A DNA stretch of 64,000 nucleotides from Iodidimonas sp. SYSU 1G8 (lineage in GTDB: Bacteria; Pseudomonadota; Alphaproteobacteria; SMXS01): assembly GCF_039655775.1 (NCBI RefSeq), contig NZ_JBBYXJ010000002.1:1488001-1552000 (forward strand), written 5' to 3'. The notes below the pieces were generated by a model that saw only the letters and a program-made list of their open reading frames with translations, did not search any database and was not told the DNA's origin. Position 1 is the stretch's first letter. Every line of letters begins with the position of its first letter. Of the stretch, positions 1 through 64,000 are shown piece after piece. The position numbers were made by a program, and so were the translations under genes.

Positions 1-120
1 CTCGCCCGGCGCGAAGCCGTGTTCGATGACCAGGACCGAACGACCCCGCCGCGCCGCCTCGATCGCGCACATCATGCCGGCGGCGCCGGCGCCGATCACC
101 ACTACGTCGAAAGAGTCCAA
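1..120 (-). CDS. HI0933-family flavoprotein, N-terminal fragment (runs off left edge)
   Basis: Only the first 40 codons lie in the window. The translation carries a dinucleotide-binding Rossmann start, VVVIGAGAAGMMCAIEAARR, followed by a second strand ending in VIEHG and then PGE. This is the FAD-binding beta-alpha-beta signature of HI0933/YhiN-type NAD(P)/FAD-dependent oxidoreductases. I place the start at a TTG at 120 because an in-frame TAA lies eight codons upstream and a GGAGA lies about 11 nt before it. No ATG is available between that stop and the motif. The function of this family is poorly defined. The family call rests on the GAGAAGMMCA form of the motif and is less certain than the FAD-binding call. 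Confidence 0.72.
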   Translation of the reverse strand, partial: MDSFDVVVIGAGAAGMMCAIEAARRGRSVLVIEHGFAPGE

Positions 121-184
121 GGCCGCCTGCGTCTCCGATTACCGCTGCGCGGTTCATAGCACGGCTTCACAAGCGGCGCGCGGC

Positions 185-472
185 TCAACCCATATAGGGC
201 CGCGCCGCGGCGATGGCCGGCCCGCAGGACGGGACAACTTCGGCCACCACGCTCTCGGCGCTGGTCATGCCGAACGCCACGCCCAGCGCGGTCGCGGCGC
301 TCCAGCCCCACCGTTCCGACACGCGTTCCGACAGGGCGGCGGGCGCCTCACCGAGGCACGTGGTGACCTGAGCGATCACCTCGCGCGGGGCAGAGGCCAA
401 GGTTTCGCTGAGTTCGGCCTGAAATGGCTCGAGGACGAAAATGCTCAGCATCGACATGAGGAATTCGTTCAC
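185..472 (-). CDS. Small hypothetical protein, translationally coupled to the TerC gene
   Basis: This is a 95-aa protein of unknown family. It starts at a GTG that overlaps the TGA of the TerC gene (GTGA overlap), so it is probably co-translated with it. It has a hydrophobic N-terminus (LMSMLSIFVLEPF), a mixed amphipathic middle, and a C-terminal stretch rich in Ala, Val and Gly. I see no clear signal peptide and no catalytic motif. The overlap and the usual local codon bias argue that it is a real gene. Its role may relate to the metal or stress function of its TerC partner, but that is inference from position only. Confidence 0.6.
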   Translation of the reverse strand: MNEFLMSMLSIFVLEPFQAELSETLASAPREVIAQVTTCLGEAPAALSERVSERWGWSAATALGVAFGMTSAESVVAEVVPSCGPAIAAARPYMG

Positions 473-1461
473 GGGACGGCCTTTTCATGAGGGGGCGGCG
501 CGTTACGCGTTTTCCAGAGACTGTACGCGACGCCCGAAGCGAGGATGGCGAGGGTGATGCCCAGCGACGCGGCCGCCGGGAATTTTTCCATGCCCAGCAG
601 GTCCGCGACGAAGACCTTGCCGCCGATGAAGATCAGCAGGATGGCCAACGCGGTCTTCAGGTAGTGGAACCGGTCGACGATGGCCGCCAGGGCGAAATAC
701 AGCGCGCGCAGTCCGAGGATGGCGAAGATGTTCGACGTGTACACGATGAAGGGATCGGTCGTGATCGCGAAGATCGCCGGGACGGAGTCGACCGCGAAGA
801 TGACGTCGGCGATCTCGATCAACACCAGCGCGAGGAAGAGGGGCGTCGCGAACCAGACCGCCTTGCCGCTGACAGGGTGGGGCTTGCGCACGAAGAAGTG
901 CTGGTCGTGCAGCTCGTCCGTCACATTGAAGCGGCGGCGGATGAACTTGAGCAGTGGGTTGTCGCCAATGGATCGGGGCTTGTCGTCGAACATCAGCATC
1001 TTGATGCCCGTCAGGATCAGGAATGCCGCGAACAGGTACAGCACCCACGAAAATTCCGAGACGATCGCTGCGCCGAAGCCGATCATGATGGCGCGCAGGA
1101 CGATGACGCCCAGAATGCCCCAGAAGAGCACGCGGTGCTGATAGAGGCGCGGAATGGCGAAATAGGTGAAGATCAGGGCGATGACAAAGACGTTATCCAT
1201 CGCCAGGGTCTTCTCGACCGCGAAACCGGTGAGATAATTCATCCCGGCTTCCGCGCCGAGATACCACCATACCCAGGCGCCAAACGTGATGCCAAGGCTG
1301 ATGTAGACGCCGGACATCAAGAGGCTTTCCCGCACGCCGATCTCCCGCTCCTTACGGTGCAGGATACCAAGATCAATCACGAGAAGGCTGATGACGATGC
1401 CGATGAACGACAACCACATCCACAGCGGCTTGCCGAGCCAGTCGGCAAACAGAAACTCCAT
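469..1461 (-). CDS. TerC/Alx-family integral membrane protein
   Basis: About 330 aa with seven to nine hydrophobic helices. It begins MEFLFADWLGKPLWMWLSF, the usual opening of the TerC/Alx family. Conserved acidic membrane motifs are present: AMDNVFVIALIF in the third helix region and IEIADVIFAVDSVPAIFAI later on. These Asp/Glu positions are thought to handle Mn2+ or related cations in the Alx and TerC groups. An in-frame extension reaches back to 1560, but it would run through the conserved leader element. I therefore prefer ATG 1461, or TTG 1467, which has GGGAG 8 nt upstream. The gene faces the DUF4112 gene across a shared control region and is followed by a coupled 95-aa gene. Likely role: manganese or alkali stress homeostasis (family knowledge, not shown here). 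Confidence 0.9.
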   Translation of the reverse strand: MEFLFADWLGKPLWMWLSFIGIVISLLVIDLGILHRKEREIGVRESLLMSGVYISLGITFGAWVWWYLGAEAGMNYLTGFAVEKTLAMDNVFVIALIFTYFAIPRLYQHRVLFWGILGVIVLRAIMIGFGAAIVSEFSWVLYLFAAFLILTGIKMLMFDDKPRSIGDNPLLKFIRRRFNVTDELHDQHFFVRKPHPVSGKAVWFATPLFLALVLIEIADVIFAVDSVPAIFAITTDPFIVYTSNIFAILGLRALYFALAAIVDRFHYLKTALAILLIFIGGKVFVADLLGMEKFPAAASLGITLAILASGVAYSLWKTRNAPPPHEKAVP

Positions 1462-1508
1462 GTCCAAAATGGGCACTCCCTCTGCTGTCGGCTTGCGATA
1501 TCGAAGAA

Positions 1509-1558
1509 GGTCCGACATCGCGGGAGCGCCGACAAATCCCGCCAGAGGGGCCCGGACC
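1509..1558 (-). promoter_or_regulatory. Structured leader RNA element of the TerC gene (copy 1)
   Basis: Read on the minus strand, the element opens with GGTCCGGGCCCCTCTGGCGG and closes with CCGCGATGTCGGACC. GGTCCG pairs with CGGACC as an outer stem. GCGGG pairs with CCCGC as an inner stem over a 13-nt loop. The two stems flank an asymmetric internal loop with GGCCCCTCTG on the 5' side and ATGT on the 3' side. The element ends 47 nt before ATG 1461. A second copy with the same layout serves the divergent gene. I recall a published computational 'terC' RNA motif in Alphaproteobacteria that this may match, but I cannot compare it with a covariance model. Confidence 0.68.
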
Positions 1559-1665
1559 ACGGGTTGAGCGCGAATTGGGGATGCGAGCGGCCGTCGTCAA
1601 GGGCGTGCGGTAGATTTTTTTCGCACCTTGAATTTGTCTCCGGAATCGCCACTTGAACGGCACTG

Positions 1666-1705
1666 GGTCCGGGCCCCTCTGGCGGCGGTTGCCGCGATGT
1701 CGGAC
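1666..1705 (+). promoter_or_regulatory. Structured leader RNA element of the DUF4112 gene (copy 2)
   Basis: This is the second copy of the element upstream of terC, on the opposite strand. It shares the same 20 nt at its 5' side and CCGCGATGTCGGAC at its 3' side. The outer stem is GTCCG with CGGAC, plus a possible G-U pair. The inner stem is GCGGC with GCCGC over a GGTT loop, so its last pair is C-G where the terC copy has G-C. The element ends 48 nt before ATG 1754. Equal spacing and a compensatory change support an RNA structure rather than a chance repeat. Confidence 0.68.
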
Positions 1706-1753
1706 TCTTCCACCTGACGGGCGCTTGTGGCGTCTGAATTCTGGGAGTTTCCC

Positions 1754-2194
1754 ATGGCTTATGCCGGATCGACGACTTTCGAAAACTATCAGCCCGCTGA
1801 CGAGACTCACGCCGCGGCACGCGTTCGCCTCGACGCCATTGCGCGATTCTTCGACAGCGCCTTCACCCTACCCGGAACCAACATTCGTTTTGGCGCGGAT
1901 GCCCTGCTGAACCTGTTCCCGGGTGCCGGCACGTTGCTGTCCAGCGGCGTGTCGGCCTATCTGGTCTGGGAGGCCCGGCGCCTCGGGGCGCCCAAGATTC
2001 TGATCGGGCGGATGCTGGCGAATGTCGGCGTCGACACGGTCATCAGCGCCGTTCCCTTGGTGGGCTGGGTCGGCGATGTGTTCTTCCGGGCCAATCTGCG
2101 CAATATGAAACTGCTGCGTGACCATCTGGACAAGGTGGCGCGCAACCGGGTCGAGGAAGAGTCGATCACGACCACGTGGAGGGTCGTGCGTTGA
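1754..2194 (+). CDS. DUF4112 domain protein
   Basis: 146 aa. After a short N-terminal tail comes the DUF4112 core: RLDAIARFFDSAFTLPGTNIRFGADALLNLFPGAG, a hydrophobic helix around LLSSGVSAYLVWEARRLGAP, and a second one around VDTVISAVPLVGWVGDVFFRAN. This is a small inner-membrane protein family of unknown function. I choose ATG 1754 because GGGAG sits 6 nt upstream and the leader element ends 48 nt before it. A GTG at 1727 would add nine residues. The gene shares a divergent, structured control region with terC and overlaps the next small membrane gene by four bases (TTGA), so the two are probably one operon. Confidence 0.88.
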   Translation: MAYAGSTTFENYQPADETHAAARVRLDAIARFFDSAFTLPGTNIRFGADALLNLFPGAGTLLSSGVSAYLVWEARRLGAPKILIGRMLANVGVDTVISAVPLVGWVGDVFFRANLRNMKLLRDHLDKVARNRVEEESITTTWRVVR

Positions 2195-2544
2195 AAGCGT
2201 TTCTCTGGATCGTGACGTCGATCTTCATTGCGTTCTGGACGATCTCGGCGTGGGTCGCCTATGCCGTCATCGATGTCTCGGGCAACTGGGCGTCGGGGAA
2301 CGCCGACGCCGTCACGTCGCACCCCGAAACGGTCGAGACCCTTTCCTGGTTGGCCCGCGTACTGGCAGGCACCGGTGAATTCATCGTCATCGCTGTCTGG
2401 GCCGTGGGTACGCTGATAATGGCGGCGGTGCCGTGGCTGCTGGGCAAGCTGATCGATCGCGCTCGTCCGAAGCCGGTGTTGCAGTGGCATCCGGACGACC
2501 CGCGCGCGGCCCCGCGTAACCCCGGTTCGCAGCGGATACCCTGA
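2191..2544 (+). CDS. Small two-helix membrane protein
   Basis: 117 aa, family not recognised. The start is taken as TTG 2191, which overlaps the TGA of the DUF4112 gene and has GGAGG 8 nt upstream. A GTG at 2176 lacks this support. There are two clear transmembrane segments: an N-terminal one (AFLWIVTSIFIAFWTISAWVAY) and a second around residues 60-85 (FIVIAVWAVGTLIMAAVPWLLG). The polar stretch between them lies outside or in the periplasm. The tail is basic and proline-rich. Co-expression with DUF4112 suggests a shared membrane role. Nothing more can be claimed. Confidence 0.75.
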   Translation: MKAFLWIVTSIFIAFWTISAWVAYAVIDVSGNWASGNADAVTSHPETVETLSWLARVLAGTGEFIVIAVWAVGTLIMAAVPWLLGKLIDRARPKPVLQWHPDDPRAAPRNPGSQRIP

Positions 2545-2549
2545 TCCGT

Positions 2550-3077
2550 TCAGTGACCCATGTGATCGTGCGCGTCATGGTGTTCGGCGGGCATGGTCGG
2601 CGCGGTCGCGCCGGCGCCCTCGACACTGAACACCACGTCAACAGTGCCGGCGTCTCGAAATGTCAGCGTACCGGGAAAGGATTCACCCTCTTTGAGGGGC
2701 CGTTTCAGATTCATCAGCATCAGGTGGTACGAACCCGGCTTCAGAGCGACCGTAGCGCCCGGCGCCAGTTCAATGCCATTCATGAGATGACGCATGCCCA
2801 TCACGCCATCCCTCATGGTGGATTCGTGAATCTCGACCTTCTCGGCGATGTCGGCTGTCGCCGAAATCAGCCGGTCGGCCTTGTCGCCGCGATTGACGAC
2901 GTCCAAGTAGCCACCGGCTACCTTGGCGCCGCCGGGCGTGGCCCGCGACCAGGGATGGATGATTTCCAGGTCGCCCGCCGCGGTTGCATGCGCGTGCGGC
3001 TCGGCGGCGATGGCCGGCGCGGCGGCGAGAAGAACCAACGCGGCGAGAGCCGAACGAATCCTGCTGTAGCGAAACAT
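2550..3077 (-). CDS. PCu(A)C-type periplasmic copper chaperone
   Basis: 175 aa with a Sec signal peptide (SALAALVLLAAAPAIA, cut near residue 24). The mature part is a PCu(A)C cupredoxin-like domain: the IIHPWSRATPGGAKVAGGYL opening, then KVEIHESTMRDGVMGMRHL, which carries the His and Met copper ligands of the family (HxM at H-E-S-T-M and further Met). The His-rich tail (HHDAHDHMGH) may add copper binding. PCu(A)C proteins deliver Cu(I) to the CuA site of cytochrome c oxidase in the periplasm. The start has an AGGAGG-like site just upstream. The gene is divergent from the secreted superoxide dismutase, and both act outside the cytoplasm. Confidence 0.9.
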   Translation of the reverse strand: MFRYSRIRSALAALVLLAAAPAIAAEPHAHATAAGDLEIIHPWSRATPGGAKVAGGYLDVVNRGDKADRLISATADIAEKVEIHESTMRDGVMGMRHLMNGIELAPGATVALKPGSYHLMLMNLKRPLKEGESFPGTLTFRDAGTVDVVFSVEGAGATAPTMPAEHHDAHDHMGH

Positions 3078-3229
3078 GACACCTCCTGGGCTGGTTCGGG
3101 CGGAGTTTCCATGCCCCCATGCGCAGGGTCAAGCCGCAAGGGGGTCGTCAATCCCATGATGGCTTCCTATGATACCGCCGCGCGGTGGCGCCGGAGCATC
3201 GCGGGCACTTACATCCAAGGAGAACATCC

Positions 3230-3946
3230 ATGAATCCCAAAATGTTGGCTGTTTCGCTGTCGCTGGCCTTCGCTGCAGCCGTGCCATTTGGCGTCATGGC
3301 GGCGGAAACCGCCGCGACGACCGCGCCGTCGGCGGCGTTCGAGCAAGCGCCTTTGCCCTATGCCTTCGACGCGCTCGAGCCGGTCATTGACCGGCAGACC
3401 ATGGAAATCCACCATGGCCGCCATCATGCCGCGTATGTGAAGGCCCTGAACGCAGCGATCACCGACACGCCCGCCCTGCAGGGCAAGACCCTTGATGAGA
3501 TCCTGGCGTCCGTTTCATCCGCCTCTCCGGCGGTGCGGAACAACGCGGGTGGCCACTATAACCATACGCTTTTCTGGACGCTGATGGCCCCGGCCGATCA
3601 GCGCGGCGCGCCGTCCGATGCCTTGAAAGCCCAGATCGACAAGGATTTCGGCTCCTGGGACAACTTTAGCAAGGCCTTCGAGGAAGCGGGGACCAAACGC
3701 TTCGGCTCGGGCTGGGCGTGGCTGATCTGGTCGGACGGGAAGTTGAGGGTCATCTCGACACCGAACCAGGACAATCCCCTGATGGACATCGCCGAGGTCA
3801 AGGGCACGCCGATCCTTGCGAACGATGTCTGGGAGCACGCCTACTATCTGAAATATCAGAACAAGCGCGCCGACTATCTGAAGGCGTGGTGGCAGGTCGT
3901 GAACTGGGCCAAGGTGAACGAGCTGTTCGCCGCCGCGACGGAGTAA
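3230..3946 (+). CDS. Secreted Mn-type superoxide dismutase
   Basis: 238 aa. A signal peptide (MLAVSLSLAFAAAVPFGVMA) precedes a complete Fe/Mn superoxide dismutase domain. Metal-site motifs are present: HHGRHHAAYV, GGHYNHTLFW and DVWEHAYYLKYQ. The NQDNPLM segment and the GGH form resemble Mn enzymes more than Fe enzymes, so I read it as Mn-type or cambialistic. It converts superoxide to H2O2 and O2, here in the periplasm. ATG 3230 is chosen for the AAGGAGAA 6-8 nt upstream and because the signal peptide begins right there. A longer in-frame start at 3185 has no support. Transcription probably ends at the palindrome just downstream. Confidence 0.93.
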   Translation: MNPKMLAVSLSLAFAAAVPFGVMAAETAATTAPSAAFEQAPLPYAFDALEPVIDRQTMEIHHGRHHAAYVKALNAAITDTPALQGKTLDEILASVSSASPAVRNNAGGHYNHTLFWTLMAPADQRGAPSDALKAQIDKDFGSWDNFSKAFEEAGTKRFGSGWAWLIWSDGKLRVISTPNQDNPLMDIAEVKGTPILANDVWEHAYYLKYQNKRADYLKAWWQVVNWAKVNELFAAATE

Positions 3947-3953
3947 GATCCAG

Positions 3954-3981
3954 AGGCATTCCGGCCCGGGCCGGAATGCCT
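3954..3981. terminator. Bidirectional hairpin between sod and cysE
   Basis: A perfect 28-nt palindrome (AGGCATTCCGGCCC and its complement) lies between two convergent genes, with stop codons 10 nt to the left and 22 nt to the right. No long T-run follows on either strand, so termination strength is uncertain. Position and symmetry still favour a shared terminator. Confidence 0.7.
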
Positions 3982-4003
3982 CGTTCTCTCGGGGCTGGCC
4001 GGC

Positions 4004-5008
4004 TCAGCCCAGCGCGCCGTCCTCGTCCTTGCGGGAGCAGATTTCGTAGAGCATGGCGCAATCGTTGCGCATCTGTGCCTGGGTGACATTGCTTCCCGGC
4101 GGCACGCTTTGCGTCAGCCAGACATTGCCGCCGATGGTCGATCCGGCGCCAATGGTGATGCGACCCAGAATGGTGGCGCCGGAATAGATAACGACGTCGT
4201 CCTCGACGATGGGATGACGGGCGATGCCCTTGATCAGGGTGCCGTTCTCGTCGGCGGGGAAGCTCTTCGCGCCCAGGGTCACGGCCTGATACAGCCGCAC
4301 CCGGTCGCCGATGATCGCGGTCTGGCCGACCACGACCCCGGTGCCGTGATCGATGAAGAAAGCTTCGCCGATCTCTGCCGCCGGATGGATGTCGATACCC
4401 GTGCTGGAATGAGCGATCTCTGAAATCAGCCGGGCCGGCAGCGTGGCGCCCAGCTTGTATAAGGCGTGCGCCACGCGGTAGTGGATGACAGCCGTCATTC
4501 CGGGGAAGCAGATCAGGATTTCCGAAATGCTCGTGGCCGAGGGGTCGCCCTTGTAAGCCGCATGCAGGTCGCTGACCAGCATGTCCCGGATCGCCGGCAG
4601 TTGCTCGCCAAAGGCCCGCACGATCCGCGTCGCCCGTGCGCGAATGTCGCTATCGCTGTCATTATCGGAATCCGCCGAGAACATCAGGCCGCGCCGGACC
4701 TGTTCGGTCAGCGCGTTGAGCGCCGTGTTCAGGGTGCTGCCGACGAAATAGTCGATGCTGTCGTGGTTGAGATCGGGACGACCATAATGCGTGGGAAACA
4801 GCGCCGCCGAGATCAAATCCATGATGCGGGAAATGGTATCCCGCTCCGGGAGTTCGCTGATCCGGCCGCGAAACCGGATATTGTGCTTGATCTCGCGCGA
4901 TTGGCGCAGGCCATCGACGATACCATCAAGGTTCCAGTCGGTCTGGTGGGCCTGGTCGTGACTGGCCGGCGCCTGGGCGTCAAAAGTCGGCTTTATCTGG
5001 ACTGACAT
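4004..5008 (-). CDS. cysE: Serine O-acetyltransferase (EpsC/CysE type)
   Basis: 334 aa. The N-terminal half is the helical SATase region (residues about 25-190). The C-terminal part is a left-handed beta-helix with hexapeptide repeats and the acetyltransferase hallmark DIHPAAEIGEAFFIDHGTGVVVGQTAIIGD, then YQAVTLGAKSF and HPIVEDDVVIYSGATILGRITIGAGSTIGGNVWL. It transfers acetyl from acetyl-CoA to L-serine, the first step of cysteine synthesis. The long N-terminal extension is typical of the EpsC-like form. No cysteine synthase gene is adjacent. A 17-nt palindrome about 80 nt upstream may be its control site. Confidence 0.93.
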   Translation of the reverse strand: MSVQIKPTFDAQAPASHDQAHQTDWNLDGIVDGLRQSREIKHNIRFRGRISELPERDTISRIMDLISAALFPTHYGRPDLNHDSIDYFVGSTLNTALNALTEQVRRGLMFSADSDNDSDSDIRARATRIVRAFGEQLPAIRDMLVSDLHAAYKGDPSATSISEILICFPGMTAVIHYRVAHALYKLGATLPARLISEIAHSSTGIDIHPAAEIGEAFFIDHGTGVVVGQTAIIGDRVRLYQAVTLGAKSFPADENGTLIKGIARHPIVEDDVVIYSGATILGRITIGAGSTIGGNVWLTQSVPPGSNVTQAQMRNDCAMLYEICSRKDEDGALG

Positions 5009-5541
5009 TTCGGCTTCCGAGAATGAAGAAAGCCCGGCTTTCCGAGGTCCGCCAGGCGCATTGTTGGCGTCAGTGTACCGGAGATAGCCCGATACGGGCT
5101 AGAGACAATTGCCGATCAGCGGCTTGGCGCGCCGCCGCATGCTTCTGCTGCTGGGCCAGCTGCAACCGGAGTTGCGCCGCGCCGACGCGCCCATACTTCC
5201 TCCACGTCTTTCGCAGGCGGTTGGCGACGACGTATTTCCGCCGCATCGCGGACACAAAACGGCGTTGATCGGCCTGCATCATTTTTTTACCGGATGGCCG
5301 GAACAATTTGTCGCGCGCATCGTTTGAAGGCCTTCGGAAGGTTGTGCGAGTGGCCTGTTTTGCCGCTAACGTTAATTTAATAATATAAAATGTTACGGTA
5401 ACGAATTGATAAAATTCACAAATCTTTACTGCGTGGGTTCATTTTTTTCTGGCGCTGGACGCTCGCATGGCTATTTCTTGTGAAAATGCCGTTTAGACGG
5501 TTTTACGAATCCATTGGGTCAAATTAGCAAAGGGAGCTCCC
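5009..5541. promoter_or_regulatory. Long intergenic control region between cysE and autotransporter 1
   Basis: 533 nt with no convincing gene. The left third holds TAGCCCG-ATA-CGGGCTA at 5085-5101, a candidate operator for cysE. A 70-78 codon, Arg/Gln-rich open frame on the minus strand (5070-5282 or 5306) has no ribosome site and is doubtful. From 5350 to 5460 base composition swings to AT-rich. It holds TAACGTTA (5367-5374), an AT run with -10-like TAATAT, and GTTACGGTAAC (5392-5402). I take this as the promoter and operator zone of the autotransporter gene, which implies an untranslated leader of 100 nt or more. Confidence 0.5.
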
Positions 5542-8500
5542 ATGAAGCGCTTGGACAACAAGCTCAAGCTATCGGTGTCGCTGCTTGCATTGATGAGCGG
5601 CGGCGCGTTGCTTGCTTCAACCGCGCAGGCTGTCACCATCAGTGATGCGCAGAATTCCGTCGTCATCACCACCGATGCTTCCGACCTCACCGTCGAGGAA
5701 ACTGGCGACGTGTCGCCGGGTGGCATCCTGGTTCAGGGTGGCGTGGACGGTGATGTCCTCAACGACGGGTCCATCGAATTCGTCGACAGCCCCATCGCGT
5801 CGGACAGCAACAGTGTCATCGCCGATGCCGTCGCCCTCGAGATCCTGGGTAACGTGGGTGGAGACGTCACCAACAACGGCGCGATGATCGCCACGTCCGA
5901 TGCGGGCGTGAGTGTCATTTCCGATTTCTCGGACACCATCGCCATCGATGAAGATAGCTCGTCCAGCGCCATGTCCTACGCGACCGGCCTCTGGTTGAAC
6001 ACGGTCGACGGCGACGTCACCAACAATGGCGACATCACCGCGACGGCGACGGCCGACGCCTCTTCCGACATCAGCGCCGATTCCGATCTGGATTCGGCCC
6101 TGGGCGGCGGTTCGTACTCCGAAGCCGAAGCCTACGGTGTCGATGTGACCCTGGGCGAGGATAGCGGCTTCACCAATGCCACCGACGCGACCATCGTCGC
6201 CGACGCCAGCGCCTCGAGCGACGTGGTCGCCGATGTGACCGGCGACAATGCCTCGCTGTTCGACAGCGAAGGCGGCGACGCTGTTCAGTCTTATGCTTAC
6301 GCGTACGGTGTTGATCTTCTGGGCGGCGGCGACATCGTCAACGATGGCAGCATCGAAGCCATCGCCGAGGCCAGCGCCGTTCTCGACGGCACGGTCACCG
6401 CGACAGCCGGCTCGGCGACGCTGGTGGATGTCACCGACTCCTACGCCGAGGCGACGGGCGTGTGGTCGGAAGGCGACATCGACGTCTTCGACAACACCGG
6501 CACGATCTCGGCCACGTCCACCGCGACCAGCACGGCCACGGCCGATGCGATGGCGACGGATGGCACGGCGACGATCATCGGCGAAAACTCGGCCCATGCC
6601 TATGCGGGCGGCGTCGATCTCGACACGACCGGCGCGTTCCTCAACGATGGCGACATCTCGGCCGACAGCGCCGCGGTTGTCGATGTCGATGGCATCGCGA
6701 CCGGCGAACTCGGTTCGGCGGTTTCGCTCGGCAACTTCGCCGAGGGCGAATCGTGGGGCGTGTACATCGAGGATCTCGATGGAGATTTCGACAACAATGG
6801 TTCGATCAGCTCGGTTTCCAGCGCTGACGTGACCGCTATCCTGGATGCGGATTCCGCCGACACGGGTACTGGTGTGGTCTCCACCGGCGGCGGCGCCATT
6901 GCCAGTGCGTGGGGCGTGCAGGTCCAGAACCTGGACGGTGAATTCAACAACGGTGCCGATGGCGAAATCTCCGCCGACGCCACTGCTTCCACGTCATACG
7001 ACATTGCCGCGAACGGCGTGTCGTCCGGTACCTTGAACGAAACCACCACCCAGGCGAATGCCGTGGGCGTTTATGTCGCTGGTCTCAGCGACGGCGAAGA
7101 GGGCGACACCGACGTCAACATGATCACCAACGCGGGGACCATTTCCGCGACGGCGAGCGCGACGTCCGACCTGATCACCTCCTCGACGGCCGAAACGACC
7201 GCCGGTGCTGGCGGCATCTCCAGCTATAATGGGACCGGCGCTCTCGCGGCGGGTCTGTTGAGCGAAGGCAACACGACCGGCTTCGACAATTCCGGCGACA
7301 TCTCGGCGTCCGCGACCGCGGCCTCGACCGTGACGCAGGACGTTGCCGGCGACGATGGTGCCATGGGCGGCAGCTCCAACATCCTGTATGCCGCTGCCAT
7401 TGGCACGGCCTTCACCTCGCCCGTCGATGGCGACATCGTCAATTCCGGCACGATCGACGCCACCGCGTCGGGCACGCTGGACATCGGCATGACGGCCACT
7501 GACCCCAGCGAAACCGGTTCGCAGAACCTCGGCGGCGTCGTCGCTGTCGGCCTCTACGCCGACGTCGAAGCGCCGAGCGATGACGAGGATACCGCGAACA
7601 CCTTCACCAACAGCGGCACCATCAGCGCCACGGGTGATCTCACCATCGACGTCACCCAGCCGACCTCGTCGGATACGGTTGGCACCTTCCAGCAGACCTA
7701 CGGCGTTCTCGGCGTCGCGGGCGCGGTCGTCGCCGGCGATGCCAGCGTGATCGACAACAGCGGCGACATCACTGCCACTGGCTCGCTGAACACCACCGGC
7801 ATTACCGGTGAAGACAGCCTGACGGCCGCCGCGGCCATCGGCCTGTGGTTGCCGGAAGCCAATGACGGTCTGGTCGTCAACAACAGCGGCGACATCACCG
7901 CCGAACTCACCGGCAACGCGGACGAGTCCGTGGCTGTTGGCCTGATGCTGGGTCCGGTTCCGGATGGCCTGCTCGACGGACTGATCGGTGGCGAAGGCGG
8001 TCTCGGCGATCTGCCGATCGGTGGAATTCTGCCGGGCGAAGGTGAAGGCGACGATATCCAGGTCCTCGCGGCCGGCGTCATCACCGTCAACAATACCGGC
8101 AACATCTCCGGAAACAACGAGACGGAAGGCGGCTACGGCTACGGCATCTTCGCCGAAACCGCGCCGGTTCCGGTCGTGATCAACCAGATGGGCGGCTCGA
8201 TCTCCGGCTCCACGGCGGCCATCGCCATGGATCAGGGCGCGGCTGACGTGCTCAACTGGTCGGGTGGCTCGATCAGCGGTCTGGTCGACGCCGACTCCGC
8301 CGATGTGGTCAACGTCATCCAGAATGGCGAGAACGCGACCACCGTCACGGCGGGCACGGACTTCGTTCTCGAAGGCGCCGGCCAGCTGAATATCGGTGCC
8401 GAAGACGCGCCGGTGACCTTCGTGATGAATGGTACCGTCAACAATGTCGGCGAAGCCAATCTGAACACCGATGGCACGCTGGTCGTCGGTCCGACGGGTG

Positions 8501-10017
8501 AAATCAACGTCGGCACCTACAACCAGGATCCGGACAGCACCCTGATCGTCCAGTTCGGCCCCACCGGCGGCGGTCTGATCACCACCGTGGGCGATGCCAA
8601 CATCGACGGCAACTTCCAGGCCCAGGCCGTGGCCGGCCTGTACGGCGACAGCGGCAGCTACGTCGTCATCGACGCCGGCGGTGCCGTGGTCGGTGAGTTC
8701 GACAGCATCGACAATGTCGGCGATACGCTTCTGCTGGACTTCACCACCGAGGTGAATCCGTCGGACGTGACCGTCACGTGGAACCGCAACGCCTTCGACG
8801 AAGTCGATGGTCTCAGCGACAATTCCGCTTCGGTCGCCGGTGCGCTGGAAGACGGCTACGACCCGACCCGTCCTCCGTCGGGCAACACTCCCGAGCTGAA
8901 CGACCAGATCGGCGGCCTGTTCACCCTGACCGACCCGGTCCTCTATGACCGTGTTCTGAACTCCTGGTCAGGTGCCGAACATGCCCAGGTCATGCGGGCG
9001 GCGACCAATCTGTCCGAGCCGTACCTGATGGCCCTGACCGAGCACCTGAACGACAACCGCAATACCGGCTTCAAGCAGCAGCGCGTCGTGATGCTGCGTC
9101 CGGACGGTTCGTCCAACTCGATCGCGCCGGCGTCGTCGGTCGGTCAATCGGGCGCCGAAGAAAGTGGCATCGCGTTCTGGGGCCGTGGTTTCGGTCGCTG
9201 GACGGATGTGCGCGGCGATCTGAACGCCGGTGGGTATGAAGAAGATACCTATGGCGCGGTCCTGGGTATGGACTTTCGGGTTGCCCCGACCGTCCTGCTG
9301 GGTGTCCTTGGTTCGTACATCGACAACGACATCGACTTCGACGATGGCGACTTCGGTTCGATCCGTCGCTGGAGCGTTGGCGGTTACGCGTCGGCCCAGT
9401 TCGATGCCTTCTATCTCGATGGCTCGTTCACCTACGCCAAGGACAAGTACCGTGTGGACCGCACCATCATCACGGGTGGCATCGCCAACCCGCTGTATGA
9501 CGGCACGGTCGGCGCCTCGTCCCGCTACAAGGGTGATGGCTGGATCGCTCATGCCGAAACCGGTTTCAACTGGGATCTCGGCGAGAGCGCCAAGCTGCAG
9601 CCTTTCGCTGGCATCAACTACACCAGCCTCGACAGCGACGGCGTCACCGAAACGGGTGCGGGCGATCTTGGCCTGAACGTTCTGGATGGCACCGGCAAGT
9701 CGCTGCAGTCCCGCCTCGGCGCTCGTCTGAGCGGCGAATGGGGTTCGGGCGACGTGGTATGGGTCCCCGAGCTGCGCGGCGAATGGCGCCACGAGTTCAA
9801 GGACAATCCGGCGTGGATCGAAGCCTCGCTCATCGGTCTTCCGGGCCAGCCGTTCCAGACGGTCGGTTCCAAGATCAGCCGTGACCTCGCGGTCATCGGT
9901 GCGGGTATCTCGGCCCAGTTCGCTGGTGGTTGGGGTCTCTACGTCGACTATCAGGGCGCGTTTGCTTCTGGCTACAAGAGCCACATCGCGCAAGCCGGGG
10001 TCCGCGTTAAGTTCTGA
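5542..10017 (+). CDS. Giant autotransporter 1 (type Va), repeat-rich passenger
   Basis: 1,491 aa. Order: signal peptide ending STAQA (residue about 31); a passenger of about 1,080 aa; a conserved linker from about residue 1120 (LNDQIGGLFTLTDP...VLNSWSGAEHAQVMRAA); and an autotransporter beta-barrel of about 284 aa starting near residue 1208 (GIAFWGRGFGRW) and ending in GVRVKF, with the terminal Phe needed for barrel assembly. The passenger is built from degenerate units of the type GDxxNxGxIxAxAxA. It is very rich in Ala, Ser, Thr, Asp and Gly and free of Cys, so it is expected to fold as a beta-helix on the cell surface. The start has AAAGGGAG 6-7 nt upstream. No protease or lipase triad is visible. 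Adhesion or biofilm is the likely role. The next gene is a paralogue. Confidence 0.92.
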   Translation: MKRLDNKLKLSVSLLALMSGGALLASTAQAVTISDAQNSVVITTDASDLTVEETGDVSPGGILVQGGVDGDVLNDGSIEFVDSPIASDSNSVIADAVALEILGNVGGDVTNNGAMIATSDAGVSVISDFSDTIAIDEDSSSSAMSYATGLWLNTVDGDVTNNGDITATATADASSDISADSDLDSALGGGSYSEAEAYGVDVTLGEDSGFTNATDATIVADASASSDVVADVTGDNASLFDSEGGDAVQSYAYAYGVDLLGGGDIVNDGSIEAIAEASAVLDGTVTATAGSATLVDVTDSYAEATGVWSEGDIDVFDNTGTISATSTATSTATADAMATDGTATIIGENSAHAYAGGVDLDTTGAFLNDGDISADSAAVVDVDGIATGELGSAVSLGNFAEGESWGVYIEDLDGDFDNNGSISSVSSADVTAILDADSADTGTGVVSTGGGAIASAWGVQVQNLDGEFNNGADGEISADATASTSYDIAANGVSSGTLNETTTQANAVGVYVAGLSDGEEGDTDVNMITNAGTISATASATSDLITSSTAETTAGAGGISSYNGTGALAAGLLSEGNTTGFDNSGDISASATAASTVTQDVAGDDGAMGGSSNILYAAAIGTAFTSPVDGDIVNSGTIDATASGTLDIGMTATDPSETGSQNLGGVVAVGLYADVEAPSDDEDTANTFTNSGTISATGDLTIDVTQPTSSDTVGTFQQTYGVLGVAGAVVAGDASVIDNSGDITATGSLNTTGITGEDSLTAAAAIGLWLPEANDGLVVNNSGDITAELTGNADESVAVGLMLGPVPDGLLDGLIGGEGGLGDLPIGGILPGEGEGDDIQVLAAGVITVNNTGNISGNNETEGGYGYGIFAETAPVPVVINQMGGSISGSTAAIAMDQGAADVLNWSGGSISGLVDADSADVVNVIQNGENATTVTAGTDFVLEGAGQLNIGAEDAPVTFVMNGTVNNVGEANLNTDGTLVVGPTGEINVGTYNQDPDSTLIVQFGPTGGGLITTVGDANIDGNFQAQAVAGLYGDSGSYVVIDAGGAVVGEFDSIDNVGDTLLLDFTTEVNPSDVTVTWNRNAFDEVDGLSDNSASVAGALEDGYDPTRPPSGNTPELNDQIGGLFTLTDPVLYDRVLNSWSGAEHAQVMRAATNLSEPYLMALTEHLNDNRNTGFKQQRVVMLRPDGSSNSIAPASSVGQSGAEESGIAFWGRGFGRWTDVRGDLNAGGYEEDTYGAVLGMDFRVAPTVLLGVLGSYIDNDIDFDDGDFGSIRRWSVGGYASAQFDAFYLDGSFTYAKDKYRVDRTIITGGIANPLYDGTVGASSRYKGDGWIAHAETGFNWDLGESAKLQPFAGINYTSLDSDGVTETGAGDLGLNVLDGTGKSLQSRLGARLSGEWGSGDVVWVPELRGEWRHEFKDNPAWIEASLIGLPGQPFQTVGSKISRDLAVIGAGISAQFAGGWGLYVDYQGAFASGYKSHIAQAGVRVKF

Positions 10018-10089
10018 CGCGGTCAACATGGGGTTAAGGCGGGCACCCTCGGCTCCCGCCCGCCGACACCCCAACAGCAGCAGCAAGGG

Positions 10090-10125
10090 CACGGCGTACC
10101 GTTATTTACGGTGCGCCGTGTTCGC
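10090..10125 (+). terminator. Terminator after autotransporter 1
   Basis: CACGGCGTACCGT (10090-10102) and ACGGTGCGCCGTG (10108-10120) form a 13-bp stem with one G-U pair and a TATTT loop, followed by TTCGCGTTT. The 3' side and tail closely match the hairpin after autotransporter 2. Confidence 0.75.
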
Positions 10126-10272
10126 GTTTGGCGCCGGTTGAGGTTCGACACGGCGCGCGCAACTTTTACAGACCGCACGTTTTACAGGTGCGAACAGGTC
10201 GTTCCGGCTCTAGAATGTTTTACAATGTCGCCCAATAAAGGCGGCTCTAACTCATTTCCTTTGGGGGAAACA

Positions 10273-13200
10273 TTGATCAATCGCTTTAACGGCAGGCTTC
10301 GGCTGTCCGTATCCATTCTTGCTCTGGCCGCCGGCGGCACCTCGTTACCGATGACCGCGCAGGCCTTGACGATCACCGGCAGTCAGACCGAGGTCAATCT
10401 GGGTCCGCTGGTCGAAAACGTCACGATCGCGACGGGCGCCACCGTCACGCCGGACGGTGTGGGAATCTTGTCCATTGATGGATTCCTGGTCAATAACGGC
10501 ACCGTGACAGGGTCGGACAGCGATCTGCTCGCCGAGGATTTCAGCGCGGTCACCAACGTTACCGGGCTCTTCGTGTCGGGTGCCGTCACGGACGGCGTCA
10601 CCAACGCCGGAGCGATTTCGGCCAACGCCAATTCGTCGGTGAACGCCGACTACGAAGCCGTGGTCGATGGAAGCGTCAGCGGCAGCGGTTCGGCGGGCGC
10701 GTCGTCGCTGGCCAACGCTGTTCTGCTGAGCACGGTCGAGGGCAATTTCACCAATTCCGGCGATATCGCCGCCGACGCCAGTTCCTCAATCTCCGGCGAC
10801 GTGGTGCTTGATGCGACCGGCTCGATCGACGTGTCGGCCGGCGCCGAGCTGTTCAGCCAGGCCTATGGCGTGGCGATCTACAGCATCGACGGCTCGTTCC
10901 TCAACGCGGTGGACAGCACGATTTCGGCCGAGGCCATGAATCAGGTCGCCTTGACCCTTGATGCGACGGCGCTGAGCAGCGACGCCGATCAACTGGCCAT
11001 CGACTCGCTCGTCGTCGCCTCGGGCGTGCAGATCACCGAGGCCGATGCCGTCATCAATGCCGGCACGGTCACCGTTTCAGCCGCCCATGACATCGACGTT
11101 GTCGGGAGCCTTGAGGCCACCGACGGCGCCGGCGTTCTTTCTCTCGGCAACGACGTCGATCAAAGCGTCACCGCCGTGGGCATTGCTGCCGCTTTCACTA
11201 CCGAGCTTTCCAATAGCGGCGCGATCACCGTGAGTGCCGATGCCAATACAAACGTCGCGCTCGAGACCAGCGCGTCGCTGACCTCCTATGCCGGCGTCTA
11301 TGGTCATACCGTTTCCGCCGGGTCGGTCGGCGTCCTTGGCGTCGTCGATGGCGATGCGGCCAATTCCGGCGCGATCACGGCGACGGCGTCTTCGGTTCTC
11401 GATATCGAGTTGGACGCGACCGGTGACGAAGGCGATGTCACCTCCCAGGTTTATGGCGGTCTGGTAACGGCCGACACGAGCGGTATCGCCCTCGACGGCG
11501 ATATCGACAGTTTCTCCAATTCCGCGGCGGTCACCGCCACGGCCACGGCCATGCTGACCTTCGATGGGACGTCCACCGACATCGACGGCGAAAGCAGCGA
11601 CTGGAGTTGGGTTCACCATGATGAAACCTCGGTCGCGGCCAGCGCCGCCGGCATAGAGCTGGGCGGTGATGAGGAAGGCTTGATCGGCGATGTCTCCAAC
11701 AGCAGCGACATCAGCGCTCAGGCGACCGCGAGCCTGACGAACACGGGCGTCGCGCTCGGCGATTCGGGCTGGGTGACCTCGACCAATGGCGTCCTGGCCG
11801 AGGCCATCGGCCTGTTCGCCAAGAACGTGAATGGCGATGTCTCCAACACGGGGACGATTTCCTCGACCGCATCAGCCAGCAGCCTCACGGACTCCACCAC
11901 CGGCGCAACCGGAACCGAAGTCTGGGGCTTGGCCACGGCCGACGAGAATGTGGTCGCGAGCGCCTGGGGTGTCCAGGTGGATGGTTTGGAAGGCACGTTC
12001 AGCAACGCCGCCGATGCGGCCATCGCCGCCACGGCCAGCGCCGTTCTGGATGTTGACCTGAATGCCTTCGGCGAAACGGCCTATGCGACGGCCTTCACAG
12101 CGGAAACGCTCGCCATCGCCCAAGGTGTCCTGCTCACCGGTGGCGTTTCCTCGCTTGAGAATACGGGCGCGATTTCGGCGACCGCGACGGGGACCTCGAC
12201 CATCGATGCCTCGGCCGTCGGCGAGGTCGGTGCCTATGCCGAATCGGACCGGTTCCAGGGGGTCTATGCGGCCGGCATCTACGTGGATGGCGTCTCTTCG
12301 GGTCTCGACAACGCGGGCGATGTCACGGCCACCGCGACGTCCTCGGTCCTGCAGACCCTGTCGACGACGGGCGCTGACGTCAACGATGTCAGGGTGACCA
12401 ACGAGCTGTACGCGACCGCCGAAGGCATCATTTTCGATGCCCCCATCTCGGGCGATGTCGTGAATTCCGGGACCGTTGCCGCCACCGCCGCGCTGACCCT
12501 CGACCTGACCGTCGTCTCCGGCACCGCCGAAGATCCGGGCGTGGTCCTGGTCGATAATTTCGTCGGTGTCTATGCTGCCGGCGTCTCCGGAATCTTCGCC
12601 GCGCCGCCGGTCGAGGAAGACGACGAAGAAGACGAGCAGAGCGAAGCCGCCGTACCGGTTCCCTATAGCTTTACCAATAGTGGCGATATCACCGCGGCGG
12701 GCACCCTCACGCTCGACCTTTCGGTCCCGGCGGGTACGGAAGAGTCCTACCACGTCACGACCGCCTTGCTCAGCGTGGTCGGCGCCGATATCGGCGGCGA
12801 TGTGGGCGTCGTCACCAACAGCGGCACCATCTCGGCGGCTGGAACGGTCAACGCCGTCGGCGCGGGCGACAATATCGTGTCCGCCAGCGTTGTCGGCCTC
12901 TGGCTGCCCGACGCGGATGCGGGTCTGGACGTGATCAACAGCGGTACCATCTCGGCCAGCCTGGCGGGTACCGGCGCGACCGATACGGGCGCCGCGGCGA
13001 TTGTCCTCGGCGGTATCACGGTGGTCGAGGAGCCGGACCCCGATGACGAAGGGGGCGAGGACGACCCGGACCAGGGCGAAGGCACGATCGAACTGTCCGT
13101 GTTGGCCATCGACGAAGGCGAGGGCGACGGCGGCGAGGAGACCGCTGGCGAAACCGGCCTGCCGACCGATACGCTGATCTACACCACCGCCGCGACCGAC

Positions 13201-15138
13201 GTGATCACGCTGACCAACAGCGGCACCATCTCCGCGACCAACGCCCAAGGCATCTCCTATGGCGTGTATGCCGAGAACGCGCCCGCGCCGGTTGTCATCA
13301 ACCAGCAGGGCGGCACCATTTCGGCCGAGGTCGCGCTGGCCCTGTTCCAGGGTAACGCGGATACGGTCAACTGGACCGGCGGCACCATCGCAGGCATCGT
13401 CGATGCCGACGAGTTCGACGTGGTCAATGTGTTCGACGGCACCGGTACGCCCGCGAACAAGACCATCGTGGCGCCGGAAGACTTCCTGCTGCTCGGCGGC
13501 GCGGCGCTGAACATCGGCGGCGAGGACGCCCCGGTCACCTTCATCCTGGATGGCGGCGTCATCGGCACCGAAGTGGTGAACGTCAATGCCGATGCCAATC
13601 TGGTCATGGGTCCGACCTCGGGCATGGTGATCGGCACGTTCAACATGGACGAAGACTCCACCCTGACCTTCGAAATCCTGCCCGACACGGCCGGCTTCAT
13701 CGGCACGGTCGGCGACGCCAACATCGACGGGACGCTGGTGGTTTCGGCCCTGCCGGGCCTCTATGGCGACGAGGGTAGCCATCTGGTGATCGAGAGCCTT
13801 GGTCTCGTCAACGGCACGTTCGACAACGTCAACGTTCTCGGCGACACCCTGCTGCTCGACTTCGCCGCTGTCATCGGCGAACAGGATGTCACCATCGTGT
13901 GGGAACGCACGCCTTTCGATGGCGTGCCAGGCCTGACGATCAACGCATCGTCCGTCGCGGGAGCGCTCGAAGCCGGCTACGACCCGCTCCGGCCGTCCTC
14001 GACCAACGATCCGGAACTGAACGACATCCTGGCCGGCCTGTTCACCCTGACCAATGGCGCGACCTATGACCGGGTGCTCAACTCCTGGTCGGGTTCCGAA
14101 CATGCCCAGGTGATGCGTGCCGCGGCCAATCTCTCCGAGCCCTATCACATGGCGGTTTCCGAGCATCTGAACGACATTCGCCGTTCAGGCGCGCCGGACG
14201 GTCAGGTGGTGATGCTGCGTCCGAATGGATCGTCCACTTCGATCGCTCCGGCGTCGGCGGCGGGTGCCTCGGGCGCCGAGGAAAGCGGCATCGCGTTCTG
14301 GGGCCGTGCCTACGGCCGCTGGGCGGATACGCGCGGCGACATCGAAGCCGATGGCTACGATGAAGAGACGTTCGGCGCGGTACTGGGCGCTGACTTCCAT
14401 CTCGGTCCGAACGTGGTGCTCGGTGTCGTCGGTGGCTATGGCGATGACAGCATCGATTTCGACGATGGCGACGAAGGCAAGATCAAGCGCTGGAGCATCG
14501 GCGGCTATGTGTCGGCGACCATGGACCGGTTCTACATCGATGGCTCGCTGACCTATGCCAGCGACAGCTACAAGGTGAACCGGACCATCGTCTATGGCGA
14601 CACCAGCTGCCTCGCTTTCAACTGCACCGACGGCGCGTCGTCCAAGTATGATGGCGACGGCTGGTTGGCGCATGCCGAGGTCGGCTATGTCTTCGCCATG
14701 GGCGAAGGCACGAGCCTCCAGCCTTTCGCGGGCCTGAACTACTCGACCGTCAGCCTCGATCCGTTCTCGGAAGCGGGCGGCGGCGATCTGGGCCTCGACG
14801 TGCTGGCCGGCAAGGGCAAATCCCTGCAGTCCCGGCTCGGCGCGCGCCTGACCGGCGAATGGGGCAGCGGCTCGACCAAGTGGGTGCCGGAGCTGCGGGT
14901 GGAATGGCGTCATGAGTTCGAGGACCAGCCGGCGTGGATCGGTGCCAGCCTGAACGGTCTCTCGGGCAATCCGTTCACCACCATCGGTTCGGAAGTCACG
15001 GAAGACCTGGCTGTCATCGGAGCGGGTGTCACCGCGATCATGAGCAACGGCGTCGGGATCTTTTTCGATTACCAGGCGGCGTTCGGTTCTGGATATAACA
15101 GCCATATCTTCCAGGGCGGTGTCAGGGTAAAGTTCTAA
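10273..15138 (+). CDS. Giant autotransporter 2 (type Va), paralogue of the preceding gene
   Basis: About 1,621 aa from a TTG at 10273, which has GGGGGAAA 2-9 nt upstream and starts a signal peptide (LINRFNGRLRLSVSILALAA...TAQA) aligned with that of autotransporter 1. A longer frame back to 10111 would begin inside the upstream terminator. The passenger has the same NxGxIxAxA repeat style plus two acidic inserts, one near residue 780 (EEDDEEDEQSEAA) and one near 920-935 (Asp/Glu/Gly-rich). Linker and barrel (from about residue 1338, GIAFWGRAYGRW, ending GVRVKF) are close copies of those in the first gene. One barrel loop carries CLAFNC, absent from the paralogue and likely a surface disulfide. 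A tandem duplication followed by passenger divergence is the simplest history. Confidence 0.91.
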   Translation: MINRFNGRLRLSVSILALAAGGTSLPMTAQALTITGSQTEVNLGPLVENVTIATGATVTPDGVGILSIDGFLVNNGTVTGSDSDLLAEDFSAVTNVTGLFVSGAVTDGVTNAGAISANANSSVNADYEAVVDGSVSGSGSAGASSLANAVLLSTVEGNFTNSGDIAADASSSISGDVVLDATGSIDVSAGAELFSQAYGVAIYSIDGSFLNAVDSTISAEAMNQVALTLDATALSSDADQLAIDSLVVASGVQITEADAVINAGTVTVSAAHDIDVVGSLEATDGAGVLSLGNDVDQSVTAVGIAAAFTTELSNSGAITVSADANTNVALETSASLTSYAGVYGHTVSAGSVGVLGVVDGDAANSGAITATASSVLDIELDATGDEGDVTSQVYGGLVTADTSGIALDGDIDSFSNSAAVTATATAMLTFDGTSTDIDGESSDWSWVHHDETSVAASAAGIELGGDEEGLIGDVSNSSDISAQATASLTNTGVALGDSGWVTSTNGVLAEAIGLFAKNVNGDVSNTGTISSTASASSLTDSTTGATGTEVWGLATADENVVASAWGVQVDGLEGTFSNAADAAIAATASAVLDVDLNAFGETAYATAFTAETLAIAQGVLLTGGVSSLENTGAISATATGTSTIDASAVGEVGAYAESDRFQGVYAAGIYVDGVSSGLDNAGDVTATATSSVLQTLSTTGADVNDVRVTNELYATAEGIIFDAPISGDVVNSGTVAATAALTLDLTVVSGTAEDPGVVLVDNFVGVYAAGVSGIFAAPPVEEDDEEDEQSEAAVPVPYSFTNSGDITAAGTLTLDLSVPAGTEESYHVTTALLSVVGADIGGDVGVVTNSGTISAAGTVNAVGAGDNIVSASVVGLWLPDADAGLDVINSGTISASLAGTGATDTGAAAIVLGGITVVEEPDPDDEGGEDDPDQGEGTIELSVLAIDEGEGDGGEETAGETGLPTDTLIYTTAATDVITLTNSGTISATNAQGISYGVYAENAPAPVVINQQGGTISAEVALALFQGNADTVNWTGGTIAGIVDADEFDVVNVFDGTGTPANKTIVAPEDFLLLGGAALNIGGEDAPVTFILDGGVIGTEVVNVNADANLVMGPTSGMVIGTFNMDEDSTLTFEILPDTAGFIGTVGDANIDGTLVVSALPGLYGDEGSHLVIESLGLVNGTFDNVNVLGDTLLLDFAAVIGEQDVTIVWERTPFDGVPGLTINASSVAGALEAGYDPLRPSSTNDPELNDILAGLFTLTNGATYDRVLNSWSGSEHAQVMRAAANLSEPYHMAVSEHLNDIRRSGAPDGQVVMLRPNGSSTSIAPASAAGASGAEESGIAFWGRAYGRWADTRGDIEADGYDEETFGAVLGADFHLGPNVVLGVVGGYGDDSIDFDDGDEGKIKRWSIGGYVSATMDRFYIDGSLTYASDSYKVNRTIVYGDTSCLAFNCTDGASSKYDGDGWLAHAEVGYVFAMGEGTSLQPFAGLNYSTVSLDPFSEAGGGDLGLDVLAGKGKSLQSRLGARLTGEWGSGSTKWVPELRVEWRHEFEDQPAWIGASLNGLSGNPFTTIGSEVTEDLAVIGAGVTAIMSNGVGIFFDYQAAFGSGYNSHIFQGGVRVKF

Positions 15139-15210
15139 ACTGGCGACAACCGGCGCCGGGCGGCCATAACCAGCTCCACTGGATCCAACCGGAACCGGTA
15201 CAGGACGCAG

Positions 15211-15248
15211 ACACGGCGCCTCCGCGAGGAGGCGCCGTGTTCGCGTTT
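15211..15248 (+). terminator. Terminator after autotransporter 2
   Basis: ACACGGCGCCTCC (15211-15223), GCGA loop, GGAGGCGCCGTGT (15228-15240), then TCGCGTTT. This is a perfect 13-bp stem with a GNRA tetraloop. It ends about 40 nt before the next start codon, so the sulfotransferase is probably transcribed separately. Confidence 0.82.
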
Positions 15249-15281
15249 CGACCGCGCTATACTTCAGACTGGTTGACACCC

Positions 15282-17399
15282 ATGGCCGAGCAAAGCCCTC
15301 CCCGCAAGCCGCTGACCCGCGACCAGGCGATCGCCATGGCCATCGATCTGGCCGACAAGGGGCGTCTGCCGGCGGCGGAAGATCTGTCGAGGCAGGTGAT
15401 CGCGCGTTTCCCTGACGATCCCGACGCGGTCGCCATGCGCGCCTATGTGTTGCATCGTCAGGGCAGGCTGGAAGATGCTATCGCGGTGCTGGAGCAGGCT
15501 GTTCAGGGCGATGCGGCACTGCCCGTGTTTCACGGCAATCTGTGCGAGATGCATCGCCAGGCCAAACGCCTCGATAAAGCCCTCGCTCACGGCCTGCGGG
15601 CGATCCGCCTGGCGCCGGATTACGCCGATGCGCACAGCAATCTGGGCATCGTCCAGTTCGAACTCGGCCGGCATGACGACGCGGAAGCGTCGTACCGCCG
15701 GGCGCTCGCCCTCAACCCCGGCTTCGCCGAGGCACACAACAATCTCGGCAATCTGCTTCGTCTGCGCGAAGACTATGGTGCGAGCCTCGCCAGCTACCAG
15801 GAGGCGATCCGACTCCGGCCGTCCTATGTCGAGGCGCTCGCCAACGCGGGCAAGGCTTACCTGTCGCAGCACGAATTCGCCGCGGCCGAGGCCTTGTTCC
15901 GGCGCGCGGCGGCCTTGCGCCCCGACTACATGGATGCGCTGACCGGCACCGCCGCCGCCGCGCATGGCCAGGGCAAGTCGGATTACGCCATGGCCGTGGC
16001 CTCGCGCCTCACCGCCCAGTACCCCGGGCGCATCGAACCGTTTCTGTTGCTGGCACAGCTGCTGCTGGATGATCACAAGCTGCAGGGCGCGCTGGCGGCG
16101 GCCGAGCAGGCGCTCGCGAACGATGGGCGGGATCAGCGGGCCATCGCCCTGATGGGCCGTCTCATGCGTGAACTGGGCCGGGCCGAGGACGCGGTAACGT
16201 GGTTCGAGAAGGCGCTGGCGATCGATCCCGGGGGCGCCGAGCACCATAACCAGCTGGGCGTGTCGCTGATGGAACTGGGGCGCATGGACGACGCCCGCGC
16301 CGCCTTCGAACGCGCCATCGCCCTGTCACCGGAGACACTGCGCCTGTACACCAACTTGGCGGCAGCGGGTCGTACGCGCCGTGAGGACCCGCATTATTCG
16401 AGATTCGTCGAGGCGGCGGGCAGGATCGAGAGCCTGTCGCCGCGCGACCGCACCGGCGTCTACTATGCGCTGGGCAAGATGCATGACGATGTGGGCGAAC
16501 ATGCCCTGGCCATCGATGCGTTCATGGCCGGCGCGCGGCTCAAGCGCGCGTCGCTGGACTATAACAGATCCTCGAGCCTGTTCCTGTTCGACCGCATCCG
16601 CGAGGCGTTCACCCGCGAGACGATCGAGGCGCGCCGCGCCTTGGTCACGGGGGCGGAGACGGCTGCTCCGATCTTCATCGTCGGGATGCCGCGTTCGGGC
16701 AGCACCCTCACCGAACAGATCCTGTCGAGCCATTCGCAAGTGTTCGGCGCTGGCGAAATCCGGACCTTTCATGATGCCATGGCCGGAGTGTTCTCGCGCG
16801 ATTTCGGCACATCGATCCGGTTTCCCGAAGTGTTCCGCTTCCTCTCGGCGGGACATGCCGGACGCATCGTCGCTGACTACCTGGCAAATGTGCCGAACCG
16901 TGACGGCGCGCCGCGGTTCACCGACAAGATGTTGACCAACTTCATGTATGTGGGCCTGATCCACGTCATCATGCCCCACGCGCGGATCATCCATATCCGG
17001 CGCAACCCGATCGACACCTGCCTGTCCTGCTTCACGCGGCTGTTCCGGGAGGATCTGCCCTATACCTACGACTTCGACGATCTGGCCGACTATTATCGGA
17101 AGTACGCGGAACTGATGGCGCACTGGCGTGCCGTTCTGCCGTCCGGATCATTGCATGAAGTCAGCTACGAGGATCTGGTCAACCACACCGAAGCAACGAC
17201 GCGCGGCTTGCTCGCCTATCTGGGCCTGCCTTGGGAGGATCGCTGCATGTCCTTCCACGAGAGCCGGCGCGCGGTCCGCACGGCGAGTGTCTCGCAGGTG
17301 CGCGAGCCCATTTATACCGGCTCGCTCGATCGCTGGAAGAAGTATGGCGCCGCGATCCAGCCGCTCGTCGATCGGCTTGCGGATCTCGAGCAGGCCTGA
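15282..17399 (+). CDS. TPR-repeat sulfotransferase
   Basis: 705 aa in two parts. Residues about 10-370 are tandem TPR helices; repeats such as ADAHSNLGIVQFELGRHDDAEASYRRALALNPGF are easy to read. From about residue 455 comes a PAPS-dependent sulfotransferase domain with the 5'-phosphosulfate loop PIFIVGMPRSGSTLTEQIL and the 3'-phosphate region RIIHIRRNPIDTCLSCF. It transfers sulfate from PAPS to an acceptor; the TPR part probably recruits a protein or glycan. No signal peptide, so it should be cytoplasmic. ATG 15282 is chosen because an earlier in-frame GTG lies inside the terminator hairpin. The ribosome site is weak. The next gene starts one base after its stop. The acceptor is unknown. Confidence 0.88.
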   Translation: MAEQSPPRKPLTRDQAIAMAIDLADKGRLPAAEDLSRQVIARFPDDPDAVAMRAYVLHRQGRLEDAIAVLEQAVQGDAALPVFHGNLCEMHRQAKRLDKALAHGLRAIRLAPDYADAHSNLGIVQFELGRHDDAEASYRRALALNPGFAEAHNNLGNLLRLREDYGASLASYQEAIRLRPSYVEALANAGKAYLSQHEFAAAEALFRRAAALRPDYMDALTGTAAAAHGQGKSDYAMAVASRLTAQYPGRIEPFLLLAQLLLDDHKLQGALAAAEQALANDGRDQRAIALMGRLMRELGRAEDAVTWFEKALAIDPGGAEHHNQLGVSLMELGRMDDARAAFERAIALSPETLRLYTNLAAAGRTRREDPHYSRFVEAAGRIESLSPRDRTGVYYALGKMHDDVGEHALAIDAFMAGARLKRASLDYNRSSSLFLFDRIREAFTRETIEARRALVTGAETAAPIFIVGMPRSGSTLTEQILSSHSQVFGAGEIRTFHDAMAGVFSRDFGTSIRFPEVFRFLSAGHAGRIVADYLANVPNRDGAPRFTDKMLTNFMYVGLIHVIMPHARIIHIRRNPIDTCLSCFTRLFREDLPYTYDFDDLADYYRKYAELMAHWRAVLPSGSLHEVSYEDLVNHTEATTRGLLAYLGLPWEDRCMSFHESRRAVRTASVSQVREPIYTGSLDRWKKYGAAIQPLVDRLADLEQA

Positions 17400-17400
17400 C

Positions 17401-17874
17401 ATGTCGAGAACGACCCGGGCGACACAGGCCCTGCAACACGCCGGCGTCCCGTTCACTGTCCATACCTACGCCTACGATTCCGGCGCCGAGAGGATCGGTC
17501 TCCAGGCGGCCGAGGCGTTGGGCGCGCCGCCGCAAACCGTGCTCAAGACCCTGATGACCCTGGTGGACGGCAAACCCGTCTGCGTGGTCCTGGCCTCCGA
17601 CCGGGAGGTCAGCATGAAGAAACTGGCGGCCCTGTTCGGCGGCAAGGCGGCGCAGATGATGAAGCCCGCCGACGCCGAACGCCTGACCGGCTATGTGGTG
17701 GGAGGCATCAGCCCGTTCGGACAGAAACGCGCGGTGCCGGTGGCGCTGGACGAAGCGGCCCTCGCCGAAGCGCAGGTCTTCATCAATGGCGGCCAGCGCG
17801 GCGTACAGGTCCGCCTTGATCCGCGGGATGCAATGGCCGTGCTCGGGGCGAGAACGGGCTCTATCGCCGTCTAG
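17401..17874 (+). CDS. YbaK/EbsC-type aminoacyl-tRNA deacylase
   Basis: 157 aa, full length for the YbaK family. Motifs: ATQALQHAGVPFTVHTY at the N-terminus, then LKTLMTLVDGKPVCVVLASDREVSMKKLA with the conserved Lys of the LKT segment, and VVGGISPFGQKRAVPVALDE, the family's GGISPxGQ(K/R) loop. YbaK proteins hydrolyse Cys-tRNA(Pro) in trans after mischarging by prolyl-tRNA synthetase. The ATG is one base after the stop of the sulfotransferase, so the two are co-transcribed. Any link between sulfate transfer and cysteine editing is only a guess. Confidence 0.9.
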   Translation: MSRTTRATQALQHAGVPFTVHTYAYDSGAERIGLQAAEALGAPPQTVLKTLMTLVDGKPVCVVLASDREVSMKKLAALFGGKAAQMMKPADAERLTGYVVGGISPFGQKRAVPVALDEAALAEAQVFINGGQRGVQVRLDPRDAMAVLGARTGSIAV

Positions 17875-17941
17875 CCTTTCGCAAGGCCGGGGTCGGGGTG
17901 GTATGGTGCTATGACTGATGAAGCCTGGGGACCGAGCCGCC

Positions 17942-19303
17942 ATGACCTCACCCGCCGAATTGGAGTTCCCCGACCACTTTCTCTGGGGTGTTTCCACCTC
18001 CAGCTACCAGATCGAGGGCGCGGCGCGCGAGGACGGGCGCGGCGCGAGCATCTGGGACACGCGCTGCCTGATGAAGGATCGGGTCGCCAATGGCGATACC
18101 GGCGATGTGGCTTGCGATCACTATCACCGGTATCCGGAGGATATCGCCCTGATGCAGCGGCTGGGTGTCGGCGCCTACCGCTTCTCGGTGGCGTGGCCGC
18201 GAGTGCTTCCGGCGGGCAAGGGCGTCGTCAACGAGCAAGGGCTGGCCTTCTACGACAAGCTCATCGACGGCGTGCTCGAAGCCGGCATAGAGCCTTGGCT
18301 GTGCCTCTATCACTGGGATCTGCCGCAGGCCTTGGACGATCTCGGCGGCTGGACATCGCGCGACAGCGCCGGCTGGTTCGCCGACTATACGGCGCTGATC
18401 GCCCGCCGTTACGGCGACCGCGTCAAACGCTGGGCGACATTCAACGAATTCGGCGTGTTCACCCTGTTCGGGTACGGCTTCGACTGGGGTGCTCCGGGAA
18501 GTACCGACCGTGATGCTCACCTGAAGGCGATGCACCACGCCAACCTCGCTCATGGCGATGCGGTGGCCGTGCTGCGCGCGACCGTGTCCGGCGCGTCCAT
18601 CGGCGCGGTCCACAACTATCAGCTCATTGTGCCGGAAAGCCAGACGCCCGAGAACATCGCCGCCGCGGCGCTGCTCGACGAGCACTGGAACCTGGCGTTT
18701 CCGGACCCGCAGCTGCGCGGCCATTATCCACCGATGACCGCGCAGGCGCTGGATCATTTCGTCCAGCCCGGAGACCTGGCCCGGATTTGCCAGCCGCTCG
18801 ACTGGTTCGGTCTCAATCACTATGGGCCGATCTTCGCCAAGGCTGACCCGTCCATGGTCTGGGGCTACGCGTGGGGCAGCGCGCCCGCAGACATGCCGTC
18901 GACGGATATCGGCTGGTCCATTCACCCGGAGGCGTTCCGCGACACCCTGCTGACCCTGACCGAACGCTACAGGCTGCCGATTTTCGTGACCGAGAATGGC
19001 TGCGGGGGCAAGGATCCGGTGGCGGCGGATGGCACGATCGACGATGCCGGACGCGTCGCCTATCTGGACGCCTATATCCGCGCCATGCACGACGCCATCG
19101 TCCGGGGAGCCGACGTCCGGGGCTACTTCGTCTGGTCGCTGCTCGACAATTTCGAGTGGGGCGCCGGATACAGCAACCGCTTCGGCATCGTGCATGTCGA
19201 CTTCGCCACCCAGAAGCGGACGCCCAAATCCTCCTACGACTGGTACGCCACGTTGGCGAGAACCGGTCGTCTGCCGGTCAAGGCCGTCGTCAGGGACCGT
19301 TGA
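17942..19303 (+). CDS. Glycoside hydrolase family 1 beta-glucosidase-like enzyme
   Basis: 453 aa, normal GH1 length. FPDHFLWGVSTSSYQIEGA at the N-terminus is the family opening and includes the sugar-binding Gln. The acid/base Glu is E169 in TFNEFG and the nucleophile is E351 in VTENGCG; YHWDLPQAL and the late FVWSLLDNFEW and GYSNRFGIVHVD motifs are intact. It should retain a beta-glucosidase or related activity on the non-reducing end of beta-glycosides, in the cytoplasm. The residue after the acid/base Glu is Phe where most GH1 enzymes have Pro. ATG 17942 is preferred; ATG 17918 is possible. Its 3' end overlaps the convergent ABC gene by 14 nt. Confidence 0.92.
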   Translation: MTSPAELEFPDHFLWGVSTSSYQIEGAAREDGRGASIWDTRCLMKDRVANGDTGDVACDHYHRYPEDIALMQRLGVGAYRFSVAWPRVLPAGKGVVNEQGLAFYDKLIDGVLEAGIEPWLCLYHWDLPQALDDLGGWTSRDSAGWFADYTALIARRYGDRVKRWATFNEFGVFTLFGYGFDWGAPGSTDRDAHLKAMHHANLAHGDAVAVLRATVSGASIGAVHNYQLIVPESQTPENIAAAALLDEHWNLAFPDPQLRGHYPPMTAQALDHFVQPGDLARICQPLDWFGLNHYGPIFAKADPSMVWGYAWGSAPADMPSTDIGWSIHPEAFRDTLLTLTERYRLPIFVTENGCGGKDPVAADGTIDDAGRVAYLDAYIRAMHDAIVRGADVRGYFVWSLLDNFEWGAGYSNRFGIVHVDFATQKRTPKSSYDWYATLARTGRLPVKAVVRDR

Positions 19304-21023
19304 CGGCGACGATCCGTGTCATTCTGTCCTCCAGCGCCGGACGGTGCCCGATGATCAGCACCCCGGCTCGCGGGCATGACGCATCAATGAGATCCATCAT
19401 GTCGCGCTCCTGCGCGCTGTCGAGGCCGGTCGCCGCGTTGTAGAGCACGATCCAGGCAGGGCTCTGCAGCATCAGGCGGGCAAAGGCCAGGCGCTGCTGG
19501 TCCCCGAAGGACAGGGTATCCTCCCAGGCGGCGTTCTCCTCCAGATGGTCACTCAGGCGAGCAAGGCCGGCGCGGTCGAGCGCGCCGATGATCGCGACCA
19601 GGCCATGTGCCTCGCGGCTGTCCGGATAGCAGAGCGCGTCGTGCAGAATCCCTTGCGGGATATAGGGCTGTTCGGGCATGAGGCGTATCTCATCGGACGG
19701 CGGCACCATGATCCGCCCGCTGCCCCAGGGCCAGAGCCCGGCGATCGCGTGGAACAAGGGACCGAGCGCGGCGTCGTCGCCGGTCAGCATCATGCGCTCG
19801 CCGGGGTGTAGCGTCAGGTCGAGATGTCCCGTCACCGGCGTCCCGGCGGCGTCGGTCAGCGCCAGGTGGCGAAACCCCAGCTCCCTGGTGCGCGCCTGTG
19901 TGAGCGTGATGCGTCCGGCCTTTCCGGGCTGGCGCAGGCTGTTCAGTGCCTCGTCCAGTTGCCCGACCCGCTGGGCCGACGCCCGCCACTCGGCCGCCTT
20001 CGCCAGATTGTCGATGGGCCAGGAAAGGGCGGCGACGACCTGCCCGAACGCCTGCGCCGATTGCATCAGCACCCCGAGCGAGATCGTGCCGGCGATGTAG
20101 CGGGGCGCGGCGAGGAGGATGGGAAAAATCTGACTCACCAGAGGCCAGCTCGACAGGTAGTAGAAGAATTGCCGCAGGGCTTTCGTCTGGCCGTCCCAGG
20201 CACGGACCACCCGATGAAACAGCCGCGTGAACCGCCGGCGTTCGTCACCTTCGCCCCGCATCAGTGCGATCGCCAGCCCGTGGGAGCGGGCACGGGCCAT
20301 GCTGAAGCGGAAATCCGCCTCGCTCGCCTGACGCCGGTTCGCCGCCCTCGTCAGCGGCCGCCCGAGACGAAGCGCGATCCAGGCGCCGACCACGGTATAG
20401 ATCAGGGCCGTCCAGACGAGATAGCCCGGCAGGTCGCCGTCGAGGCCGATCCCGGACAGCGGCACCGTGCCGGAGATCGACCACAGGATATTGATGAAGC
20501 TCACGAGGAGAATGGTCGAATAAAGCCCCGAGTGGCCGATATCGACGGCATATTCGGTGGCGACCCGGATGTCCTCCGCGATGCGCGCGTCTGGATTGTC
20601 CTGACGGCCCGGCGCGAATGACACCATGTAGTGACGTCCCCCGCCCATCCAGCCGCGCAGCATCTGCCGCGTCATCCAGCGGCGCCAGCTCACCTGAAGG
20701 CGGCGCTTGATCTGCAGATGGGCGACGGTTACCCCGATATTCGCCGCCAGGATGAGGGAAAAAGCGCCGATCAGGGCGAGGAACCGATCCATCGCCCTTT
20801 GTTCCAGGGCATCGAAGAGGCGCAGGTTCCAGAAATTCAGCGCCACGGCGATCGCCACCTGCATGGCGGTGAGAGAGACCAGCGCCGCCGTCAGAGTCGC
20901 CGCCTTCCAGCGCTCGGACGACCGCCACCAGCCACCGGCGAAGGCGATGAAGAACTTCAGGAAATTCAACCAGCCCGCGATCCCGTCCGCGGCCGTTCGT
21001 GATGAGAATGGTTTCGGCGACAT
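19290..21023 (-). CDS. ABC transporter permease/ATPase fusion with degenerate nucleotide site
   Basis: 577 aa of the YddA/ABCD-like half-transporter type: membrane domain (residues about 20-340, with EAVxDI-like segments such as NPDARIAEDIRVATEYAVDIG) and a C-terminal ATPase domain. The ATPase domain keeps the Q-loop (Q452), the signature LSFGDQQ (504-510) and the H-loop His (H560). Walker A, however, reads GDDAALGP at 415-422 with no Lys or Ser/Thr. The Walker B aspartate and catalytic Glu are replaced by Tyr528 and Asn529. ATP hydrolysis should therefore be lost or severely reduced. The frame is intact over the whole length, so this is a pseudo-ATPase rather than a decayed gene. Its partner and substrate are unknown. 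Confidence 0.85.
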   Translation of the reverse strand: MSPKPFSSRTAADGIAGWLNFLKFFIAFAGGWWRSSERWKAATLTAALVSLTAMQVAIAVALNFWNLRLFDALEQRAMDRFLALIGAFSLILAANIGVTVAHLQIKRRLQVSWRRWMTRQMLRGWMGGGRHYMVSFAPGRQDNPDARIAEDIRVATEYAVDIGHSGLYSTILLVSFINILWSISGTVPLSGIGLDGDLPGYLVWTALIYTVVGAWIALRLGRPLTRAANRRQASEADFRFSMARARSHGLAIALMRGEGDERRRFTRLFHRVVRAWDGQTKALRQFFYYLSSWPLVSQIFPILLAAPRYIAGTISLGVLMQSAQAFGQVVAALSWPIDNLAKAAEWRASAQRVGQLDEALNSLRQPGKAGRITLTQARTRELGFRHLALTDAAGTPVTGHLDLTLHPGERMMLTGDDAALGPLFHAIAGLWPWGSGRIMVPPSDEIRLMPEQPYIPQGILHDALCYPDSREAHGLVAIIGALDRAGLARLSDHLEENAAWEDTLSFGDQQRLAFARLMLQSPAWIVLYNAATGLDSAQERDMMDLIDASCPRAGVLIIGHRPALEDRMTRIVAVNGP

Positions 21024-21130
21024 GCGCGCGGCCCGGCAAAGCTGTGCTGGTTGGCCCAGCGGACCCCGCGATCATACGTTGTTTCGCGCCTCAAACGAAC
21101 GGCCGTCCGAGAGCGCGGCGGCCATGGAAA

Positions 21131-21163
21131 AACCGCCCGGCTTTGCGGCCGGGCGGTTCTGGA
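21131..21163 (-). terminator. Rho-independent terminator of the PA2169-type gene
   Basis: AACCGCCCGGC (21131-21141) pairs with GCCGGGCGGTT (21148-21158). Read on the minus strand the stem is followed by a run of T residues. It lies about 15 nt past the stop of the four-helix-bundle gene. Confidence 0.85.
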
Positions 21164-21173
21164 TAAAAGGGGC

Positions 21174-22031
21174 TTAGCGGTGGCGGCGGAAGAAGTCGCC
21201 GAAGCGCGGCTTGGGCTGAGGCCGGAGCCGTTCGATCAGCGCGGTGGCGGCCGCGGTCGTTGCCGCCAGCGATGGCAGCGAGGCATTGGACAGGGCCGGC
21301 AGGCTGGGCGCCGCCGAGGCGACCTGACGTGCCGACGGCAGCTGCTCCAGCGCCCGGTCGATCGCCTTGCGTGCGTTGCGCATGGCGGTGGAGACGGCGC
21401 CGGTGCGGCGCTGCTGGACCACGGCGGCGCCGATCACTGCGGCGGCACCCACGGCGATCAGGGCGATGAGGGCAGGCTTGCGATATTCCATGGCCTTGTC
21501 CTTCACGGCTTTGAGCCTGCTTTCGCGGCTGATCTCGCCGCTGAAGCGGTCGATGGCGCTCTGGATCTGCCGCTTTTGACGATCCAGCGCGCCGCGCAGC
21601 GTGGCGGGCAGGGGCTGGCGCAGCGCCTTTTCGATGGCGTCGGCGAACTGGGTTTCGCCCCGCACGACCTCGGCGATGACCGCCTTGGCGTCACCATTGA
21701 CGAGACGCGCCTTTAATTCGGTGAAATGGCGATTCATGGCGCCGCTCATGCCCTCGTCCGGCGCGACGTCGAGACCCAGCGAGCGCAGGCTGAGCTCGAG
21801 CTGTCCGGCCATGGCGCTACGGCGCCGGGCCAGACCGAAAAACCGGGCTTTCATGCTGCCATCCGAGGCGTCGTCGGCTGCGTCCCGGTACCCCCTGGCG
21901 CTGTCGCGCGCCCGCACATACAGATCGTGCAACAGGTTTCCCGCCTCCGCCGATACGGAGCTGATGTCTTCCCCTTTGGGATATTTGTTCTCGGCGGAAG
22001 AAAGGACCGTCACTTTGTCGGATCGGCTCAT
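21174..22031 (-). CDS. PA2169-type four-helix-bundle protein with C-terminal membrane anchor
   Basis: 285 aa. Residues about 20-165 match the DUF2383/PA2169 ferritin-like bundle in character: LHDLYVRARDSARGYRDAADDA, then FFGLARRRSAMAGQLELSLRSLGL, then AVIAEVVRGETQFADAIEKAL. After a charged linker there is one hydrophobic segment (PALIALIAVGAAAVIGAAVVQQ, about 205-226) and an Ala/Pro/Arg-rich tail. Stress-related or envelope roles have been suggested for this family; no catalytic site is certain. The start has AGGAGG about 8 nt upstream. The extra C-terminal anchor is not usual for the short family members and suggests membrane attachment. Confidence 0.75.
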   Translation of the reverse strand: MSRSDKVTVLSSAENKYPKGEDISSVSAEAGNLLHDLYVRARDSARGYRDAADDASDGSMKARFFGLARRRSAMAGQLELSLRSLGLDVAPDEGMSGAMNRHFTELKARLVNGDAKAVIAEVVRGETQFADAIEKALRQPLPATLRGALDRQKRQIQSAIDRFSGEISRESRLKAVKDKAMEYRKPALIALIAVGAAAVIGAAVVQQRRTGAVSTAMRNARKAIDRALEQLPSARQVASAAPSLPALSNASLPSLAATTAAATALIERLRPQPKPRFGDFFRRHR

Positions 22032-22140
22032 CGATACCTCCTTGAGCTATGGGTTGTGCTCCATAAAGGCTGGCGCCAAGGCAATGTTCCCTTTCTTCCG
22101 CGAGCGAAACCACTTATCCGGCGGATCGGACAAGCCGATT

Positions 22141-22159
22141 GTTGCGAACGTGTCGCAAC
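22141..22159. promoter_or_regulatory. 19-nt dyad GTTGCGA-N5-TCGCAAC
   Basis: Perfect 7-nt inverted arms separated by ACGTG, in the intergenic space between the divergent PA2169-type gene and the PepSY gene, 71 nt before ATG 22230. The shape is that of a dimeric repressor site. I cannot name the regulator. Confidence 0.5.
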
Positions 22160-22229
22160 GATGGTATCCGTTGCGTGCAATTGAAACTGATTCACATATT
22201 TGGACGCCGCGCCGCGGCGGGAGACCAGA

Positions 22230-23399
22230 ATGACGAGCGGAAAAATCCGGGCCTGGTACCTGGTACACAAATGGTCCAGCATTATCTGCACGCTGTTCCT
22301 GCTGATGCTGTGCATTACGGGCCTGCCGCTGGTTTTCCACGAGGAGATCGACGAGCTCCTCGGCAGCCATCCCGCCGCCGCGCCCATGCCGGACGACACG
22401 CCGTTGGCCAGCTTGGATGCAGTCGTCGCCAACGCGCTGGCCAACCGGCCGGGCGAGGTCATGACGTTCCTGAGCTTCGACGATCACGAACCGCTCGTTT
22501 ACGCGACGACCGCTCCAGCCGTCGATTCCCAGGACTTTCATCTGGCGGTGTTCGACGCCCGTACCGCCGAAAAGGTCGAGGCGCCGCCCTTCGACGAGGG
22601 CTTTCTCTACGTCATGGCGCGGTTGCACATCGACATGTTCGCCGGCTTGCCCGGCACGCTGTTCCTCGGCGTCATGGGCCTGCTGTTCTGCGTCGCGGTG
22701 ATCTCGGGCGTGGTGCTTTACAGCCCGTTCATGCGCAAGCTGGACTTCGGTACGGTGCGCGCGAACCGCAGCACCCGGCTCAAATGGCTCGATCTCCACA
22801 ACCTGCTCGGCGTCACGACGATCGCCTGGGTCTTCGTCGTCGGCTTCACCGGTGTCATCAACACGCTGGGAGAGCCGATCATCAAGCTCTGGCAGCATGA
22901 TCAGCTATCGCGGCTCGTCGCCCCTTACGCCGGTCTGCCCCCTGTCTCCGAACTGGGGTCCGTCGACGCCGCACTGAAGACGGCGCGGAACGCGGCGCCC
23001 GATATGCGCCCACAATTCATCGCCTATCCGGGTACCGCGTTTTCCAGCCAGCATCATTATGGGGTCTTTCTGCAGGGGACCACGCCGCTGACGTCCAAAC
23101 TGCTGACACCGGCGCTTGTCGACGCCAGGAACGGTTCGCTGACGGCGCTCGAGGAGATGCCGTGGTACGTGCAGGGCCTGTCGCTGTCCCAGCCCCTGCA
23201 TTTCGGGGACTATGGCGGGCTTGCCATGAAGATCATCTGGGGCTTGCTCGATGTCGCCACCATCATCGTGCTGGGCAGCGGACTTTATCTGTGGCTCGGC
23301 CGCCGCCGGTCATCTCTTGAGGTCCGCCTCGCGGAACTCGAGCGCGGAGGCGTCTTGCCGGACGGCATGGCGGCGGCGCGCACGGGCGGTGCATCGTGA
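22230..23399 (+). CDS. PepSY-associated membrane protein (PiuB-like)
   Basis: 389 aa with four transmembrane helices: IICTLFLLMLCITGLPLVF near the N-terminus, FLGVMGLLFCVAVISGVVLY, a third in TTIAWVFVVGFTGVINTL and a last one in IIWGLLDVATIIVLGSGLYLWL. Two large periplasmic loops and conserved His residues (VHKWSS, LHIDM, LHNLLG) fit the PepSY_TM family, members of which sit beside siderophore uptake genes and may reduce ferric chelates. ATG 22230 has GGGAGA 8 nt upstream. The next gene begins at the overlapping GTGA. A 19-nt dyad precedes it. Role in iron use is family-level inference. Confidence 0.85.
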   Translation: MTSGKIRAWYLVHKWSSIICTLFLLMLCITGLPLVFHEEIDELLGSHPAAAPMPDDTPLASLDAVVANALANRPGEVMTFLSFDDHEPLVYATTAPAVDSQDFHLAVFDARTAEKVEAPPFDEGFLYVMARLHIDMFAGLPGTLFLGVMGLLFCVAVISGVVLYSPFMRKLDFGTVRANRSTRLKWLDLHNLLGVTTIAWVFVVGFTGVINTLGEPIIKLWQHDQLSRLVAPYAGLPPVSELGSVDAALKTARNAAPDMRPQFIAYPGTAFSSQHHYGVFLQGTTPLTSKLLTPALVDARNGSLTALEEMPWYVQGLSLSQPLHFGDYGGLAMKIIWGLLDVATIIVLGSGLYLWLGRRRSSLEVRLAELERGGVLPDGMAAARTGGAS

Positions 23400-23587
23400 G
23401 GGCGCGCCCGTCGGGAAAGCGTTCCTTTGGACAGGTATGGGGCGCGCCCATCGCGCTCGGCGTCCTCGGGAGCATCGGCCTGGTGTCGGCGCTCATCGGC
23501 GACGGGTTCTATGATGCCGCCTCCTGGGCGACGCTGGGTTTGCCGGTCCTTGTCATCATCTGGGCGATCATGCGCCGGACCCGCTAA
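23396..23587 (+). CDS. Small membrane protein coupled to the PepSY gene
   Basis: 63 aa, starting at a GTG that overlaps the TGA of the PepSY gene. There is a basic N-terminus (RARPSGKRSFGQVW) followed by two short hydrophobic segments (APIALGVLGSIGLVSALIG and WATLGLPVLVIIWAIM). Such small proteins commonly follow PepSY genes in Proteobacteria and may be accessory subunits. The bidirectional terminator right after it ends the operon. Confidence 0.75.
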   Translation: MRARPSGKRSFGQVWGAPIALGVLGSIGLVSALIGDGFYDAASWATLGLPVLVIIWAIMRRTR

Positions 23588-23590
23588 CGA

Positions 23591-23621
23591 AAAAGGGGCG
23601 GACCAAAGTCCGCCCCTTTTG
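23591..23621. terminator. Bidirectional terminator, PepSY operon and ECF sigma gene
   Basis: AAAGGGGCGGAC, CAAA loop, GTCCGCCCCTTT: a 12-bp perfect stem, flanked by an A-run on the left and a T-run on the right. It therefore has a U-tract on both strands and serves both convergent genes. Confidence 0.9.
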
Positions 23622-23639
23622 GGTATCTGTCGAACGCGC

Positions 23640-24173
23640 TCAGGCGGCCATACGGGTTTCCGGGCCGTCGATCAGCTCACGCAGCCGTTCGCGGGCGCGG
23701 AAGACGCGGGATTTGACCGTGCCGATCTCCAGCTTCAGCCGAGCTCCGGCGCTCGCATAGGAGCGGCCTTCGACACCGACCATCTGCAGGATTTCACGGT
23801 CCCGGGGCGCCAGCGCGTTGAAGGCGCGGTTGAACTCGTGCATTTCGATCGCTTCTTCCTGACCGCCGCGTACGCCAGGGTCCAGCCAGTCTTCCAGGGG
23901 CACCGAGTTGCCGCGGCGGGAGCGGCGGCGAATTTCGCTGATGAATTCGTTATGAAGGATAGTGAACAGCCAGCTGCGCAGATTGGTTCCCTCCTGGAAC
24001 ATATGGAAGTTGCGCAGAGCGCGCTCGAGACAGGTCTGAACGATGTCAGCCGCATCATCGGGATCGTGAGCTAGCTTCTGGGCATAACGGCGCAGTGCCG
24101 GGATGTGTTCTTCGAGGCCGGAAACATCGCGGAGACCGGAAACATCGCGCTGAATGTTGGCAGTGCTCGACAT
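23640..24173 (-). CDS. ECF-type RNA polymerase sigma factor
   Basis: 177 aa. Sigma region 2 covers residues about 22-90 (ALRRYAQKLAHDPDDAADIVQTCLERALRN and LRSWLFTILHNEFISEIRRRSRR). Region 4 covers about 120-170 (FNALAPRDREILQMVGVEGRSYASAGARLKLEIGTVKSRVFRARERLREL). It redirects RNA polymerase to a stress regulon. No anti-sigma or NepR-like gene is next to it, so its control is not evident. The N-terminus has a perfect hexapeptide duplication, RDVSGL twice (an 18-nt period in the DNA). The long leader of about 300 nt suggests its own promoter. Confidence 0.92.
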   Translation of the reverse strand: MSSTANIQRDVSGLRDVSGLEEHIPALRRYAQKLAHDPDDAADIVQTCLERALRNFHMFQEGTNLRSWLFTILHNEFISEIRRRSRRGNSVPLEDWLDPGVRGGQEEAIEMHEFNRAFNALAPRDREILQMVGVEGRSYASAGARLKLEIGTVKSRVFRARERLRELIDGPETRMAA

Positions 24174-24402
24174 TGAACCCTCATTTTTTTTGGCCGAAGC
24201 GAATTCTCACAGCGTGCTTCGGAAGGTTGCTGATGTGAGGGACAACGTGCCAATTGTGTCCGGAATCTGGCAAACGCCCGGTATTCTGGTGTTCCGAGCA
24301 TTTTTTTCCGCAATCAGGCAACTTTTCTCGTGCGGTAGCTGATTAACGCAACCGGTAGGTTCAACGTGTGCTCGTTTCCACAACCGGTCCCGTTAAATAA
24401 GA
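24174..24402. other. Intergenic region upstream of the ECF sigma gene
   Basis: About 230 nt that separate the ECF start from the Sel1 terminator. It holds T-rich stretches (24184-24190, 24300-24306) suited to a promoter for the sigma gene on the minus strand. I cannot point to a -35/-10 pair with confidence and see no convincing small gene. Confidence 0.4.
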
Positions 24403-24436
24403 AACCCCGCCCGGGACGTGGCGTCCGGGGCGGGGT
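24403..24436 (-). terminator. Terminator of the Sel1-repeat gene
   Basis: CCCCGCCCGGGAC and GTCCGGGGCGGGG form a 13-bp stem with one mismatch and a GTGGC loop. On the minus strand it is followed by TTTCTTATTT. It lies about 40 nt past the Sel1 stop codon. Confidence 0.82.
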
Positions 24437-24474
24437 GATGGCCGTCAGCGGGACGGCCCGTCCGTTACTCTGGA

Positions 24475-25386
24475 TCAGTTGTTGGCGCTGGACGTCTGCA
24501 GGCGCATCTTGTCGCTGTTGTCGGACTTCCACTCGCGCGCCTTGGCTTCCGCCTTGGCGATCTGTTTGGGCTTCATACGCTCGGCGACCAGCGCCCGGGC
24601 ATCAGCGGCGGCCTGCGACCCTTGGTCGGCGGCCAGCGTGTACCACATGTAGGCGGCGACATCGTCCTGATCGACACCCATGCCCACACGGTATGCCTCG
24701 CCCAGCGCGGCCTGGCCAGCAGGGCTGCCGTTCTTGGCCGCCTTCTTGTACCATTTGACCGCCTTTTCAGGATCGGGCGCCGCGGCCGCCTGCGAGACCG
24801 AACGCGGCTCGGCCAGAATGGGGCCACTCGGTTCGCCACTGCTGCCCGCCGTGCTGCCGGCACTCGCCTCTGCCAGTTCATTGCTCGGCGAGGTGTCCAC
24901 GTACAGGGTGCCCAAGGCAACCTGCGCGCCCTTGTGCCCCGCTTCGGCGGCCTTGCCGAGCCACTTCGCCGCCTGTTCCGGATCCTGCGCGACGGCCTCA
25001 CCCTTAAGGTACATGCCGCCGAGGAGCGCGGCAGCCGCGATGTTGCCATCATCAGCGGCGGCATTAATCCAGCGCGCGGCTTCGTTATCGTTCTTGGGGA
25101 GACCCTTTCCGTGCAGGTACATCCATCCAAGGGCAGCCTGCGAGCCGGTATCGCCGTCCTGCGCCGCTGCGGCACAATTCATGGCCGCCTTGTTGTAGGC
25201 ATGCGACTGGAAATATTTCTTGCATAGATCCGAGGAACTGGAAGCGGCGAATACGGGGGCCGACGACATCAGGTAAACGGTCGCGATCGCCGCGCCCGCA
25301 GCCAATGCCCCGAGCATGCGCAGGTTGCGGCGCGCCTTGCGGGCTTCAGGATCGAGAGAAGAAAAAACCAGGGTGCGGTCGTTCAT
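24475..25386 (-). CDS. Sel1-repeat (SLR) protein, exported or membrane-anchored
   Basis: 303 aa. A basic N-terminal tail is followed by one hydrophobic helix (MLGALAAGAAIATVYLMSSAPVFA, residues about 24-47), either an anchor or a late signal peptide. The rest is Sel1-like repeats, for example SQAALGWMYLHGKGLPKNDNEAARWINAAADDG, AAALLGGMYLKGEAVAQDPEQAAKWLGKAAEAG and QAALGEAYRVGMGVDQDDVAAYMWYTLAADQG. The series is interrupted by a 40-residue low-complexity insert (SAGSTAGSSGEPSG...). SLR proteins are protein-protein adaptors. The target is unknown. It has its own terminator. Confidence 0.88.
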   Translation of the reverse strand: MNDRTLVFSSLDPEARKARRNLRMLGALAAGAAIATVYLMSSAPVFAASSSSDLCKKYFQSHAYNKAAMNCAAAAQDGDTGSQAALGWMYLHGKGLPKNDNEAARWINAAADDGNIAAAALLGGMYLKGEAVAQDPEQAAKWLGKAAEAGHKGAQVALGTLYVDTSPSNELAEASAGSTAGSSGEPSGPILAEPRSVSQAAAAPDPEKAVKWYKKAAKNGSPAGQAALGEAYRVGMGVDQDDVAAYMWYTLAADQGSQAAADARALVAERMKPKQIAKAEAKAREWKSDNSDKMRLQTSSANN

Positions 25387-25546
25387 TGTCGTGTCCTCTT
25401 GAGAGTCTTCAGGCGATACGGGTGCCTGTAATTTCTTGAGGGCTTCCGCGGTCTTCAGCAGTGGCGCCTCTGATCATGAAAACTCTGACGCGACGTGATT
25501 AGTTCCTGTTGTCAAGGGAAAATTAAAAAATATAAATCTTTTTTGG

Positions 25547-26869
25547 TCATCTTTCTCCGCGCGCATACTCCAACCAGCGTGATGGCGACTGGGTAGCGGC
25601 GAGGGTGGCGCCGTCCGTGCGTAAACGGGAGTCCCAGACCGCCAGTTCCTCCAGCGCGGCGCGGCTCTCGTGAAAAGTGGCAGCCGCCTGTGCGTCCTCG
25701 AAAATCACGGCGCCGCGCCAGTCTACCTCGTAGCGGCCGCTCTGCGCGGCCAGAACACCCAGGATGGCCTGCAGCTTCTCGCGTGCCCGGGTCAGCAGCT
25801 GGATGCGCGCCCGGTAGTGGCTCCGATAAGACTCCGTCTCCTGGGCAAAACGGGTCGCGACCCTGGACCGCATGGGCTGTGGCAGGTCAGCGATGATCCG
25901 CTCGCGCTCGACCGTGAATTGGTCAAGAAGCAGATCCAGGTCATGGATCGCGTCGCGCGCGGCGGTACCAGTCTGGGCCGTCCGAAGCCGAGTAGACGCG
26001 ACGGCGTCGGGATCGACGACCCTGGCGGGGCCTAGCACCGTCATGAGCGGGAAAGGCGAGACGCCGAGGGTGCGTGCTTCGGCCCGTTCGATGAAACGGT
26101 CGCGCGCGTCCCGCAACGCCTTGGTCAGGCGGCCGGCGTCGCTTGGCATGCGCTGCAGCGACAGGGTGAATCCCGGGCGGTCGGCGAGCGGCGTATCGCG
26201 GAGGGCGTCGGCGAGCGGCCGCCAGTCGCGCAGCTGCTGGATGGTCGGGAGGCTTGCCACGATCAGCCCGGCGGCGACGGCAAGGGGCAGGAACGACCAG
26301 CGCAGGGGTACGCGGCCCTTGCGCGCGGCCACGAAGCCGATGACCACCACGAACAGGGCCGCGATCCCCGCTTGCGCGCCCATCACCGCGAGCACATCGC
26401 CGGAAAGGCGGTCGATAAACCAACCGAGGCACAGAATGGTGGCGGCCAGCACGCCGAGCGAGATCGCCATGGGCCACGGCGTCCTGTCGGTCTGTGCCGC
26501 CCGCACGGCCCTGACTTTCGGGGACATCAGCAAAGACCACAGGCCGTAGGCGCCCCCCGCCAGCATCGCCAGGCTCATGGGCAGGGTCGCGACAACAGGG
26601 CGGATGCCGGCCAGCGCCCAGTCCAGCAGTGGCTCGATGCCGGCGACAAGGCCGCCCGCGAAAATCAGCACCGAGGCGAACCAGGCGAGGCGGGAGCCTT
26701 TCAGCAAGCCAAAGGCGGCGGCGAGGAAGCCGCCGTAGAGCAGGGCCTCCAGCCACCAGCCGGGCCGGACAAGGCTTCTGCCCAGATCGATGGCCAGCCA
26801 CAGCAGGCTGACCCCGGCGAAAGCCGCGATCATCACGGCCGTATTGCGCAGATGCCGCTGGCCCGACAT
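25547..26869 (-). CDS. Membrane protein of unknown family with long C-terminal helical domain
   Basis: 440 aa. Six hydrophobic segments fill residues 10-215: AVMIAAFAGVSLLWLAIDL, WLEALLYGGFLAAAFGLL, FASVLIFAGGLVAGI, MSLAMLAGGAYGLWSLLM, a fifth around MAISLGVLAATILCLGWF and a sixth around AGIAALFVVVIGFVA, with one more near LPLAVAAGLIVASLP. The C-terminal half is soluble, rich in Arg/Glu and predicted helical (SRVATRFAQETESYRSHYRARIQLLTRAREKLQAIL). I do not recognise the family. GGAGGAG lies about 4 nt before the ATG, a strong ribosome site. The next gene downstream on this strand is the Sel1 gene, 160 nt away. Confidence 0.72.
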   Translation of the reverse strand: MSGQRHLRNTAVMIAAFAGVSLLWLAIDLGRSLVRPGWWLEALLYGGFLAAAFGLLKGSRLAWFASVLIFAGGLVAGIEPLLDWALAGIRPVVATLPMSLAMLAGGAYGLWSLLMSPKVRAVRAAQTDRTPWPMAISLGVLAATILCLGWFIDRLSGDVLAVMGAQAGIAALFVVVIGFVAARKGRVPLRWSFLPLAVAAGLIVASLPTIQQLRDWRPLADALRDTPLADRPGFTLSLQRMPSDAGRLTKALRDARDRFIERAEARTLGVSPFPLMTVLGPARVVDPDAVASTRLRTAQTGTAARDAIHDLDLLLDQFTVERERIIADLPQPMRSRVATRFAQETESYRSHYRARIQLLTRAREKLQAILGVLAAQSGRYEVDWRGAVIFEDAQAAATFHESRAALEELAVWDSRLRTDGATLAATQSPSRWLEYARGER

Positions 26870-26949
26870 GGCTCCTCCGATCGCTGTGTAAAAGGATTTG
26901 CGATCATAAGCCCCCCGATCCGGAGCGTCACCACTCCGCGTGCCTCGGG

Positions 26950-27606
26950 TCAGTCGGCTGACATGATCTCCTCGATCATCCGCTCGGTATCCTCACGGGT
27001 AAAGCCGAACGCCAGCAGCAGGTGGAAGAAAAAATCGCTGATCAGGCTGGCGACGGGACGTTCACTGCCCTCGACGATCCGGGCCATGGTGAAATACATG
27101 GACCCGATGAAGAAATCGTAGATGGCATCGACGGATCGGTAGGCGATGAAGCCGGACTCGCCAAGCCTGGTCATGAACGAGAAAAAGATCTCGGGATCGT
27201 GGGTTCCCATGAACGGACGCTCCGCGCGCTCCGAGGCGAACACTTCGTTGATCAACCTGCCCCAGTCCGGCTTCTCGTGGGCTTTGCGCAGGAAACGATT
27301 CTGGCACCGAAGATATGCGACGAGGTTTTCGCGCATGCCGGCGTCCTCATCGACCTGAAACGGCATTTCCCCGAGCATGTCGTGAAATCGGTCCGCCATG
27401 TCGGTGATCAGCGCGCCGCGATCCGGGTAGTAATTGTAAAACGACCCCCGTGAGATGCCGGCTTCGGTCACCACATCGTCGATGGAAAAGTGATCCAGGC
27501 CCTTGTCGGCGATCACGCGCAGGGCGGCATCGACGATACGGCCATTGGTCCTGTGGCGCTTCAGGCGGCCGATCTCGGCTCGTCGCTGCGGATTTATCCG
27601 TGCCAT
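26950..27606 (-). CDS. TetR-family regulator, divergent from the TonB receptor operon
   Basis: 218 aa. The N-terminal helix-turn-helix (residues about 20-65) reads RIVDAALRVIADKGLDHFSIDDVVTEAGISRGSFYNYYPDRGALI, a standard TetR DNA-binding domain. The C-terminal ligand domain shows no assignable motif. ATG 27606 is preferred over the TTG one codon upstream. It faces the TonB receptor - SDR - P450 - Rieske genes across 216 nt that hold two dyads, which makes it the probable repressor of that cluster and of itself. The inducer would be a substrate or intermediate of the pathway. Confidence 0.9.
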   Translation of the reverse strand: MARINPQRRAEIGRLKRHRTNGRIVDAALRVIADKGLDHFSIDDVVTEAGISRGSFYNYYPDRGALITDMADRFHDMLGEMPFQVDEDAGMRENLVAYLRCQNRFLRKAHEKPDWGRLINEVFASERAERPFMGTHDPEIFFSFMTRLGESGFIAYRSVDAIYDFFIGSMYFTMARIVEGSERPVASLISDFFFHLLLAFGFTREDTERMIEEIMSAD

Positions 27607-27660
27607 CAATGTTTGTGCTGTCCGTTGGCTGGGCCTGTTATCGCGCCGGTTTCATGGACT

Positions 27661-27720
27661 TGTCAATTCTGACAGGGGAGTGTTCCCGTTAGTTCAAATT
27701 AGACATAATTATCAATTTGA
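27661..27720. promoter_or_regulatory. Two candidate TetR operators
   Basis: TGTCA-ATTC-TGACA at 27661-27674 and TCAAATT-N13-AATTTGA at 27694-27720. Both lie in the AT-rich divergent space between the TetR gene and the receptor gene. The second ends in TTGACA at 27717-27722, a possible -35 box. Confidence 0.45.
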
Positions 27721-27822
27721 CAATAACGTCACTCCGGATCACCGTCGAGACATCTCTGGGGAGAGGTGCGGTGCGGCGGCGAAAGTCCGGCACCGATGAA
27801 ACAAGGGAAGGGGAAACTGCTC

Positions 27823-30177
27823 ATGAGAGTACTTCCGGCAGCTGCGTCGCGCGCGGCGGTCATCGCGACGGTGCTTGTATCCATCGCGCCGGGCGCCGTT
27901 TGGGCGGCCGAGATCGAAAACGTCGTGGTGACGGCCCGAAAGCGCGAGGAACCGGTACAGGAGGTGCCGCTCGCCATCACCGCCATTTCCGGAATCCAGA
28001 TGGAGAAGGCAGGCATCGACGATCTGAGCGACCTGCAGTACCAGACGGCGAGTCTGTTCCTGCGGCCGGCGTCCGCGGCGTCATCGTCGCTGTTCCTGAT
28101 CATTCGCGGCCAGTCCCAGGCGGATACGCTGCTCACGACCGACAGTTCGGTGGGTGTCTATATCGACAACGTCTATGTCCCGCGTCAGCTGGGGCTCAAG
28201 GCCGCGCTCTACGATATCGAACGGGTCGAGGTCATCAAGGGACCGCAGGGCACGCTCTTTGGCCGAAACACCACGGGCGGCGCCATCAACATCACCACGC
28301 GCCGGCCGCACTACGATGGTGTCGACGGCTTTATCGAAGGCGAGTATGGCCGCTTCGACCGGACCGTGCTGGGAGGCGCCGTCAATATTCCTGTGGTCCA
28401 GGACAAGTTCGCCGTGCGCCTGACCGGCAAGTTCGATCAGCGCGACGGCTACGGCAGATCGCTCATCGACGGCAGCGACCGTGCCGATAACGAGGAGTAT
28501 CTCGGCCGCATCGGCATCACCATCGACCCGACCGAGAACGTCAATATCTCGATCACTGGCGACTACCAGCACCTCAAAGGCCGAGGCGCGGTGCACCAGC
28601 TTGTCTATCCAGGCCAGTTCAATCCGGGCGCGGGTATCATTCCCGCCGGCATTCTGGCCGCGGGCATCGACGTGGGCGGCCTGAACCCGGCGGACATTCC
28701 GAACGGGCCCACCTTCCTGCCGGGCGTCACGGCAGGGTACAACTACCTGAACAGCATTTCCGTGGGGCAGCGCGGCCTGTCCTATGACAATTACGCCCAG
28801 CCCTTCGAAGGTGTCGGATTCGAGACGTGGGGGATAGGCGGTACCGTCACGGTCGATCTGGGCTGGAGCGAGTTCAAGTCGATCACCGGCTATCGGGAAT
28901 TCAACCGCTTCAGCCGGCTCGATCTGGATGCCTCGCCGGTGAACCTCTTCCGCGGCGACAACTTCACCAGGGCGCACTTCTTCTCGCAGGAACTGCAGCT
29001 GCTCGGCACCGCGTTCGATGACAGTCTGGAATGGGTATTCGGCGGGTTCTACAGCGACGAGGGCGGTAACGACGTCAACACCAACTATGCGCTCAACGCC
29101 GTCAATGCGTTCAATCCCAACATCAGCGACGGCCTTGTGACGAACAAGAGCTGGGCTCTGTTCGCGCAGACCACCTACCATTTGACCGACGCGCTAAGCC
29201 TGACGGCCGGCGGGCGCTATACGAAGGAGAAGAAGAGCCTGATCGCGCGGAACCGTTTCTATAACGGCGCCGGTGGCTTCAATTGCAACATTCCGAACGA
29301 TCCGGCGATCAAGCCGGACCCGAATGTGTGCGAAGGCTACTTCTCCAACACCTTTGATGGCTGGTCGTGGTTGTTCAGCATGGACTACAAACTGAACGAC
29401 GATGCGCTTGTCTACGCCAAGACCTCGCGGAGTTTTCGGGGCGGCGGGCAGAACCTGCGCGGCACCACGGACCCGACCTCGTTCACGCCCTTCGCGCCCG
29501 AATTCGCGCAGGACTACGAGATCGGCGTGAAGGCGGACTTCCTCGACAATCGGGTCCGCCTCAACCTGGCCGGATACATCACCGACTACTCCGATATCCA
29601 GCGCAGCGTCATCAAGTCGACGCCTCAGGGCGGCATTGTCACGCTGCTGCAGAACGCGGCCAAGGGCATCATCAAGGGTGTGGAGTTCGAGGCGACGGCG
29701 GTCCCGACCGATGGCCTGACGCTGAAGAGCTCGCTGGCCCTGACCGATGCCAAGTACAAGGAATTCACCGACATCAACCCGTTGACGGGCCTGCCGCGTG
29801 ACCGGTCGGCAGAACCTTTCGTGATCCCTAAATGGACTTACAGCGTCGGCGCCCGTTACGACGTGCCGGTCGGCGATAACACGCTGGGCTTCCAGGTGGA
29901 CTGGTACTACCAGTCGGGCATCAACTTTCTGCCATCCAAGAACGCGGCGATCCCGGCGAATACGGGCTTCCAGAACGGCTACGGACTTCTGAATGCCCGC
30001 ATCGATTTCCAGATCGAGGCGTGGGACCTGGAAATCGCCGTCTACGGCAAGAACCTGACCAACGAGAAATATCTGGTCGACGCGGTGGACTTCACCAATT
30101 CGGCACTGAGCCACGCCTCTGGCGTGATCGGCGAGCCGCGCATCTGGGGTATCCAGTTCAAGAAGCGGTTCAACTAA
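27823..30177 (+). CDS. TonB-dependent outer-membrane receptor 1
   Basis: 784 aa. Signal peptide RVLPAAASRAAVIATVLVSIAPGAVWA, then the IENVVVTARKREEPVQEVPLAIT segment typical of catabolic receptors in sphingomonads and relatives, and a plug domain with YDIERVEVIKGPQGTLFGRNTTGGAINI. The rest is a 22-strand barrel ending in IWGIQFKKRFN, with a terminal aromatic just before the last residue. ATG 27823 has AAGGGGAA about 8 nt upstream and starts the signal peptide. Earlier in-frame starts at 27766 and 27796 are weaker. It is the first gene of a four-gene run and probably imports the cluster's substrate. Confidence 0.92.
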   Translation: MRVLPAAASRAAVIATVLVSIAPGAVWAAEIENVVVTARKREEPVQEVPLAITAISGIQMEKAGIDDLSDLQYQTASLFLRPASAASSSLFLIIRGQSQADTLLTTDSSVGVYIDNVYVPRQLGLKAALYDIERVEVIKGPQGTLFGRNTTGGAINITTRRPHYDGVDGFIEGEYGRFDRTVLGGAVNIPVVQDKFAVRLTGKFDQRDGYGRSLIDGSDRADNEEYLGRIGITIDPTENVNISITGDYQHLKGRGAVHQLVYPGQFNPGAGIIPAGILAAGIDVGGLNPADIPNGPTFLPGVTAGYNYLNSISVGQRGLSYDNYAQPFEGVGFETWGIGGTVTVDLGWSEFKSITGYREFNRFSRLDLDASPVNLFRGDNFTRAHFFSQELQLLGTAFDDSLEWVFGGFYSDEGGNDVNTNYALNAVNAFNPNISDGLVTNKSWALFAQTTYHLTDALSLTAGGRYTKEKKSLIARNRFYNGAGGFNCNIPNDPAIKPDPNVCEGYFSNTFDGWSWLFSMDYKLNDDALVYAKTSRSFRGGGQNLRGTTDPTSFTPFAPEFAQDYEIGVKADFLDNRVRLNLAGYITDYSDIQRSVIKSTPQGGIVTLLQNAAKGIIKGVEFEATAVPTDGLTLKSSLALTDAKYKEFTDINPLTGLPRDRSAEPFVIPKWTYSVGARYDVPVGDNTLGFQVDWYYQSGINFLPSKNAAIPANTGFQNGYGLLNARIDFQIEAWDLEIAVYGKNLTNEKYLVDAVDFTNSALSHASGVIGEPRIWGIQFKKRFN

Positions 30178-30234
30178 ACCGGACCACGGCCGTCGCCTGG
30201 AGCCGGGCGGCGGCCGGTCCGTCGGAGGATGATC

Positions 30235-31017
30235 ATGCAGGGTCTGTTGCAGGACAAGGTCGCGCTCGTCACGGGGGGTGCGCGGGGGCAGGGCGAGGCG
30301 ACGGTCAAGACATTCGTCGAGGCGGGCGCCCGGGTGGTTTTCGTCGATGTGCTCGAGGAAGGTCATGACACGGCGCGGCGCATTGGCGGCGATGCCGAAT
30401 TCCGCCATATGGATGTCACCGATGAACGCGGCTGGCGCCAGACGGTGGAGTATGTGGTCGCCCAGCATGGACGTCTCGACATCCTGGTGAACAACGCGGC
30501 CATCACCTTCATCCGGCTGATGATGGAAACCTCGCACGATGAGTTGCAGAAGGTGCTGTCGATCAATCTGGCGGGTCCCTATCTGGGGATGCAGGCCGTG
30601 GTGCCGCATATGGTGCGTCAGGGGAAAGGATCGATCGTCAATGTGGCGTCTGTGAACGGGTTTCGCGGCACGACCCGCATGACGGCGTACGATGCCAGCA
30701 AATGGGGGCTGCGCGGGCTCAGCAAGGCGGCGGCGCTGGAGCTGGCGCCCAACGGCATTCGAGTGAATTCGGTGCATCCCGGTGCCATCGACACACCCAT
30801 GCTCAATCCCGAGGGTGTGGATCCCGAAGAATTCGGTTTCCTGCGCATTGGTCTCGGGCGTGTGGGACGTCCCGAGGAAGTGGCGCGCGCGTCGGCATTT
30901 CTTGCCAGCGATCAGGCCTCCTACATCTCGGGCGCCGAACTGGCGGTGGACGGGACGTGGTCGGCCGGCGTCTATCTGGATGGCGACCCGCACCCCTATT
31001 ACAGCGCGTCATTATGA
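30235..31017 (+). CDS. Short-chain dehydrogenase/reductase
   Basis: 260 aa, classical SDR. The cofactor loop is TGGARGQGEA, then D63-type segment HMDVTD and NNAA. The catalytic Ser lies in NVASVNGF and the Tyr-Lys pair is YDASK. Acidic residue D at the end of the second strand (VVFVDVLEE) points to NAD(H) rather than NADP(H). The nearest described type by appearance is the 3-alpha/20-beta hydroxysteroid dehydrogenase group. ATG 30235 is chosen because GGAGG lies 6 nt upstream; it abuts the ATG at 30229. It lies between the receptor and the P450 in the same direction. Confidence 0.92.
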   Translation: MQGLLQDKVALVTGGARGQGEATVKTFVEAGARVVFVDVLEEGHDTARRIGGDAEFRHMDVTDERGWRQTVEYVVAQHGRLDILVNNAAITFIRLMMETSHDELQKVLSINLAGPYLGMQAVVPHMVRQGKGSIVNVASVNGFRGTTRMTAYDASKWGLRGLSKAAALELAPNGIRVNSVHPGAIDTPMLNPEGVDPEEFGFLRIGLGRVGRPEEVARASAFLASDQASYISGAELAVDGTWSAGVYLDGDPHPYYSASL

Positions 31018-31075
31018 CTCTGGCACGGCGGGGCAGGCGCGTTATCATGCGGCTGAATAATGGGGAGACTTATTC

Positions 31076-32332
31076 ATGACCACGCAGCCGGCCGGGCAGG
31101 TGATGCCCTTCAATCTGATGGACCGCGAGGTGCAGCAGTGTCCCTATCAGGCCTATCGCTGGCTGCTGGAAAACGCGCCGGTCTACCGTGATCCCAACAC
31201 GGGCATGGTGATGGTGACCGGATACGAGCTCCTTCGTGAAATCGTGCGTGATCCCGTCACCTATTCAAGCGATCTGGACTGGATTTCGCTGCGGCCGGGT
31301 GGGGTGCCGGAGCGCAGCGAGGCGCTGTTCCGCGAAAAGGGGTTCAAGACCTATCCCTCGCTGTCGCGCATGGATGATCCCATTCACAAGTCCAAGCGCT
31401 CGTTGGTGGACGCGGTCTTTGCCTCCTCGCGCATCAGGAAGATGACCCCGGACATCGACCGGATCGCGCACGACCTGATCGATGCCTTCATCGACCGCGG
31501 CGCGTGCGAGTTCATGCATGAATTCGCCTTTCCGTTGCCATGCATCGTCATAGCCGGCCAGATCGGTGTGCCGCGAGAGGACATCCACCTGTTCAAGGTT
31601 TGGTCCGACGCCTCCATGTCGCGCATCTCGAACATGCTGAGCGACGACGAGGACTTCAAGGCGGCCGAGCTCCTGGTCGACGCGCAGTACTATCTCAAGT
31701 CCATCGTCGACAAGCGCCGCGCCGCGCCCGAGGACGACATCGTTTCCGGTCTGATCCACACACCGCTGCCGGAAGGCCGCTTCCTGGACGACGCGGAAAT
31801 CCTGTCCATGCTGAGCGAGATCCTCGTCGGCGGCAACGAGACCACCACCAGCGCCATCGGCGCCGGCATGAAGATCATGCTCGACCGTCCTGACGTGGTT
31901 GACCAGATGCGCGCCGAGCCGGCCCTGATGAAGAACTTCGTCGAGGAAGTGCTGCGCCTGGAGACGCCGATTCAGGGTCTCTATCGCGTGACGACCAGGG
32001 ATGTGGTGCTGGGCGGCGTGCCGCTCCCGAAGGGGACGCCCATCAACATGCGCTGGGCGGCGGGCAACCGGGACGAGGCCATGTTCCCCGACGCGGAAGA
32101 AATCGACCTGAAGCGCAAGAACGCCGGCGCGCATGTCACGTTCGGCTCCGGCATTCATCACTGCCTTGGCGCGACCCTGGCGCGGGTGGAGATGGCGGCT
32201 TCTTTCACCGCGATCATCGGGCGCATGCGGGATTTCCGCTATCCGGCGGCTTTCGAGGGCGTAACCTATTTGCCCAGTCTGCTGCAGCGGACGATCATCA
32301 GGCTGCCGATGACGTTCCGGAAGACGGAGTGA
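31076..32332 (+). CDS. Cytochrome P450 (cluster P450 1)
   Basis: 418 aa, soluble bacterial class I P450. The I-helix is GGNETTTSAIG, the ExxR is in EEVLRLETP, and the haem loop is FGSGIHHCLG with Cys363 as ligand. The ferredoxin and reductase needed for electron transfer are not encoded nearby. A conserved VPLPC-like stretch (FPLPCIVIAGQIGVPRED) is shared with the second P450 of the window, so the two are related. It presumably hydroxylates the imported substrate, using its place between the SDR and a Rieske oxygenase as a guide. The substrate is unknown. Confidence 0.94.
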   Translation: MTTQPAGQVMPFNLMDREVQQCPYQAYRWLLENAPVYRDPNTGMVMVTGYELLREIVRDPVTYSSDLDWISLRPGGVPERSEALFREKGFKTYPSLSRMDDPIHKSKRSLVDAVFASSRIRKMTPDIDRIAHDLIDAFIDRGACEFMHEFAFPLPCIVIAGQIGVPREDIHLFKVWSDASMSRISNMLSDDEDFKAAELLVDAQYYLKSIVDKRRAAPEDDIVSGLIHTPLPEGRFLDDAEILSMLSEILVGGNETTTSAIGAGMKIMLDRPDVVDQMRAEPALMKNFVEEVLRLETPIQGLYRVTTRDVVLGGVPLPKGTPINMRWAAGNRDEAMFPDAEEIDLKRKNAGAHVTFGSGIHHCLGATLARVEMAASFTAIIGRMRDFRYPAAFEGVTYLPSLLQRTIIRLPMTFRKTE

Positions 32333-32433
32333 CGCCGTCAATCCAACACCCGTTACATTGACATTTCGGCCTTCAACGCCGATGATCTTTTTCTTCGCGG
32401 GGAAGGCGAAACGGAATTTGCAGGAGATGCACC

Positions 32434-33648
32434 ATGGATAGAGCCACGCTGATCGAAATGACCCAGGACGCGCTTGCGCACGGCAAGGCGGGCACCATGC
32501 GCCTGGCGCCGGAAGTCATGAAGGTGAAGGCGGATATCTATACCGACGAGGAACGCTTCGAGCGCGAGAAGAAGCTGATCTTCCGCCGCATGCCCCTGAT
32601 GCTGGCGCCGACGGCCGAGCTGCCGAATCCGGGCGACTACAAGGCCATGGAAGCGGTCGGCGTGCCGGTTCTGCTGACCCGCGGCAAGGACGGCAAGGTC
32701 CGTGCGTTCCTGAACTCCTGCACCCATCGCGGCACCGCCGTGGCGCTGGGCACGGGCAACACGTCGCGTTTCATCTGCGGTTATCATGGCTGGACGTTCA
32801 ACCGCGAAGGCAAGCTGATCGGCGTCGCCTCGCGCGATGATTTCGGCGATGTGAACACGGACGAGCTGGGCCTGCAGCCTTTCCCGGTGCTCGAGAAGGC
32901 CGGCCTGATCTGGGCGATCCTCGACCCCAATTCCACGCTGGACATCAGCAGCTTCCTGTCGGGCTATGACCAACTGCTCGAGGGCTTCGGCTTCGAGAGC
33001 TGGAAGTTCTTCGAGAGCCGCACCCTGCGCGGTCCGAACTGGAAGATCGCCTATGATGGCTATCTGGACTTCTATCATCTGCCGGTGCTGCACTCCGAGA
33101 CGTTCGGCCGCAATATCCCGAACCGGGCCCTGTTCTATCCGTTCGGCCCGCATACGCGGGTGATGGCGCCGTCGACCGTTCTGCCCATGCCGGCTGGCCT
33201 CGACTTCGCCGATCTCGAACAGCAGGACAGCAGCGAGTGGCCGACCGAGGCACTGATGAACGGGGTGTGGACCATCTTTCCGCACATCTCCATCGCCACC
33301 TTCTATGGCGGCCAGCGCGGCGTGATGATTTCGCAGCTGTTCCCCGGCGACAATGTGAGCGAGAGCTTCACCACCCAGATCTACCTTTCGGAAAAGCCGC
33401 TGACCGAGGAGAGCCGCGCCGGGCTGCATGACCAGTTCAAGCTGCTGGAATATGTGGTGCAGCACGAGGATTACGGCACCGGCCTGCGTCAGCAGCGGGC
33501 GCTGGATGCGGGCATGACCGAGTATGTCTATTTCGGCCGCAACGAGGGCGGCGGCCAGGTCTTCCACGGCTGGGTGCAGAAGCTGCTCGACACCAGCAAT
33601 GACGATCTGCACGGCCTCTTCGGCGAGCACAAGCAGGCTGCCGAATAG
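32434..33648 (+). CDS. Rieske non-haem iron oxygenase, alpha subunit (1)
   Basis: 404 aa. The Rieske [2Fe-2S] site is C96-x-H98-x16-C115-x2-H118 (CTHRG and CGYHGW). The mononuclear iron site has H215-x4-H220 in LDFYHLPVLH, with the usual bridging Asp at D212, three residues before H215. It would add one or two oxygens to an aromatic or alicyclic substrate. No beta subunit, ferredoxin or reductase gene is next to it, so it is probably a homo-oligomeric type that borrows a reductase. The start has AGGAGATG just upstream. A strong terminator follows. Confidence 0.93.
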   Translation: MDRATLIEMTQDALAHGKAGTMRLAPEVMKVKADIYTDEERFEREKKLIFRRMPLMLAPTAELPNPGDYKAMEAVGVPVLLTRGKDGKVRAFLNSCTHRGTAVALGTGNTSRFICGYHGWTFNREGKLIGVASRDDFGDVNTDELGLQPFPVLEKAGLIWAILDPNSTLDISSFLSGYDQLLEGFGFESWKFFESRTLRGPNWKIAYDGYLDFYHLPVLHSETFGRNIPNRALFYPFGPHTRVMAPSTVLPMPAGLDFADLEQQDSSEWPTEALMNGVWTIFPHISIATFYGGQRGVMISQLFPGDNVSESFTTQIYLSEKPLTEESRAGLHDQFKLLEYVVQHEDYGTGLRQQRALDAGMTEYVYFGRNEGGGQVFHGWVQKLLDTSNDDLHGLFGEHKQAAE

Positions 33649-33668
33649 AGCGTTCCATAGCTGTTGAG

Positions 33669-33703
33669 ACGGCGCTGGCGAGAGATCGCCGGCGCCGTTT
33701 TCA
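33669..33703 (+). terminator. Terminator of the receptor-SDR-P450-Rieske run
   Basis: ACGGCGCTGGCGA (33669-33681) and TCGCCGGCGCCGT (33686-33698) form a 13-bp stem with one G-U pair, followed by TTTCATTT. Confidence 0.88.
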
Positions 33704-34013
33704 TTTGTGGGATCTGCGGGGATCAGTAGGCCTGATCCGTGGTCCGGACAAAATAATATCCCGGCCGCGGGACAGGATTGGGCTTGGGGGCTACATTCCT
33801 TATCGCGCGACCGGGATGACGAGGCCAACACTCAGATAGTCGTGCCGGATTAAGGCGGGATTGGGGCGCGAATGGGACATTACGGCGACGCATCGATTTT
33901 CGTTCGCCGTCACTGCTGGTTAATTCAGCCAGCTTCGTCAAAATGGGCGATGCGGCTGTGGACGGCGCGGTCGGCAGGTGATTATGATCCCGGCAACTAA
34001 AAAACGGGGACCC
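33704..34013. other. Intergenic region before the quinohaemoprotein gene
   Basis: 310 nt with no gene. It shows GGATCA-N7-TGATCC at 33720-33738 and a short AT patch (ACAAAATAATATC, about 33749-33761) that could hold a -10 box. It is the likely promoter region of the quinohaemoprotein dehydrogenase. Confidence 0.4.
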
Positions 34014-35951
34014 ATGATGATCGATCCGCGCGCGCTTCTGACGCGAAGTGCTTTTGCCGCCGTATTTTTTCTCGCCGCGTGCGGCCAGGATCCCGAGAAG
34101 CCCGCAGAGCCGGCCCCGGCCGTCAAGAGCGCCGAGGCGCCGTCCAAGGCCTATCGCGGCGACTTCGAGGTTCTCGACGCGGAAACCGCCGGGCGCGGCG
34201 GCGAGATCTACACCACGGTCTGCGCGGCCTGCCACGATCAGGGCCTGAACCGGGCGCCGCAGCGCGCGATGCTCTCGTTGATGACCCCCGAATCCGTGCA
34301 CCGGGCGCTGACCGAAGGCGTCATGCAGATACAGGCCGAGGGCCTGTCGGACGAGGACAAGGTGAAGGTCGCCGAGTACGTCTCTGGCCGGAAGATGGGC
34401 GCGGCGGGGACCGTCGCGCCGCCGCTGATGTGCGAGGCCAAGCCCGACTGGTTCGACGCGGACCGACCGCCGGCGCTCGCCGGCTGGGGCATGACGCCGC
34501 AGAGCACCCATTTCATCGACAGCAAGACCGCGGGCATCACGCCCGCGAATGTGAGCAGCCTGACGCTGAAATGGTCGCTGGCCTTCCCCAACGCGGTCCG
34601 CGCCAGGTCGCAGGCGGCGATGGCGGGCGGCGCCATCTTCGTCGGCAGCCATGACGGCACCGTGTTCGCGCTGGACCGGGACACCGGGTGCGCGCGCTGG
34701 ACGTTCCATGCCGGCGCCGAAGTGCGGACCGGTATTGTGGTCGCGCCGTGGAAGGCTGGCGATGTCAAGGCCGACCCGCTGCTCTATTTCGGCGACCTGA
34801 TCGGCAACGTCTACGCGGTGAAGGCGAAGACCGGCGAGCTGGCGTGGAAGATCAAGCCGGACGAGCATCCGAACGTCACCATCACGGCGGCACCAAGCCT
34901 GCACGAGGGCACGTTGTATGTTTCAGTCTCGTCGCTGGAAGTGGCGGCTGTGACCAATCCCGATCACCCATGCTGCACGTTCCGCGGTTCTGTCGTGGCC
35001 GTCGATGCCCAGACCGGCAAGACCAAATGGCAGAGCTACACGATCGACGAGCCCGCCGCGGTGACCGGCAAGACCGCGCGCGGCAACGACCGGTTCGGCC
35101 CGTCGGGCGCGCCGATCTGGAACACGCCCGCCATCGATGAAAAGCGCGGGCAGCTCTATGTCGGGACCGGCGAGAACTACTCGTCGCCCGCGACGGGGAC
35201 CAGCGATTCCATCATCGCCTTCGATCTCGCGACCGGAAAGAAGAACTGGGTCTTCCAGGCCACGCCCAACGATGCCTGGAATGGCGCGTGCGAGGCCGCC
35301 GACAAGACCAATTGCCCGGCCGAGGAGGGACCCGATTTCGACTTCGGCGCCGGCAGCATGCTGGTCAGCGCCAGCTCAGGCCGCGACTACGTGGTGGCGG
35401 GGCAGAAATCCGGCATGCTTCACGCGGTCGATCCCGACACGGGCAAGCTGGCGTGGCAGACGAAAGTTGGCCGGGGCGGCGTTGTCGCCGGTATCCATTT
35501 CGGCATCGCGGCGAGCGGTGACACGGTGTTCGCGCCAGTGAGCGACGTGCCGGATGGCCGGCAGAAGGAAGCAGACGCCCGGCCCGGGCTCTATGGCATC
35601 GACGTCAAGACGGGCGACTATGTCTGGCAGGCGCCGTCGGCCAATGTGTGCGGTGACAAGAAGTTCTGTCATCCCGGGTATTCCGGGGCGATCACCGCCA
35701 CCGATGATCTGGTGGTGGCGGGCGCCAATGACGGCTTCCTGCGGATCTATGATGCCAAAAGTGGCAAGGTCCTCTGGGAACACGACACGGTAAAGGACTT
35801 CCAAACCGTCAATGGTACCACCGCGCGCGGCGGATCCATGGGCGGCGGCGCGGCGCCGTTGCTTCAGGACGGCTTGCTGGTGATGAACTCGGGCTACGGC
35901 TTCGCGGGAAAGATGCCCGGCAACGTCCTGCTGGTGTTCGAGGCCCGCTAA
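34014..35951 (+). CDS. PVA-dehydrogenase-like quinohaemoprotein alcohol dehydrogenase (lipoprotein)
   Basis: About 645 aa. An N-terminal lipobox (LAAC, Cys23) suggests a membrane-anchored periplasmic lipoprotein. Next comes a small cytochrome c domain with CAACH (C70, C73, H74). From about residue 150 there is a PQQ-binding beta-propeller with repeated blades such as GGAIFVGSHDGTVFALDRDTG. Vicinal Cys320-Cys321 (HPCCTFRGS) fit the disulfide ring that covers PQQ in alcohol dehydrogenases. Order cytochrome-propeller is that of polyvinyl alcohol dehydrogenase (cytochrome). It should oxidise secondary or polymeric alcohols and pass electrons to the respiratory chain. ATG 34014 or 34017; GGGGA precedes both. 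No PQQ synthesis genes are visible here. Confidence 0.87.
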   Translation: MMIDPRALLTRSAFAAVFFLAACGQDPEKPAEPAPAVKSAEAPSKAYRGDFEVLDAETAGRGGEIYTTVCAACHDQGLNRAPQRAMLSLMTPESVHRALTEGVMQIQAEGLSDEDKVKVAEYVSGRKMGAAGTVAPPLMCEAKPDWFDADRPPALAGWGMTPQSTHFIDSKTAGITPANVSSLTLKWSLAFPNAVRARSQAAMAGGAIFVGSHDGTVFALDRDTGCARWTFHAGAEVRTGIVVAPWKAGDVKADPLLYFGDLIGNVYAVKAKTGELAWKIKPDEHPNVTITAAPSLHEGTLYVSVSSLEVAAVTNPDHPCCTFRGSVVAVDAQTGKTKWQSYTIDEPAAVTGKTARGNDRFGPSGAPIWNTPAIDEKRGQLYVGTGENYSSPATGTSDSIIAFDLATGKKNWVFQATPNDAWNGACEAADKTNCPAEEGPDFDFGAGSMLVSASSGRDYVVAGQKSGMLHAVDPDTGKLAWQTKVGRGGVVAGIHFGIAASGDTVFAPVSDVPDGRQKEADARPGLYGIDVKTGDYVWQAPSANVCGDKKFCHPGYSGAITATDDLVVAGANDGFLRIYDAKSGKVLWEHDTVKDFQTVNGTTARGGSMGGGAAPLLQDGLLVMNSGYGFAGKMPGNVLLVFEAR

Positions 35952-36796
35952 GCCGGCTGTCCCACGACCCTCGCGGCGGCCGGTAGCGGCCGCCGTACGG
36001 AGTCGTTGGCAGCCTGCACGCGGCGCGTCACTGGAGCGGCTTTCTCGATCGGCGGGCGACTGTAATGTCGTAGGGAATTGGTGCTCGAGGCCAACGGCAG
36101 GTGACCCAGGATCATGTCGCAGATGCGGCTTTCCGCCTCGCGATTGCAGTCGTTGACCAAGATCGCACCCTGAGGAGCGACAAGCCGCCGCGCCGCGTGG
36201 ATGCTCTGGACCCGGCCAGGACTTTCCCGCGTGTAGGCGGCCGGTCCATCCACGAGAATCAAATCCCATGGATGGGCGGTCAGACGCTGCGGCAGGATCA
36301 GTGAAGTTGGGTTAACGGCATCCCTGCGCCAATCGATGGCTCGGGTGCCGTACACCACCGGCACGGACTGCAGCGACGGGTGCCGATCGTGGATCATCTT
36401 GGTCCAGTAGGGATCATCCTCTACGAACACGGTATCGCCGCCCCGGTTCGCCTCGAACCAGAGAATGCTGTCGTTGCCCATCCCGAACACGAGTAACGCA
36501 CATGGACGGCGGCGCTCCAGTGTCTCGAGGACATGGGCCAGTTCACGGTCGGCCATCTGGATGTTCAGTCCCCGACGCAAGACGCGGATGGCTGACAGGG
36601 TACCTGTCTCCCGCCAGGCGCGCAGGCATTCCGCCACGAAACGCCGTTCCCAATTGCGGTGGCGTACCAGCGTTGAATGAGCTCGGCCGCCAAGCCTGCC
36701 GGCGATACCGGGCCGGTTGCCGAAGCGCACCGCGATACGTGCCAGACGCAGCATCGGGTTGGTCAAGGCCGTCTCTGGAGTGGAGTGATCGGTCAC
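35948..36796 (-). CDS. DUF579-like putative methyltransferase
   Basis: 282 aa. The central part reads LLVFGMGNDSILWFEAN (residues 101-117), DTVFVEDDPYW (121-131), VPVVYGTRA (145-153), WDLILVDGPAAYTRESPGRVQSIHAARRL (177-205) and ILVNDCNREAE (212-222). This order and wording match the plant IRX15/GXM domain (DUF579), whose GXM members methylate glucuronic acid on xylan using S-adenosylmethionine. GTG 36796 is chosen for AAGGA 8 nt upstream; an open frame continues to 36895. It is convergent with the quinohaemoprotein gene, overlapping it by four bases. The substrate is unknown, perhaps a sugar acid. Confidence 0.6.
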   Translation of the reverse strand: MTDHSTPETALTNPMLRLARIAVRFGNRPGIAGRLGGRAHSTLVRHRNWERRFVAECLRAWRETGTLSAIRVLRRGLNIQMADRELAHVLETLERRRPCALLVFGMGNDSILWFEANRGGDTVFVEDDPYWTKMIHDRHPSLQSVPVVYGTRAIDWRRDAVNPTSLILPQRLTAHPWDLILVDGPAAYTRESPGRVQSIHAARRLVAPQGAILVNDCNREAESRICDMILGHLPLASSTNSLRHYSRPPIEKAAPVTRRVQAANDSVRRPLPAAARVVGQPA

Positions 36797-36919
36797 TGCG
36801 CATGTCCTTGCCTGTGGGTTCCCCCGCAAGGTGAACTGCCGATTCAACCTGAAGGTTCCCGGAACAATCGAGGCAGCCTCTAGTTCTCCCGGCATTGGTC
36901 CAGAACAAGGAGACAGTCC

Positions 36920-37534
36920 ATGAGCCTGAAACTTCTCGCTATCAACTGCACGTTGAAGCCGTCTTCCGCCAAGGAGAAATCATCGACCGATGCGCTGCTC
37001 GATTTGCTGATGGAGGCGTTCGCGGCGCATGACGTCAAGGGTGAGGTGATCCGGGCCGCCGATCATGACATCAGACCCGGCGTATCAGCGGATGAGGGCA
37101 AGGGAGACGCCTGGCCCGCGATCCGCAAAAAGGTTCTGGCGGCGGATATCCTTCTCATGGGAACGCCAATCTGGCTGGGCCAGCCCTCGAGCATTTGCAA
37201 GCGGGTGCTGGAGCGGCTTAACGCTTTTCTCGACGAGACCGACGATGCCGGTCGGATGCTGACCTTCGGCCGGGTGGCCTGTGTCGCCGTGGTCGGCAAC
37301 GAGGATGGCGCCCATCACGTATCAGCCGAACTTTATCAGGGCCTGAACGACGTCGGATTTACCATACCGGCAGGCGCGGTCAGCTACTGGGTCGGCGAAG
37401 CCATGGGCAGCACGAATTTCGTCGACCTGAAAAAGACGCCGCCAAAGGTGAAGGAGGCCGTCGATACCATGGCCCGTAATGCGTCTCACCTGGCCAACCT
37501 GCTGAAGCAGAACGAATATCCCGCGGCGGAATAA
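36920..37534 (+). CDS. Flavodoxin-fold NAD(P)H-dependent reductase
   Basis: 204 aa. Flavodoxin-like fold: LKLLAINCTLKPSSAKEKSST with the phosphate-binding loop, then ILLMGTPIWLGQPSSICKRVLERL and VACVAVVGNEDGAHHVSAELYQGLNDVGFTIP. These are features of NADPH-dependent FMN reductases and WrbA-like quinone reductases. It should bind FMN and reduce quinones or flavin in the cytoplasm. The ribosome site AAGGAGA lies about 7 nt before ATG 36920. It is adjacent to oxygenase and dehydrogenase genes, so it might supply reduced flavin or detoxify quinones, but that is inference. Confidence 0.87.
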   Translation: MSLKLLAINCTLKPSSAKEKSSTDALLDLLMEAFAAHDVKGEVIRAADHDIRPGVSADEGKGDAWPAIRKKVLAADILLMGTPIWLGQPSSICKRVLERLNAFLDETDDAGRMLTFGRVACVAVVGNEDGAHHVSAELYQGLNDVGFTIPAGAVSYWVGEAMGSTNFVDLKKTPPKVKEAVDTMARNASHLANLLKQNEYPAAE

Positions 37535-37596
37535 AAGCAGGGCGCACCGTCGTCAGCATCACGGACACCGTTGCATGTAATCCGTGAGCGGAGTAT

Positions 37597-37616
37597 ATAA
37601 CTGCTTCGGCAGTTAT
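37597..37616. promoter_or_regulatory. Candidate MarR operator (hairpin with UUCG loop)
   Basis: ATAACTGC-TTCG-GCAGTTAT at 37597-37616: perfect 8-bp arms in an AT-rich patch (TATATAA, 37594-37600) that looks like a -10 region. It ends 14 nt before the MarR start. Either an autoregulatory MarR site or a leader hairpin. Confidence 0.55.
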
Positions 37617-37630
37617 TGTGCAGGCAGACA

Positions 37631-38110
37631 ATGGCGGTGCGCCATTTCCAGTACGACGATTTCAGCGCCCGCAAATCCGTGGGCTATCTGCTGCGCCAGA
37701 CGCTCAACCTGATGCAGCCGCGCCTCGAGGCGGTGTTCGCCGATCACGAATTCACGTTCGTCCAGTGGTGCGTGCTGATGCAGTTGCGCGATGGACTGGC
37801 GAACCGAGCGGCGGATATATCGCGCAATCTCAATCATGATAGCGGCGCCCTGACACGGGTCATCGACCAGCTGGACGCGCGCGGCATGATCGAGCGTACC
37901 CGGAGCACGGAAGACCGCCGGATCGTGGAACTGGCCCTGACCGCGCAAGGCAGCGACGCCGTGGAAAGCCTGATCCCGCTGGTCGTGGATTCGCTGAACG
38001 ATCTCTTCGCGGATTTCAGCCGGGATGAGATGAACCAGCTCAGCGGCCTTCTTCACCGTGTTCTGTCGAAGTTGCAGGACGACTCGTCCAGTCAGGGAGG
38101 CATTCCATGA
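37631..38110 (+). CDS. MarR-family regulator of the EmrAB-type pump
   Basis: 159 aa. Winged-helix MarR core: LMQPRLEAVFADHEFTFVQWCVLMQLRDG, then NRAADISRNLNHDSGALTRVIDQLDARGMIERTRSTEDRRIVELALTAQG, where the DRR wing is typical. It likely represses the operon and itself and responds to a hydrophobic ligand. The stop overlaps the next ATG (ATGA), so regulator and pump are made together. A palindrome sits just upstream of the start. Confidence 0.92.
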   Translation: MAVRHFQYDDFSARKSVGYLLRQTLNLMQPRLEAVFADHEFTFVQWCVLMQLRDGLANRAADISRNLNHDSGALTRVIDQLDARGMIERTRSTEDRRIVELALTAQGSDAVESLIPLVVDSLNDLFADFSRDEMNQLSGLLHRVLSKLQDDSSSQGGIP

Positions 38111-39543
38111 ATCGGGTGATGCGGACGGTGGCGCTCGGGCTCGTCCTGACCGGTTGCGCCATTCCAGACCAGGGCCCCGAGGGTGCCTTGCTGAATGGGC
38201 CGGCGCTGGGCCTCTCGGGTCCGGCGGCACCAGCGGCGACCGAGTGGTGGCGGGCCTGGGGGGATCCGCAGTTCGATGCCCTTGTAGAACGCGCGCTCGC
38301 CAGCAATCCGAAGCTGGCAGAGGCGATGGCGCGGGTGGAAGCAGCGCGGTCCGCAGCGTCCATGGCGAAGGCGGACAGCCTGCCCCGGGTCAGCCTGGAC
38401 GGTGAAGGCCAGTACCAGCGTTTCAGCAACCGGTTCATCTACCCGCCGCCGCTCGGCGGCGGGCACTATTTCATGGGGTCGGTTCAGGGCAATCTGTCCT
38501 GGGACCTGGATTTCTGGGGGCGCCAGAAAGCCCTGATCGATCAGGGCCGGCTGGGACTGGATGCGGCGGCGCTTGATGCGCAGGCCGCGCGGCTGGCGCT
38601 GACGGCCACACTGGCCGAGGCCTATGTGGGCCTGCATCACGCCTATTCCATGATCGAGATCGCCGACCGCACGGTGGCGCAGCGCGAGCGGCTGTTCACG
38701 CTGGCCGGAAAGCGTGTCAGAGCGGGCCTCGACAGCCGGATCGAGGAAAAGCAGGCCGAAGGACTTCTCGCGCAGGCAAGGGTGGTCCGCCAACAAGCGC
38801 TCAACGACCGGGAGATGGCTGTTCACGCCATTGCCGCGCTGACCGGGCAAGGCGCCAATGCCTATGAGAGCATCGTGCGACCCGCGCTGGAAACCGCGTC
38901 CATGCTGCCGCTGCCCGAGGCACTACCCGCCGATTTGCTGGCCCGGCGCCCCGATGTGCTGGCGGCGCGTCTTCGCGTCGATGCGGCGACCGCTGGACAA
39001 ACCGCCGCGCGCGCCGCCTTTTATCCTAACGTCAACCTGGCGGCTTTCGCCGGGTGGCAGGCGATCGGCCTCGGCCATCTGCTCGATCCATCCGCGAGAG
39101 CCTACGGGGCGGGACCGGCGGTGCATCTCCCCTTGTTCGACGCGCGGTTGAAGCCAAACTACTCGGCCGCGACCGCAGAAATCGATATCGCCATTGCGTC
39201 CTACAATGGCGCGGTGGTCTCGGCGGTCCAGCAGGTCGCGGACCGCCTGTCAGGTATTTCATCACTGCGCCTCGAGATCGCGGATCAGGCCAAGGCGCGT
39301 CTTGCCGCCGAACAGGCCTTCGCGCTTGCCGAGCGGCGGTATGGCGGCGGCCTTTCCACCTATCTGGCGGTACTGAGCGCCGAGACCCAGTTGCTCGACG
39401 CGCGCCGCCAGGAAGCGTCTCTCGACGCACAATATGCCATTGAGCGGATCAAGCTGCTCGTCGCCATGGGCGGCGATTTCGTGGCTCGGTCGGGTCCGGA
39501 AGAAACCAAGTCGGCGGCGCTTGATCGCCCCGCCAAGGAGTAG
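38107..39543 (+). CDS. NodT-family outer-membrane efflux lipoprotein (1)
   Basis: 478 aa. Signal peptide with lipobox LTGC. Two outer-membrane efflux (OEP) repeats: WWRAWGDPQFDALVERALASNPKLAEAMARVEAARS and GRRPDVLAARLRVDAATAGQTAARAAFYPNVNL. It forms a trimeric outer-membrane channel for the EmrA and EmrB-type proteins that follow. ATG overlaps the MarR stop; the next start is three bases after its own stop. Confidence 0.93.
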   Translation: MNRVMRTVALGLVLTGCAIPDQGPEGALLNGPALGLSGPAAPAATEWWRAWGDPQFDALVERALASNPKLAEAMARVEAARSAASMAKADSLPRVSLDGEGQYQRFSNRFIYPPPLGGGHYFMGSVQGNLSWDLDFWGRQKALIDQGRLGLDAAALDAQAARLALTATLAEAYVGLHHAYSMIEIADRTVAQRERLFTLAGKRVRAGLDSRIEEKQAEGLLAQARVVRQQALNDREMAVHAIAALTGQGANAYESIVRPALETASMLPLPEALPADLLARRPDVLAARLRVDAATAGQTAARAAFYPNVNLAAFAGWQAIGLGHLLDPSARAYGAGPAVHLPLFDARLKPNYSAATAEIDIAIASYNGAVVSAVQQVADRLSGISSLRLEIADQAKARLAAEQAFALAERRYGGGLSTYLAVLSAETQLLDARRQEASLDAQYAIERIKLLVAMGGDFVARSGPEETKSAALDRPAKE

Positions 39544-39546
39544 CGT

Positions 39547-40704
39547 ATGTCGACTCCCGCTGAAACCAACCGCCGGCGCGGCCTGACGGCCATCGGGGTG
39601 ATCGTCCTTCTGGGCGCGCTTGCCTATGGCGCGTATTGGCTGATCTATCTGGCGCATTACGAAACCACGAACGATGCCTATGTCAGCGGCGACGTCATCG
39701 CGGTCACGTCGCTGGAGAATGGCACCGTGATGGCCATCCATGCCGACAGCACGCAAACGGTGAAGCGCGGACAACTGCTCGTGGAGCTGGATCCGGCGCG
39801 CGCGCAGATCGCCATGGCGAGCGCCCGGGCGGAACTGGCAAGGGCCGTCCGCGACACAAAGGCGTTGTTCGTGCGCGCCGACGAGCTGCGCGCGCTGATC
39901 GCCCAGCGCCAGGTTCAAGTATCCCGTGCCGAGGACAATTACCGGCGCCGCGCGGAACTGGGCGCCGATGGCGCGGTGGCGGGCGAGGATATTTCCAATG
40001 CACGCGATGACGTGGCCGAGTTGCGGGCACAGGTCACCATCGCGCGCGAACAGCTGAACAGCACGCTGGCGCAGATCGGCGGGTCTGGCGTCTCGGACAA
40101 TCCGGCCGTGCTTGCCGCGGCCGCCAATGTACGGAACGCCGCGCTCAACTTGGCGCATATGCGCATCGTCGCGCCCGTGGATGGGACGGTGGCCCAGCGC
40201 TCGGTACAGATCGGACAGCATGTGAAGGCGGGTACGCCACTGCTGGCGGTGGTTCCGCTTTCGGATGTCTGGGTCGACGCCAACTTCAAGGAAGTACAGC
40301 TTTCGGACATGCGCGTGGGCCAGCCGGTCACCCTGACAGCGGATATCTATGGCGGAGACGTGACCTATCGCGGCACGATCGCCGGCTTCGGCGCCGGCAG
40401 CGGCAGCGCCTTCGCCCTGCTGCCGCCGCAAAATGCGTCGGGTAACTGGATCAAGATCGTCCAGCGCGTGCCGGTGAGGATCGTGCTCGATCCGGAGGAG
40501 GTGAAGAAGCATCCCCTGCGCATCGGCCTGTCCATGGATGTGACGGTGGATATCGCGGACACCTCCGGCGCAGTCATGTCGTCGCGGGTCCGCGCGACGC
40601 CGATTCCGTCCAAGCCGAAGGATAGCGTGGGCATCGACGTCGAAGCGATGATCGCGGAAACCATCGCCGCCAATGGCGGCGCCGGGTCGGGCAGCAAGCT
40701 GTGA
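39547..40704 (+). CDS. EmrA/HlyD-type periplasmic adaptor
   Basis: 385 aa. One N-terminal transmembrane helix (GLTAIGVIVLLGALAYGAYWLIYL), then a barrel-sandwich hybrid with the EmrA signature TTNDAYVSGDVIAVTSLENGTV, a coiled-coil hairpin and the second lipoyl half LAHMRIVAPVDGTVAQRSVQIGQHV. It links the inner-membrane MFS pump to the outer-membrane channel. It overlaps the following gene by four bases (GTGA). Confidence 0.93.
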   Translation: MSTPAETNRRRGLTAIGVIVLLGALAYGAYWLIYLAHYETTNDAYVSGDVIAVTSLENGTVMAIHADSTQTVKRGQLLVELDPARAQIAMASARAELARAVRDTKALFVRADELRALIAQRQVQVSRAEDNYRRRAELGADGAVAGEDISNARDDVAELRAQVTIAREQLNSTLAQIGGSGVSDNPAVLAAAANVRNAALNLAHMRIVAPVDGTVAQRSVQIGQHVKAGTPLLAVVPLSDVWVDANFKEVQLSDMRVGQPVTLTADIYGGDVTYRGTIAGFGAGSGSAFALLPPQNASGNWIKIVQRVPVRIVLDPEEVKKHPLRIGLSMDVTVDIADTSGAVMSSRVRATPIPSKPKDSVGIDVEAMIAETIAANGGAGSGSKL

Positions 40705-42251
40705 GCAGCGCGGCCTCGGCCGCGCCCGCGCCGCTTACCGGCGCGAAACTAGCGGTGACGTCGATTGCCCTCGCGCTGGGCACCTTCATGCAGGTGCTCG
40801 ACACCACTATCGCCAACGTCTCGATTCCGACCATCGCGGGCGATCTCGGGGCCAGCGCCGACCAGGGCACCTGGGTCATTACCTCGTTCGCCATCGCCAA
40901 TGGCATCGCGGTGCCGCTGACCGGATGGCTGATGGGACGTTATGGCGCGGTGAAGGTGTTCGTCGCCTCTGTGCTGGCCTTCACGGCCGCGTCGCTGCTC
41001 TGCGGCCTCGCATGGTCACTGAGCGGACTGGTGATTTTCCGCATCCTGCAGGGTGCGGTCTCGGGCCCGCTGGTGCCCGGGTCGCAGGCTTTGCTACTCA
41101 TGATCTTTCCGCCGCAGAAGCGGGCGACGGCGCTGGCCATCTGGTCCATGACGACCCTGGTCGCGCCCATTTTCGGGCCGATCCTGGGCGGCATCATTTC
41201 GGACAATTATCACTGGGCGTGGATTTTCCTGATCAACGTACCCGTCGGGCTGCTGTGCGCCTTCATCGTCTGGCGCAATCTGGGGGATTACGAAACAGCC
41301 ACACGCAAGCTGCCGATCGACAAGGTCGGCTTGGTGCTGCTGATCGTCTGGGTCGGCGCGCTCCAGTTGATGCTGGATACGGGCAAGAACGACGACTGGT
41401 TCTCGTCGAATTTCATCATTACCCTGGCCATCGTTTCTGGGATTGCCTGCGCCGCGTGGCTGGTGTGGGAATTTACCGACAAGCATCCGATCGTCGACGT
41501 TCACCTGTTCGCCGGTCGTAATTTCAGCCTCGGGACGCTGGCGTTCTGCCTCGGCTATGCGCTGTTCTTCGCCAACATCGTGATCCTGCCACTGTGGTTG
41601 CAGACGCAGGAGGGCTACAACGCCACCTATGCGGGCCTCGTCGCCGCCCCGAGCGGCATCGTCGCGGTTATCCTTACACCGCTGGCGGCCCGCATCATGA
41701 ACCGCATCGATCCCCGCTGGTCGGCCAGTTTCGCCTTCTTCATGTTCGCCATCTCGTTCTTCATGCGGGCCAACTACACCGCGGACGCCAGTTTCTATGA
41801 CTTCGCGCTTCCCATCGCGGTGCAGGGGGTGGCTCTCAGCACCTACATGGTGTCCATGGTCACCATCGCCATCCAGGGGCTGCCACCGGAGAAAATCCCG
41901 TCCGCTTCGGGAATCATGAACTTTGCCCGGATCACCGGCGGCGGCTTCGCCGCCTCGCTGGGCGTGACACTGTGGGATCGGCGGGAAGCATTCCATCAGA
42001 GCCGGCTCGCCGAATCCTCCAGCATGTTCGATCCGGCGGCGCGCGAGGCGATGGCGATTCTCCAGAATTTCGGCTTCACGGACACTCAGGCGGCGGGAAT
42101 TCTCGTCCGGGAGATGACGGCGCAGGCGTATCTGCTGGCCTCGACCGAGATCTTCTGGGCCTCCGGCTGGATCAGCCTCGCGCTTATCGGATTGATCTGG
42201 CTGTCGAAACGACCTGTCAGCCAGGCGCCTCCGATCGTCGTCGCGGACTGA
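40701..42251 (+). CDS. EmrB/DHA2-type MFS drug exporter
   Basis: 516 aa with 14 predicted transmembrane helices. DHA2 motifs include LDTTIANVSIPTIAGDLGAS (motif D1 region) and GWLMGRYGAVK with the MFS motif A region. It is a proton-driven exporter for hydrophobic compounds such as uncouplers, phenolics or detergents. GTG 40701 overlaps the adaptor's stop. With MarR, the lipoprotein channel and the adaptor it makes a complete tripartite system in one operon. Confidence 0.94.
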   Translation: MSSAASAAPAPLTGAKLAVTSIALALGTFMQVLDTTIANVSIPTIAGDLGASADQGTWVITSFAIANGIAVPLTGWLMGRYGAVKVFVASVLAFTAASLLCGLAWSLSGLVIFRILQGAVSGPLVPGSQALLLMIFPPQKRATALAIWSMTTLVAPIFGPILGGIISDNYHWAWIFLINVPVGLLCAFIVWRNLGDYETATRKLPIDKVGLVLLIVWVGALQLMLDTGKNDDWFSSNFIITLAIVSGIACAAWLVWEFTDKHPIVDVHLFAGRNFSLGTLAFCLGYALFFANIVILPLWLQTQEGYNATYAGLVAAPSGIVAVILTPLAARIMNRIDPRWSASFAFFMFAISFFMRANYTADASFYDFALPIAVQGVALSTYMVSMVTIAIQGLPPEKIPSASGIMNFARITGGGFAASLGVTLWDRREAFHQSRLAESSSMFDPAAREAMAILQNFGFTDTQAAGILVREMTAQAYLLASTEIFWASGWISLALIGLIWLSKRPVSQAPPIVVAD

Positions 42252-42263
42252 GGTGGGAATAAC

Positions 42264-42277
42264 TATATCGCGATATA
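42264..42277. promoter_or_regulatory. 14-nt palindrome before the second Rieske gene
   Basis: TATATCGCGATATA, 13 nt after the EmrB stop and 102 nt before ATG 42379. Its AT/CG mix and symmetry suggest a dimeric regulator site near a promoter for the oxygenase. The TetR gene on the far side of the oxygenase is one possible partner. Confidence 0.45.
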
Positions 42278-42378
42278 CTTGATGGCTTGTCGCCCCGTGC
42301 CGATGATGCTAGCGTTTCACCGTCGTCCGGTATGCGGCCGCAGGATTCCGGACCGATCAGCCACGGGGAGACGGTTCG

Positions 42379-43761
42379 ATGAATATTCAGGTTAAAAATC
42401 AGCTACCGGTATGTCCGGACGCGCCCTCCTTCCAGGAGATCATGCGCAGCGACGGCGGGCCGGTGAATGAAGTCCTCACCCGCAAATCAAACCCGCCCCA
42501 GAGCCGCGAGGATATTCCGTTTCATCAGTACACGTCCCAGGAGTTCTTCAACCTGGAGATGGAGAAGATGTGGCGCAAGGTCTGGCAGTATGTCTGCCGT
42601 GCCGATCAGGTCGAGGAGTCGGGAGACTATCTGGTCTACGATATCGGTCGCCATTCCATCGTCGTGGTCCGCACCGATGAGGGGCTGAAGGCCTATCATA
42701 ATTCCTGCCTCCATCGCGGGACCAAGCTGAAGCCCTCGGGCAGCACGGGTTGGTCGGCGCAGCTGCAGTGTCCGTACCATGGCTGGACCTGGAACCTGGA
42801 CGGCACGCTGAACGAGGTACCATGCTCGTGGGATTTTCCCCATCTGGACTACGAGGCCAATCGCCTGCCCGAGGTGCGCGTCGATGTCTGGAACGGCCTC
42901 GTGTTCATCAATATGGACAGGGACGCCCAGCCGCTCGAGGCCTATCTCGGGGTACTGCCGGAGCATTTCAGCAACTGGCCTTGGACGGACTGGTACCTGT
43001 ACATGCATCTGGAGAAGGAGCTGGCCTGTAACTGGAAGACGGCGCAGGAAGCCTTCATGGAAGCCTATCATACGCCGCTGGTGCATCCGGAGCTGACGCA
43101 GGTCGTCGGTGACTGGAACATGCAACACGACGTGTTCGACGACCACGTGTCGCGCGACCTGTGCGCGCTGGCCGTACCGAGCCCGGCGGCGAAGCAGAAG
43201 ATCAGCGAACAGGCCCGTATTGACCGGGTGCTGCTGGGCGGCCGCTCCACCGACGGGAAGACCGTGCAGCTGGCGGAGGGGCAGTCGGCGCGAAATGCCA
43301 TGGCGGTCCAGGTTCGCAAGGGCCTCGAAACCCAGTACGGCATGGAGACATCGACGTTCACCGATGCCGAGCTGGTTGATTCCATCAAGTACAATCTGTT
43401 CCCTAACATCTTCCTCTACACGGGGCTCAGCATGCGCTCGATCCACCGGGTCAAGCCGATCGGCAACGATCCGAACCGCTGCACGTTCGAAGTGCTGATG
43501 ATGCGGCCGGTGCCAAAAGGCCAGCCACGCCCCGATCCGGCGCAGGTGGTACGGATTCCCGAAGAGATGTCCTACACGGACGTCCCGGAACTGGCGGCGT
43601 TTCCGCTGTCGGCGATCACCTTCGATCAGGATACCGGCAACCTCCGTGCCCAGCACGAAGGCATGCTCGCGAGCGAAAAGGGTGCCGAGACGCTTTCGGT
43701 GTATCAGGAATCGCGCATCCGGTGGCTGCACGAGACGCTGGACAAGTATCTCAGCAAATAA
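42379..43761 (+). CDS. Rieske non-haem iron oxygenase, alpha subunit (2)
   Basis: 460 aa. Rieske site C110-x-H112-x18-C131-x2-H134 (CLHRGTKL and CPYHGWTW). The mononuclear iron ligands are H231 and H236 in EAFMEAYHTPLVH. The residue three before H231, normally the bridging Asp, is Glu228. That substitution is known from CntA-type carnitine oxygenases and a wider subgroup. The protein is larger than the first Rieske oxygenase and not its close paralogue. No beta subunit or reductase is adjacent. ATG 42379 has GGGGAGA about 9 nt upstream. A strong terminator follows. Confidence 0.93.
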   Translation: MNIQVKNQLPVCPDAPSFQEIMRSDGGPVNEVLTRKSNPPQSREDIPFHQYTSQEFFNLEMEKMWRKVWQYVCRADQVEESGDYLVYDIGRHSIVVVRTDEGLKAYHNSCLHRGTKLKPSGSTGWSAQLQCPYHGWTWNLDGTLNEVPCSWDFPHLDYEANRLPEVRVDVWNGLVFINMDRDAQPLEAYLGVLPEHFSNWPWTDWYLYMHLEKELACNWKTAQEAFMEAYHTPLVHPELTQVVGDWNMQHDVFDDHVSRDLCALAVPSPAAKQKISEQARIDRVLLGGRSTDGKTVQLAEGQSARNAMAVQVRKGLETQYGMETSTFTDAELVDSIKYNLFPNIFLYTGLSMRSIHRVKPIGNDPNRCTFEVLMMRPVPKGQPRPDPAQVVRIPEEMSYTDVPELAAFPLSAITFDQDTGNLRAQHEGMLASEKGAETLSVYQESRIRWLHETLDKYLSK

Positions 43762-43782
43762 CCGGTCCTCGGCCCAATGACG

Positions 43783-43810
43783 AACGGGCGGCTTCGGCCG
43801 CCCGTTTTTC
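43783..43810. terminator. Terminator between Rieske gene 2 and the TetR gene
   Basis: AACGGGCGGC, TTCG loop, GCCGCCCGTT, then TTT: a 10-bp perfect stem with UUCG and a U-tract on the plus strand. It also caps the convergent TetR gene. Confidence 0.92.
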
Positions 43811-43815
43811 GTTGT

Positions 43816-44454
43816 CTAACGCTGATAGTAGGCCAGGAAAACGGCGACCGCCTGCTGGGCCTCGCGCAGATCCGGTTCCTCGGAACATTGCGTGGGGCCG
43901 CGATAGATCGCGCGGACATGCAGGTCGTGCAGGATCAGGCTGATGAACTGGCGCGCCGCCAGTTCCGGGTCCGTAACTTTCAGCACGCCCTGATCGTTCC
44001 AGTCACGGAACAGGCTGGCATACCGATCGATGAAAATCAGATGAACGCTCTGGAAGAACCGCTCGCCAAATTCGGGGGATCGCAGGCTTTCGCCGATCAC
44101 GAACCGCATGAAACGGATCATCTCCGGATTGGTCAGATAGCGCTGCGTGCCCAGAGCGATCTCCAGCAGCACCTCGTCAGGATGGCCGCCACGGCTGAGG
44201 AGCCCTTCGAACTCCTGCATGTCGCGCTCGAACTGGCTGGTCATCACGGCCTGAAGCAGGCCGCGCTTGTTGCCGAAGACGTCGTAAAGGGTGCTGAGCG
44301 AACCACCGGAGCGGGCGACGACATCCGAAAGGCTGACAGCGTCGTATCCCTGTTCGAGGAACATGTCGCGGGCCGCCGCGAGCATGGCTTGCCCACGGCG
44401 TCTGCGCCGGTCGTCTCCGTCTATCTGGGGCAAGGAGCCCCCGGTTTTCGTCAT
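43816..44454 (-). CDS. TetR-family repressor of the RND pump
   Basis: 212 aa. DNA-binding domain at residues about 20-65: AMLAAARDMFLEQGYDAVSLSDVVARSGGSLSTLYDVFGNKRGLL. The C-terminal ligand domain has the AcrR-like length. It lies divergent from the RND adaptor gene, and an 18-nt palindrome in the shared space is its probable operator, so it likely represses both itself and the pump. Confidence 0.92.
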   Translation of the reverse strand: MTKTGGSLPQIDGDDRRRRRGQAMLAAARDMFLEQGYDAVSLSDVVARSGGSLSTLYDVFGNKRGLLQAVMTSQFERDMQEFEGLLSRGGHPDEVLLEIALGTQRYLTNPEMIRFMRFVIGESLRSPEFGERFFQSVHLIFIDRYASLFRDWNDQGVLKVTDPELAARQFISLILHDLHVRAIYRGPTQCSEEPDLREAQQAVAVFLAYYQR

Positions 44455-44498
44455 GGCTGTTCCTCGTCTGAATCAATCATAGGACGGATTGACAAGAA

Positions 44499-44516
44499 GT
44501 GTAATCACTATTACAC
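44499..44516. promoter_or_regulatory. TetR operator candidate in the RND control region
   Basis: GTGTAAT-CACT-ATTACAC: 7-nt perfect arms with a 4-nt centre, the classic shape of a TetR-family operator. It lies 45 nt from the TetR start and 140 nt from the adaptor start. Confidence 0.7.
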
Positions 44517-44655
44517 ATATTGCAGTTGCGAAATCAGATTGGGTCCATTAACCCGCCCACGTCGTAAACCTCGAAATCGCCGCCGGTATCCGGTTCTCAC
44601 CCGCCATGGATTGGGTGTGGGCCGCTTTCGGCATTGACCGACCCAGGAGAACCCA

Positions 44656-45816
44656 GTGATCAAACAGGCATTCAAGAGCCGGGTCACACCATTCGCATTC
44701 CTGATCGCTGGCCTGGTTGCCGGCTGCGGAGAAGACGCGCCGCCCGCGCCGCCGCCGCCGGAGGTTGGCGTCTATGTGGTCCAGCCGACCCAGATTGCCA
44801 ACATCGTCGAGTTGCCGGGCCGTGTTCAGGCGGTGCGGACGGCCGAGGTCCGGGCGAGGGTCGATGGCATCATCGAACGCCGCCTTTATTCCGAAGGCAC
44901 CGATGTGGCGGCCGGAACGCCGTTGTTCCAGATCGACGCGCGTGAAAAGCAGGCCGAGTACGATGCCGCCGTCGGCGCCCTGAGCCGTGCCCAGGCCGCC
45001 GCGAAGAACGCGGCGCAGGTGGTGGAGCGGTACGCGCCGCTGGTCGACAAGGAAGCGATCAGCCGACAGGAATTCGACGCGGCCGTCTCCGCCGCCGCCC
45101 AGGCCGAAGCCGACGTGCTCTCGGCACAGGCCCAGGTCGAGCGCGCGGAGCTGGATCTCGACTACACCATCGTCTCGGCGCCGCTGGCCGGCCGCGCCGG
45201 CCGCGCCCAGGTGACGGAAGGCGCGCTGGTCAAGGCGTCGGAGGCCACTCTGCTGACGACGATCGAGCAACTTGACCCGGTCTACGTGAACTTTTCGCAG
45301 TCGGCGACCGATCTCCTCAAGCTGCGGCGCGACATCGCGGAAGGACGCGTCAAGTCGCTGCCGCTGAACCGCATCAAGGTAACCCTGGTGCTCGAGGACG
45401 GCAGCGTCTATGAGCGGCCGGGTCATCTCAACTTCCTCGATATGTCGGTGGATTCCTCGACGGGGACCGTTTCCCTGCGCTCGGAATTCCAGAACCCGAA
45501 CCGTTTGCTGCTGCCGGGGACGTTCGTGCGGGCGCGGGTCGAGGGCGGTATCATCGAAAACGGCATCGCCGTGCCGCCACGGGCGGTGCAGGTCAAACCG
45601 GAAGGCGCGGTCGTCATGGTGGTCGGCGACGACAACATGGTGTCCGCGCGCCCGGTCAAGCTCGGCGACCTCCAGGGCGACAAGTGGGTGATCACCGATG
45701 GGCTGAAGCCGGGCGACCGGGTGGTCGTCGACGGTATCCAGCATATCCGGCCCGGCGCGCCCGTCCGTATCCAGGGCGCCAAGCCCGTCGCGCCCGCCGC
45801 GACCCCCGCCGGCTGA
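44656..45816 (+). CDS. RND efflux periplasmic adaptor (AcrA/MexA type)
   Basis: 386 aa. Lipobox VAGC at residue about 24, so a lipoprotein. The membrane-fusion domains are clear: VELPGRVQAVRTAEVRARVDGIIERRLYSEGTDV, a coiled hairpin, and DYTIVSAPLAGRAGRAQVTEGALV. GTG 44656 has AGGAGA about 7 nt upstream. First gene of a complete RND operon (adaptor, pump, channel). Confidence 0.94.
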   Translation: MIKQAFKSRVTPFAFLIAGLVAGCGEDAPPAPPPPEVGVYVVQPTQIANIVELPGRVQAVRTAEVRARVDGIIERRLYSEGTDVAAGTPLFQIDAREKQAEYDAAVGALSRAQAAAKNAAQVVERYAPLVDKEAISRQEFDAAVSAAAQAEADVLSAQAQVERAELDLDYTIVSAPLAGRAGRAQVTEGALVKASEATLLTTIEQLDPVYVNFSQSATDLLKLRRDIAEGRVKSLPLNRIKVTLVLEDGSVYERPGHLNFLDMSVDSSTGTVSLRSEFQNPNRLLLPGTFVRARVEGGIIENGIAVPPRAVQVKPEGAVVMVVGDDNMVSARPVKLGDLQGDKWVITDGLKPGDRVVVDGIQHIRPGAPVRIQGAKPVAPAATPAG

Positions 45817-45852
45817 CGCTCGCGTCCCGCACCCAGAAACGCAGAGAACCAG

Positions 45853-48800
45853 ATGCCCCGCTTTTTCATCGACCGGCCGATCTTCGCCTGGGTGATCGCC
45901 TTCAGCATCCTGCTGGGCGGGTTGCTGGCGCTGCGCTCGCTGCCCATCGAGCAGTATCCGTCCATCGCGCCCCCTTCGCTGACCATCTCGACCAGCTACC
46001 CGGGCGCCGATGCGTCGACGCTGGAGAAGAACGTCACGTCCGTCATCGAGCAGGAGCTCAACGGCGTCGAGGGCTTTCTCTACATGTCGTCGACGAGCCA
46101 GTCGGACGGATCGGCGTCGATCTCGGTCACCTTCCGCTCGGGAACTGACATCGACGTGGCGCAGATGGAGGTTCAGAACCGCCTGAGCCGGGTCGAGCCT
46201 CGTCTGCCGGAGGAGGTTCGCCAGCAAGGCGTGCAGGTCAACCAGGAAGACCAGGGCTTCCTGATGGTGCTGGCGCTGACATCCCCCAGCAATGAGCAGA
46301 CCGAGCTGGAGATGGGCAATTATGCGTCCAACCGGCTTGTCGACGAGCTCAAGCGGGTGCCAGGCGTCGGCGACATCCAGCTGTTCGGCTCGCCCTATTC
46401 CATGCGTATCTGGCTCGATCCGGAGAAGCTGGCCGGCTACAACATGTCGCCCGCCGAGGCGCTTGCCGCCGTGCGCGAGCAGAACAGCCAGACGGCGGGC
46501 GGCCAGATCGGCGATCAGCCGACGGTGCCGGGTACCGAGATGAACGCGGTGGTGGTGACCCAGAACCGGTTCACCAATCCGGAGCAGTTCGCCCAGATCA
46601 TCCTGCGCGCCAATCCCGACGGCTCGACAATCCGCCTCGGCGATATCGCGCGCATCGAACTGGGCGCGCAGAACTATGTCTCCAAGGCGACGCTGAACGG
46701 CAAGCCCATGGCCGGCATGGCGGTGCAGCTGCAGACCGGGTCCAACGCGCTCGCGACCGCCAAGGCGGTCAAGCAGCGGATGGAGGAGCTGTCCCGCGAC
46801 TTCCCCGGCGACATGGTCTGGAGCGTGCCCTACGACACGTCGCCGTTCATCCAGATTTCCGTCGAGGAAGTGGCGATCACCCTGGTCGAGGCCGTGGTCC
46901 TGGTCTTCCTGGTGATGTACCTGTTCCTCCAGAACATCCGTGCGACGATCATCCCGACGGTCGTGGTTCCCGTGGCGCTGGCGGGCGCGTGCCTCGGGCT
47001 GTCGCTGTTCGGGTTCTCGATCAACGTGCTGACCCTGTTCGGCATGGTGCTGGCCATCGGCATCCTGGTCGATGACGCCATCGTCGTGATCGAGAACGTC
47101 GAGCGGCTCATGCGCGAGGAGAAGCTGTCACCGCGCGATGCCACGATCAAGGCCATGGAGCAAATCACCGGCGCGTTGATCGGCATCACGCTGGTGCTCG
47201 TGGCGGTGTTCATTCCCATGGCGTTCTTTCCGGGCTCGACCGGCGGGATCTATCGTCAGTTCTCGGTGACCCTGGCCATTTCCATGGCGTTCTCGGCGCT
47301 GATGGCGCTGACGCTGACGCCCGCCTTGTGCGCGACACTGCTGAAACCTCATAAGGAAGGTGACCGTCGTTCCGGTTGGCTCGGGCCATTCTTTCACCGC
47401 TTCAACACGGTTTTTGGCAAGGCAACCGACCGGTATGAAGGTGTCGTCAGCCGGATGATCTCGCGGCCCGTGCGGTGGCTCGCGGTGTTCGTGGTGCTCG
47501 TCGGGATCGTCGGCCTGATGTTCGTGAACCTGCCGTCGAGCTTCCTGCCGGACGAGGACCAGGGCTTCGTGGTCGGTATCGTGCAGGCGCCGCCGGGTGC
47601 CACCTTCGAACGTCTGGAAGGCGCGGTGGAGCAGGCGCAGCAATTTCTTCAGGCGCAGCCTGAGGTCGAGAGCGTCGTCGTGATCCGCGGCTTCAGCTTC
47701 TTCGGTAATGGCCAGAACGCGGCGATGATGTTCATCAGTTTCCATCCTTGGGACGACCGAACGAAAGCAGAGAGCAAGGCGAATGCGCTGGTCATGCGCT
47801 TCATGGGCGGCCTGATGCAGGTGAAGGGGGCGCAGGTGTTCGTGCTCAACCCGCCGCCGATCCCGTCACTCGGCAATGCGAGCGGCTTCAGCTTCCGGCT
47901 CCAGGACCGAGGCGGGCAGGACTATGAAGCGCTGCTGGCGGCGCGGAACCAGTTGCTGGGGCTGGCATCCCAGAGCGAGGTGCTGACGGGTGTTCGCCCG
48001 GAAGGCATGGAGGATGCGCCACAGCTGAAGGTCCAGGTCGACCGGGTCAAGGCCCGGGCGCTCGGGCTGCAGATCGCCGATATCAACAACACGCTGTCGA
48101 TCGCGTTCGGCTCGTCCTATGCCAATGATTTCAACTACCAGGGACGCGTGCTGCGGGTTCTGTTGCAGGCGGAAGCCTCTGCGCGCATGACGCCGCAGGA
48201 CATTCTGAATCTGCGCGTCAGGAACGATCAGGGACAGATGGTGCCGTTCTCGGCCTTCACCACCGCGGAATGGACGGCCGGTCCCCCGCAGCTGAAACGC
48301 TACAATGGCTATCCAGCCATGAGCATTTCCGGCGATGCGGCGCCCGGCCGGTCCACCGGCGAGGCGATGGCCGAGATGGCGAGCCTCATGAGCCAGCTTC
48401 CCGATGGCTTTGGCTACGAATGGACCGGCATTTCCTATGAGGAGCAGCAGTCGCAGGGGCAGGTCCTTTCACTGATGCTGCTGTCGCTGTTGGTGGTCTT
48501 CATGGTTCTGGCGGCGCTTTACGAGAGCTGGACCATTCCGGTGGCCGTCCTTCTGATCGTGCCTCTCGGCGTGCTGGGCGCCCTGATCCTGACCTGGGCG
48601 CGCGGCCTTTCGCTGGATGTGTACTTTAATGTCGGCATGATCACGATCATCGGCCTTGCCGCCAAGAATGCGATCCTGATCGTCGAATTCGCCAAGGATC
48701 TGGAGGCGGAAGGCAAGGGGACCGTGGAGGCGACCCTCGAGGCGGTCCGTCTGCGGTTGCGACCGATCATCATGACGTCGCTGGCCTTCATCCTCGGCGT

Positions 48801-48981
48801 GATGCCGCTGGCGCTGTCCTCGGGCGCCGGTTCGGCGAGCCGGGTCGCCGTCGGCACCGGCGTCGTCGGCGGCATGGTCGCGGCCACCGTGTTCGGCATT
48901 TTCTTCGTGCCCGTATTCTATCTGTCCGTACGGCGCTGGCTGAGCCGGCGCAAGGACCGGGAGGAAATCCGTCATGTCTGA
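45853..48981 (+). CDS. RND efflux permease (AcrB/MexB, HAE1 family)
   Basis: 1,042 aa, 12 helices. Starts MPRFFIDRPIFAWVIAFSIL. The proton-relay aspartates are in GILVDDAIVVIENVERLM. The trailing half keeps GLAAKNAILIVEFAKD. It is a proton-driven trimeric exporter for hydrophobic and amphipathic compounds. The start lies 36 nt after the adaptor stop; the channel gene overlaps its 3' end by 8 nt. Confidence 0.96.
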   Translation: MPRFFIDRPIFAWVIAFSILLGGLLALRSLPIEQYPSIAPPSLTISTSYPGADASTLEKNVTSVIEQELNGVEGFLYMSSTSQSDGSASISVTFRSGTDIDVAQMEVQNRLSRVEPRLPEEVRQQGVQVNQEDQGFLMVLALTSPSNEQTELEMGNYASNRLVDELKRVPGVGDIQLFGSPYSMRIWLDPEKLAGYNMSPAEALAAVREQNSQTAGGQIGDQPTVPGTEMNAVVVTQNRFTNPEQFAQIILRANPDGSTIRLGDIARIELGAQNYVSKATLNGKPMAGMAVQLQTGSNALATAKAVKQRMEELSRDFPGDMVWSVPYDTSPFIQISVEEVAITLVEAVVLVFLVMYLFLQNIRATIIPTVVVPVALAGACLGLSLFGFSINVLTLFGMVLAIGILVDDAIVVIENVERLMREEKLSPRDATIKAMEQITGALIGITLVLVAVFIPMAFFPGSTGGIYRQFSVTLAISMAFSALMALTLTPALCATLLKPHKEGDRRSGWLGPFFHRFNTVFGKATDRYEGVVSRMISRPVRWLAVFVVLVGIVGLMFVNLPSSFLPDEDQGFVVGIVQAPPGATFERLEGAVEQAQQFLQAQPEVESVVVIRGFSFFGNGQNAAMMFISFHPWDDRTKAESKANALVMRFMGGLMQVKGAQVFVLNPPPIPSLGNASGFSFRLQDRGGQDYEALLAARNQLLGLASQSEVLTGVRPEGMEDAPQLKVQVDRVKARALGLQIADINNTLSIAFGSSYANDFNYQGRVLRVLLQAEASARMTPQDILNLRVRNDQGQMVPFSAFTTAEWTAGPPQLKRYNGYPAMSISGDAAPGRSTGEAMAEMASLMSQLPDGFGYEWTGISYEEQQSQGQVLSLMLLSLLVVFMVLAALYESWTIPVAVLLIVPLGVLGALILTWARGLSLDVYFNVGMITIIGLAAKNAILIVEFAKDLEAEGKGTVEATLEAVRLRLRPIIMTSLAFILGVMPLALSSGAGSASRVAVGTGVVGGMVAATVFGIFFVPVFYLSVRRWLSRRKDREEIRHV

Positions 48982-50404
48982 TCGCGCTTCGCTGCGTCTT
49001 CCTTCGGCGGCGCTTGCCGGTCTGCTGCTGGCGGGCTGCACCATGGCGCCGCCCTATGAGCAGCCGATCGCGCCGGTGGCCGCCGTCTATCCCGCCGAGG
49101 GACAGCCGGAGAAGGATGTCATCCCGGCGAGTTCACTGGGGTGGCGGGCATTCTTCGGCGATCCTCGCCTCGAGGTCCTGATCGATGCGGCGCTGGCCAA
49201 CAATCGCGACCTGCGTATCTCGGTCGCCAGGATCGAGGAAGCCCGTGGCCAGTACAGGATCCAGCGCGCCGACCTGTTGCCAACGGTCAATGTCCAGGGA
49301 TCCGCGCTGCGGGCGCGGAGCCTGTCATCCACCGGCGGCACCGCCACCGGCGGTCTCGGCAATGCGGGGACCGTCGAGACGTACTCGATCGGCGGCGGCA
49401 TCAGCAGTTTCGAACTGGATTTCTGGGGACGCGTGCGCAGCCTGAGCGACGCGGCGCGCGCCAGCTACCTGGCAACGGTGCAGGCCGAGCGGGCGTTCCG
49501 GATCAGCCTGATCGCGGATGTGGCGAGCACTTATCTGGCGCTGCTCGAGGCCGATGAGCGCATCTCCCGCGCCGAAGCGACCGTCGACAGCCGCAACACG
49601 GGTCTCGACATCGCGCGAATGCGCCGTGAGGCGGGGGTGACGTCGGCGCTTGACTACCGGCAGTCCGAAACACTGCTGACCCAGGCGCAGACCCAACTCG
49701 CGGCATTGCGCCGCACGCGCGCGAGCCTGCGCAATCAGCTGGACGTCCTGATCGGTGGTCCGCTCGAGGCGCCGCTGCCCGACCCGCTGCCGCTCAGCGA
49801 TCAGCGTCTGACCTCGCAACTGGGCGCAGGATTGCCATCGGACCTGCTGCTCAACCGCCCGGATGTCCTGGAAGCGGAACAAGGAATCCGCGCCGCCAGG
49901 GGCAATATCGGCGCGGCGCGGGCGGCATTCTTTCCGCGTATCACCCTGACGGGATCGGGCGGTTACGAGTCCATAGAATTGCAGAACGGGCTTGGTCAGG
50001 ATGGGGTGAGCTGGAGTCTGGGCCCAGCGTCACTGACCTTGCCCATCTTCGATTTTGGCCGCAACCGCGGCAATCTGGACGTGGCCAAGGCGCGCGACAA
50101 CATCGCCGTCGCGACCTACGAGAAAACCGTGCAGAACGCGTTCCGCGAGGTCGCGGACGCGTTGGCGGCACGGCGGTATCTCGCTGACCAGGTGGCCGCG
50201 CAGGAGCGGGCGCTCGTTGCCCAGCGCAACAGCGCCGAACTGGCCCAGATGCGCTACCAGAACGGGGTCGCCAGTTATCTGGAGGTCCTCGACGCCGAGC
50301 GCAATCTATTCGATGCGGAGCAATCGCTGGTCGCCGTCCGGCGGGAGCAACTCGATAATCTGGTCTCGCTCTACGTGGCGCTGGGTGGCGGCGTTACTGA
50401 CTGA
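48974..50404 (+). CDS. NodT/OprM-type outer-membrane efflux lipoprotein (2)
   Basis: 476 aa. Lipobox LAGC near residue 23. OEP repeats: GWRAFFGDPRLEVLIDAALANNRDLRISVARIEEARGQYRIQRADLLPTVNV and RPDVLEAEQGIRAARGNIGAARAAFFPRITLTGSGG. Outer channel of the RND system. It overlaps the pump gene by 8 nt, and its 3' end overlaps the convergent AHSA1 gene by 34 nt. Confidence 0.94.
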   Translation: MSDRASLRLPSAALAGLLLAGCTMAPPYEQPIAPVAAVYPAEGQPEKDVIPASSLGWRAFFGDPRLEVLIDAALANNRDLRISVARIEEARGQYRIQRADLLPTVNVQGSALRARSLSSTGGTATGGLGNAGTVETYSIGGGISSFELDFWGRVRSLSDAARASYLATVQAERAFRISLIADVASTYLALLEADERISRAEATVDSRNTGLDIARMRREAGVTSALDYRQSETLLTQAQTQLAALRRTRASLRNQLDVLIGGPLEAPLPDPLPLSDQRLTSQLGAGLPSDLLLNRPDVLEAEQGIRAARGNIGAARAAFFPRITLTGSGGYESIELQNGLGQDGVSWSLGPASLTLPIFDFGRNRGNLDVAKARDNIAVATYEKTVQNAFREVADALAARRYLADQVAAQERALVAQRNSAELAQMRYQNGVASYLEVLDAERNLFDAEQSLVAVRREQLDNLVSLYVALGGGVTD

Positions 50405-50874
50405 TCCGCGTCAAGGCGGCCCGCCAGCGCGGCGAGGCCCACCTGCCATCGCTCGGCGAGCCGTAGCTGGAACGGCGCCAGAGGAAAGCCGTGGCGGGCG
50501 GCATGGTTGCGCGGAATGGCGTCCCAGCCACTGTGCTCCACGGTAACGCGGGTCTCGCTCCCCAAAGCCTCGAAACGGACGTCGACCCGGGTGGTCTGGT
50601 CGGGCGCGAAATCGGCCTGCCGCCATGTCAGGGACAGACGCGCGCCCGGCTCCCATACCAGAATGCGTCCGATCTCGAAAACGGCGCCGTCTGGGTAGGT
50701 TTCGAGCAGCCGCCCGCCGGCACCGCCCTGGAACGCAAGACGGCCCGGCTCGCGACGCGCGGTGACGAACAATGGGCTCGGGCGCCACCAAAGGCCGATC
50801 TGCTCGGTGAAGACCTCGAACGTTCGCTCCGGGGAGGCGCTCACGCGCAGGGAGACGATGACGCGCGATGTCAT
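50371..50874 (-). CDS. AHSA1/SRPBCC-family protein
   Basis: 167 aa. AHSA1-like fold: SRVIVSLRVSASPERTFEVFTEQIGLWW at the N-terminus, then LVWEPGARLSLTWR and TRVTVEHSGWDAIP. These START-related small-molecule-binding proteins often pair with ArsR regulators. ATG 50874 overlaps the ArsR stop (ATGA). An open frame continues upstream but lies inside the ArsR gene. Ligand unknown. Confidence 0.88.
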   Translation of the reverse strand: MTSRVIVSLRVSASPERTFEVFTEQIGLWWRPSPLFVTARREPGRLAFQGGAGGRLLETYPDGAVFEIGRILVWEPGARLSLTWRQADFAPDQTTRVDVRFEALGSETRVTVEHSGWDAIPRNHAARHGFPLAPFQLRLAERWQVGLAALAGRLDADQSVTPPPSAT

Positions 50875-51212
50875 TGTCCATTCTCTACATGGCGTTTGAA
50901 GGCGGTGAGCTGGTCGCTCCACAGCCGTTCGGTTTCCTCGAGCCATGCGCGCACCTGCGCCATTGGTTCCTGCCGCAAGGCATAGATGCGGACGCGGGCA
51001 TCGAACTCGGGGTGGGACTCCGCAACGAGTCCGGCTTCCCTCAAGGTCCGAAGATGCCGGCTCATGGCCGGAGGACTGAGGCCGGTCGCATCGGCGAGGT
51101 CACCGGCCCGCAGGGGTCCATACCGAAGCAGGTCGATCACCCGCCGCCTATGCGGGTCGGCGAGGGCGGCGAGCGTGTCGTCGAGAGCTGTGCGGGGCAG
51201 CGCGTGCGTCAC
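50871..51212 (-). CDS. ArsR-family regulator
   Basis: 113 aa. Winged helix: LDDTLAALADPHRRRVIDLLRYGPLRAGDLADATGLSPPAMSRHLRTLREAGLVAESHPEFDARVRIYALR. There are no metal-binding Cys in the recognition helix, so it is of the non-metal, AHSA1-linked group. GTG 51212 overlaps the VOC gene's TGA. It is the middle gene of a tightly packed VOC - ArsR - AHSA1 operon. Confidence 0.9.
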   Translation of the reverse strand: MTHALPRTALDDTLAALADPHRRRVIDLLRYGPLRAGDLADATGLSPPAMSRHLRTLREAGLVAESHPEFDARVRIYALRQEPMAQVRAWLEETERLWSDQLTAFKRHVENGQ

Positions 51213-51670
51213 GCCCAACCCTCGATGGTCAGCCCGCTGGCGTCTTCCGCCTCTTCCCGCGAGACGGTGCGCACCGTCTGGCCGAAACTCCAGACGTGCC
51301 CTTCAGGATCCCGCACCGAATAGGTCCTGTCGCCATAGAACTGTTCCTCCAGTTCTCGCACGATCACCGCGCCCGCTTCGAGAGCCCGGGCACGATGGGC
51401 CTCGATGCCATCGGCCAGTTGGATATGCAGCGACTGGGTGTTACGGTTTCCAACGCTGGCAGGACTCGCGACATGGTCCGCCCACTCCGCCCCGACCATG
51501 ATGTAGCCGTCGCCAAAGCGCATCTCGGCATGGGCGAGGGCGCCGTGCTCGTCGGTAATGACCATGGTCCGATCAAACCCGAACGCGGTTTCGATGAAGT
51601 CCAGAGCCGCGAGCGGATCCTTGTAGAAGAGCGCTGATCCGATAACGGCACGCCTGAATGGGTCTTGCAC
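51209..51670 (-). CDS. VOC-superfamily (glyoxalase-like) protein
   Basis: 153 aa. A VOC fold in which the two beta-alpha-beta-beta-beta units read ALFYKDPLAALDFIETAFGFDRTMVITDEHGALAHAEMRFGDGYIMVG and YGDRTYSVRDPEGHVWSFGQ. The PhnB/glyoxalase-like group includes dioxygenases, lyases and resistance proteins. GTG 51670 is preferred since AAAGGGA lies 6 nt upstream; an ATG at 51688 lacks a site. First gene of the three-gene operon. Confidence 0.88.
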   Translation of the reverse strand: MQDPFRRAVIGSALFYKDPLAALDFIETAFGFDRTMVITDEHGALAHAEMRFGDGYIMVGAEWADHVASPASVGNRNTQSLHIQLADGIEAHRARALEAGAVIVRELEEQFYGDRTYSVRDPEGHVWSFGQTVRTVSREEAEDASGLTIEGWA

Positions 51671-51808
51671 GGCATTCCCTTTCCGCATTCATTAATATTT
51701 ATCAATTATGGAAAATAATTGGTGAGGCGCCGTATGGCAAGTCAGTTCGACGCGGAACCATGCCGCCCTTTTAGCGTTTCCATCCGGTATCATCATCAGG
51801 AGAAGACC

Positions 51809-52324
51809 ATGCGCCGTCTCGCAATTCTTGCGCTGACAGGGAGTCTGCTGTTGCCGGTCGTCGTTCACGCGGAAACCGGCGAACTTCCCACCGCGGCGAT
51901 CGCGCCCACGATGTCATTGTCTTCGGAAACGTTCGCCCGCAATGCCAGTCTCGCGGGCCTGTTCGACCTGCAGTCCGCGGAACTGGCGCTGGAACGGGCC
52001 AAGGATGCCGACATTCTGAAGCTGGCTAGGGAAATCGTCGAGGAACAGTCCCTCGCCAATTCCCGCCTGCGTGCGTTCGCGCCGAGACATTCGGTTACTG
52101 AGTTGAGCGGTGAGTACGCGGCGAGCCTAGAGCGTCTGAAGGCGGCCAAGGCCGAGGAGTTCGACGCCGTGTTTCTGGAGCTCCAGAAGGCCTCCCACAG
52201 GAAGACCGTTGCTCTTCTCGAGCGCTATCAGCAGACCGGTGAAGACGACATGCTCAAGGCGTATGCCTCGGAAACGCTGCCGTTTTTGAAACTGCACCAA
52301 TCCCGTGTCGAGAGCCTGCGATAG
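51809..52324 (+). CDS. DUF4142-type periplasmic four-helix protein
   Basis: 171 aa. Signal peptide RRLAILALTGSLLLPVVVHA. The mature protein is helical with DUF4142 features: FARNASLAGLFDLQSAELALERAKDADILKLAREIVEEQ and SHRKTVALLERYQQTGEDDMLKAYASETLPFLKLH. It resembles ferritin-like secreted proteins of unknown function. ATG 51809 has AGGAGAAG upstream and starts the signal peptide. Confidence 0.87.
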   Translation: MRRLAILALTGSLLLPVVVHAETGELPTAAIAPTMSLSSETFARNASLAGLFDLQSAELALERAKDADILKLAREIVEEQSLANSRLRAFAPRHSVTELSGEYAASLERLKAAKAEEFDAVFLELQKASHRKTVALLERYQQTGEDDMLKAYASETLPFLKLHQSRVESLR

Positions 52325-52347
52325 TCTGAGCCCGACCCGACTGGTAA

Positions 52348-52872
52348 TCAGATGGCTGTGACCACGGCCGGCAACAGAACGGCTTGGGGCGTCAAAACAC
52401 ATTCGCTTTCCGGCAGCACGGGCGTTGGATAGTCCGAGACAGCTGCACATCTGTAGACGTCAGGGTCCCCGGTCGGCGTGGCGACGCGGAAGTATATGAG
52501 CCAACCGCCCGCCGTCCTCTTATATGCCCGCGCATTGGCCTCCAGCGTTGCATGCCGATTCCTCAGAAGCGCGGCCGTATCCAGATTGTCGCACTCGCCT
52601 GCGGCACCGGGCGTGGCAAAGGCGAGGCAGTCCCAAGGGCCGAGGGTCAGCGGCACCGACGTATCCGGCGGTAGCTCCGTATAACCTTGGGCCGCGACGA
52701 ACCGTTCGGCGCGCTGGACAGCGTCCCGGGCGTCAGGATCGTGCACAGGGCCGACGCGCGGCTCGTTCGCGTGCACGCAGCCTGCAAGAAGAACGGCCAG
52801 AACCAAGACAGCTCCGCGCAGCAGACCCGGTCGGATGCTGGCCTTGGTCGTCATGGCGTCGGGTAGGCTCAC
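52348..52872 (-). CDS. Hypothetical lipoprotein
   Basis: 174 aa. The N-terminus holds a lipoprotein signal (LLRGAVLVLAVLLAGC), then a mature domain with no recognised family (RFVAAQGYTELPPDTSVPLTLGPWDCLAFATPGAAGECDNLDT and GGWLIYFRVATPTGDPDVYRCAAVSDYPTPVLPESECVL). Five Cys besides the lipidated one could form disulfides. GTG 52872 has AGGGAGA 7 nt upstream; the open frame continues to 53043 without support. Confidence 0.7.
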   Translation of the reverse strand: MSLPDAMTTKASIRPGLLRGAVLVLAVLLAGCVHANEPRVGPVHDPDARDAVQRAERFVAAQGYTELPPDTSVPLTLGPWDCLAFATPGAAGECDNLDTAALLRNRHATLEANARAYKRTAGGWLIYFRVATPTGDPDVYRCAAVSDYPTPVLPESECVLTPQAVLLPAVVTAI

Positions 52873-53069
52873 GGTTTCTCCCTGCGTGCGCTTGTCGGGA
52901 CGGTGCATCATAATGTACCCGAACCCTGCTTCGCCAGTCTCGCGGTAGAGGGCAGCCTGAGGGCGGCGAAACGGCCTATTCTCGGGTGGGTTCGAATTGT
53001 TTGACGTGGCTGACCGCTCCCGGATCGGGCATTGTTGCGACAAGAGGCCGATTACGAAAGGGGCGCCAG

Positions 53070-53627
53070 ATGGATCATGGCGAGTACGATAAGCCGGTCG
53101 TGGAGGGCACCGCGCACGGCAAGATCTCGGGGCGGCGGGTGCGCCGACGCCGGCTCAAGCTGGCGGGGCCGGAGGAGTTTTCCGACAAGTCGCGCGTCTT
53201 CATGTACCAGATGTCGGAGATGTTGTGCCGTATCCTGCCTGCCTATAACAACTATTTTCAGGGCGACATGGCCAAGTTCCTATTGGTCAACGCCTTGGCC
53301 GCCGCCAATGTGCAACGGCTGATGAGTTCGCCTCTGAGCCAGGACTACGAGAGTATCGGGACCCGAGTGCCGGCGGATCTTCAGGTGCCCGCCAATGCCT
53401 TGTCCCTGGCTGAGTCGACAGGCATGCCCCGGGAGACCGTGCGCAGGAAGCTGAAGGAACTGCTGGCCAGCGGCATGCTGGTAGAAGATGAACGCGGCGG
53501 ATACCGGTTGCGGCCAGGCGCTCTCCAGGCAGAAGCATTGCTCGGTATCTATTTCGCCAATTTCAAAGCCATGGCGGACGTGATGGAGGCTTGTCTGGAG
53601 GCCGGCCTGATCGACGGCGACCTTTAG
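53070..53627 (+). CDS. Winged-helix (helix-turn-helix) regulator, unknown family
   Basis: 185 aa. A basic N-terminus (GRRVRRRRLKL) precedes a helical region (FMYQMSEMLCRILPAYNNYFQGDMAKFLLVNALAAANVQRL). A helix-turn-helix lies around residues 108-150: NALSLAESTGMPRETVRRKLKELLASGMLVEDERGGYRL. The architecture resembles IclR/GntR-type or MarR-type regulators, but I cannot settle the family. AAAGGGG lies about 8 nt before ATG 53070. Confidence 0.7.
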   Translation: MDHGEYDKPVVEGTAHGKISGRRVRRRRLKLAGPEEFSDKSRVFMYQMSEMLCRILPAYNNYFQGDMAKFLLVNALAAANVQRLMSSPLSQDYESIGTRVPADLQVPANALSLAESTGMPRETVRRKLKELLASGMLVEDERGGYRLRPGALQAEALLGIYFANFKAMADVMEACLEAGLIDGDL

Positions 53628-53685
53628 CGGCATGCCCAAATTGGGTAGAGGCGGGGCCGAAACGGTCGCAGTGTATAATAGGATT

Positions 53686-53865
53686 TCTTCATCAACTTGA
53701 GGTTGAGGGGGCTGTGTGCTGGTAACAGCGCACAGGGAGCGGGCGAGGTCGTTCCAAGTAGCAGCGGTGAACGGCCTCGTTTCTCTTGATCCGAATTTCC
53801 CGAATTTTCCAGCAGCCCAGACCATTGCCGAAAGCATCCGCAACCCCGGATGCTTTCGGTTCTTT
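53686..53865 (+). ncRNA. Candidate small RNA with its own promoter and terminator
   Basis: About 180 nt between two genes. A consensus -10 box TATAAT is at 53674-53679, without an evident -35 box. The transcript would hold three hairpins: CTGTGTGC with GCGCACAG (53712-53735), GAGGTCGTTC with GAACGGCCTC (53745-53778, one G-U pair), and a 13-bp CCGAAAGCATCCG stem (53828-53859) followed by a short T-run, which acts as terminator. No open frame fits. I do not recognise the RNA family. It could also be a long leader for the next small gene. Confidence 0.4.
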
Positions 53866-53866
53866 T
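53828..53866 (+). terminator. Terminator of the candidate sRNA
   Basis: CCGAAAGCATCCG (53828-53840) pairs perfectly with CGGATGCTTTCGG (53847-53859), then TTCTTTT. Confidence 0.75.
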
Positions 53867-53909
53867 GGCCGCACTGGAACCAGCCCGCGCGCGAGCCGTT
53901 CCTATCATC

Positions 53910-54068
53910 ATGATGTACCGAAGAAAATCCCTATCCGGTGAGTCCATTCGAGACCGACGAATGGGTCAAAATCTAGCGCTCATGGGCGTATTCGCCGCAG
54001 GGGTCGTGGTGCTCTACTTCTGGGGGCTCGTTTCCACGGTCAATCGCACCTTCGGTTCCGACAAATAG
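53910..54068 (+). CDS. Small single-span membrane protein
   Basis: About 52 aa. A basic N-terminus (MYRRKSLSGESIRDRRMGQN) is followed by one transmembrane helix (LALMGVFAAGVVVLYFWGLV) and a short polar tail (STVNRTFGSDK). Charge layout is positive-inside. No good ribosome site is visible before ATG 53910, 53913 or 53961, so the exact start and even translation are uncertain. Confidence 0.45.
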   Translation: MMYRRKSLSGESIRDRRMGQNLALMGVFAAGVVVLYFWGLVSTVNRTFGSDK

Positions 54069-54148
54069 CGTTTCTGGAAACCCGGAAACATGTCCACCCT
54101 TGAGGCGTGGTCTATGACGAGGCTCCCCTATCACCAAGGAGAAGCTCA

Positions 54149-54466
54149 ATGAGAACAGGACGTATCGCGCTCATCACCGCCACCGTTTTGGCCGGTTCCA
54201 CCGGGTTCGCCTGGGCGGGAGAGAAAGGCGCGCAGGGGATGGCACAATGGTGCACCAACGACCAGGTCATGGCCACGAAGGACAAAGTCTACGATCCCAA
54301 CTGTCCGGGAACCGAGGTGAAACGCAATGCGGATGGCACATGGGGCAGCGCGCCCTCCGCCATGGGTACACCCGGCGGTGCCGACATGAATTCCAACACT
54401 CCCAAGGAAGGGACCGGTACGAAGCCGCCCACTGGCGCCTCAGGGACGAGAGGAACCAGCAACTAA
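54149..54466 (+). CDS. Small secreted protein, Gly/Thr/Pro-rich tail
   Basis: 105 aa. Signal peptide RTGRIALITATVLAGSTGFAWA, then a short ordered part with two Cys (AQWCTNDQVMATKDKVYDPNCPGTEV) and a low-complexity tail (TPGGADMNSNTPKEGTGTKPPTGASGTRGTSN). AAGGAGAA is about 7 nt before ATG 54149. Family unknown. Its stop overlaps the convergent P450 gene by four bases. Confidence 0.75.
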   Translation: MRTGRIALITATVLAGSTGFAWAGEKGAQGMAQWCTNDQVMATKDKVYDPNCPGTEVKRNADGTWGSAPSAMGTPGGADMNSNTPKEGTGTKPPTGASGTRGTSN

Positions 54467-55731
54467 CGGGGCCTGAAGCGAACGGGCAGTGATTTGAGCC
54501 GGCGATGCAGCAGGCTGGGATGATGTTCCAGCGTATCGTCGGCGACTGCCAACTGGATGTCGTACAGCCGTTCGAGAAGTTGGGTGAATGCGCTGGTCAT
54601 TTCCTGCCTGCCCAGCATGGCGCCAGGGCAAAAGTGAGCGCCCGCGCCGAATGCCAGATGCGCGCCGGAATTTGTGCGCATTACATCGAAGCGCTCGCCA
54701 TCCAGGAATTTTTCCTCGTCCCTGTTGGCCGACGCATACCGGGCGATGACGACCGCGCCTTCCGGGATGACCGTGCCCCCCAGTTCCACGGTCCTGGTGG
54801 CCACGCGCAGCAATCCCTGAACGGGTGATTCCACGCGTAATACCTCCTCGACAAAGTTTCGAACGAGCGATGGGTCACGGCGAAGCGCGTCCTGCTGTTC
54901 AGGGTGTCGCAGCAGCAGCAGCAAGCCTTCCGCGATCGCACCGGTGGTGGTGTCATTGCCGCCGGTAAGCAGCTGCATCATCATGTCGAGCAGTTCGTTC
55001 ATGGACAGGGGCTCGGCACCCTCGGGTACGGCAACCAGATCCGACAGCATGTCTCCGCGCGGTCTAGTCCGCCGCTCCTCGAAGGCCGCGGCGAAGTAGG
55101 TTTGAGCCTCAAGGATGAGACGTGCGACCTCTTGTTCCCTCTCGGGTGTCATCAACATGCCAAAGCTGTCCATCAGCGCATCCGACCAAAGCTTGAGCTT
55201 CCCCACATCCTCGCGCGGAAGGCCGAACTGGTCGGCGATGACGAGACAGGGCAGTGGAACCGCAAAGCTGGTCACAAAGTCCACTGTCGCGCCGGCCCGT
55301 CCCTCATCAAGCAATTTGTCGACCAGATCAGCGACGATGCCATCGATATAGGGGGTCATCTCGCGAACACGGGAGGCGGTAAACGTCCGGTCGATCGGGC
55401 GCCGATAGCGTCCATGGAGCGGCGGATCGGTCCGCTGAAGGGTCGGTACGGTCACCCAGCCTCGGGTGCGGTACATCTCGTCGATGGTCGGATTGATCCG
55501 GCCAAGGGAGCGATCCCTCGCGGCAGCCGAGTTGTTCGAGAAGGTCACGGTGTCCTTGAGAACCGTCTGCAGATCCCGGTAGCGGCTGATCACATAGAAG
55601 CCGGTTTCGGGCATCCGGTAGACCGGACAGTCGCGGCGCATGGCCGCATAGAACGGGTAGGGACATTCGCGCACAGCCGGATCCATCAGGCTGTAGGCGT
55701 CAACGGGAAGGCGTTCTGACAGATCGGTCAA
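54463..55731 (-). CDS. Cytochrome P450 (2), divergent from a LuxR-type gene
   Basis: 422 aa. I-helix GGNDTTTGAIA (257-267), ExxR at E296-R299, haem loop FGAGAHFCPG with Cys368. It shares the stretch VPLPCLVIADQFGLPRED with the cluster P450. The haem-loop residue after the Cys is Pro where most have Leu or Ile. No redox partner is adjacent. It is divergently placed to a LuxR-type regulator with a 24-nt dyad between them. Confidence 0.93.
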   Translation of the reverse strand: MTDLSERLPVDAYSLMDPAVRECPYPFYAAMRRDCPVYRMPETGFYVISRYRDLQTVLKDTVTFSNNSAAARDRSLGRINPTIDEMYRTRGWVTVPTLQRTDPPLHGRYRRPIDRTFTASRVREMTPYIDGIVADLVDKLLDEGRAGATVDFVTSFAVPLPCLVIADQFGLPREDVGKLKLWSDALMDSFGMLMTPEREQEVARLILEAQTYFAAAFEERRTRPRGDMLSDLVAVPEGAEPLSMNELLDMMMQLLTGGNDTTTGAIAEGLLLLLRHPEQQDALRRDPSLVRNFVEEVLRVESPVQGLLRVATRTVELGGTVIPEGAVVIARYASANRDEEKFLDGERFDVMRTNSGAHLAFGAGAHFCPGAMLGRQEMTSAFTQLLERLYDIQLAVADDTLEHHPSLLHRRLKSLPVRFRPR

Positions 55732-55783
55732 CGGTGGCTCCGTACGGGTGCGGCAATGGACATTACCGCCCTCGCCATTATAC

Positions 55784-55807
55784 TTCCCGCAGGCGGGCCT
55801 ACGGGAA
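55784..55807. promoter_or_regulatory. 24-nt dyad between P450 2 and the LuxR-type gene
   Basis: TTCCCG-N12-CGGGAA, perfect 6-nt arms, 53 nt from the P450 start and 51 nt from the LuxR start. The mid-point symmetry between divergent genes suggests a shared operator. Confidence 0.5.
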
Positions 55808-55857
55808 CTCTCGATCCTGCTAGATTTTGGGGAGGGGGTTAGTGGGGAAAAATTATT

Positions 55858-56622
55858 ATGAAACGAGCGCTTAGGGCCGCGGTCGCACAGCTGCGCGCGG
55901 CAGAAACCCTCGAAGAAGCCATCCCTGTCCTGAAGGGGGCCGGCGAGTTGCTCGGCCTGCCCATGGTCACGGTGAATGGCGACTATTCATCCAACCGCCT
56001 GCTGGGGGACGGCACGGGGGGCACCCTTGCCGCGGCGCTTGGCTGGTCTCCGGATATCCTCACCGGCTGGTCCTCGGAGGAACTGACGCCGTTCAGTCCG
56101 GTCGGCGCGGCCTGCAGGCTGTCGTCGCTGCCCTTCGCCTGGCGCAGCGACAGCTTCGCCTGTCCGGTGCCGACGCGGATCGAGGCGCCGCAGGAACGGG
56201 TGCTGGATTTTCTCGCCGAACTGGGCGTCACCGGCGGTATCACGACGCCCGTGCATCTGCCGTTCAGCCGGATCGGATCGGTCACCTGGTTCAGCTTCGA
56301 CCGGAAGTTCAATTTCGACCGGGTTCTGGAGGCACACAAGGACAGTTTCATTCTGCTGGGCCACTACTTCATGGCGCTCGCCGACAGCGAGATGGAAAGC
56401 CTGGCGGCAGAACGGGCGTTCAGCCTGAGCCGCCGGGAGATCGAATGCCTGACCTGGGTGGCGCTGGGAAAGACGGATACGGAGATTGCCGCGATCATCG
56501 GCCGTTCCATGTCGACTGCCCGCTTTCATGTCGACAAGGCGGTGGCGAAGCTGAATGCCGTCAGCCGGACGCAGGCGGTCGCCAAGGCCGCGCAGCTGGG
56601 CATGATCGGCGCCGTCATCTGA
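55858..56622 (+). CDS. LuxR-family solo regulator with altered autoinducer pocket
   Basis: 254 aa. Residues about 10-175 resemble an autoinducer-binding domain, and 187-250 are a LuxR helix-turn-helix (FSLSRREIECLTWVALGKTDTEIAAIIGRSMSTARFHVDKAVAKLNAVSRTQAVAKAAQ). Of the usual acyl-homoserine lactone contacts, the PFAW Trp and the GGI Gly are kept. The DPV motif reads SPV, and the preceding Tyr pair is missing. It therefore probably binds something else or nothing. No luxI gene is nearby. It diverges from P450 2. Confidence 0.87.
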   Translation: MKRALRAAVAQLRAAETLEEAIPVLKGAGELLGLPMVTVNGDYSSNRLLGDGTGGTLAAALGWSPDILTGWSSEELTPFSPVGAACRLSSLPFAWRSDSFACPVPTRIEAPQERVLDFLAELGVTGGITTPVHLPFSRIGSVTWFSFDRKFNFDRVLEAHKDSFILLGHYFMALADSEMESLAAERAFSLSRREIECLTWVALGKTDTEIAAIIGRSMSTARFHVDKAVAKLNAVSRTQAVAKAAQLGMIGAVI

Positions 56623-56634
56623 GAGCAAAAGAAA

Positions 56635-56663
56635 TCCCCCGCCCGCGACATGCGGACGGGGGA
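56635..56663 (-). terminator. Terminator of TonB receptor 2
   Basis: TCCCCCGCCCGC and GCGGACGGGGGA form an interrupted stem; read on the minus strand it is followed by TTTCTTTTG. It serves the receptor gene and may also stop the convergent LuxR-type gene. Confidence 0.78.
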
Positions 56664-56711
56664 AGTGAAGGGGAGTGACCGGCGCACGAGACGCCGGCTC
56701 TCCGATGAATT

Positions 56712-59381
56712 CTAGAAGTGGAAGCCGACCTCGATGCCGATCTCGCGCGGGGCGCCGTACATGGTGTAGGCCCACAGACCGCCGACAGAATTGCCGGCAT
56801 TGCGCTTGATCTGGTTCAGCAGATTCTTGGCATAGAGGGTGACGCGGTAGCGCTCCTCAAGATCGCGCCAGGTCAGGTTGGCATCCCACAGGGTCCGCGC
56901 CTCGAGCTGGGTGTAGAGCGAGTTGTAGACCAGCGTCTCGGACACCGACGAATAGTTGACGGTGGTGTTGGCGGTCAGCGTACCGCTGTTGCCAAGCAGC
57001 ATGTCGTAGGTGATGCCGCCGCTGAGCTTCCAGCGCGGCGAGAACGGCACCGTGAGATAGGCGATGTCCTCGGTGACCGGATCAAGGATTTCGTCGCCGT
57101 TCAGGTCGAGGACGAATTCCTTGTAGTCATGATCCAAGTAACCGGCGCTGAAGTTGAAGCGCAGGTTGTCGGTCGGCACCCAGGTGGTCTCCAGTTCGAC
57201 GCCCCAGGCGCGCGACTTGCCGGCGTTGACGTTGATGACTTCCTGCGTGGTGACGCCGGCGCGGTTGGTGAACGGCACGGACTGGGCCCGCAGCAGGTCG
57301 CTGAAGCGGGTGTAGAAGACGGCCAGGTTCGTGCGCAGCGTGTTGTCGAAGAAATCCGCCTTCAGGCCCGCTTCCAGGTTCCAGTTGGTTTCCGGATCGT
57401 AAGGGCGGCAGGTCTTGACGCTGGAGCACTGCTCGGTGAAGCCGCCGGACATGTAGCCGGTCGAATAGCTGACATACGCCATGGCCGTATCGGCCAGCTT
57501 GTAATCGACGACCGCGCGCCAGGTGATCTTGTCCCAGGTGCCCTTCACATCATCCAGCACCAAGTCGAAGGCCGAGTCCGGCAGGGGCACGGTGAACGGA
57601 TCGATCTCGTTGATGCTCATGCCCGAGCGCGACACGGCGTTGGAGCGTGCATCGAACAGGCAGTTCGACAGGCTCGGCGGCTGGGTGGCGTCAAGCGGCC
57701 GGATGTCCTTGTAGGGCGTCAGCGCGGTGCAGGGGCCGCCCGGGTTCTGGCGCCGCGAGAACAGCTTGCGGTCGTAGGTGTAACGGACGCCGCCGGTCAG
57801 CTTGAGCCGGTCGGTGACGTTGTAGGAGCCGTCCAGATAGAAGGCATAGCTCGACTGCTTCTGGCCCACGGCGGTGACCGCGGCGTCGGTCATGGGGTCG
57901 AGGTCGAGGTTGATGAAGCCCCGATCGTCAAGGAAGGGATTGCCGTTGGTGGGACGGCCGAAATAGGCATCGGTCTGCGGCAGCAGGCCGGTCAGGCCAG
58001 CCAGCGAATAGGCCACATAGTTGAGGTTGTCCTCGCTGTAGACGCCGCCGGCAACGAAGTTGAGCGGGCCGTCGAAGGTGGTGGCGGCGCGCAGCTCCAG
58101 CTGGAGCTGGTTGCGCTTGCTGTTGCGGCTGGCGTCGAACAGGGTCGCGAACGCTTCTCCCGAATAAGTGCTGGGCAGGATTTCGGTCATCTCGCGATAG
58201 CCGGTGATCAGCTTGAACGTCACGTCGTCCAGATCCAGGCTCTGGTGCAGGTGGTAGCCCTGCACGTCGACCCGGTGACCGGCGGGCACGCAGATGCCGC
58301 GAGGGTTGCCGCCGATACAGTTGTTGCTGATGCCGGTGCTGAGGCGTTCCTTGCGGCTGAGACCGACGGTGTTGACGCCATCGAAGCCAAGGCGCGGCAG
58401 CAGCATGTTCTGCGGCCCGCTGAAGGGATCGATTTCGCCGATGGCGGGCGATTCATTGACCACGGGCGGGCTGTCCGACCGGTCGCGCAGGAACTCGAAG
58501 ATGAAATAGGCTTCGTAATTGTCGCTGGGCGTGAACAGCGCCTTCACCTTGCCGGCGAAGACGTCCGTGCCGTTCAGGTGTTCGCCCGCGCGCTGGGCGG
58601 TGGTATCCAGCTCGGGCGGCAGAGGCGGATTGACCGTGGGCAGGCCGTAGGCCGCGTAGATCGGGATGTTGTTCGGGAAACCGCTGGCCGGTTTGTTGTT
58701 GCGGTAATAGCCATCGTCATAGTCGTAGATGGCGGACATGCGGATGGCCAGCTTGTCCTCGACGATGGGGACGTTGATGGCCACCTTGCCCGATGCCAGC
58801 TTGGCGCCGTTGACCGAATAGAAGCCGGTCTTCAGCTCGATGTCGCCGGAGAACTCGTTGATCACGGGCCGCTTGGTTTCGATGACGATCGCGCCGCCCG
58901 TGGCGTTCTTGCCGAACAGGGTGCCCTGCGGTCCGCGGAAGATTTCGATCTGTTCAATGTCGAACAGGTTGACGAACTGCGATTGCACGCTGTTGAGGCC
59001 GAATTCATCGACCAGAACGGCGACCGACGAATTACTGGTGACCAGGATCTGGTTGCCGCCCGTACCGCGGATGCCGCCCGCGACGGCGCGGAAGCCCGCC
59101 ACCGGATTCAAGGTGACGTTCGGCGCCAACTGGCTCACGGCGGTGATGTCGGTCTTGAACGTGTTCGCCAGTTGCTGGTCGGTGATGGTCGACACGGCGA
59201 GAGGTGTTTCCTGCTGGTCGGTTTCGCGCTTCGTGCCCTTGACCGTGATGCTTTCGAGCGCGCCGATGGACGCCCTTTCCGGCGCTGCCGCCGGGGCGTC
59301 TTGCGAATGAGCCGGCAGGGCAAGCATCGCGCCCGCGACACCGGCCGAAAGCAGGCCTGTCCAATGTCTGGCATGTCTCAT
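56712..59381 (-). CDS. TonB-dependent outer-membrane receptor 2
   Basis: 889 aa. Signal peptide RHWTGLLSAGVAGAMLALPAHS, then a TonB-box-like ITVKGTKRETDQQETPLAVSTI. The plug has FDIEQIEIFRGPQGTLFGKNATGGAIVIETKRP. The barrel ends GIEVGFHF with terminal Phe. ATG 59381 has GGGGAGA about 7 nt upstream; an open frame continues to 59480. It is one of three receptors in the window and probably imports an organic substrate or siderophore. Confidence 0.92.
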   Translation of the reverse strand: MRHARHWTGLLSAGVAGAMLALPAHSQDAPAAAPERASIGALESITVKGTKRETDQQETPLAVSTITDQQLANTFKTDITAVSQLAPNVTLNPVAGFRAVAGGIRGTGGNQILVTSNSSVAVLVDEFGLNSVQSQFVNLFDIEQIEIFRGPQGTLFGKNATGGAIVIETKRPVINEFSGDIELKTGFYSVNGAKLASGKVAINVPIVEDKLAIRMSAIYDYDDGYYRNNKPASGFPNNIPIYAAYGLPTVNPPLPPELDTTAQRAGEHLNGTDVFAGKVKALFTPSDNYEAYFIFEFLRDRSDSPPVVNESPAIGEIDPFSGPQNMLLPRLGFDGVNTVGLSRKERLSTGISNNCIGGNPRGICVPAGHRVDVQGYHLHQSLDLDDVTFKLITGYREMTEILPSTYSGEAFATLFDASRNSKRNQLQLELRAATTFDGPLNFVAGGVYSEDNLNYVAYSLAGLTGLLPQTDAYFGRPTNGNPFLDDRGFINLDLDPMTDAAVTAVGQKQSSYAFYLDGSYNVTDRLKLTGGVRYTYDRKLFSRRQNPGGPCTALTPYKDIRPLDATQPPSLSNCLFDARSNAVSRSGMSINEIDPFTVPLPDSAFDLVLDDVKGTWDKITWRAVVDYKLADTAMAYVSYSTGYMSGGFTEQCSSVKTCRPYDPETNWNLEAGLKADFFDNTLRTNLAVFYTRFSDLLRAQSVPFTNRAGVTTQEVINVNAGKSRAWGVELETTWVPTDNLRFNFSAGYLDHDYKEFVLDLNGDEILDPVTEDIAYLTVPFSPRWKLSGGITYDMLLGNSGTLTANTTVNYSSVSETLVYNSLYTQLEARTLWDANLTWRDLEERYRVTLYAKNLLNQIKRNAGNSVGGLWAYTMYGAPREIGIEVGFHF

Positions 59382-59853
59382 CTGTATCTCCCCATGGGTG
59401 GCGGATCCTTGATGGACCCATTTTTTGGCCTTCTTCGAGGCATCCGCTCTGCGTAGCATGGGGTAAATCGGAGTGGCCACTGGCGATTCCGTCAGTTCGG
59501 ACGCTTTTGTGAGGAAAGCCTAAGAATTTGATTTCTTTGTTGAAATCTCTGGCTTGACCGATGCCTTCCGGATGGTCGAGGCGAATTTTTCTTCGTGTAT
59601 GAATTTTATCAATTGCGCGGGAACCGTGGCCGCAACACGGCGTTTAAGGCGGGTCAAGAGGCCAGCACACCGCCTCTTTCTTGGAACGAACCTGTTCGCC
59701 CATTCCAAAGGCTGTTCACAGCTCCCAGCCGGGATCGAGGGTTTGAAGGGCGCCGCGGATCACCCAGTCCGGGCGCCTTTTCCTTTTCCGCCCTCGAGAT
59801 ATGCCTAGCTCAGCCCGAACGTGAGAGACACTCGCGAGGGTTTTGGCGATCCC
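59382..59853. promoter_or_regulatory. Intergenic region between TonB receptor 2 and the beta-lactamase gene
   Basis: About 470 nt with no gene I can support. GATTTC-TTTGTT-GAAATC (59530-59547), about 150 nt upstream of the receptor start, is a candidate operator. A hairpin built from GGCGCC arms (about 59747-59780) may end the beta-lactamase transcript. Confidence 0.45.
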
Positions 59854-60741
59854 TTACGGGTGAGGCCACCCCTCCTTAGAGATTGTTCGAGCAACCTGCG
59901 CGATGGTGGCTTCCCGGTCAGCCGCGGCGGCGTTGGTTTCCGTCAGATAGACGGCGAGCAGAACCGGCGCCCGGCCCTGTGGCCACAGAATGGAGATGTC
60001 GTTCGTGGTGCCATAGGCGCCGCCGCCGGTCTTGTCGCCGACCTTCCATGCGGCGGGCACGCCGGCCCTGATGCGGTTGTCGCCTGTCTGGTTGGCGACC
60101 AGCCAGTGGGTGAGCATGCGGCGGGAGGCCGGGGAAAGGGCGTCGCCCAGCAGGAGGCGGTGCATGGTCGCGAGCATGGCCGCAGGCGAGGTCGTGTCGC
60201 GCGGGTCGCCCGGCGTCGCCTCGTTCAGTGCGGGCTCGATCCGGTCGAGGCGGGTGATGTCGTCGCCCAGGGACCGCAGATAGCGTGTCAGACCTTCCGG
60301 CCCGCCGAAGGTCGCGAGAAGCAGGTTGGCTGCGGTGTTGTCGCTCAAGGTCATGGTAGCTTCGCAGAGCGCGCCGATGGTCATGCCAGTGCCCAGCCGC
60401 GGCGCGGTCGCCGGCGAGTGGGCGACGATGTCGCCCTTGCCATAGGTCAGCACACGGTCAAGCGTCTCGTCGCCTGCGTCGACACGGGCCAGCACATAGG
60501 CGGCGGCGAGGAACTTGAATGTGCTGCACAAGGGAAAGCGTTCATCGGCCCGGTGGTCGATCCGCGATCCGGTTGCCGTGTCCAGCGCCGCGACGCCCAG
60601 CCTCCCGCCTTGGGTGGCCTCCAGCTTGGCCAAGACAGTGGACCCGTCAAAAGCGGCGGTGCCTGCGAGACCATTCCTCGCGATCAGGCCGGTGACGGAC
60701 AGCGACAGACCGGCGCGCAGGAACGAACGACGAGATAGCAT
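59854..60741 (-). CDS. bla: Class A beta-lactamase with Tat signal
   Basis: 295 aa. Twin-arginine signal SRRSFLRAGLSLSVTGLIA, then the class A active site: S73-TF-K76, S133-D-N, E169-PALN (general base), and K237-TG. It hydrolyses penicillins and some cephalosporins in the periplasm after folding in the cytoplasm. A Cys sits just before the active Ser, as in several enzymes of the class. The partner Cys after KTG that marks KPC/SME carbapenemases is absent (KTGGG). Position between two TonB receptors may be chance. Confidence 0.94.
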   Translation of the reverse strand: MLSRRSFLRAGLSLSVTGLIARNGLAGTAAFDGSTVLAKLEATQGGRLGVAALDTATGSRIDHRADERFPLCSTFKFLAAAYVLARVDAGDETLDRVLTYGKGDIVAHSPATAPRLGTGMTIGALCEATMTLSDNTAANLLLATFGGPEGLTRYLRSLGDDITRLDRIEPALNEATPGDPRDTTSPAAMLATMHRLLLGDALSPASRRMLTHWLVANQTGDNRIRAGVPAAWKVGDKTGGGAYGTTNDISILWPQGRAPVLLAVYLTETNAAAADREATIAQVARTISKEGWPHP

Positions 60742-61194
60742 CAGAAGCTCCTTTCAGGGGAGCGGAGGCGTTGAGATGAGATCGGGTGCATGGAGACTAT
60801 GTCGGGCAGGCGCTGATTGAATGCAACGTCTCGCGCCTTCTCAAAGCTCGATGGACCCGGAAAACGCATACGTTCCCACTCCAGCGGGGCAAGTCACCGA
60901 CGATATTGGCTGTTACGCCGGAGTGGCAATGATGCTTCCGAGAGAGCATAAAAAATCAGACAAGATTGACTGTAAAAATCTTGTAATATCGTTAATATTG
61001 TATATAAATCAATATCTTATAAATAAAAATTCTCCGCAGATGTAAAAATTAATCATTGATTAATGCAATTTTTGCGGGTTACCCTTGCGTTTATGGACGC
61101 TGGAGTGAGCCTTGTAGACGAGCGCTTGCGGGAACGGAGCGCCGATCAATCCACGACTCATGGATCCACCGTCCGCTAAACGGGGGAGGGACGT
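60742..61194. promoter_or_regulatory. AT-rich control region of TonB receptor 3
   Basis: About 450 nt; 60940-61080 is markedly AT-rich. Dyads: AATATTG-N9-CAATAT (about 60994-61015) and ATTAATC-ATT-GATTAAT (61048-61064). These fit a strongly regulated promoter; an iron or substrate regulator is likely. No gene is evident. Confidence 0.5.
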
Positions 61195-63750
61195 ATGGTT
61201 ACCGGGTCTTTCGCGCGGTTGATCAGGCCGCGTGTGTTTCACTCACTAGTGGTTGCTTTGCCAGCCCTGTTGCCCTTCGGAGGGGCGGCGATTGCTCAGG
61301 ACGAGGCGCCGACGCAGATGGCGCAGGCAACCGCCGCCGACGTGTCGCGAAAGGCGGGGCCAAGGCTCGAGACGGTGCTGGTGACGGCGCGCAAGCAGGA
61401 GGAGTCGGCGCAGGACGTGCCGGTGGCAATGACCGCCCTGACCCAGGAACTGGAGCAGGCGACGGTGCGCGACCTGCGCGATCTGAACGGCTATTCCGCC
61501 AACGTGCGCATCGACAACGATCCATCGCGCGCCGGTGCGGCCGCGATCACCATTCGCGGCATCAGCCCGACGCGCACGGACGACAATTCGTTCGACTCCC
61601 CGATCGCCATCATGATCGACGGCATCTATCTGGGGTCGCTGTCGGGGCAGATCATCGAGAATTTCGACATCGAACGCATCGAGATCCTGCGCGGCCCGCA
61701 AGGGACGCTTTACGGCCGCAATACGGTGGGCGGCGTGCTGAACGCGGTGCGCAGCCGGCCGACCGGCGAGTTCGGCGCCAAGCTGCAATACACATTCGGG
61801 CGCTGGAACCAGCATGAATTCAGGGGCGTCTTCAACGCGCCGATCGTTCGCGACAAGCTGGCGGTGAAGGGCTTCTTCACCAACTTGCAGCGCGACGGCT
61901 ACTACAAGAATGAGTATCTGAATTCGACCCAGCCGCAGCGCGACTACATGAACTACGGCCTGACGCTGCTCGCCACGCCGAACGAATGGCTGGAGGTCAA
62001 GCTGACCGTCGAGCGGTTCGAGGACCACAGCCAGGGCGGCGCCTATCTGACCAACTGGAACTTCGCGCCCGGCGTGCTGCCGGCGACGGGGCGGCCGGAA
62101 GATCCCAACTATGCGGGCGGTTTCCTGTCATGCTTCCTGCCGGGCCTGATCAGCGCCGTCCCGAGCGTGCCGTGCCGGACCCAGGTGGATTTTCCGCGCA
62201 AGACCATCGCGACCGACCTGCCCAATCCGGGCCGTGTTAACACCAATGCCTACACGCTTGATGTTTCCGCGAGCCTCAGCGAGGAGATGAAGCTGGTCGG
62301 GTTGTTCGGCTACCGGGACATGAAGGAGTACCGCAAGTACGACTTCGACGGCACGAGCGTCGATCACATCACCATCGAGCGCGATAACGAGTTCGAGCAG
62401 TTCAGCGGAGAGTTGCGCCTGGAAGGCAGCTGGGACACGTCGATCGGCAAGATCAACGCGCTGGTCGGCACCTATTACTGGAACAGCAAGTTCAACCAGA
62501 ACTGGGTTACCGGCGGCGATTTCTGGACGTTCATCGGCGCCTTGAGCGGGTACTCGCTTGCGGCCAACAGCTGGCTCGATCCGTCGCTGGCCGGCTTCAC
62601 AGGGTACAGTACTCCGGTCGAGGCCTGTCTTGCGCCGCGTCCCGACGGGTCGAACGTGAAGGCGCTGTTCGGCCAGGTGGAGTGCGACAGGGGCGCGGGC
62701 GTGCGTGCCTATGGTCCCAAGCTGGTGCAAAAGCTGTTCGAGGACCAGAAGACCACGTCGCAGGCCGCGTTCGCCCATGCCGACTGGGAGTTCATGCCCG
62801 GCTGGACGCTGGAAGCGGGTATCCGCTGGACCTACGAGAAGAAACACTTCATCGCGGCCCAGGCCTATCTGGCGCCGCTCGACCGGGTGGATGAGGTCGG
62901 TTATCCGGCCTATGCGGACCTGAAGAACAGCTGGAAGGACATTTCGCCGAAGGTCGGCCTGTCCTGGAAGGCGACCGACAATGTCATGCTCTACGGTTCC
63001 TATTCGGAAGGCTGGCATTCGGGCGGCTTCTTTGGCGTGAACCAGAACGTGGCCGACTTCGAGCGTGACCAGTACGATCCCGAGCACTCCCAGTCCATCG
63101 AACTGGGCCTCAAGGCGCAATGGTTCGACAACCGATTGCAGACGAACATCGCGCTGTTCCGCAACACGTTCAAGAACAAGCAGGAACAGGCGGTCCAGTT
63201 CGACGACTCCACCAACACGGTGGCCACGGTGTTCAGCAATGTGGCGAACGTCGTCTATCAGGGCATCGAGGGCGAAATTCAGGCCGCGGTCACCGAGAAT
63301 TTGAGCCTCTTCGGATCGGTGGGGTATCTGGATGCCAAGTACAAGAACTTCTTTACCGATGTAAACCCGAACGACAATTGCACGGGCGCGCCGGAATGCA
63401 TCGTCGATGCCAGCTATCTCAGCCCGCGCAATGCACCCAAGCTGACCGTGGGCATTGGCGGTGCTTTCACGATACCGCTGGGGCCGGGCGATCTGCAGAT
63501 CAATGCCAAGTACAGCTATATCAGCAAGGTGGAAGGCAATCTGCTGAACCAGACGCTGGGTCGGGTACCGCCGCGCGACGATCTGAGCGCATCGGTCTCC
63601 TATATGTGGGAGCGCTACAAGGTGACTGTGTTCGGCCGGAACCTGACCAATGAACGCTACGAGACGCCGTCGATCATCGCGCCGCTCTTTGCGGCGGGCA
63701 CGGTGGGCGAGGGTTGGAGCTGGGGTATCGAGGTGAGCGGGGAGTTTTGA
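61195..63750 (+). CDS. TonB-dependent outer-membrane receptor 3
   Basis: 851 aa. An N-terminal signal (SLVVALPALLPFGGAAIA) is followed by ETVLVTARKQEESAQDVPVAMTALTQELEQ, the plug motif FDIERIEILRGPQGTLYGRNTVGGVLNAV, and a barrel ending WGIEVSGEF with terminal Phe. GGGAGGGA lies about 5 nt before ATG 61195. It is related to the other two receptors but is preceded by its own AT-rich control region. Confidence 0.92.
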   Translation: MVTGSFARLIRPRVFHSLVVALPALLPFGGAAIAQDEAPTQMAQATAADVSRKAGPRLETVLVTARKQEESAQDVPVAMTALTQELEQATVRDLRDLNGYSANVRIDNDPSRAGAAAITIRGISPTRTDDNSFDSPIAIMIDGIYLGSLSGQIIENFDIERIEILRGPQGTLYGRNTVGGVLNAVRSRPTGEFGAKLQYTFGRWNQHEFRGVFNAPIVRDKLAVKGFFTNLQRDGYYKNEYLNSTQPQRDYMNYGLTLLATPNEWLEVKLTVERFEDHSQGGAYLTNWNFAPGVLPATGRPEDPNYAGGFLSCFLPGLISAVPSVPCRTQVDFPRKTIATDLPNPGRVNTNAYTLDVSASLSEEMKLVGLFGYRDMKEYRKYDFDGTSVDHITIERDNEFEQFSGELRLEGSWDTSIGKINALVGTYYWNSKFNQNWVTGGDFWTFIGALSGYSLAANSWLDPSLAGFTGYSTPVEACLAPRPDGSNVKALFGQVECDRGAGVRAYGPKLVQKLFEDQKTTSQAAFAHADWEFMPGWTLEAGIRWTYEKKHFIAAQAYLAPLDRVDEVGYPAYADLKNSWKDISPKVGLSWKATDNVMLYGSYSEGWHSGGFFGVNQNVADFERDQYDPEHSQSIELGLKAQWFDNRLQTNIALFRNTFKNKQEQAVQFDDSTNTVATVFSNVANVVYQGIEGEIQAAVTENLSLFGSVGYLDAKYKNFFTDVNPNDNCTGAPECIVDASYLSPRNAPKLTVGIGGAFTIPLGPGDLQINAKYSYISKVEGNLLNQTLGRVPPRDDLSASVSYMWERYKVTVFGRNLTNERYETPSIIAPLFAAGTVGEGWSWGIEVSGEF

Positions 63751-63761
63751 GCCCCACGACC

Positions 63762-63794
63762 CGAGGGCGCGTCGCCGCCGGGCGGCGCGCCTCT
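63762..63794. terminator. Weak GC-rich hairpin after TonB receptor 3
   Basis: GAGGGCGCG and CGCGCCTC-like arms around a GCCGCCGGGCGGC centre. Imperfect and without a T-run, so only a possible bidirectional terminator. Confidence 0.35.
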
Positions 63795-63806
63795 TCAGCC
63801 ATTGCT

Positions 63807-64000
63807 TTAGCCGGCGAAGAGACGCGCCAGCGCGACTTCCCGGCGGGACATGAAGCGGGCCGATTTCGCGGCTTCGTAAATACCGGAAAGTGTTTCCGCC
63901 TCGAACGCGTCGAGGACCTTGCCGTGGACATAGCTCTTGCGGACGATGGTGGGGGTATTGCCCAGCATGTCGGCAATTTCGCTCATCACCGCCTTGATCT
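63807..64000 (-). CDS. DNA topoisomerase IB, C-terminal fragment (runs off right edge)
   Basis: The last 64 codons. They read IKAVMSEIADMLGNTPTIVR followed by KSYVHGKVLDAFEAETL, the C-terminal motif of poxvirus-type bacterial topoisomerase IB. The Tyr in RKSYVH is the expected DNA-linked nucleophile. Such enzymes relax supercoils by transient 3'-phosphotyrosyl cleavage. The rest of the gene lies beyond the window. Confidence 0.85.
   Translation of the reverse strand, partial: IKAVMSEIADMLGNTPTIVRKSYVHGKVLDAFEAETLSGIYEAAKSARFMSRREVALARLFAG

Follow-up and report, generated by a model that had tools for sequence, protein, structure and literature searches.

In the window, the 64,000-nucleotide stretch of DNA analysed here, a terC/alx gene and a DUF4112 gene diverge from an intergenic region with two inverted copies of one structured element. 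This raises the question of what the element is, which genes and promoters accompany it elsewhere, and how it might control the genes behind it.

Two terC RNA copies between divergent genes

An earlier note on this DNA had described two inverted copies, each facing its own gene, and had pointed to a described terC RNA motif to which they might belong. We could confirm both points. The Rfam covariance model RF03067 ('terC RNA') matched both copies over its full length (model positions 1-59), with scores above the gathering cut-off of 39.9 bits, which identifies both by sequence as members of this family. At an E-value of 0.001 they are the only RF03067 matches in the 3.9-Mb genome. Copy 1 lies upstream of, and co-oriented with, terC, and copy 2 upstream of the DUF4112 gene; the inverted arms span 29 nt at 1530-1558/1666-1694 (86% complementary) and 14 nt at 1510-1523/1692-1705 (100% complementary). 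The claimed spacing of the copies from their genes is also correct, with 47 nt between the end of P1 at 1509 and the terC ATG at 1461, and 48 nt between the end of the shared 14 nt at 1705 and the DUF4112 ATG at 1754.

Folding both cores gave two stems, P1 and P2, around the same internal loop, as the earlier note had drawn them. Neither core was more stable than its dinucleotide shuffles (z +0.79 and -0.19), so that conservation and covariation, and not stability, carry the structural claim. A relation to the yybP-ykoY riboswitch, which the note had named for comparison, did not emerge: RF00080 was absent from the 12 matches obtained at E-values up to 10 in positions 1-6000 of the window.

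The features of the locus are collected in Table 1. In four relatives, TTG-GAC-CT(T/A) stands in place of the window's TTG-GAC-ATG; judged from this comparison, translation of terC probably starts at the TTG at 1467. The gene overlapping the terC stop encodes an unnamed protein (fam9) with homologues elsewhere that have a terC RNA of their own, as seen from 44% identity to the gene behind element L013 (genome G003) and 33% identity to that behind element L150. The protein encoded at 2191..2544 had no Pfam or NCBIfam match, and its gene is perhaps part of the DUF4112 transcript. Just past the DUF4112 gene lie genes for a PCu(A)C copper chaperone (2550-3077) and an Fe/Mn superoxide dismutase with a signal-like N-terminus by eye (3230-3946). 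A 1491-residue open frame at 5542-10017 is rich in short repeats and, by eye, autotransporter adhesin-like.

Table 1. Predicted features of the terC/DUF4112 intergenic region and the adjoining genes (window coordinates).
Feature	Position	Strand	Basis
95-residue unnamed protein gene (fam9), overlaps terC stop	185..472	-	
terC/alx gene (start TTG 1467 or ATG 1461)	469..1467	-	PF03741 8.9e-51; TIGR03718 'R_switched_Alx' 402.8 bits
GGAC at probable TTG start; competes with P1 3' strand for P1 5' strand	1462..1465	-	predicted fold
Shine-Dalgarno region CAGAGGG-AGU-GCCC, pairs with invariant loop GGGC/CCCUCUG in alternative fold	1471..1484	-	leader MFE; swap test on 71 Alx leaders
Linker arms GCCGAC (1492-1487) and UCGAUAUCGC (1504-1495)	1487..1504	-	same fold in 6/6 genus leaders
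terC RNA copy 1, leader of terC/alx	1503..1563	-	RF03067 60.3 bits, E 5e-9
Copy 1 P1 arms	1558-1552 and 1515-1509	-	
Predicted promoter of copy 1: CCTTGACG - N15 - CCCAATTCG	1571..1602	-	17.3 bits, two-block model
Predicted RpoH-like promoter of copy 2: CCTTGAAT - N14 - GCCACTTGA	1626..1656	+	17.3 bits
terC RNA copy 2, leader of DUF4112 gene	1661..1712	+	RF03067 55.1 bits, E 7.7e-8
Copy 2 P1 arms	1665-1672 and 1700-1707	+	
Hairpin of Shine-Dalgarno UGGGA (1742-1746) with UUCCA (1708-1712), directly 3' of P1	1708..1746	+	MFE of 6/6 genus leaders
DUF4112 gene	1754..2194	+	PF13430 5.9e-30
117-residue gene, overlaps DUF4112 gene end	2191..2544	+	ORF overlap

Conservation, distribution and gene partners

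Covariation was counted on 203 non-redundant copies out of 277 and supports most outer P1 pairs and P2 pairs, in line with the covarying inner stem of the earlier note. P1 pairs -4, -5, and -6 are standard in 89, 84, and 70% of these copies (62, 63, and 44% expected from column make-up), and P2 pairs 3, 4, 5, and 6 in 96, 95, 90, and 82% (66, 57, 45, and 41% expected). P1 pair -3 (49%, with 44% expected) and the P1 pairs beyond -7 received no covariation support in this set, and there is scarcely any variation in the four inner P1 pairs. Even in the 158 rows that were not picked by pattern, the loop GGGCCCCUCUG shows almost no change; GAUG is nearly as constant among the 203 copies, partly through their selection. 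Elements L273-L275, L277, L279, L280, and L282-L284, which come from another class of the same phylum, have CUGAC...GCCAUG for CUGGC...GCGAUG, with A opposite C at the P2 closing pair; several of their Shine-Dalgarno regions read GGAGGGGC(C/U) and match the loop especially well.

Among 60 genomes drawn as relatives, 11 contain RF03067, counting the window's own; each of the six other genomes of the genus has between one and four copies. In further draws, which overlap with one another and with the first, it was present in 52 of 385 genomes of the class (Alphaproteobacteria) and in 31 of 80 from a single family of this class. Across the phylum it was present in 64 of 398 genomes, and the nine of these that fall outside the class all belong to one family. 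Caulobacter vibrioides alone among 14 named control genomes has a match. A contig titled as an Acidobacteria MAG (L106), possibly misbinned, has a terC RNA before a TerC-type gene. Two loci (L127, 5724-6095; L085, 5352-5749) each have two tandem terC RNAs about 300 nt apart on one strand, and in L127 a small DUF465 gene lies between them.

Covariance searches and a pattern scan of named genomes yielded 284 distinct elements, of which 274 were left once near-identical and double matches had been removed. Families were named from Pfam scans of BLAST cluster representatives and not of every gene. On this basis, 145 of the 274 elements precede a TerC-type gene, namely 94 of the Alx type, 35 of a shorter TerC type that we label YjbE, 14 DUF475 genes, and 2 TerC fragments or others. 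The remaining partners are diverse: DUF465 (23), TerB (18), DUF4112 (16), a TFIIB-type Zn-ribbon (16), the unnamed family of about 100 residues, fam9 (6), diacylglycerol kinase (6), Bax1-I (4), a Na/Ca exchanger (3), and further families with one to three members each, including a bicarbonate transporter, an Mrp antiporter subunit, two carbonic anhydrases, and a P-type cation ATPase. Seventeen elements precede a gene without family assignment and one has no credible gene. The distance to the gene (10-90% range) is 17-70 nt for Alx and 19-151 nt for the shorter TerC type.

The earlier note had singled out the link to DUF4112 and had proposed a DUF4112-TerC regulon. The link itself holds in several lineages: the 16 DUF4112 elements come from six genomes of the window's genus, its own included, and from ten loci elsewhere, among them Azospirillum, Roseomonas, Microvirga, Tianweitania, and a Xanthobacteraceae MAG. 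Divergent Alx/DUF4112 pairs also occur in two other families (G135, G136). The regulon is overstated; the element does precede both kinds of gene, but DUF4112 is a minority among many families, and in 115 genomes of the class only 2 of 14 DUF4112 genes, both in this genus, have the element (pattern with up to two mismatches). Adjacency of the two genes as a rule was rejected, the window being the only one of 14 DUF4112 loci with a tblastn match of its TerC within 3.3 kb. DUF4112 is thus a genuine but minor partner of the terC RNA.

Predicted promoters upstream of the element

Of 199 elements, 146 have a TTG between -48 and -40 relative to the core; in seven other position intervals the count is 16-33 of 199. 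Motif finding from an RpoH or a sigma-70 seed led to C-TTG-(A/C)-(A/C), about N16, and C-C-(C/T)-A-(T/C)-(C/A)-T. Using a two-block promoter model trained on the same sequences that it scores, we found more than 10 bits at a near-fixed distance upstream in 217 of 277 elements, a recount in which three double matches were kept. By class, these were 16/16 DUF4112, 17/17 TerB, and 104/146 TerC and DUF475 elements. Among 912 null windows, 2.4% exceeded 10 bits and 95% stayed below 8.6 bits. The near-fixed distance suggests that the terC RNA is probably the very 5' end of the mRNA.

The sigma factor has to be read from the motif. PMC4843759 gives the Sinorhizobium (S.) meliloti RpoH1 and RpoH2 consensus as CTTGAA-N15-16-CCTATAT and CTTGCC-N15-16-CCTATCT, and the element promoters resemble the RpoH regulon of Alphaproteobacteria in both consensus and spacing. 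A -35 of CTTGAA or CTTGCC and a -10 of CCTATNT at N15-16 are matched across the element set, where they are not cleanly separable from sigma-70; the R. etli SigA consensus quoted in PMC4167512, cTTGAc-N16-cnATAA, is close to the RpoH motif, and the -35 of copy 1, CTTGAC, fits sigma-70 too. After the TTG, AA follows in 74, AC in 31, and CC in 15 of 193 elements. In 30 rnpB promoters AC was the commonest pair (10) and the motif TTGAC-like, and clpB promoters agreed partially with the element motif. From the motif we infer that RpoH rather than sigma-70 would drive these promoters. The named classes of the 274 elements differ from the RpoH regulon in that they contain no groES or clpB. We also tried groES as an RpoH yardstick and discarded it, six of the nine best groES matches in the class being TTGAC.

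A possible point of contact with published RpoH data is Caulobacter CC_3681, annotated as terB. PMC3751524 lists it with a predicted RpoH motif and with a 4.33-fold rise, alongside RpoH genes, when iron is limiting. RpoH1 of S. meliloti serves heat, oxidative, and pH stress, according to PMC3616915. Literature searches joining RpoH with terC or 'TerC family' returned no paper; the main texts of PMC9866376 (on the P. aeruginosa RpoH regulon), PMC4167512, and PMC2976971 contain neither 'terC' nor 'tellur', and the Caulobacter transcript maps searched do not contain 'terC'.

Predicted alternative folds and the proposed switch

The whole terC leader of the window is predicted to fold differently from the core alone. 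In its minimum free energy (MFE) structure (-52.1 kcal/mol, z -3.44; z -2.51 for the leader up to the start codon), the Shine-Dalgarno region is paired with the invariant loop, GCCGAC of the linker with the P2 loop, and UCGAUAUCGC with the 3' strand of P2/P1. The same alternative fold was obtained for 6/6 leaders of the genus, five of terC and one of the unnamed family (z -2.4 to -5.7), with 89.4% of its cells paired as compared with 37.8-46.2% when the fold was slid. Compensatory change is scarce in these leaders, two pairs having changed on both sides, which 70 of 500 shuffles also reached. G004 has a rare C-to-A loop change with U opposite; four of the six leaders are unpaired at this site, which makes the change a single anecdote.

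All structural evidence for a switch comes from energy models, in which whole-leader folding with swap controls was the sole approach that gave a clear signal for loop and Shine-Dalgarno region. In the swap test on 71 Alx leaders, elements with their native linkers reached -9.40 kcal/mol and elements given the linkers of other leaders -7.83 kcal/mol, and 0 of 20,000 permutations were as low. The result holds without the window's own genus; in four control runs the linkers were shuffled, and z ranged from -1.1 to +0.3. Omitting the last 14 nt before the start reduced the signal from z -5.6 to -1.6. It persisted when each 80%-identity cluster was represented by a single leader (n=57, z -3.9 to -5.0) and weakened to p=0.02 when leaders were collapsed at 70% identity (22 of 32 clusters negative). 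YjbE, DUF465, DUF475, and DUF4112 leaders showed no swap signal, and Zn-ribbon leaders a weak one (n=12, z -2.1).

Shuffling the linker alone in 184 leaders gave a mean z of -1.38 (se 0.12), a value that includes structure within the linker, and tail-linker pairing by the anti-arm had a mean z of -0.67 in 82 Alx leaders and -0.16 in 98 others. When the loop was permuted, predicted Shine-Dalgarno accessibility rose slightly, from 0.31 to 0.35 in Alx leaders (56/82), and also in 15/17 YjbE and 17/22 DUF465 leaders. Duplex energies between loop and Shine-Dalgarno, computed before 22 TerC-cluster ORFs were reassigned from a shadow frame to Alx, did not distinguish genes with the element from those without (p=0.10); against 26 groES/clpB starts p was 0.019, but 0.48 after correction for G+C and anti-Shine-Dalgarno match. 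Downstream complements of the CAGAGG type were not striking (6/195) in a test that was too narrow, and AGAGG, GAGGGG, and AGGGGC occur downstream at two-fold or more over shuffles. As a possible terminator signal, TTTTT was present within 120 nt in 41 of 273 cases, with 28.6 expected.

According to these models, Alx-type terC leaders, including that of the window, have a second, incompatible fold with the loop paired to the Shine-Dalgarno region, and element and linker look co-adapted. In silico, these leaders thus have two mutually exclusive folds, one of which masks an expression signal. The terC fold lies a median of 7.2 kcal/mol above the MFE in Alx leaders, which, as modelled, would be a large cost for a ligand to cover at equilibrium.

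The DUF4112 leaders are built differently. Folding revealed no alternative fold of loop and Shine-Dalgarno; the Shine-Dalgarno was in the separate hairpin listed in Table 1. Within the genus, the outer stem of this hairpin is invariant, whereas in the inner stem one pair differs on both sides and three differ on one side. The whole DUF4112 leaders of the genus did not exceed their shuffles in stability (z -1.08 to +0.50).

We consider it probable, with moderate confidence, that both copies are terC RNAs at the 5' ends of RpoH-type mRNAs and that the terC/alx leader is a two-state translational switch. This reading draws, at the level of sequence, on family membership, covariation, the near-fixed promoter position, and the breadth of genes, and, at the level of modelling, on the fit between element and Shine-Dalgarno region in Alx leaders. 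Transcription would begin at a promoter of the RpoH (heat-shock sigma) type, with the element as the mRNA 5' end. In the terC fold (P1 and P2), linker and Shine-Dalgarno would be free and terC/alx translated. In the alternative fold, the P1 5' strand and the loop would pair with the Shine-Dalgarno and the start codon, and the P2/P1 3' strand with the linker anti-arm; with ribosome site and start codon paired, translation would be off. As for direction, we infer that the gene would be turned on by whatever stabilizes the terC fold; candidates are a protein, pH, or a ligand, for instance Mn2+ or some other cation. The same element would work with other output parts elsewhere, as in the DUF4112 leader, where a separate hairpin directly next to P1 would hold the Shine-Dalgarno. 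Since cation, bicarbonate, and carbonic-anhydrase genes are among the partners, a cation or pH is a reasonable first guess for the cue, and no more. Much more tentative is the wider proposal of a riboswitch class that gates translation for cation and pH homeostasis (Alx/TerC, Ca2+ exchangers, bicarbonate, carbonic-anhydrase, DUF4112, and other genes) on RpoH-driven mRNAs, so that these genes would need both protein-damage stress and a chemical cue at the same time in order to respond, with the same aptamer and different output hairpins.

The element could instead be a docking site for a trans-acting factor (an RNA-binding protein or a small RNA) or a 5'-end stability element, with the Alx alternative fold secondary and no small-molecule ligand. 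We regard this as unlikely, but it accounts for several observations: the RNA is probably at the very 5' end, its conservation ends about 14 nt past the conserved AUG, the range of gene distances varies by class, and the swap signal is found in Alx leaders only, and weakly in Zn-ribbon leaders. Against it, the leaders of Alx, the largest class, have an alternative fold directed at the Shine-Dalgarno beyond composition, as a switch would. A function at the DNA level, as an operator or promoter-proximal site in which the inverted repeats are protein half-sites, would suit the nearly invariant loop and the predicted promoter adjoining each copy. We think this very improbable, since P1 and P2 pairing is kept through many two-sided changes and the P2 region ranges from 13 to 61 nt, both unexpected of an operator, and the element lies downstream of the predicted start site. 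An upstream reading frame, with the conserved AUG in GAUGUCGGA as the start of a leader peptide or of a longer protein, can practically be dismissed: the AUG of the window's terC copy is in frame with terC, but only 84 of 250 elements are in frame, the third expected by chance. Half of the frames reach a stop within 32 codons, and that of the DUF4112 copy does so after six.

The two-state switch that we favour has a functional parallel in the yybP-ykoY Mn2+ riboswitch. The E. coli alx leader acts by exposing the ribosome site. It serves the same protein subfamily (TIGR03718 'R_switched_Alx'), and if our model is right, the terC RNA would also act in this way. The terC RNA differs from yybP-ykoY in sequence and size and has no RF00080 match, so that the likeness is one of function and not of membership. 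RF03067 is named for terC, and the motif was reportedly first described by Weinberg et al. in 2017; to this family the present analysis adds a wider gene set, an RpoH-like promoter, and a predicted Shine-Dalgarno-masking fold in Alx leaders. Gene breadth, promoter class, and alternative fold are new here, although part of this may already be in print. Our literature searches found nothing on a bacterial terC RNA, the 'terc rna' matches listed being by title about telomerase RNA or other eukaryotic matters and further matches about OLE RNA, and as far as these searches show, the terC RNA has so far been a curated but unexplained family.

With a likely promoter class, a larger gene set, and an on/off model with named base pairs, this orphan motif becomes decidable. 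The gene list also gives DUF4112, fam9, and other uncharacterised proteins a shared context, which is probably transcription by a stress sigma factor together with TerC/Alx metal and pH homeostasis.
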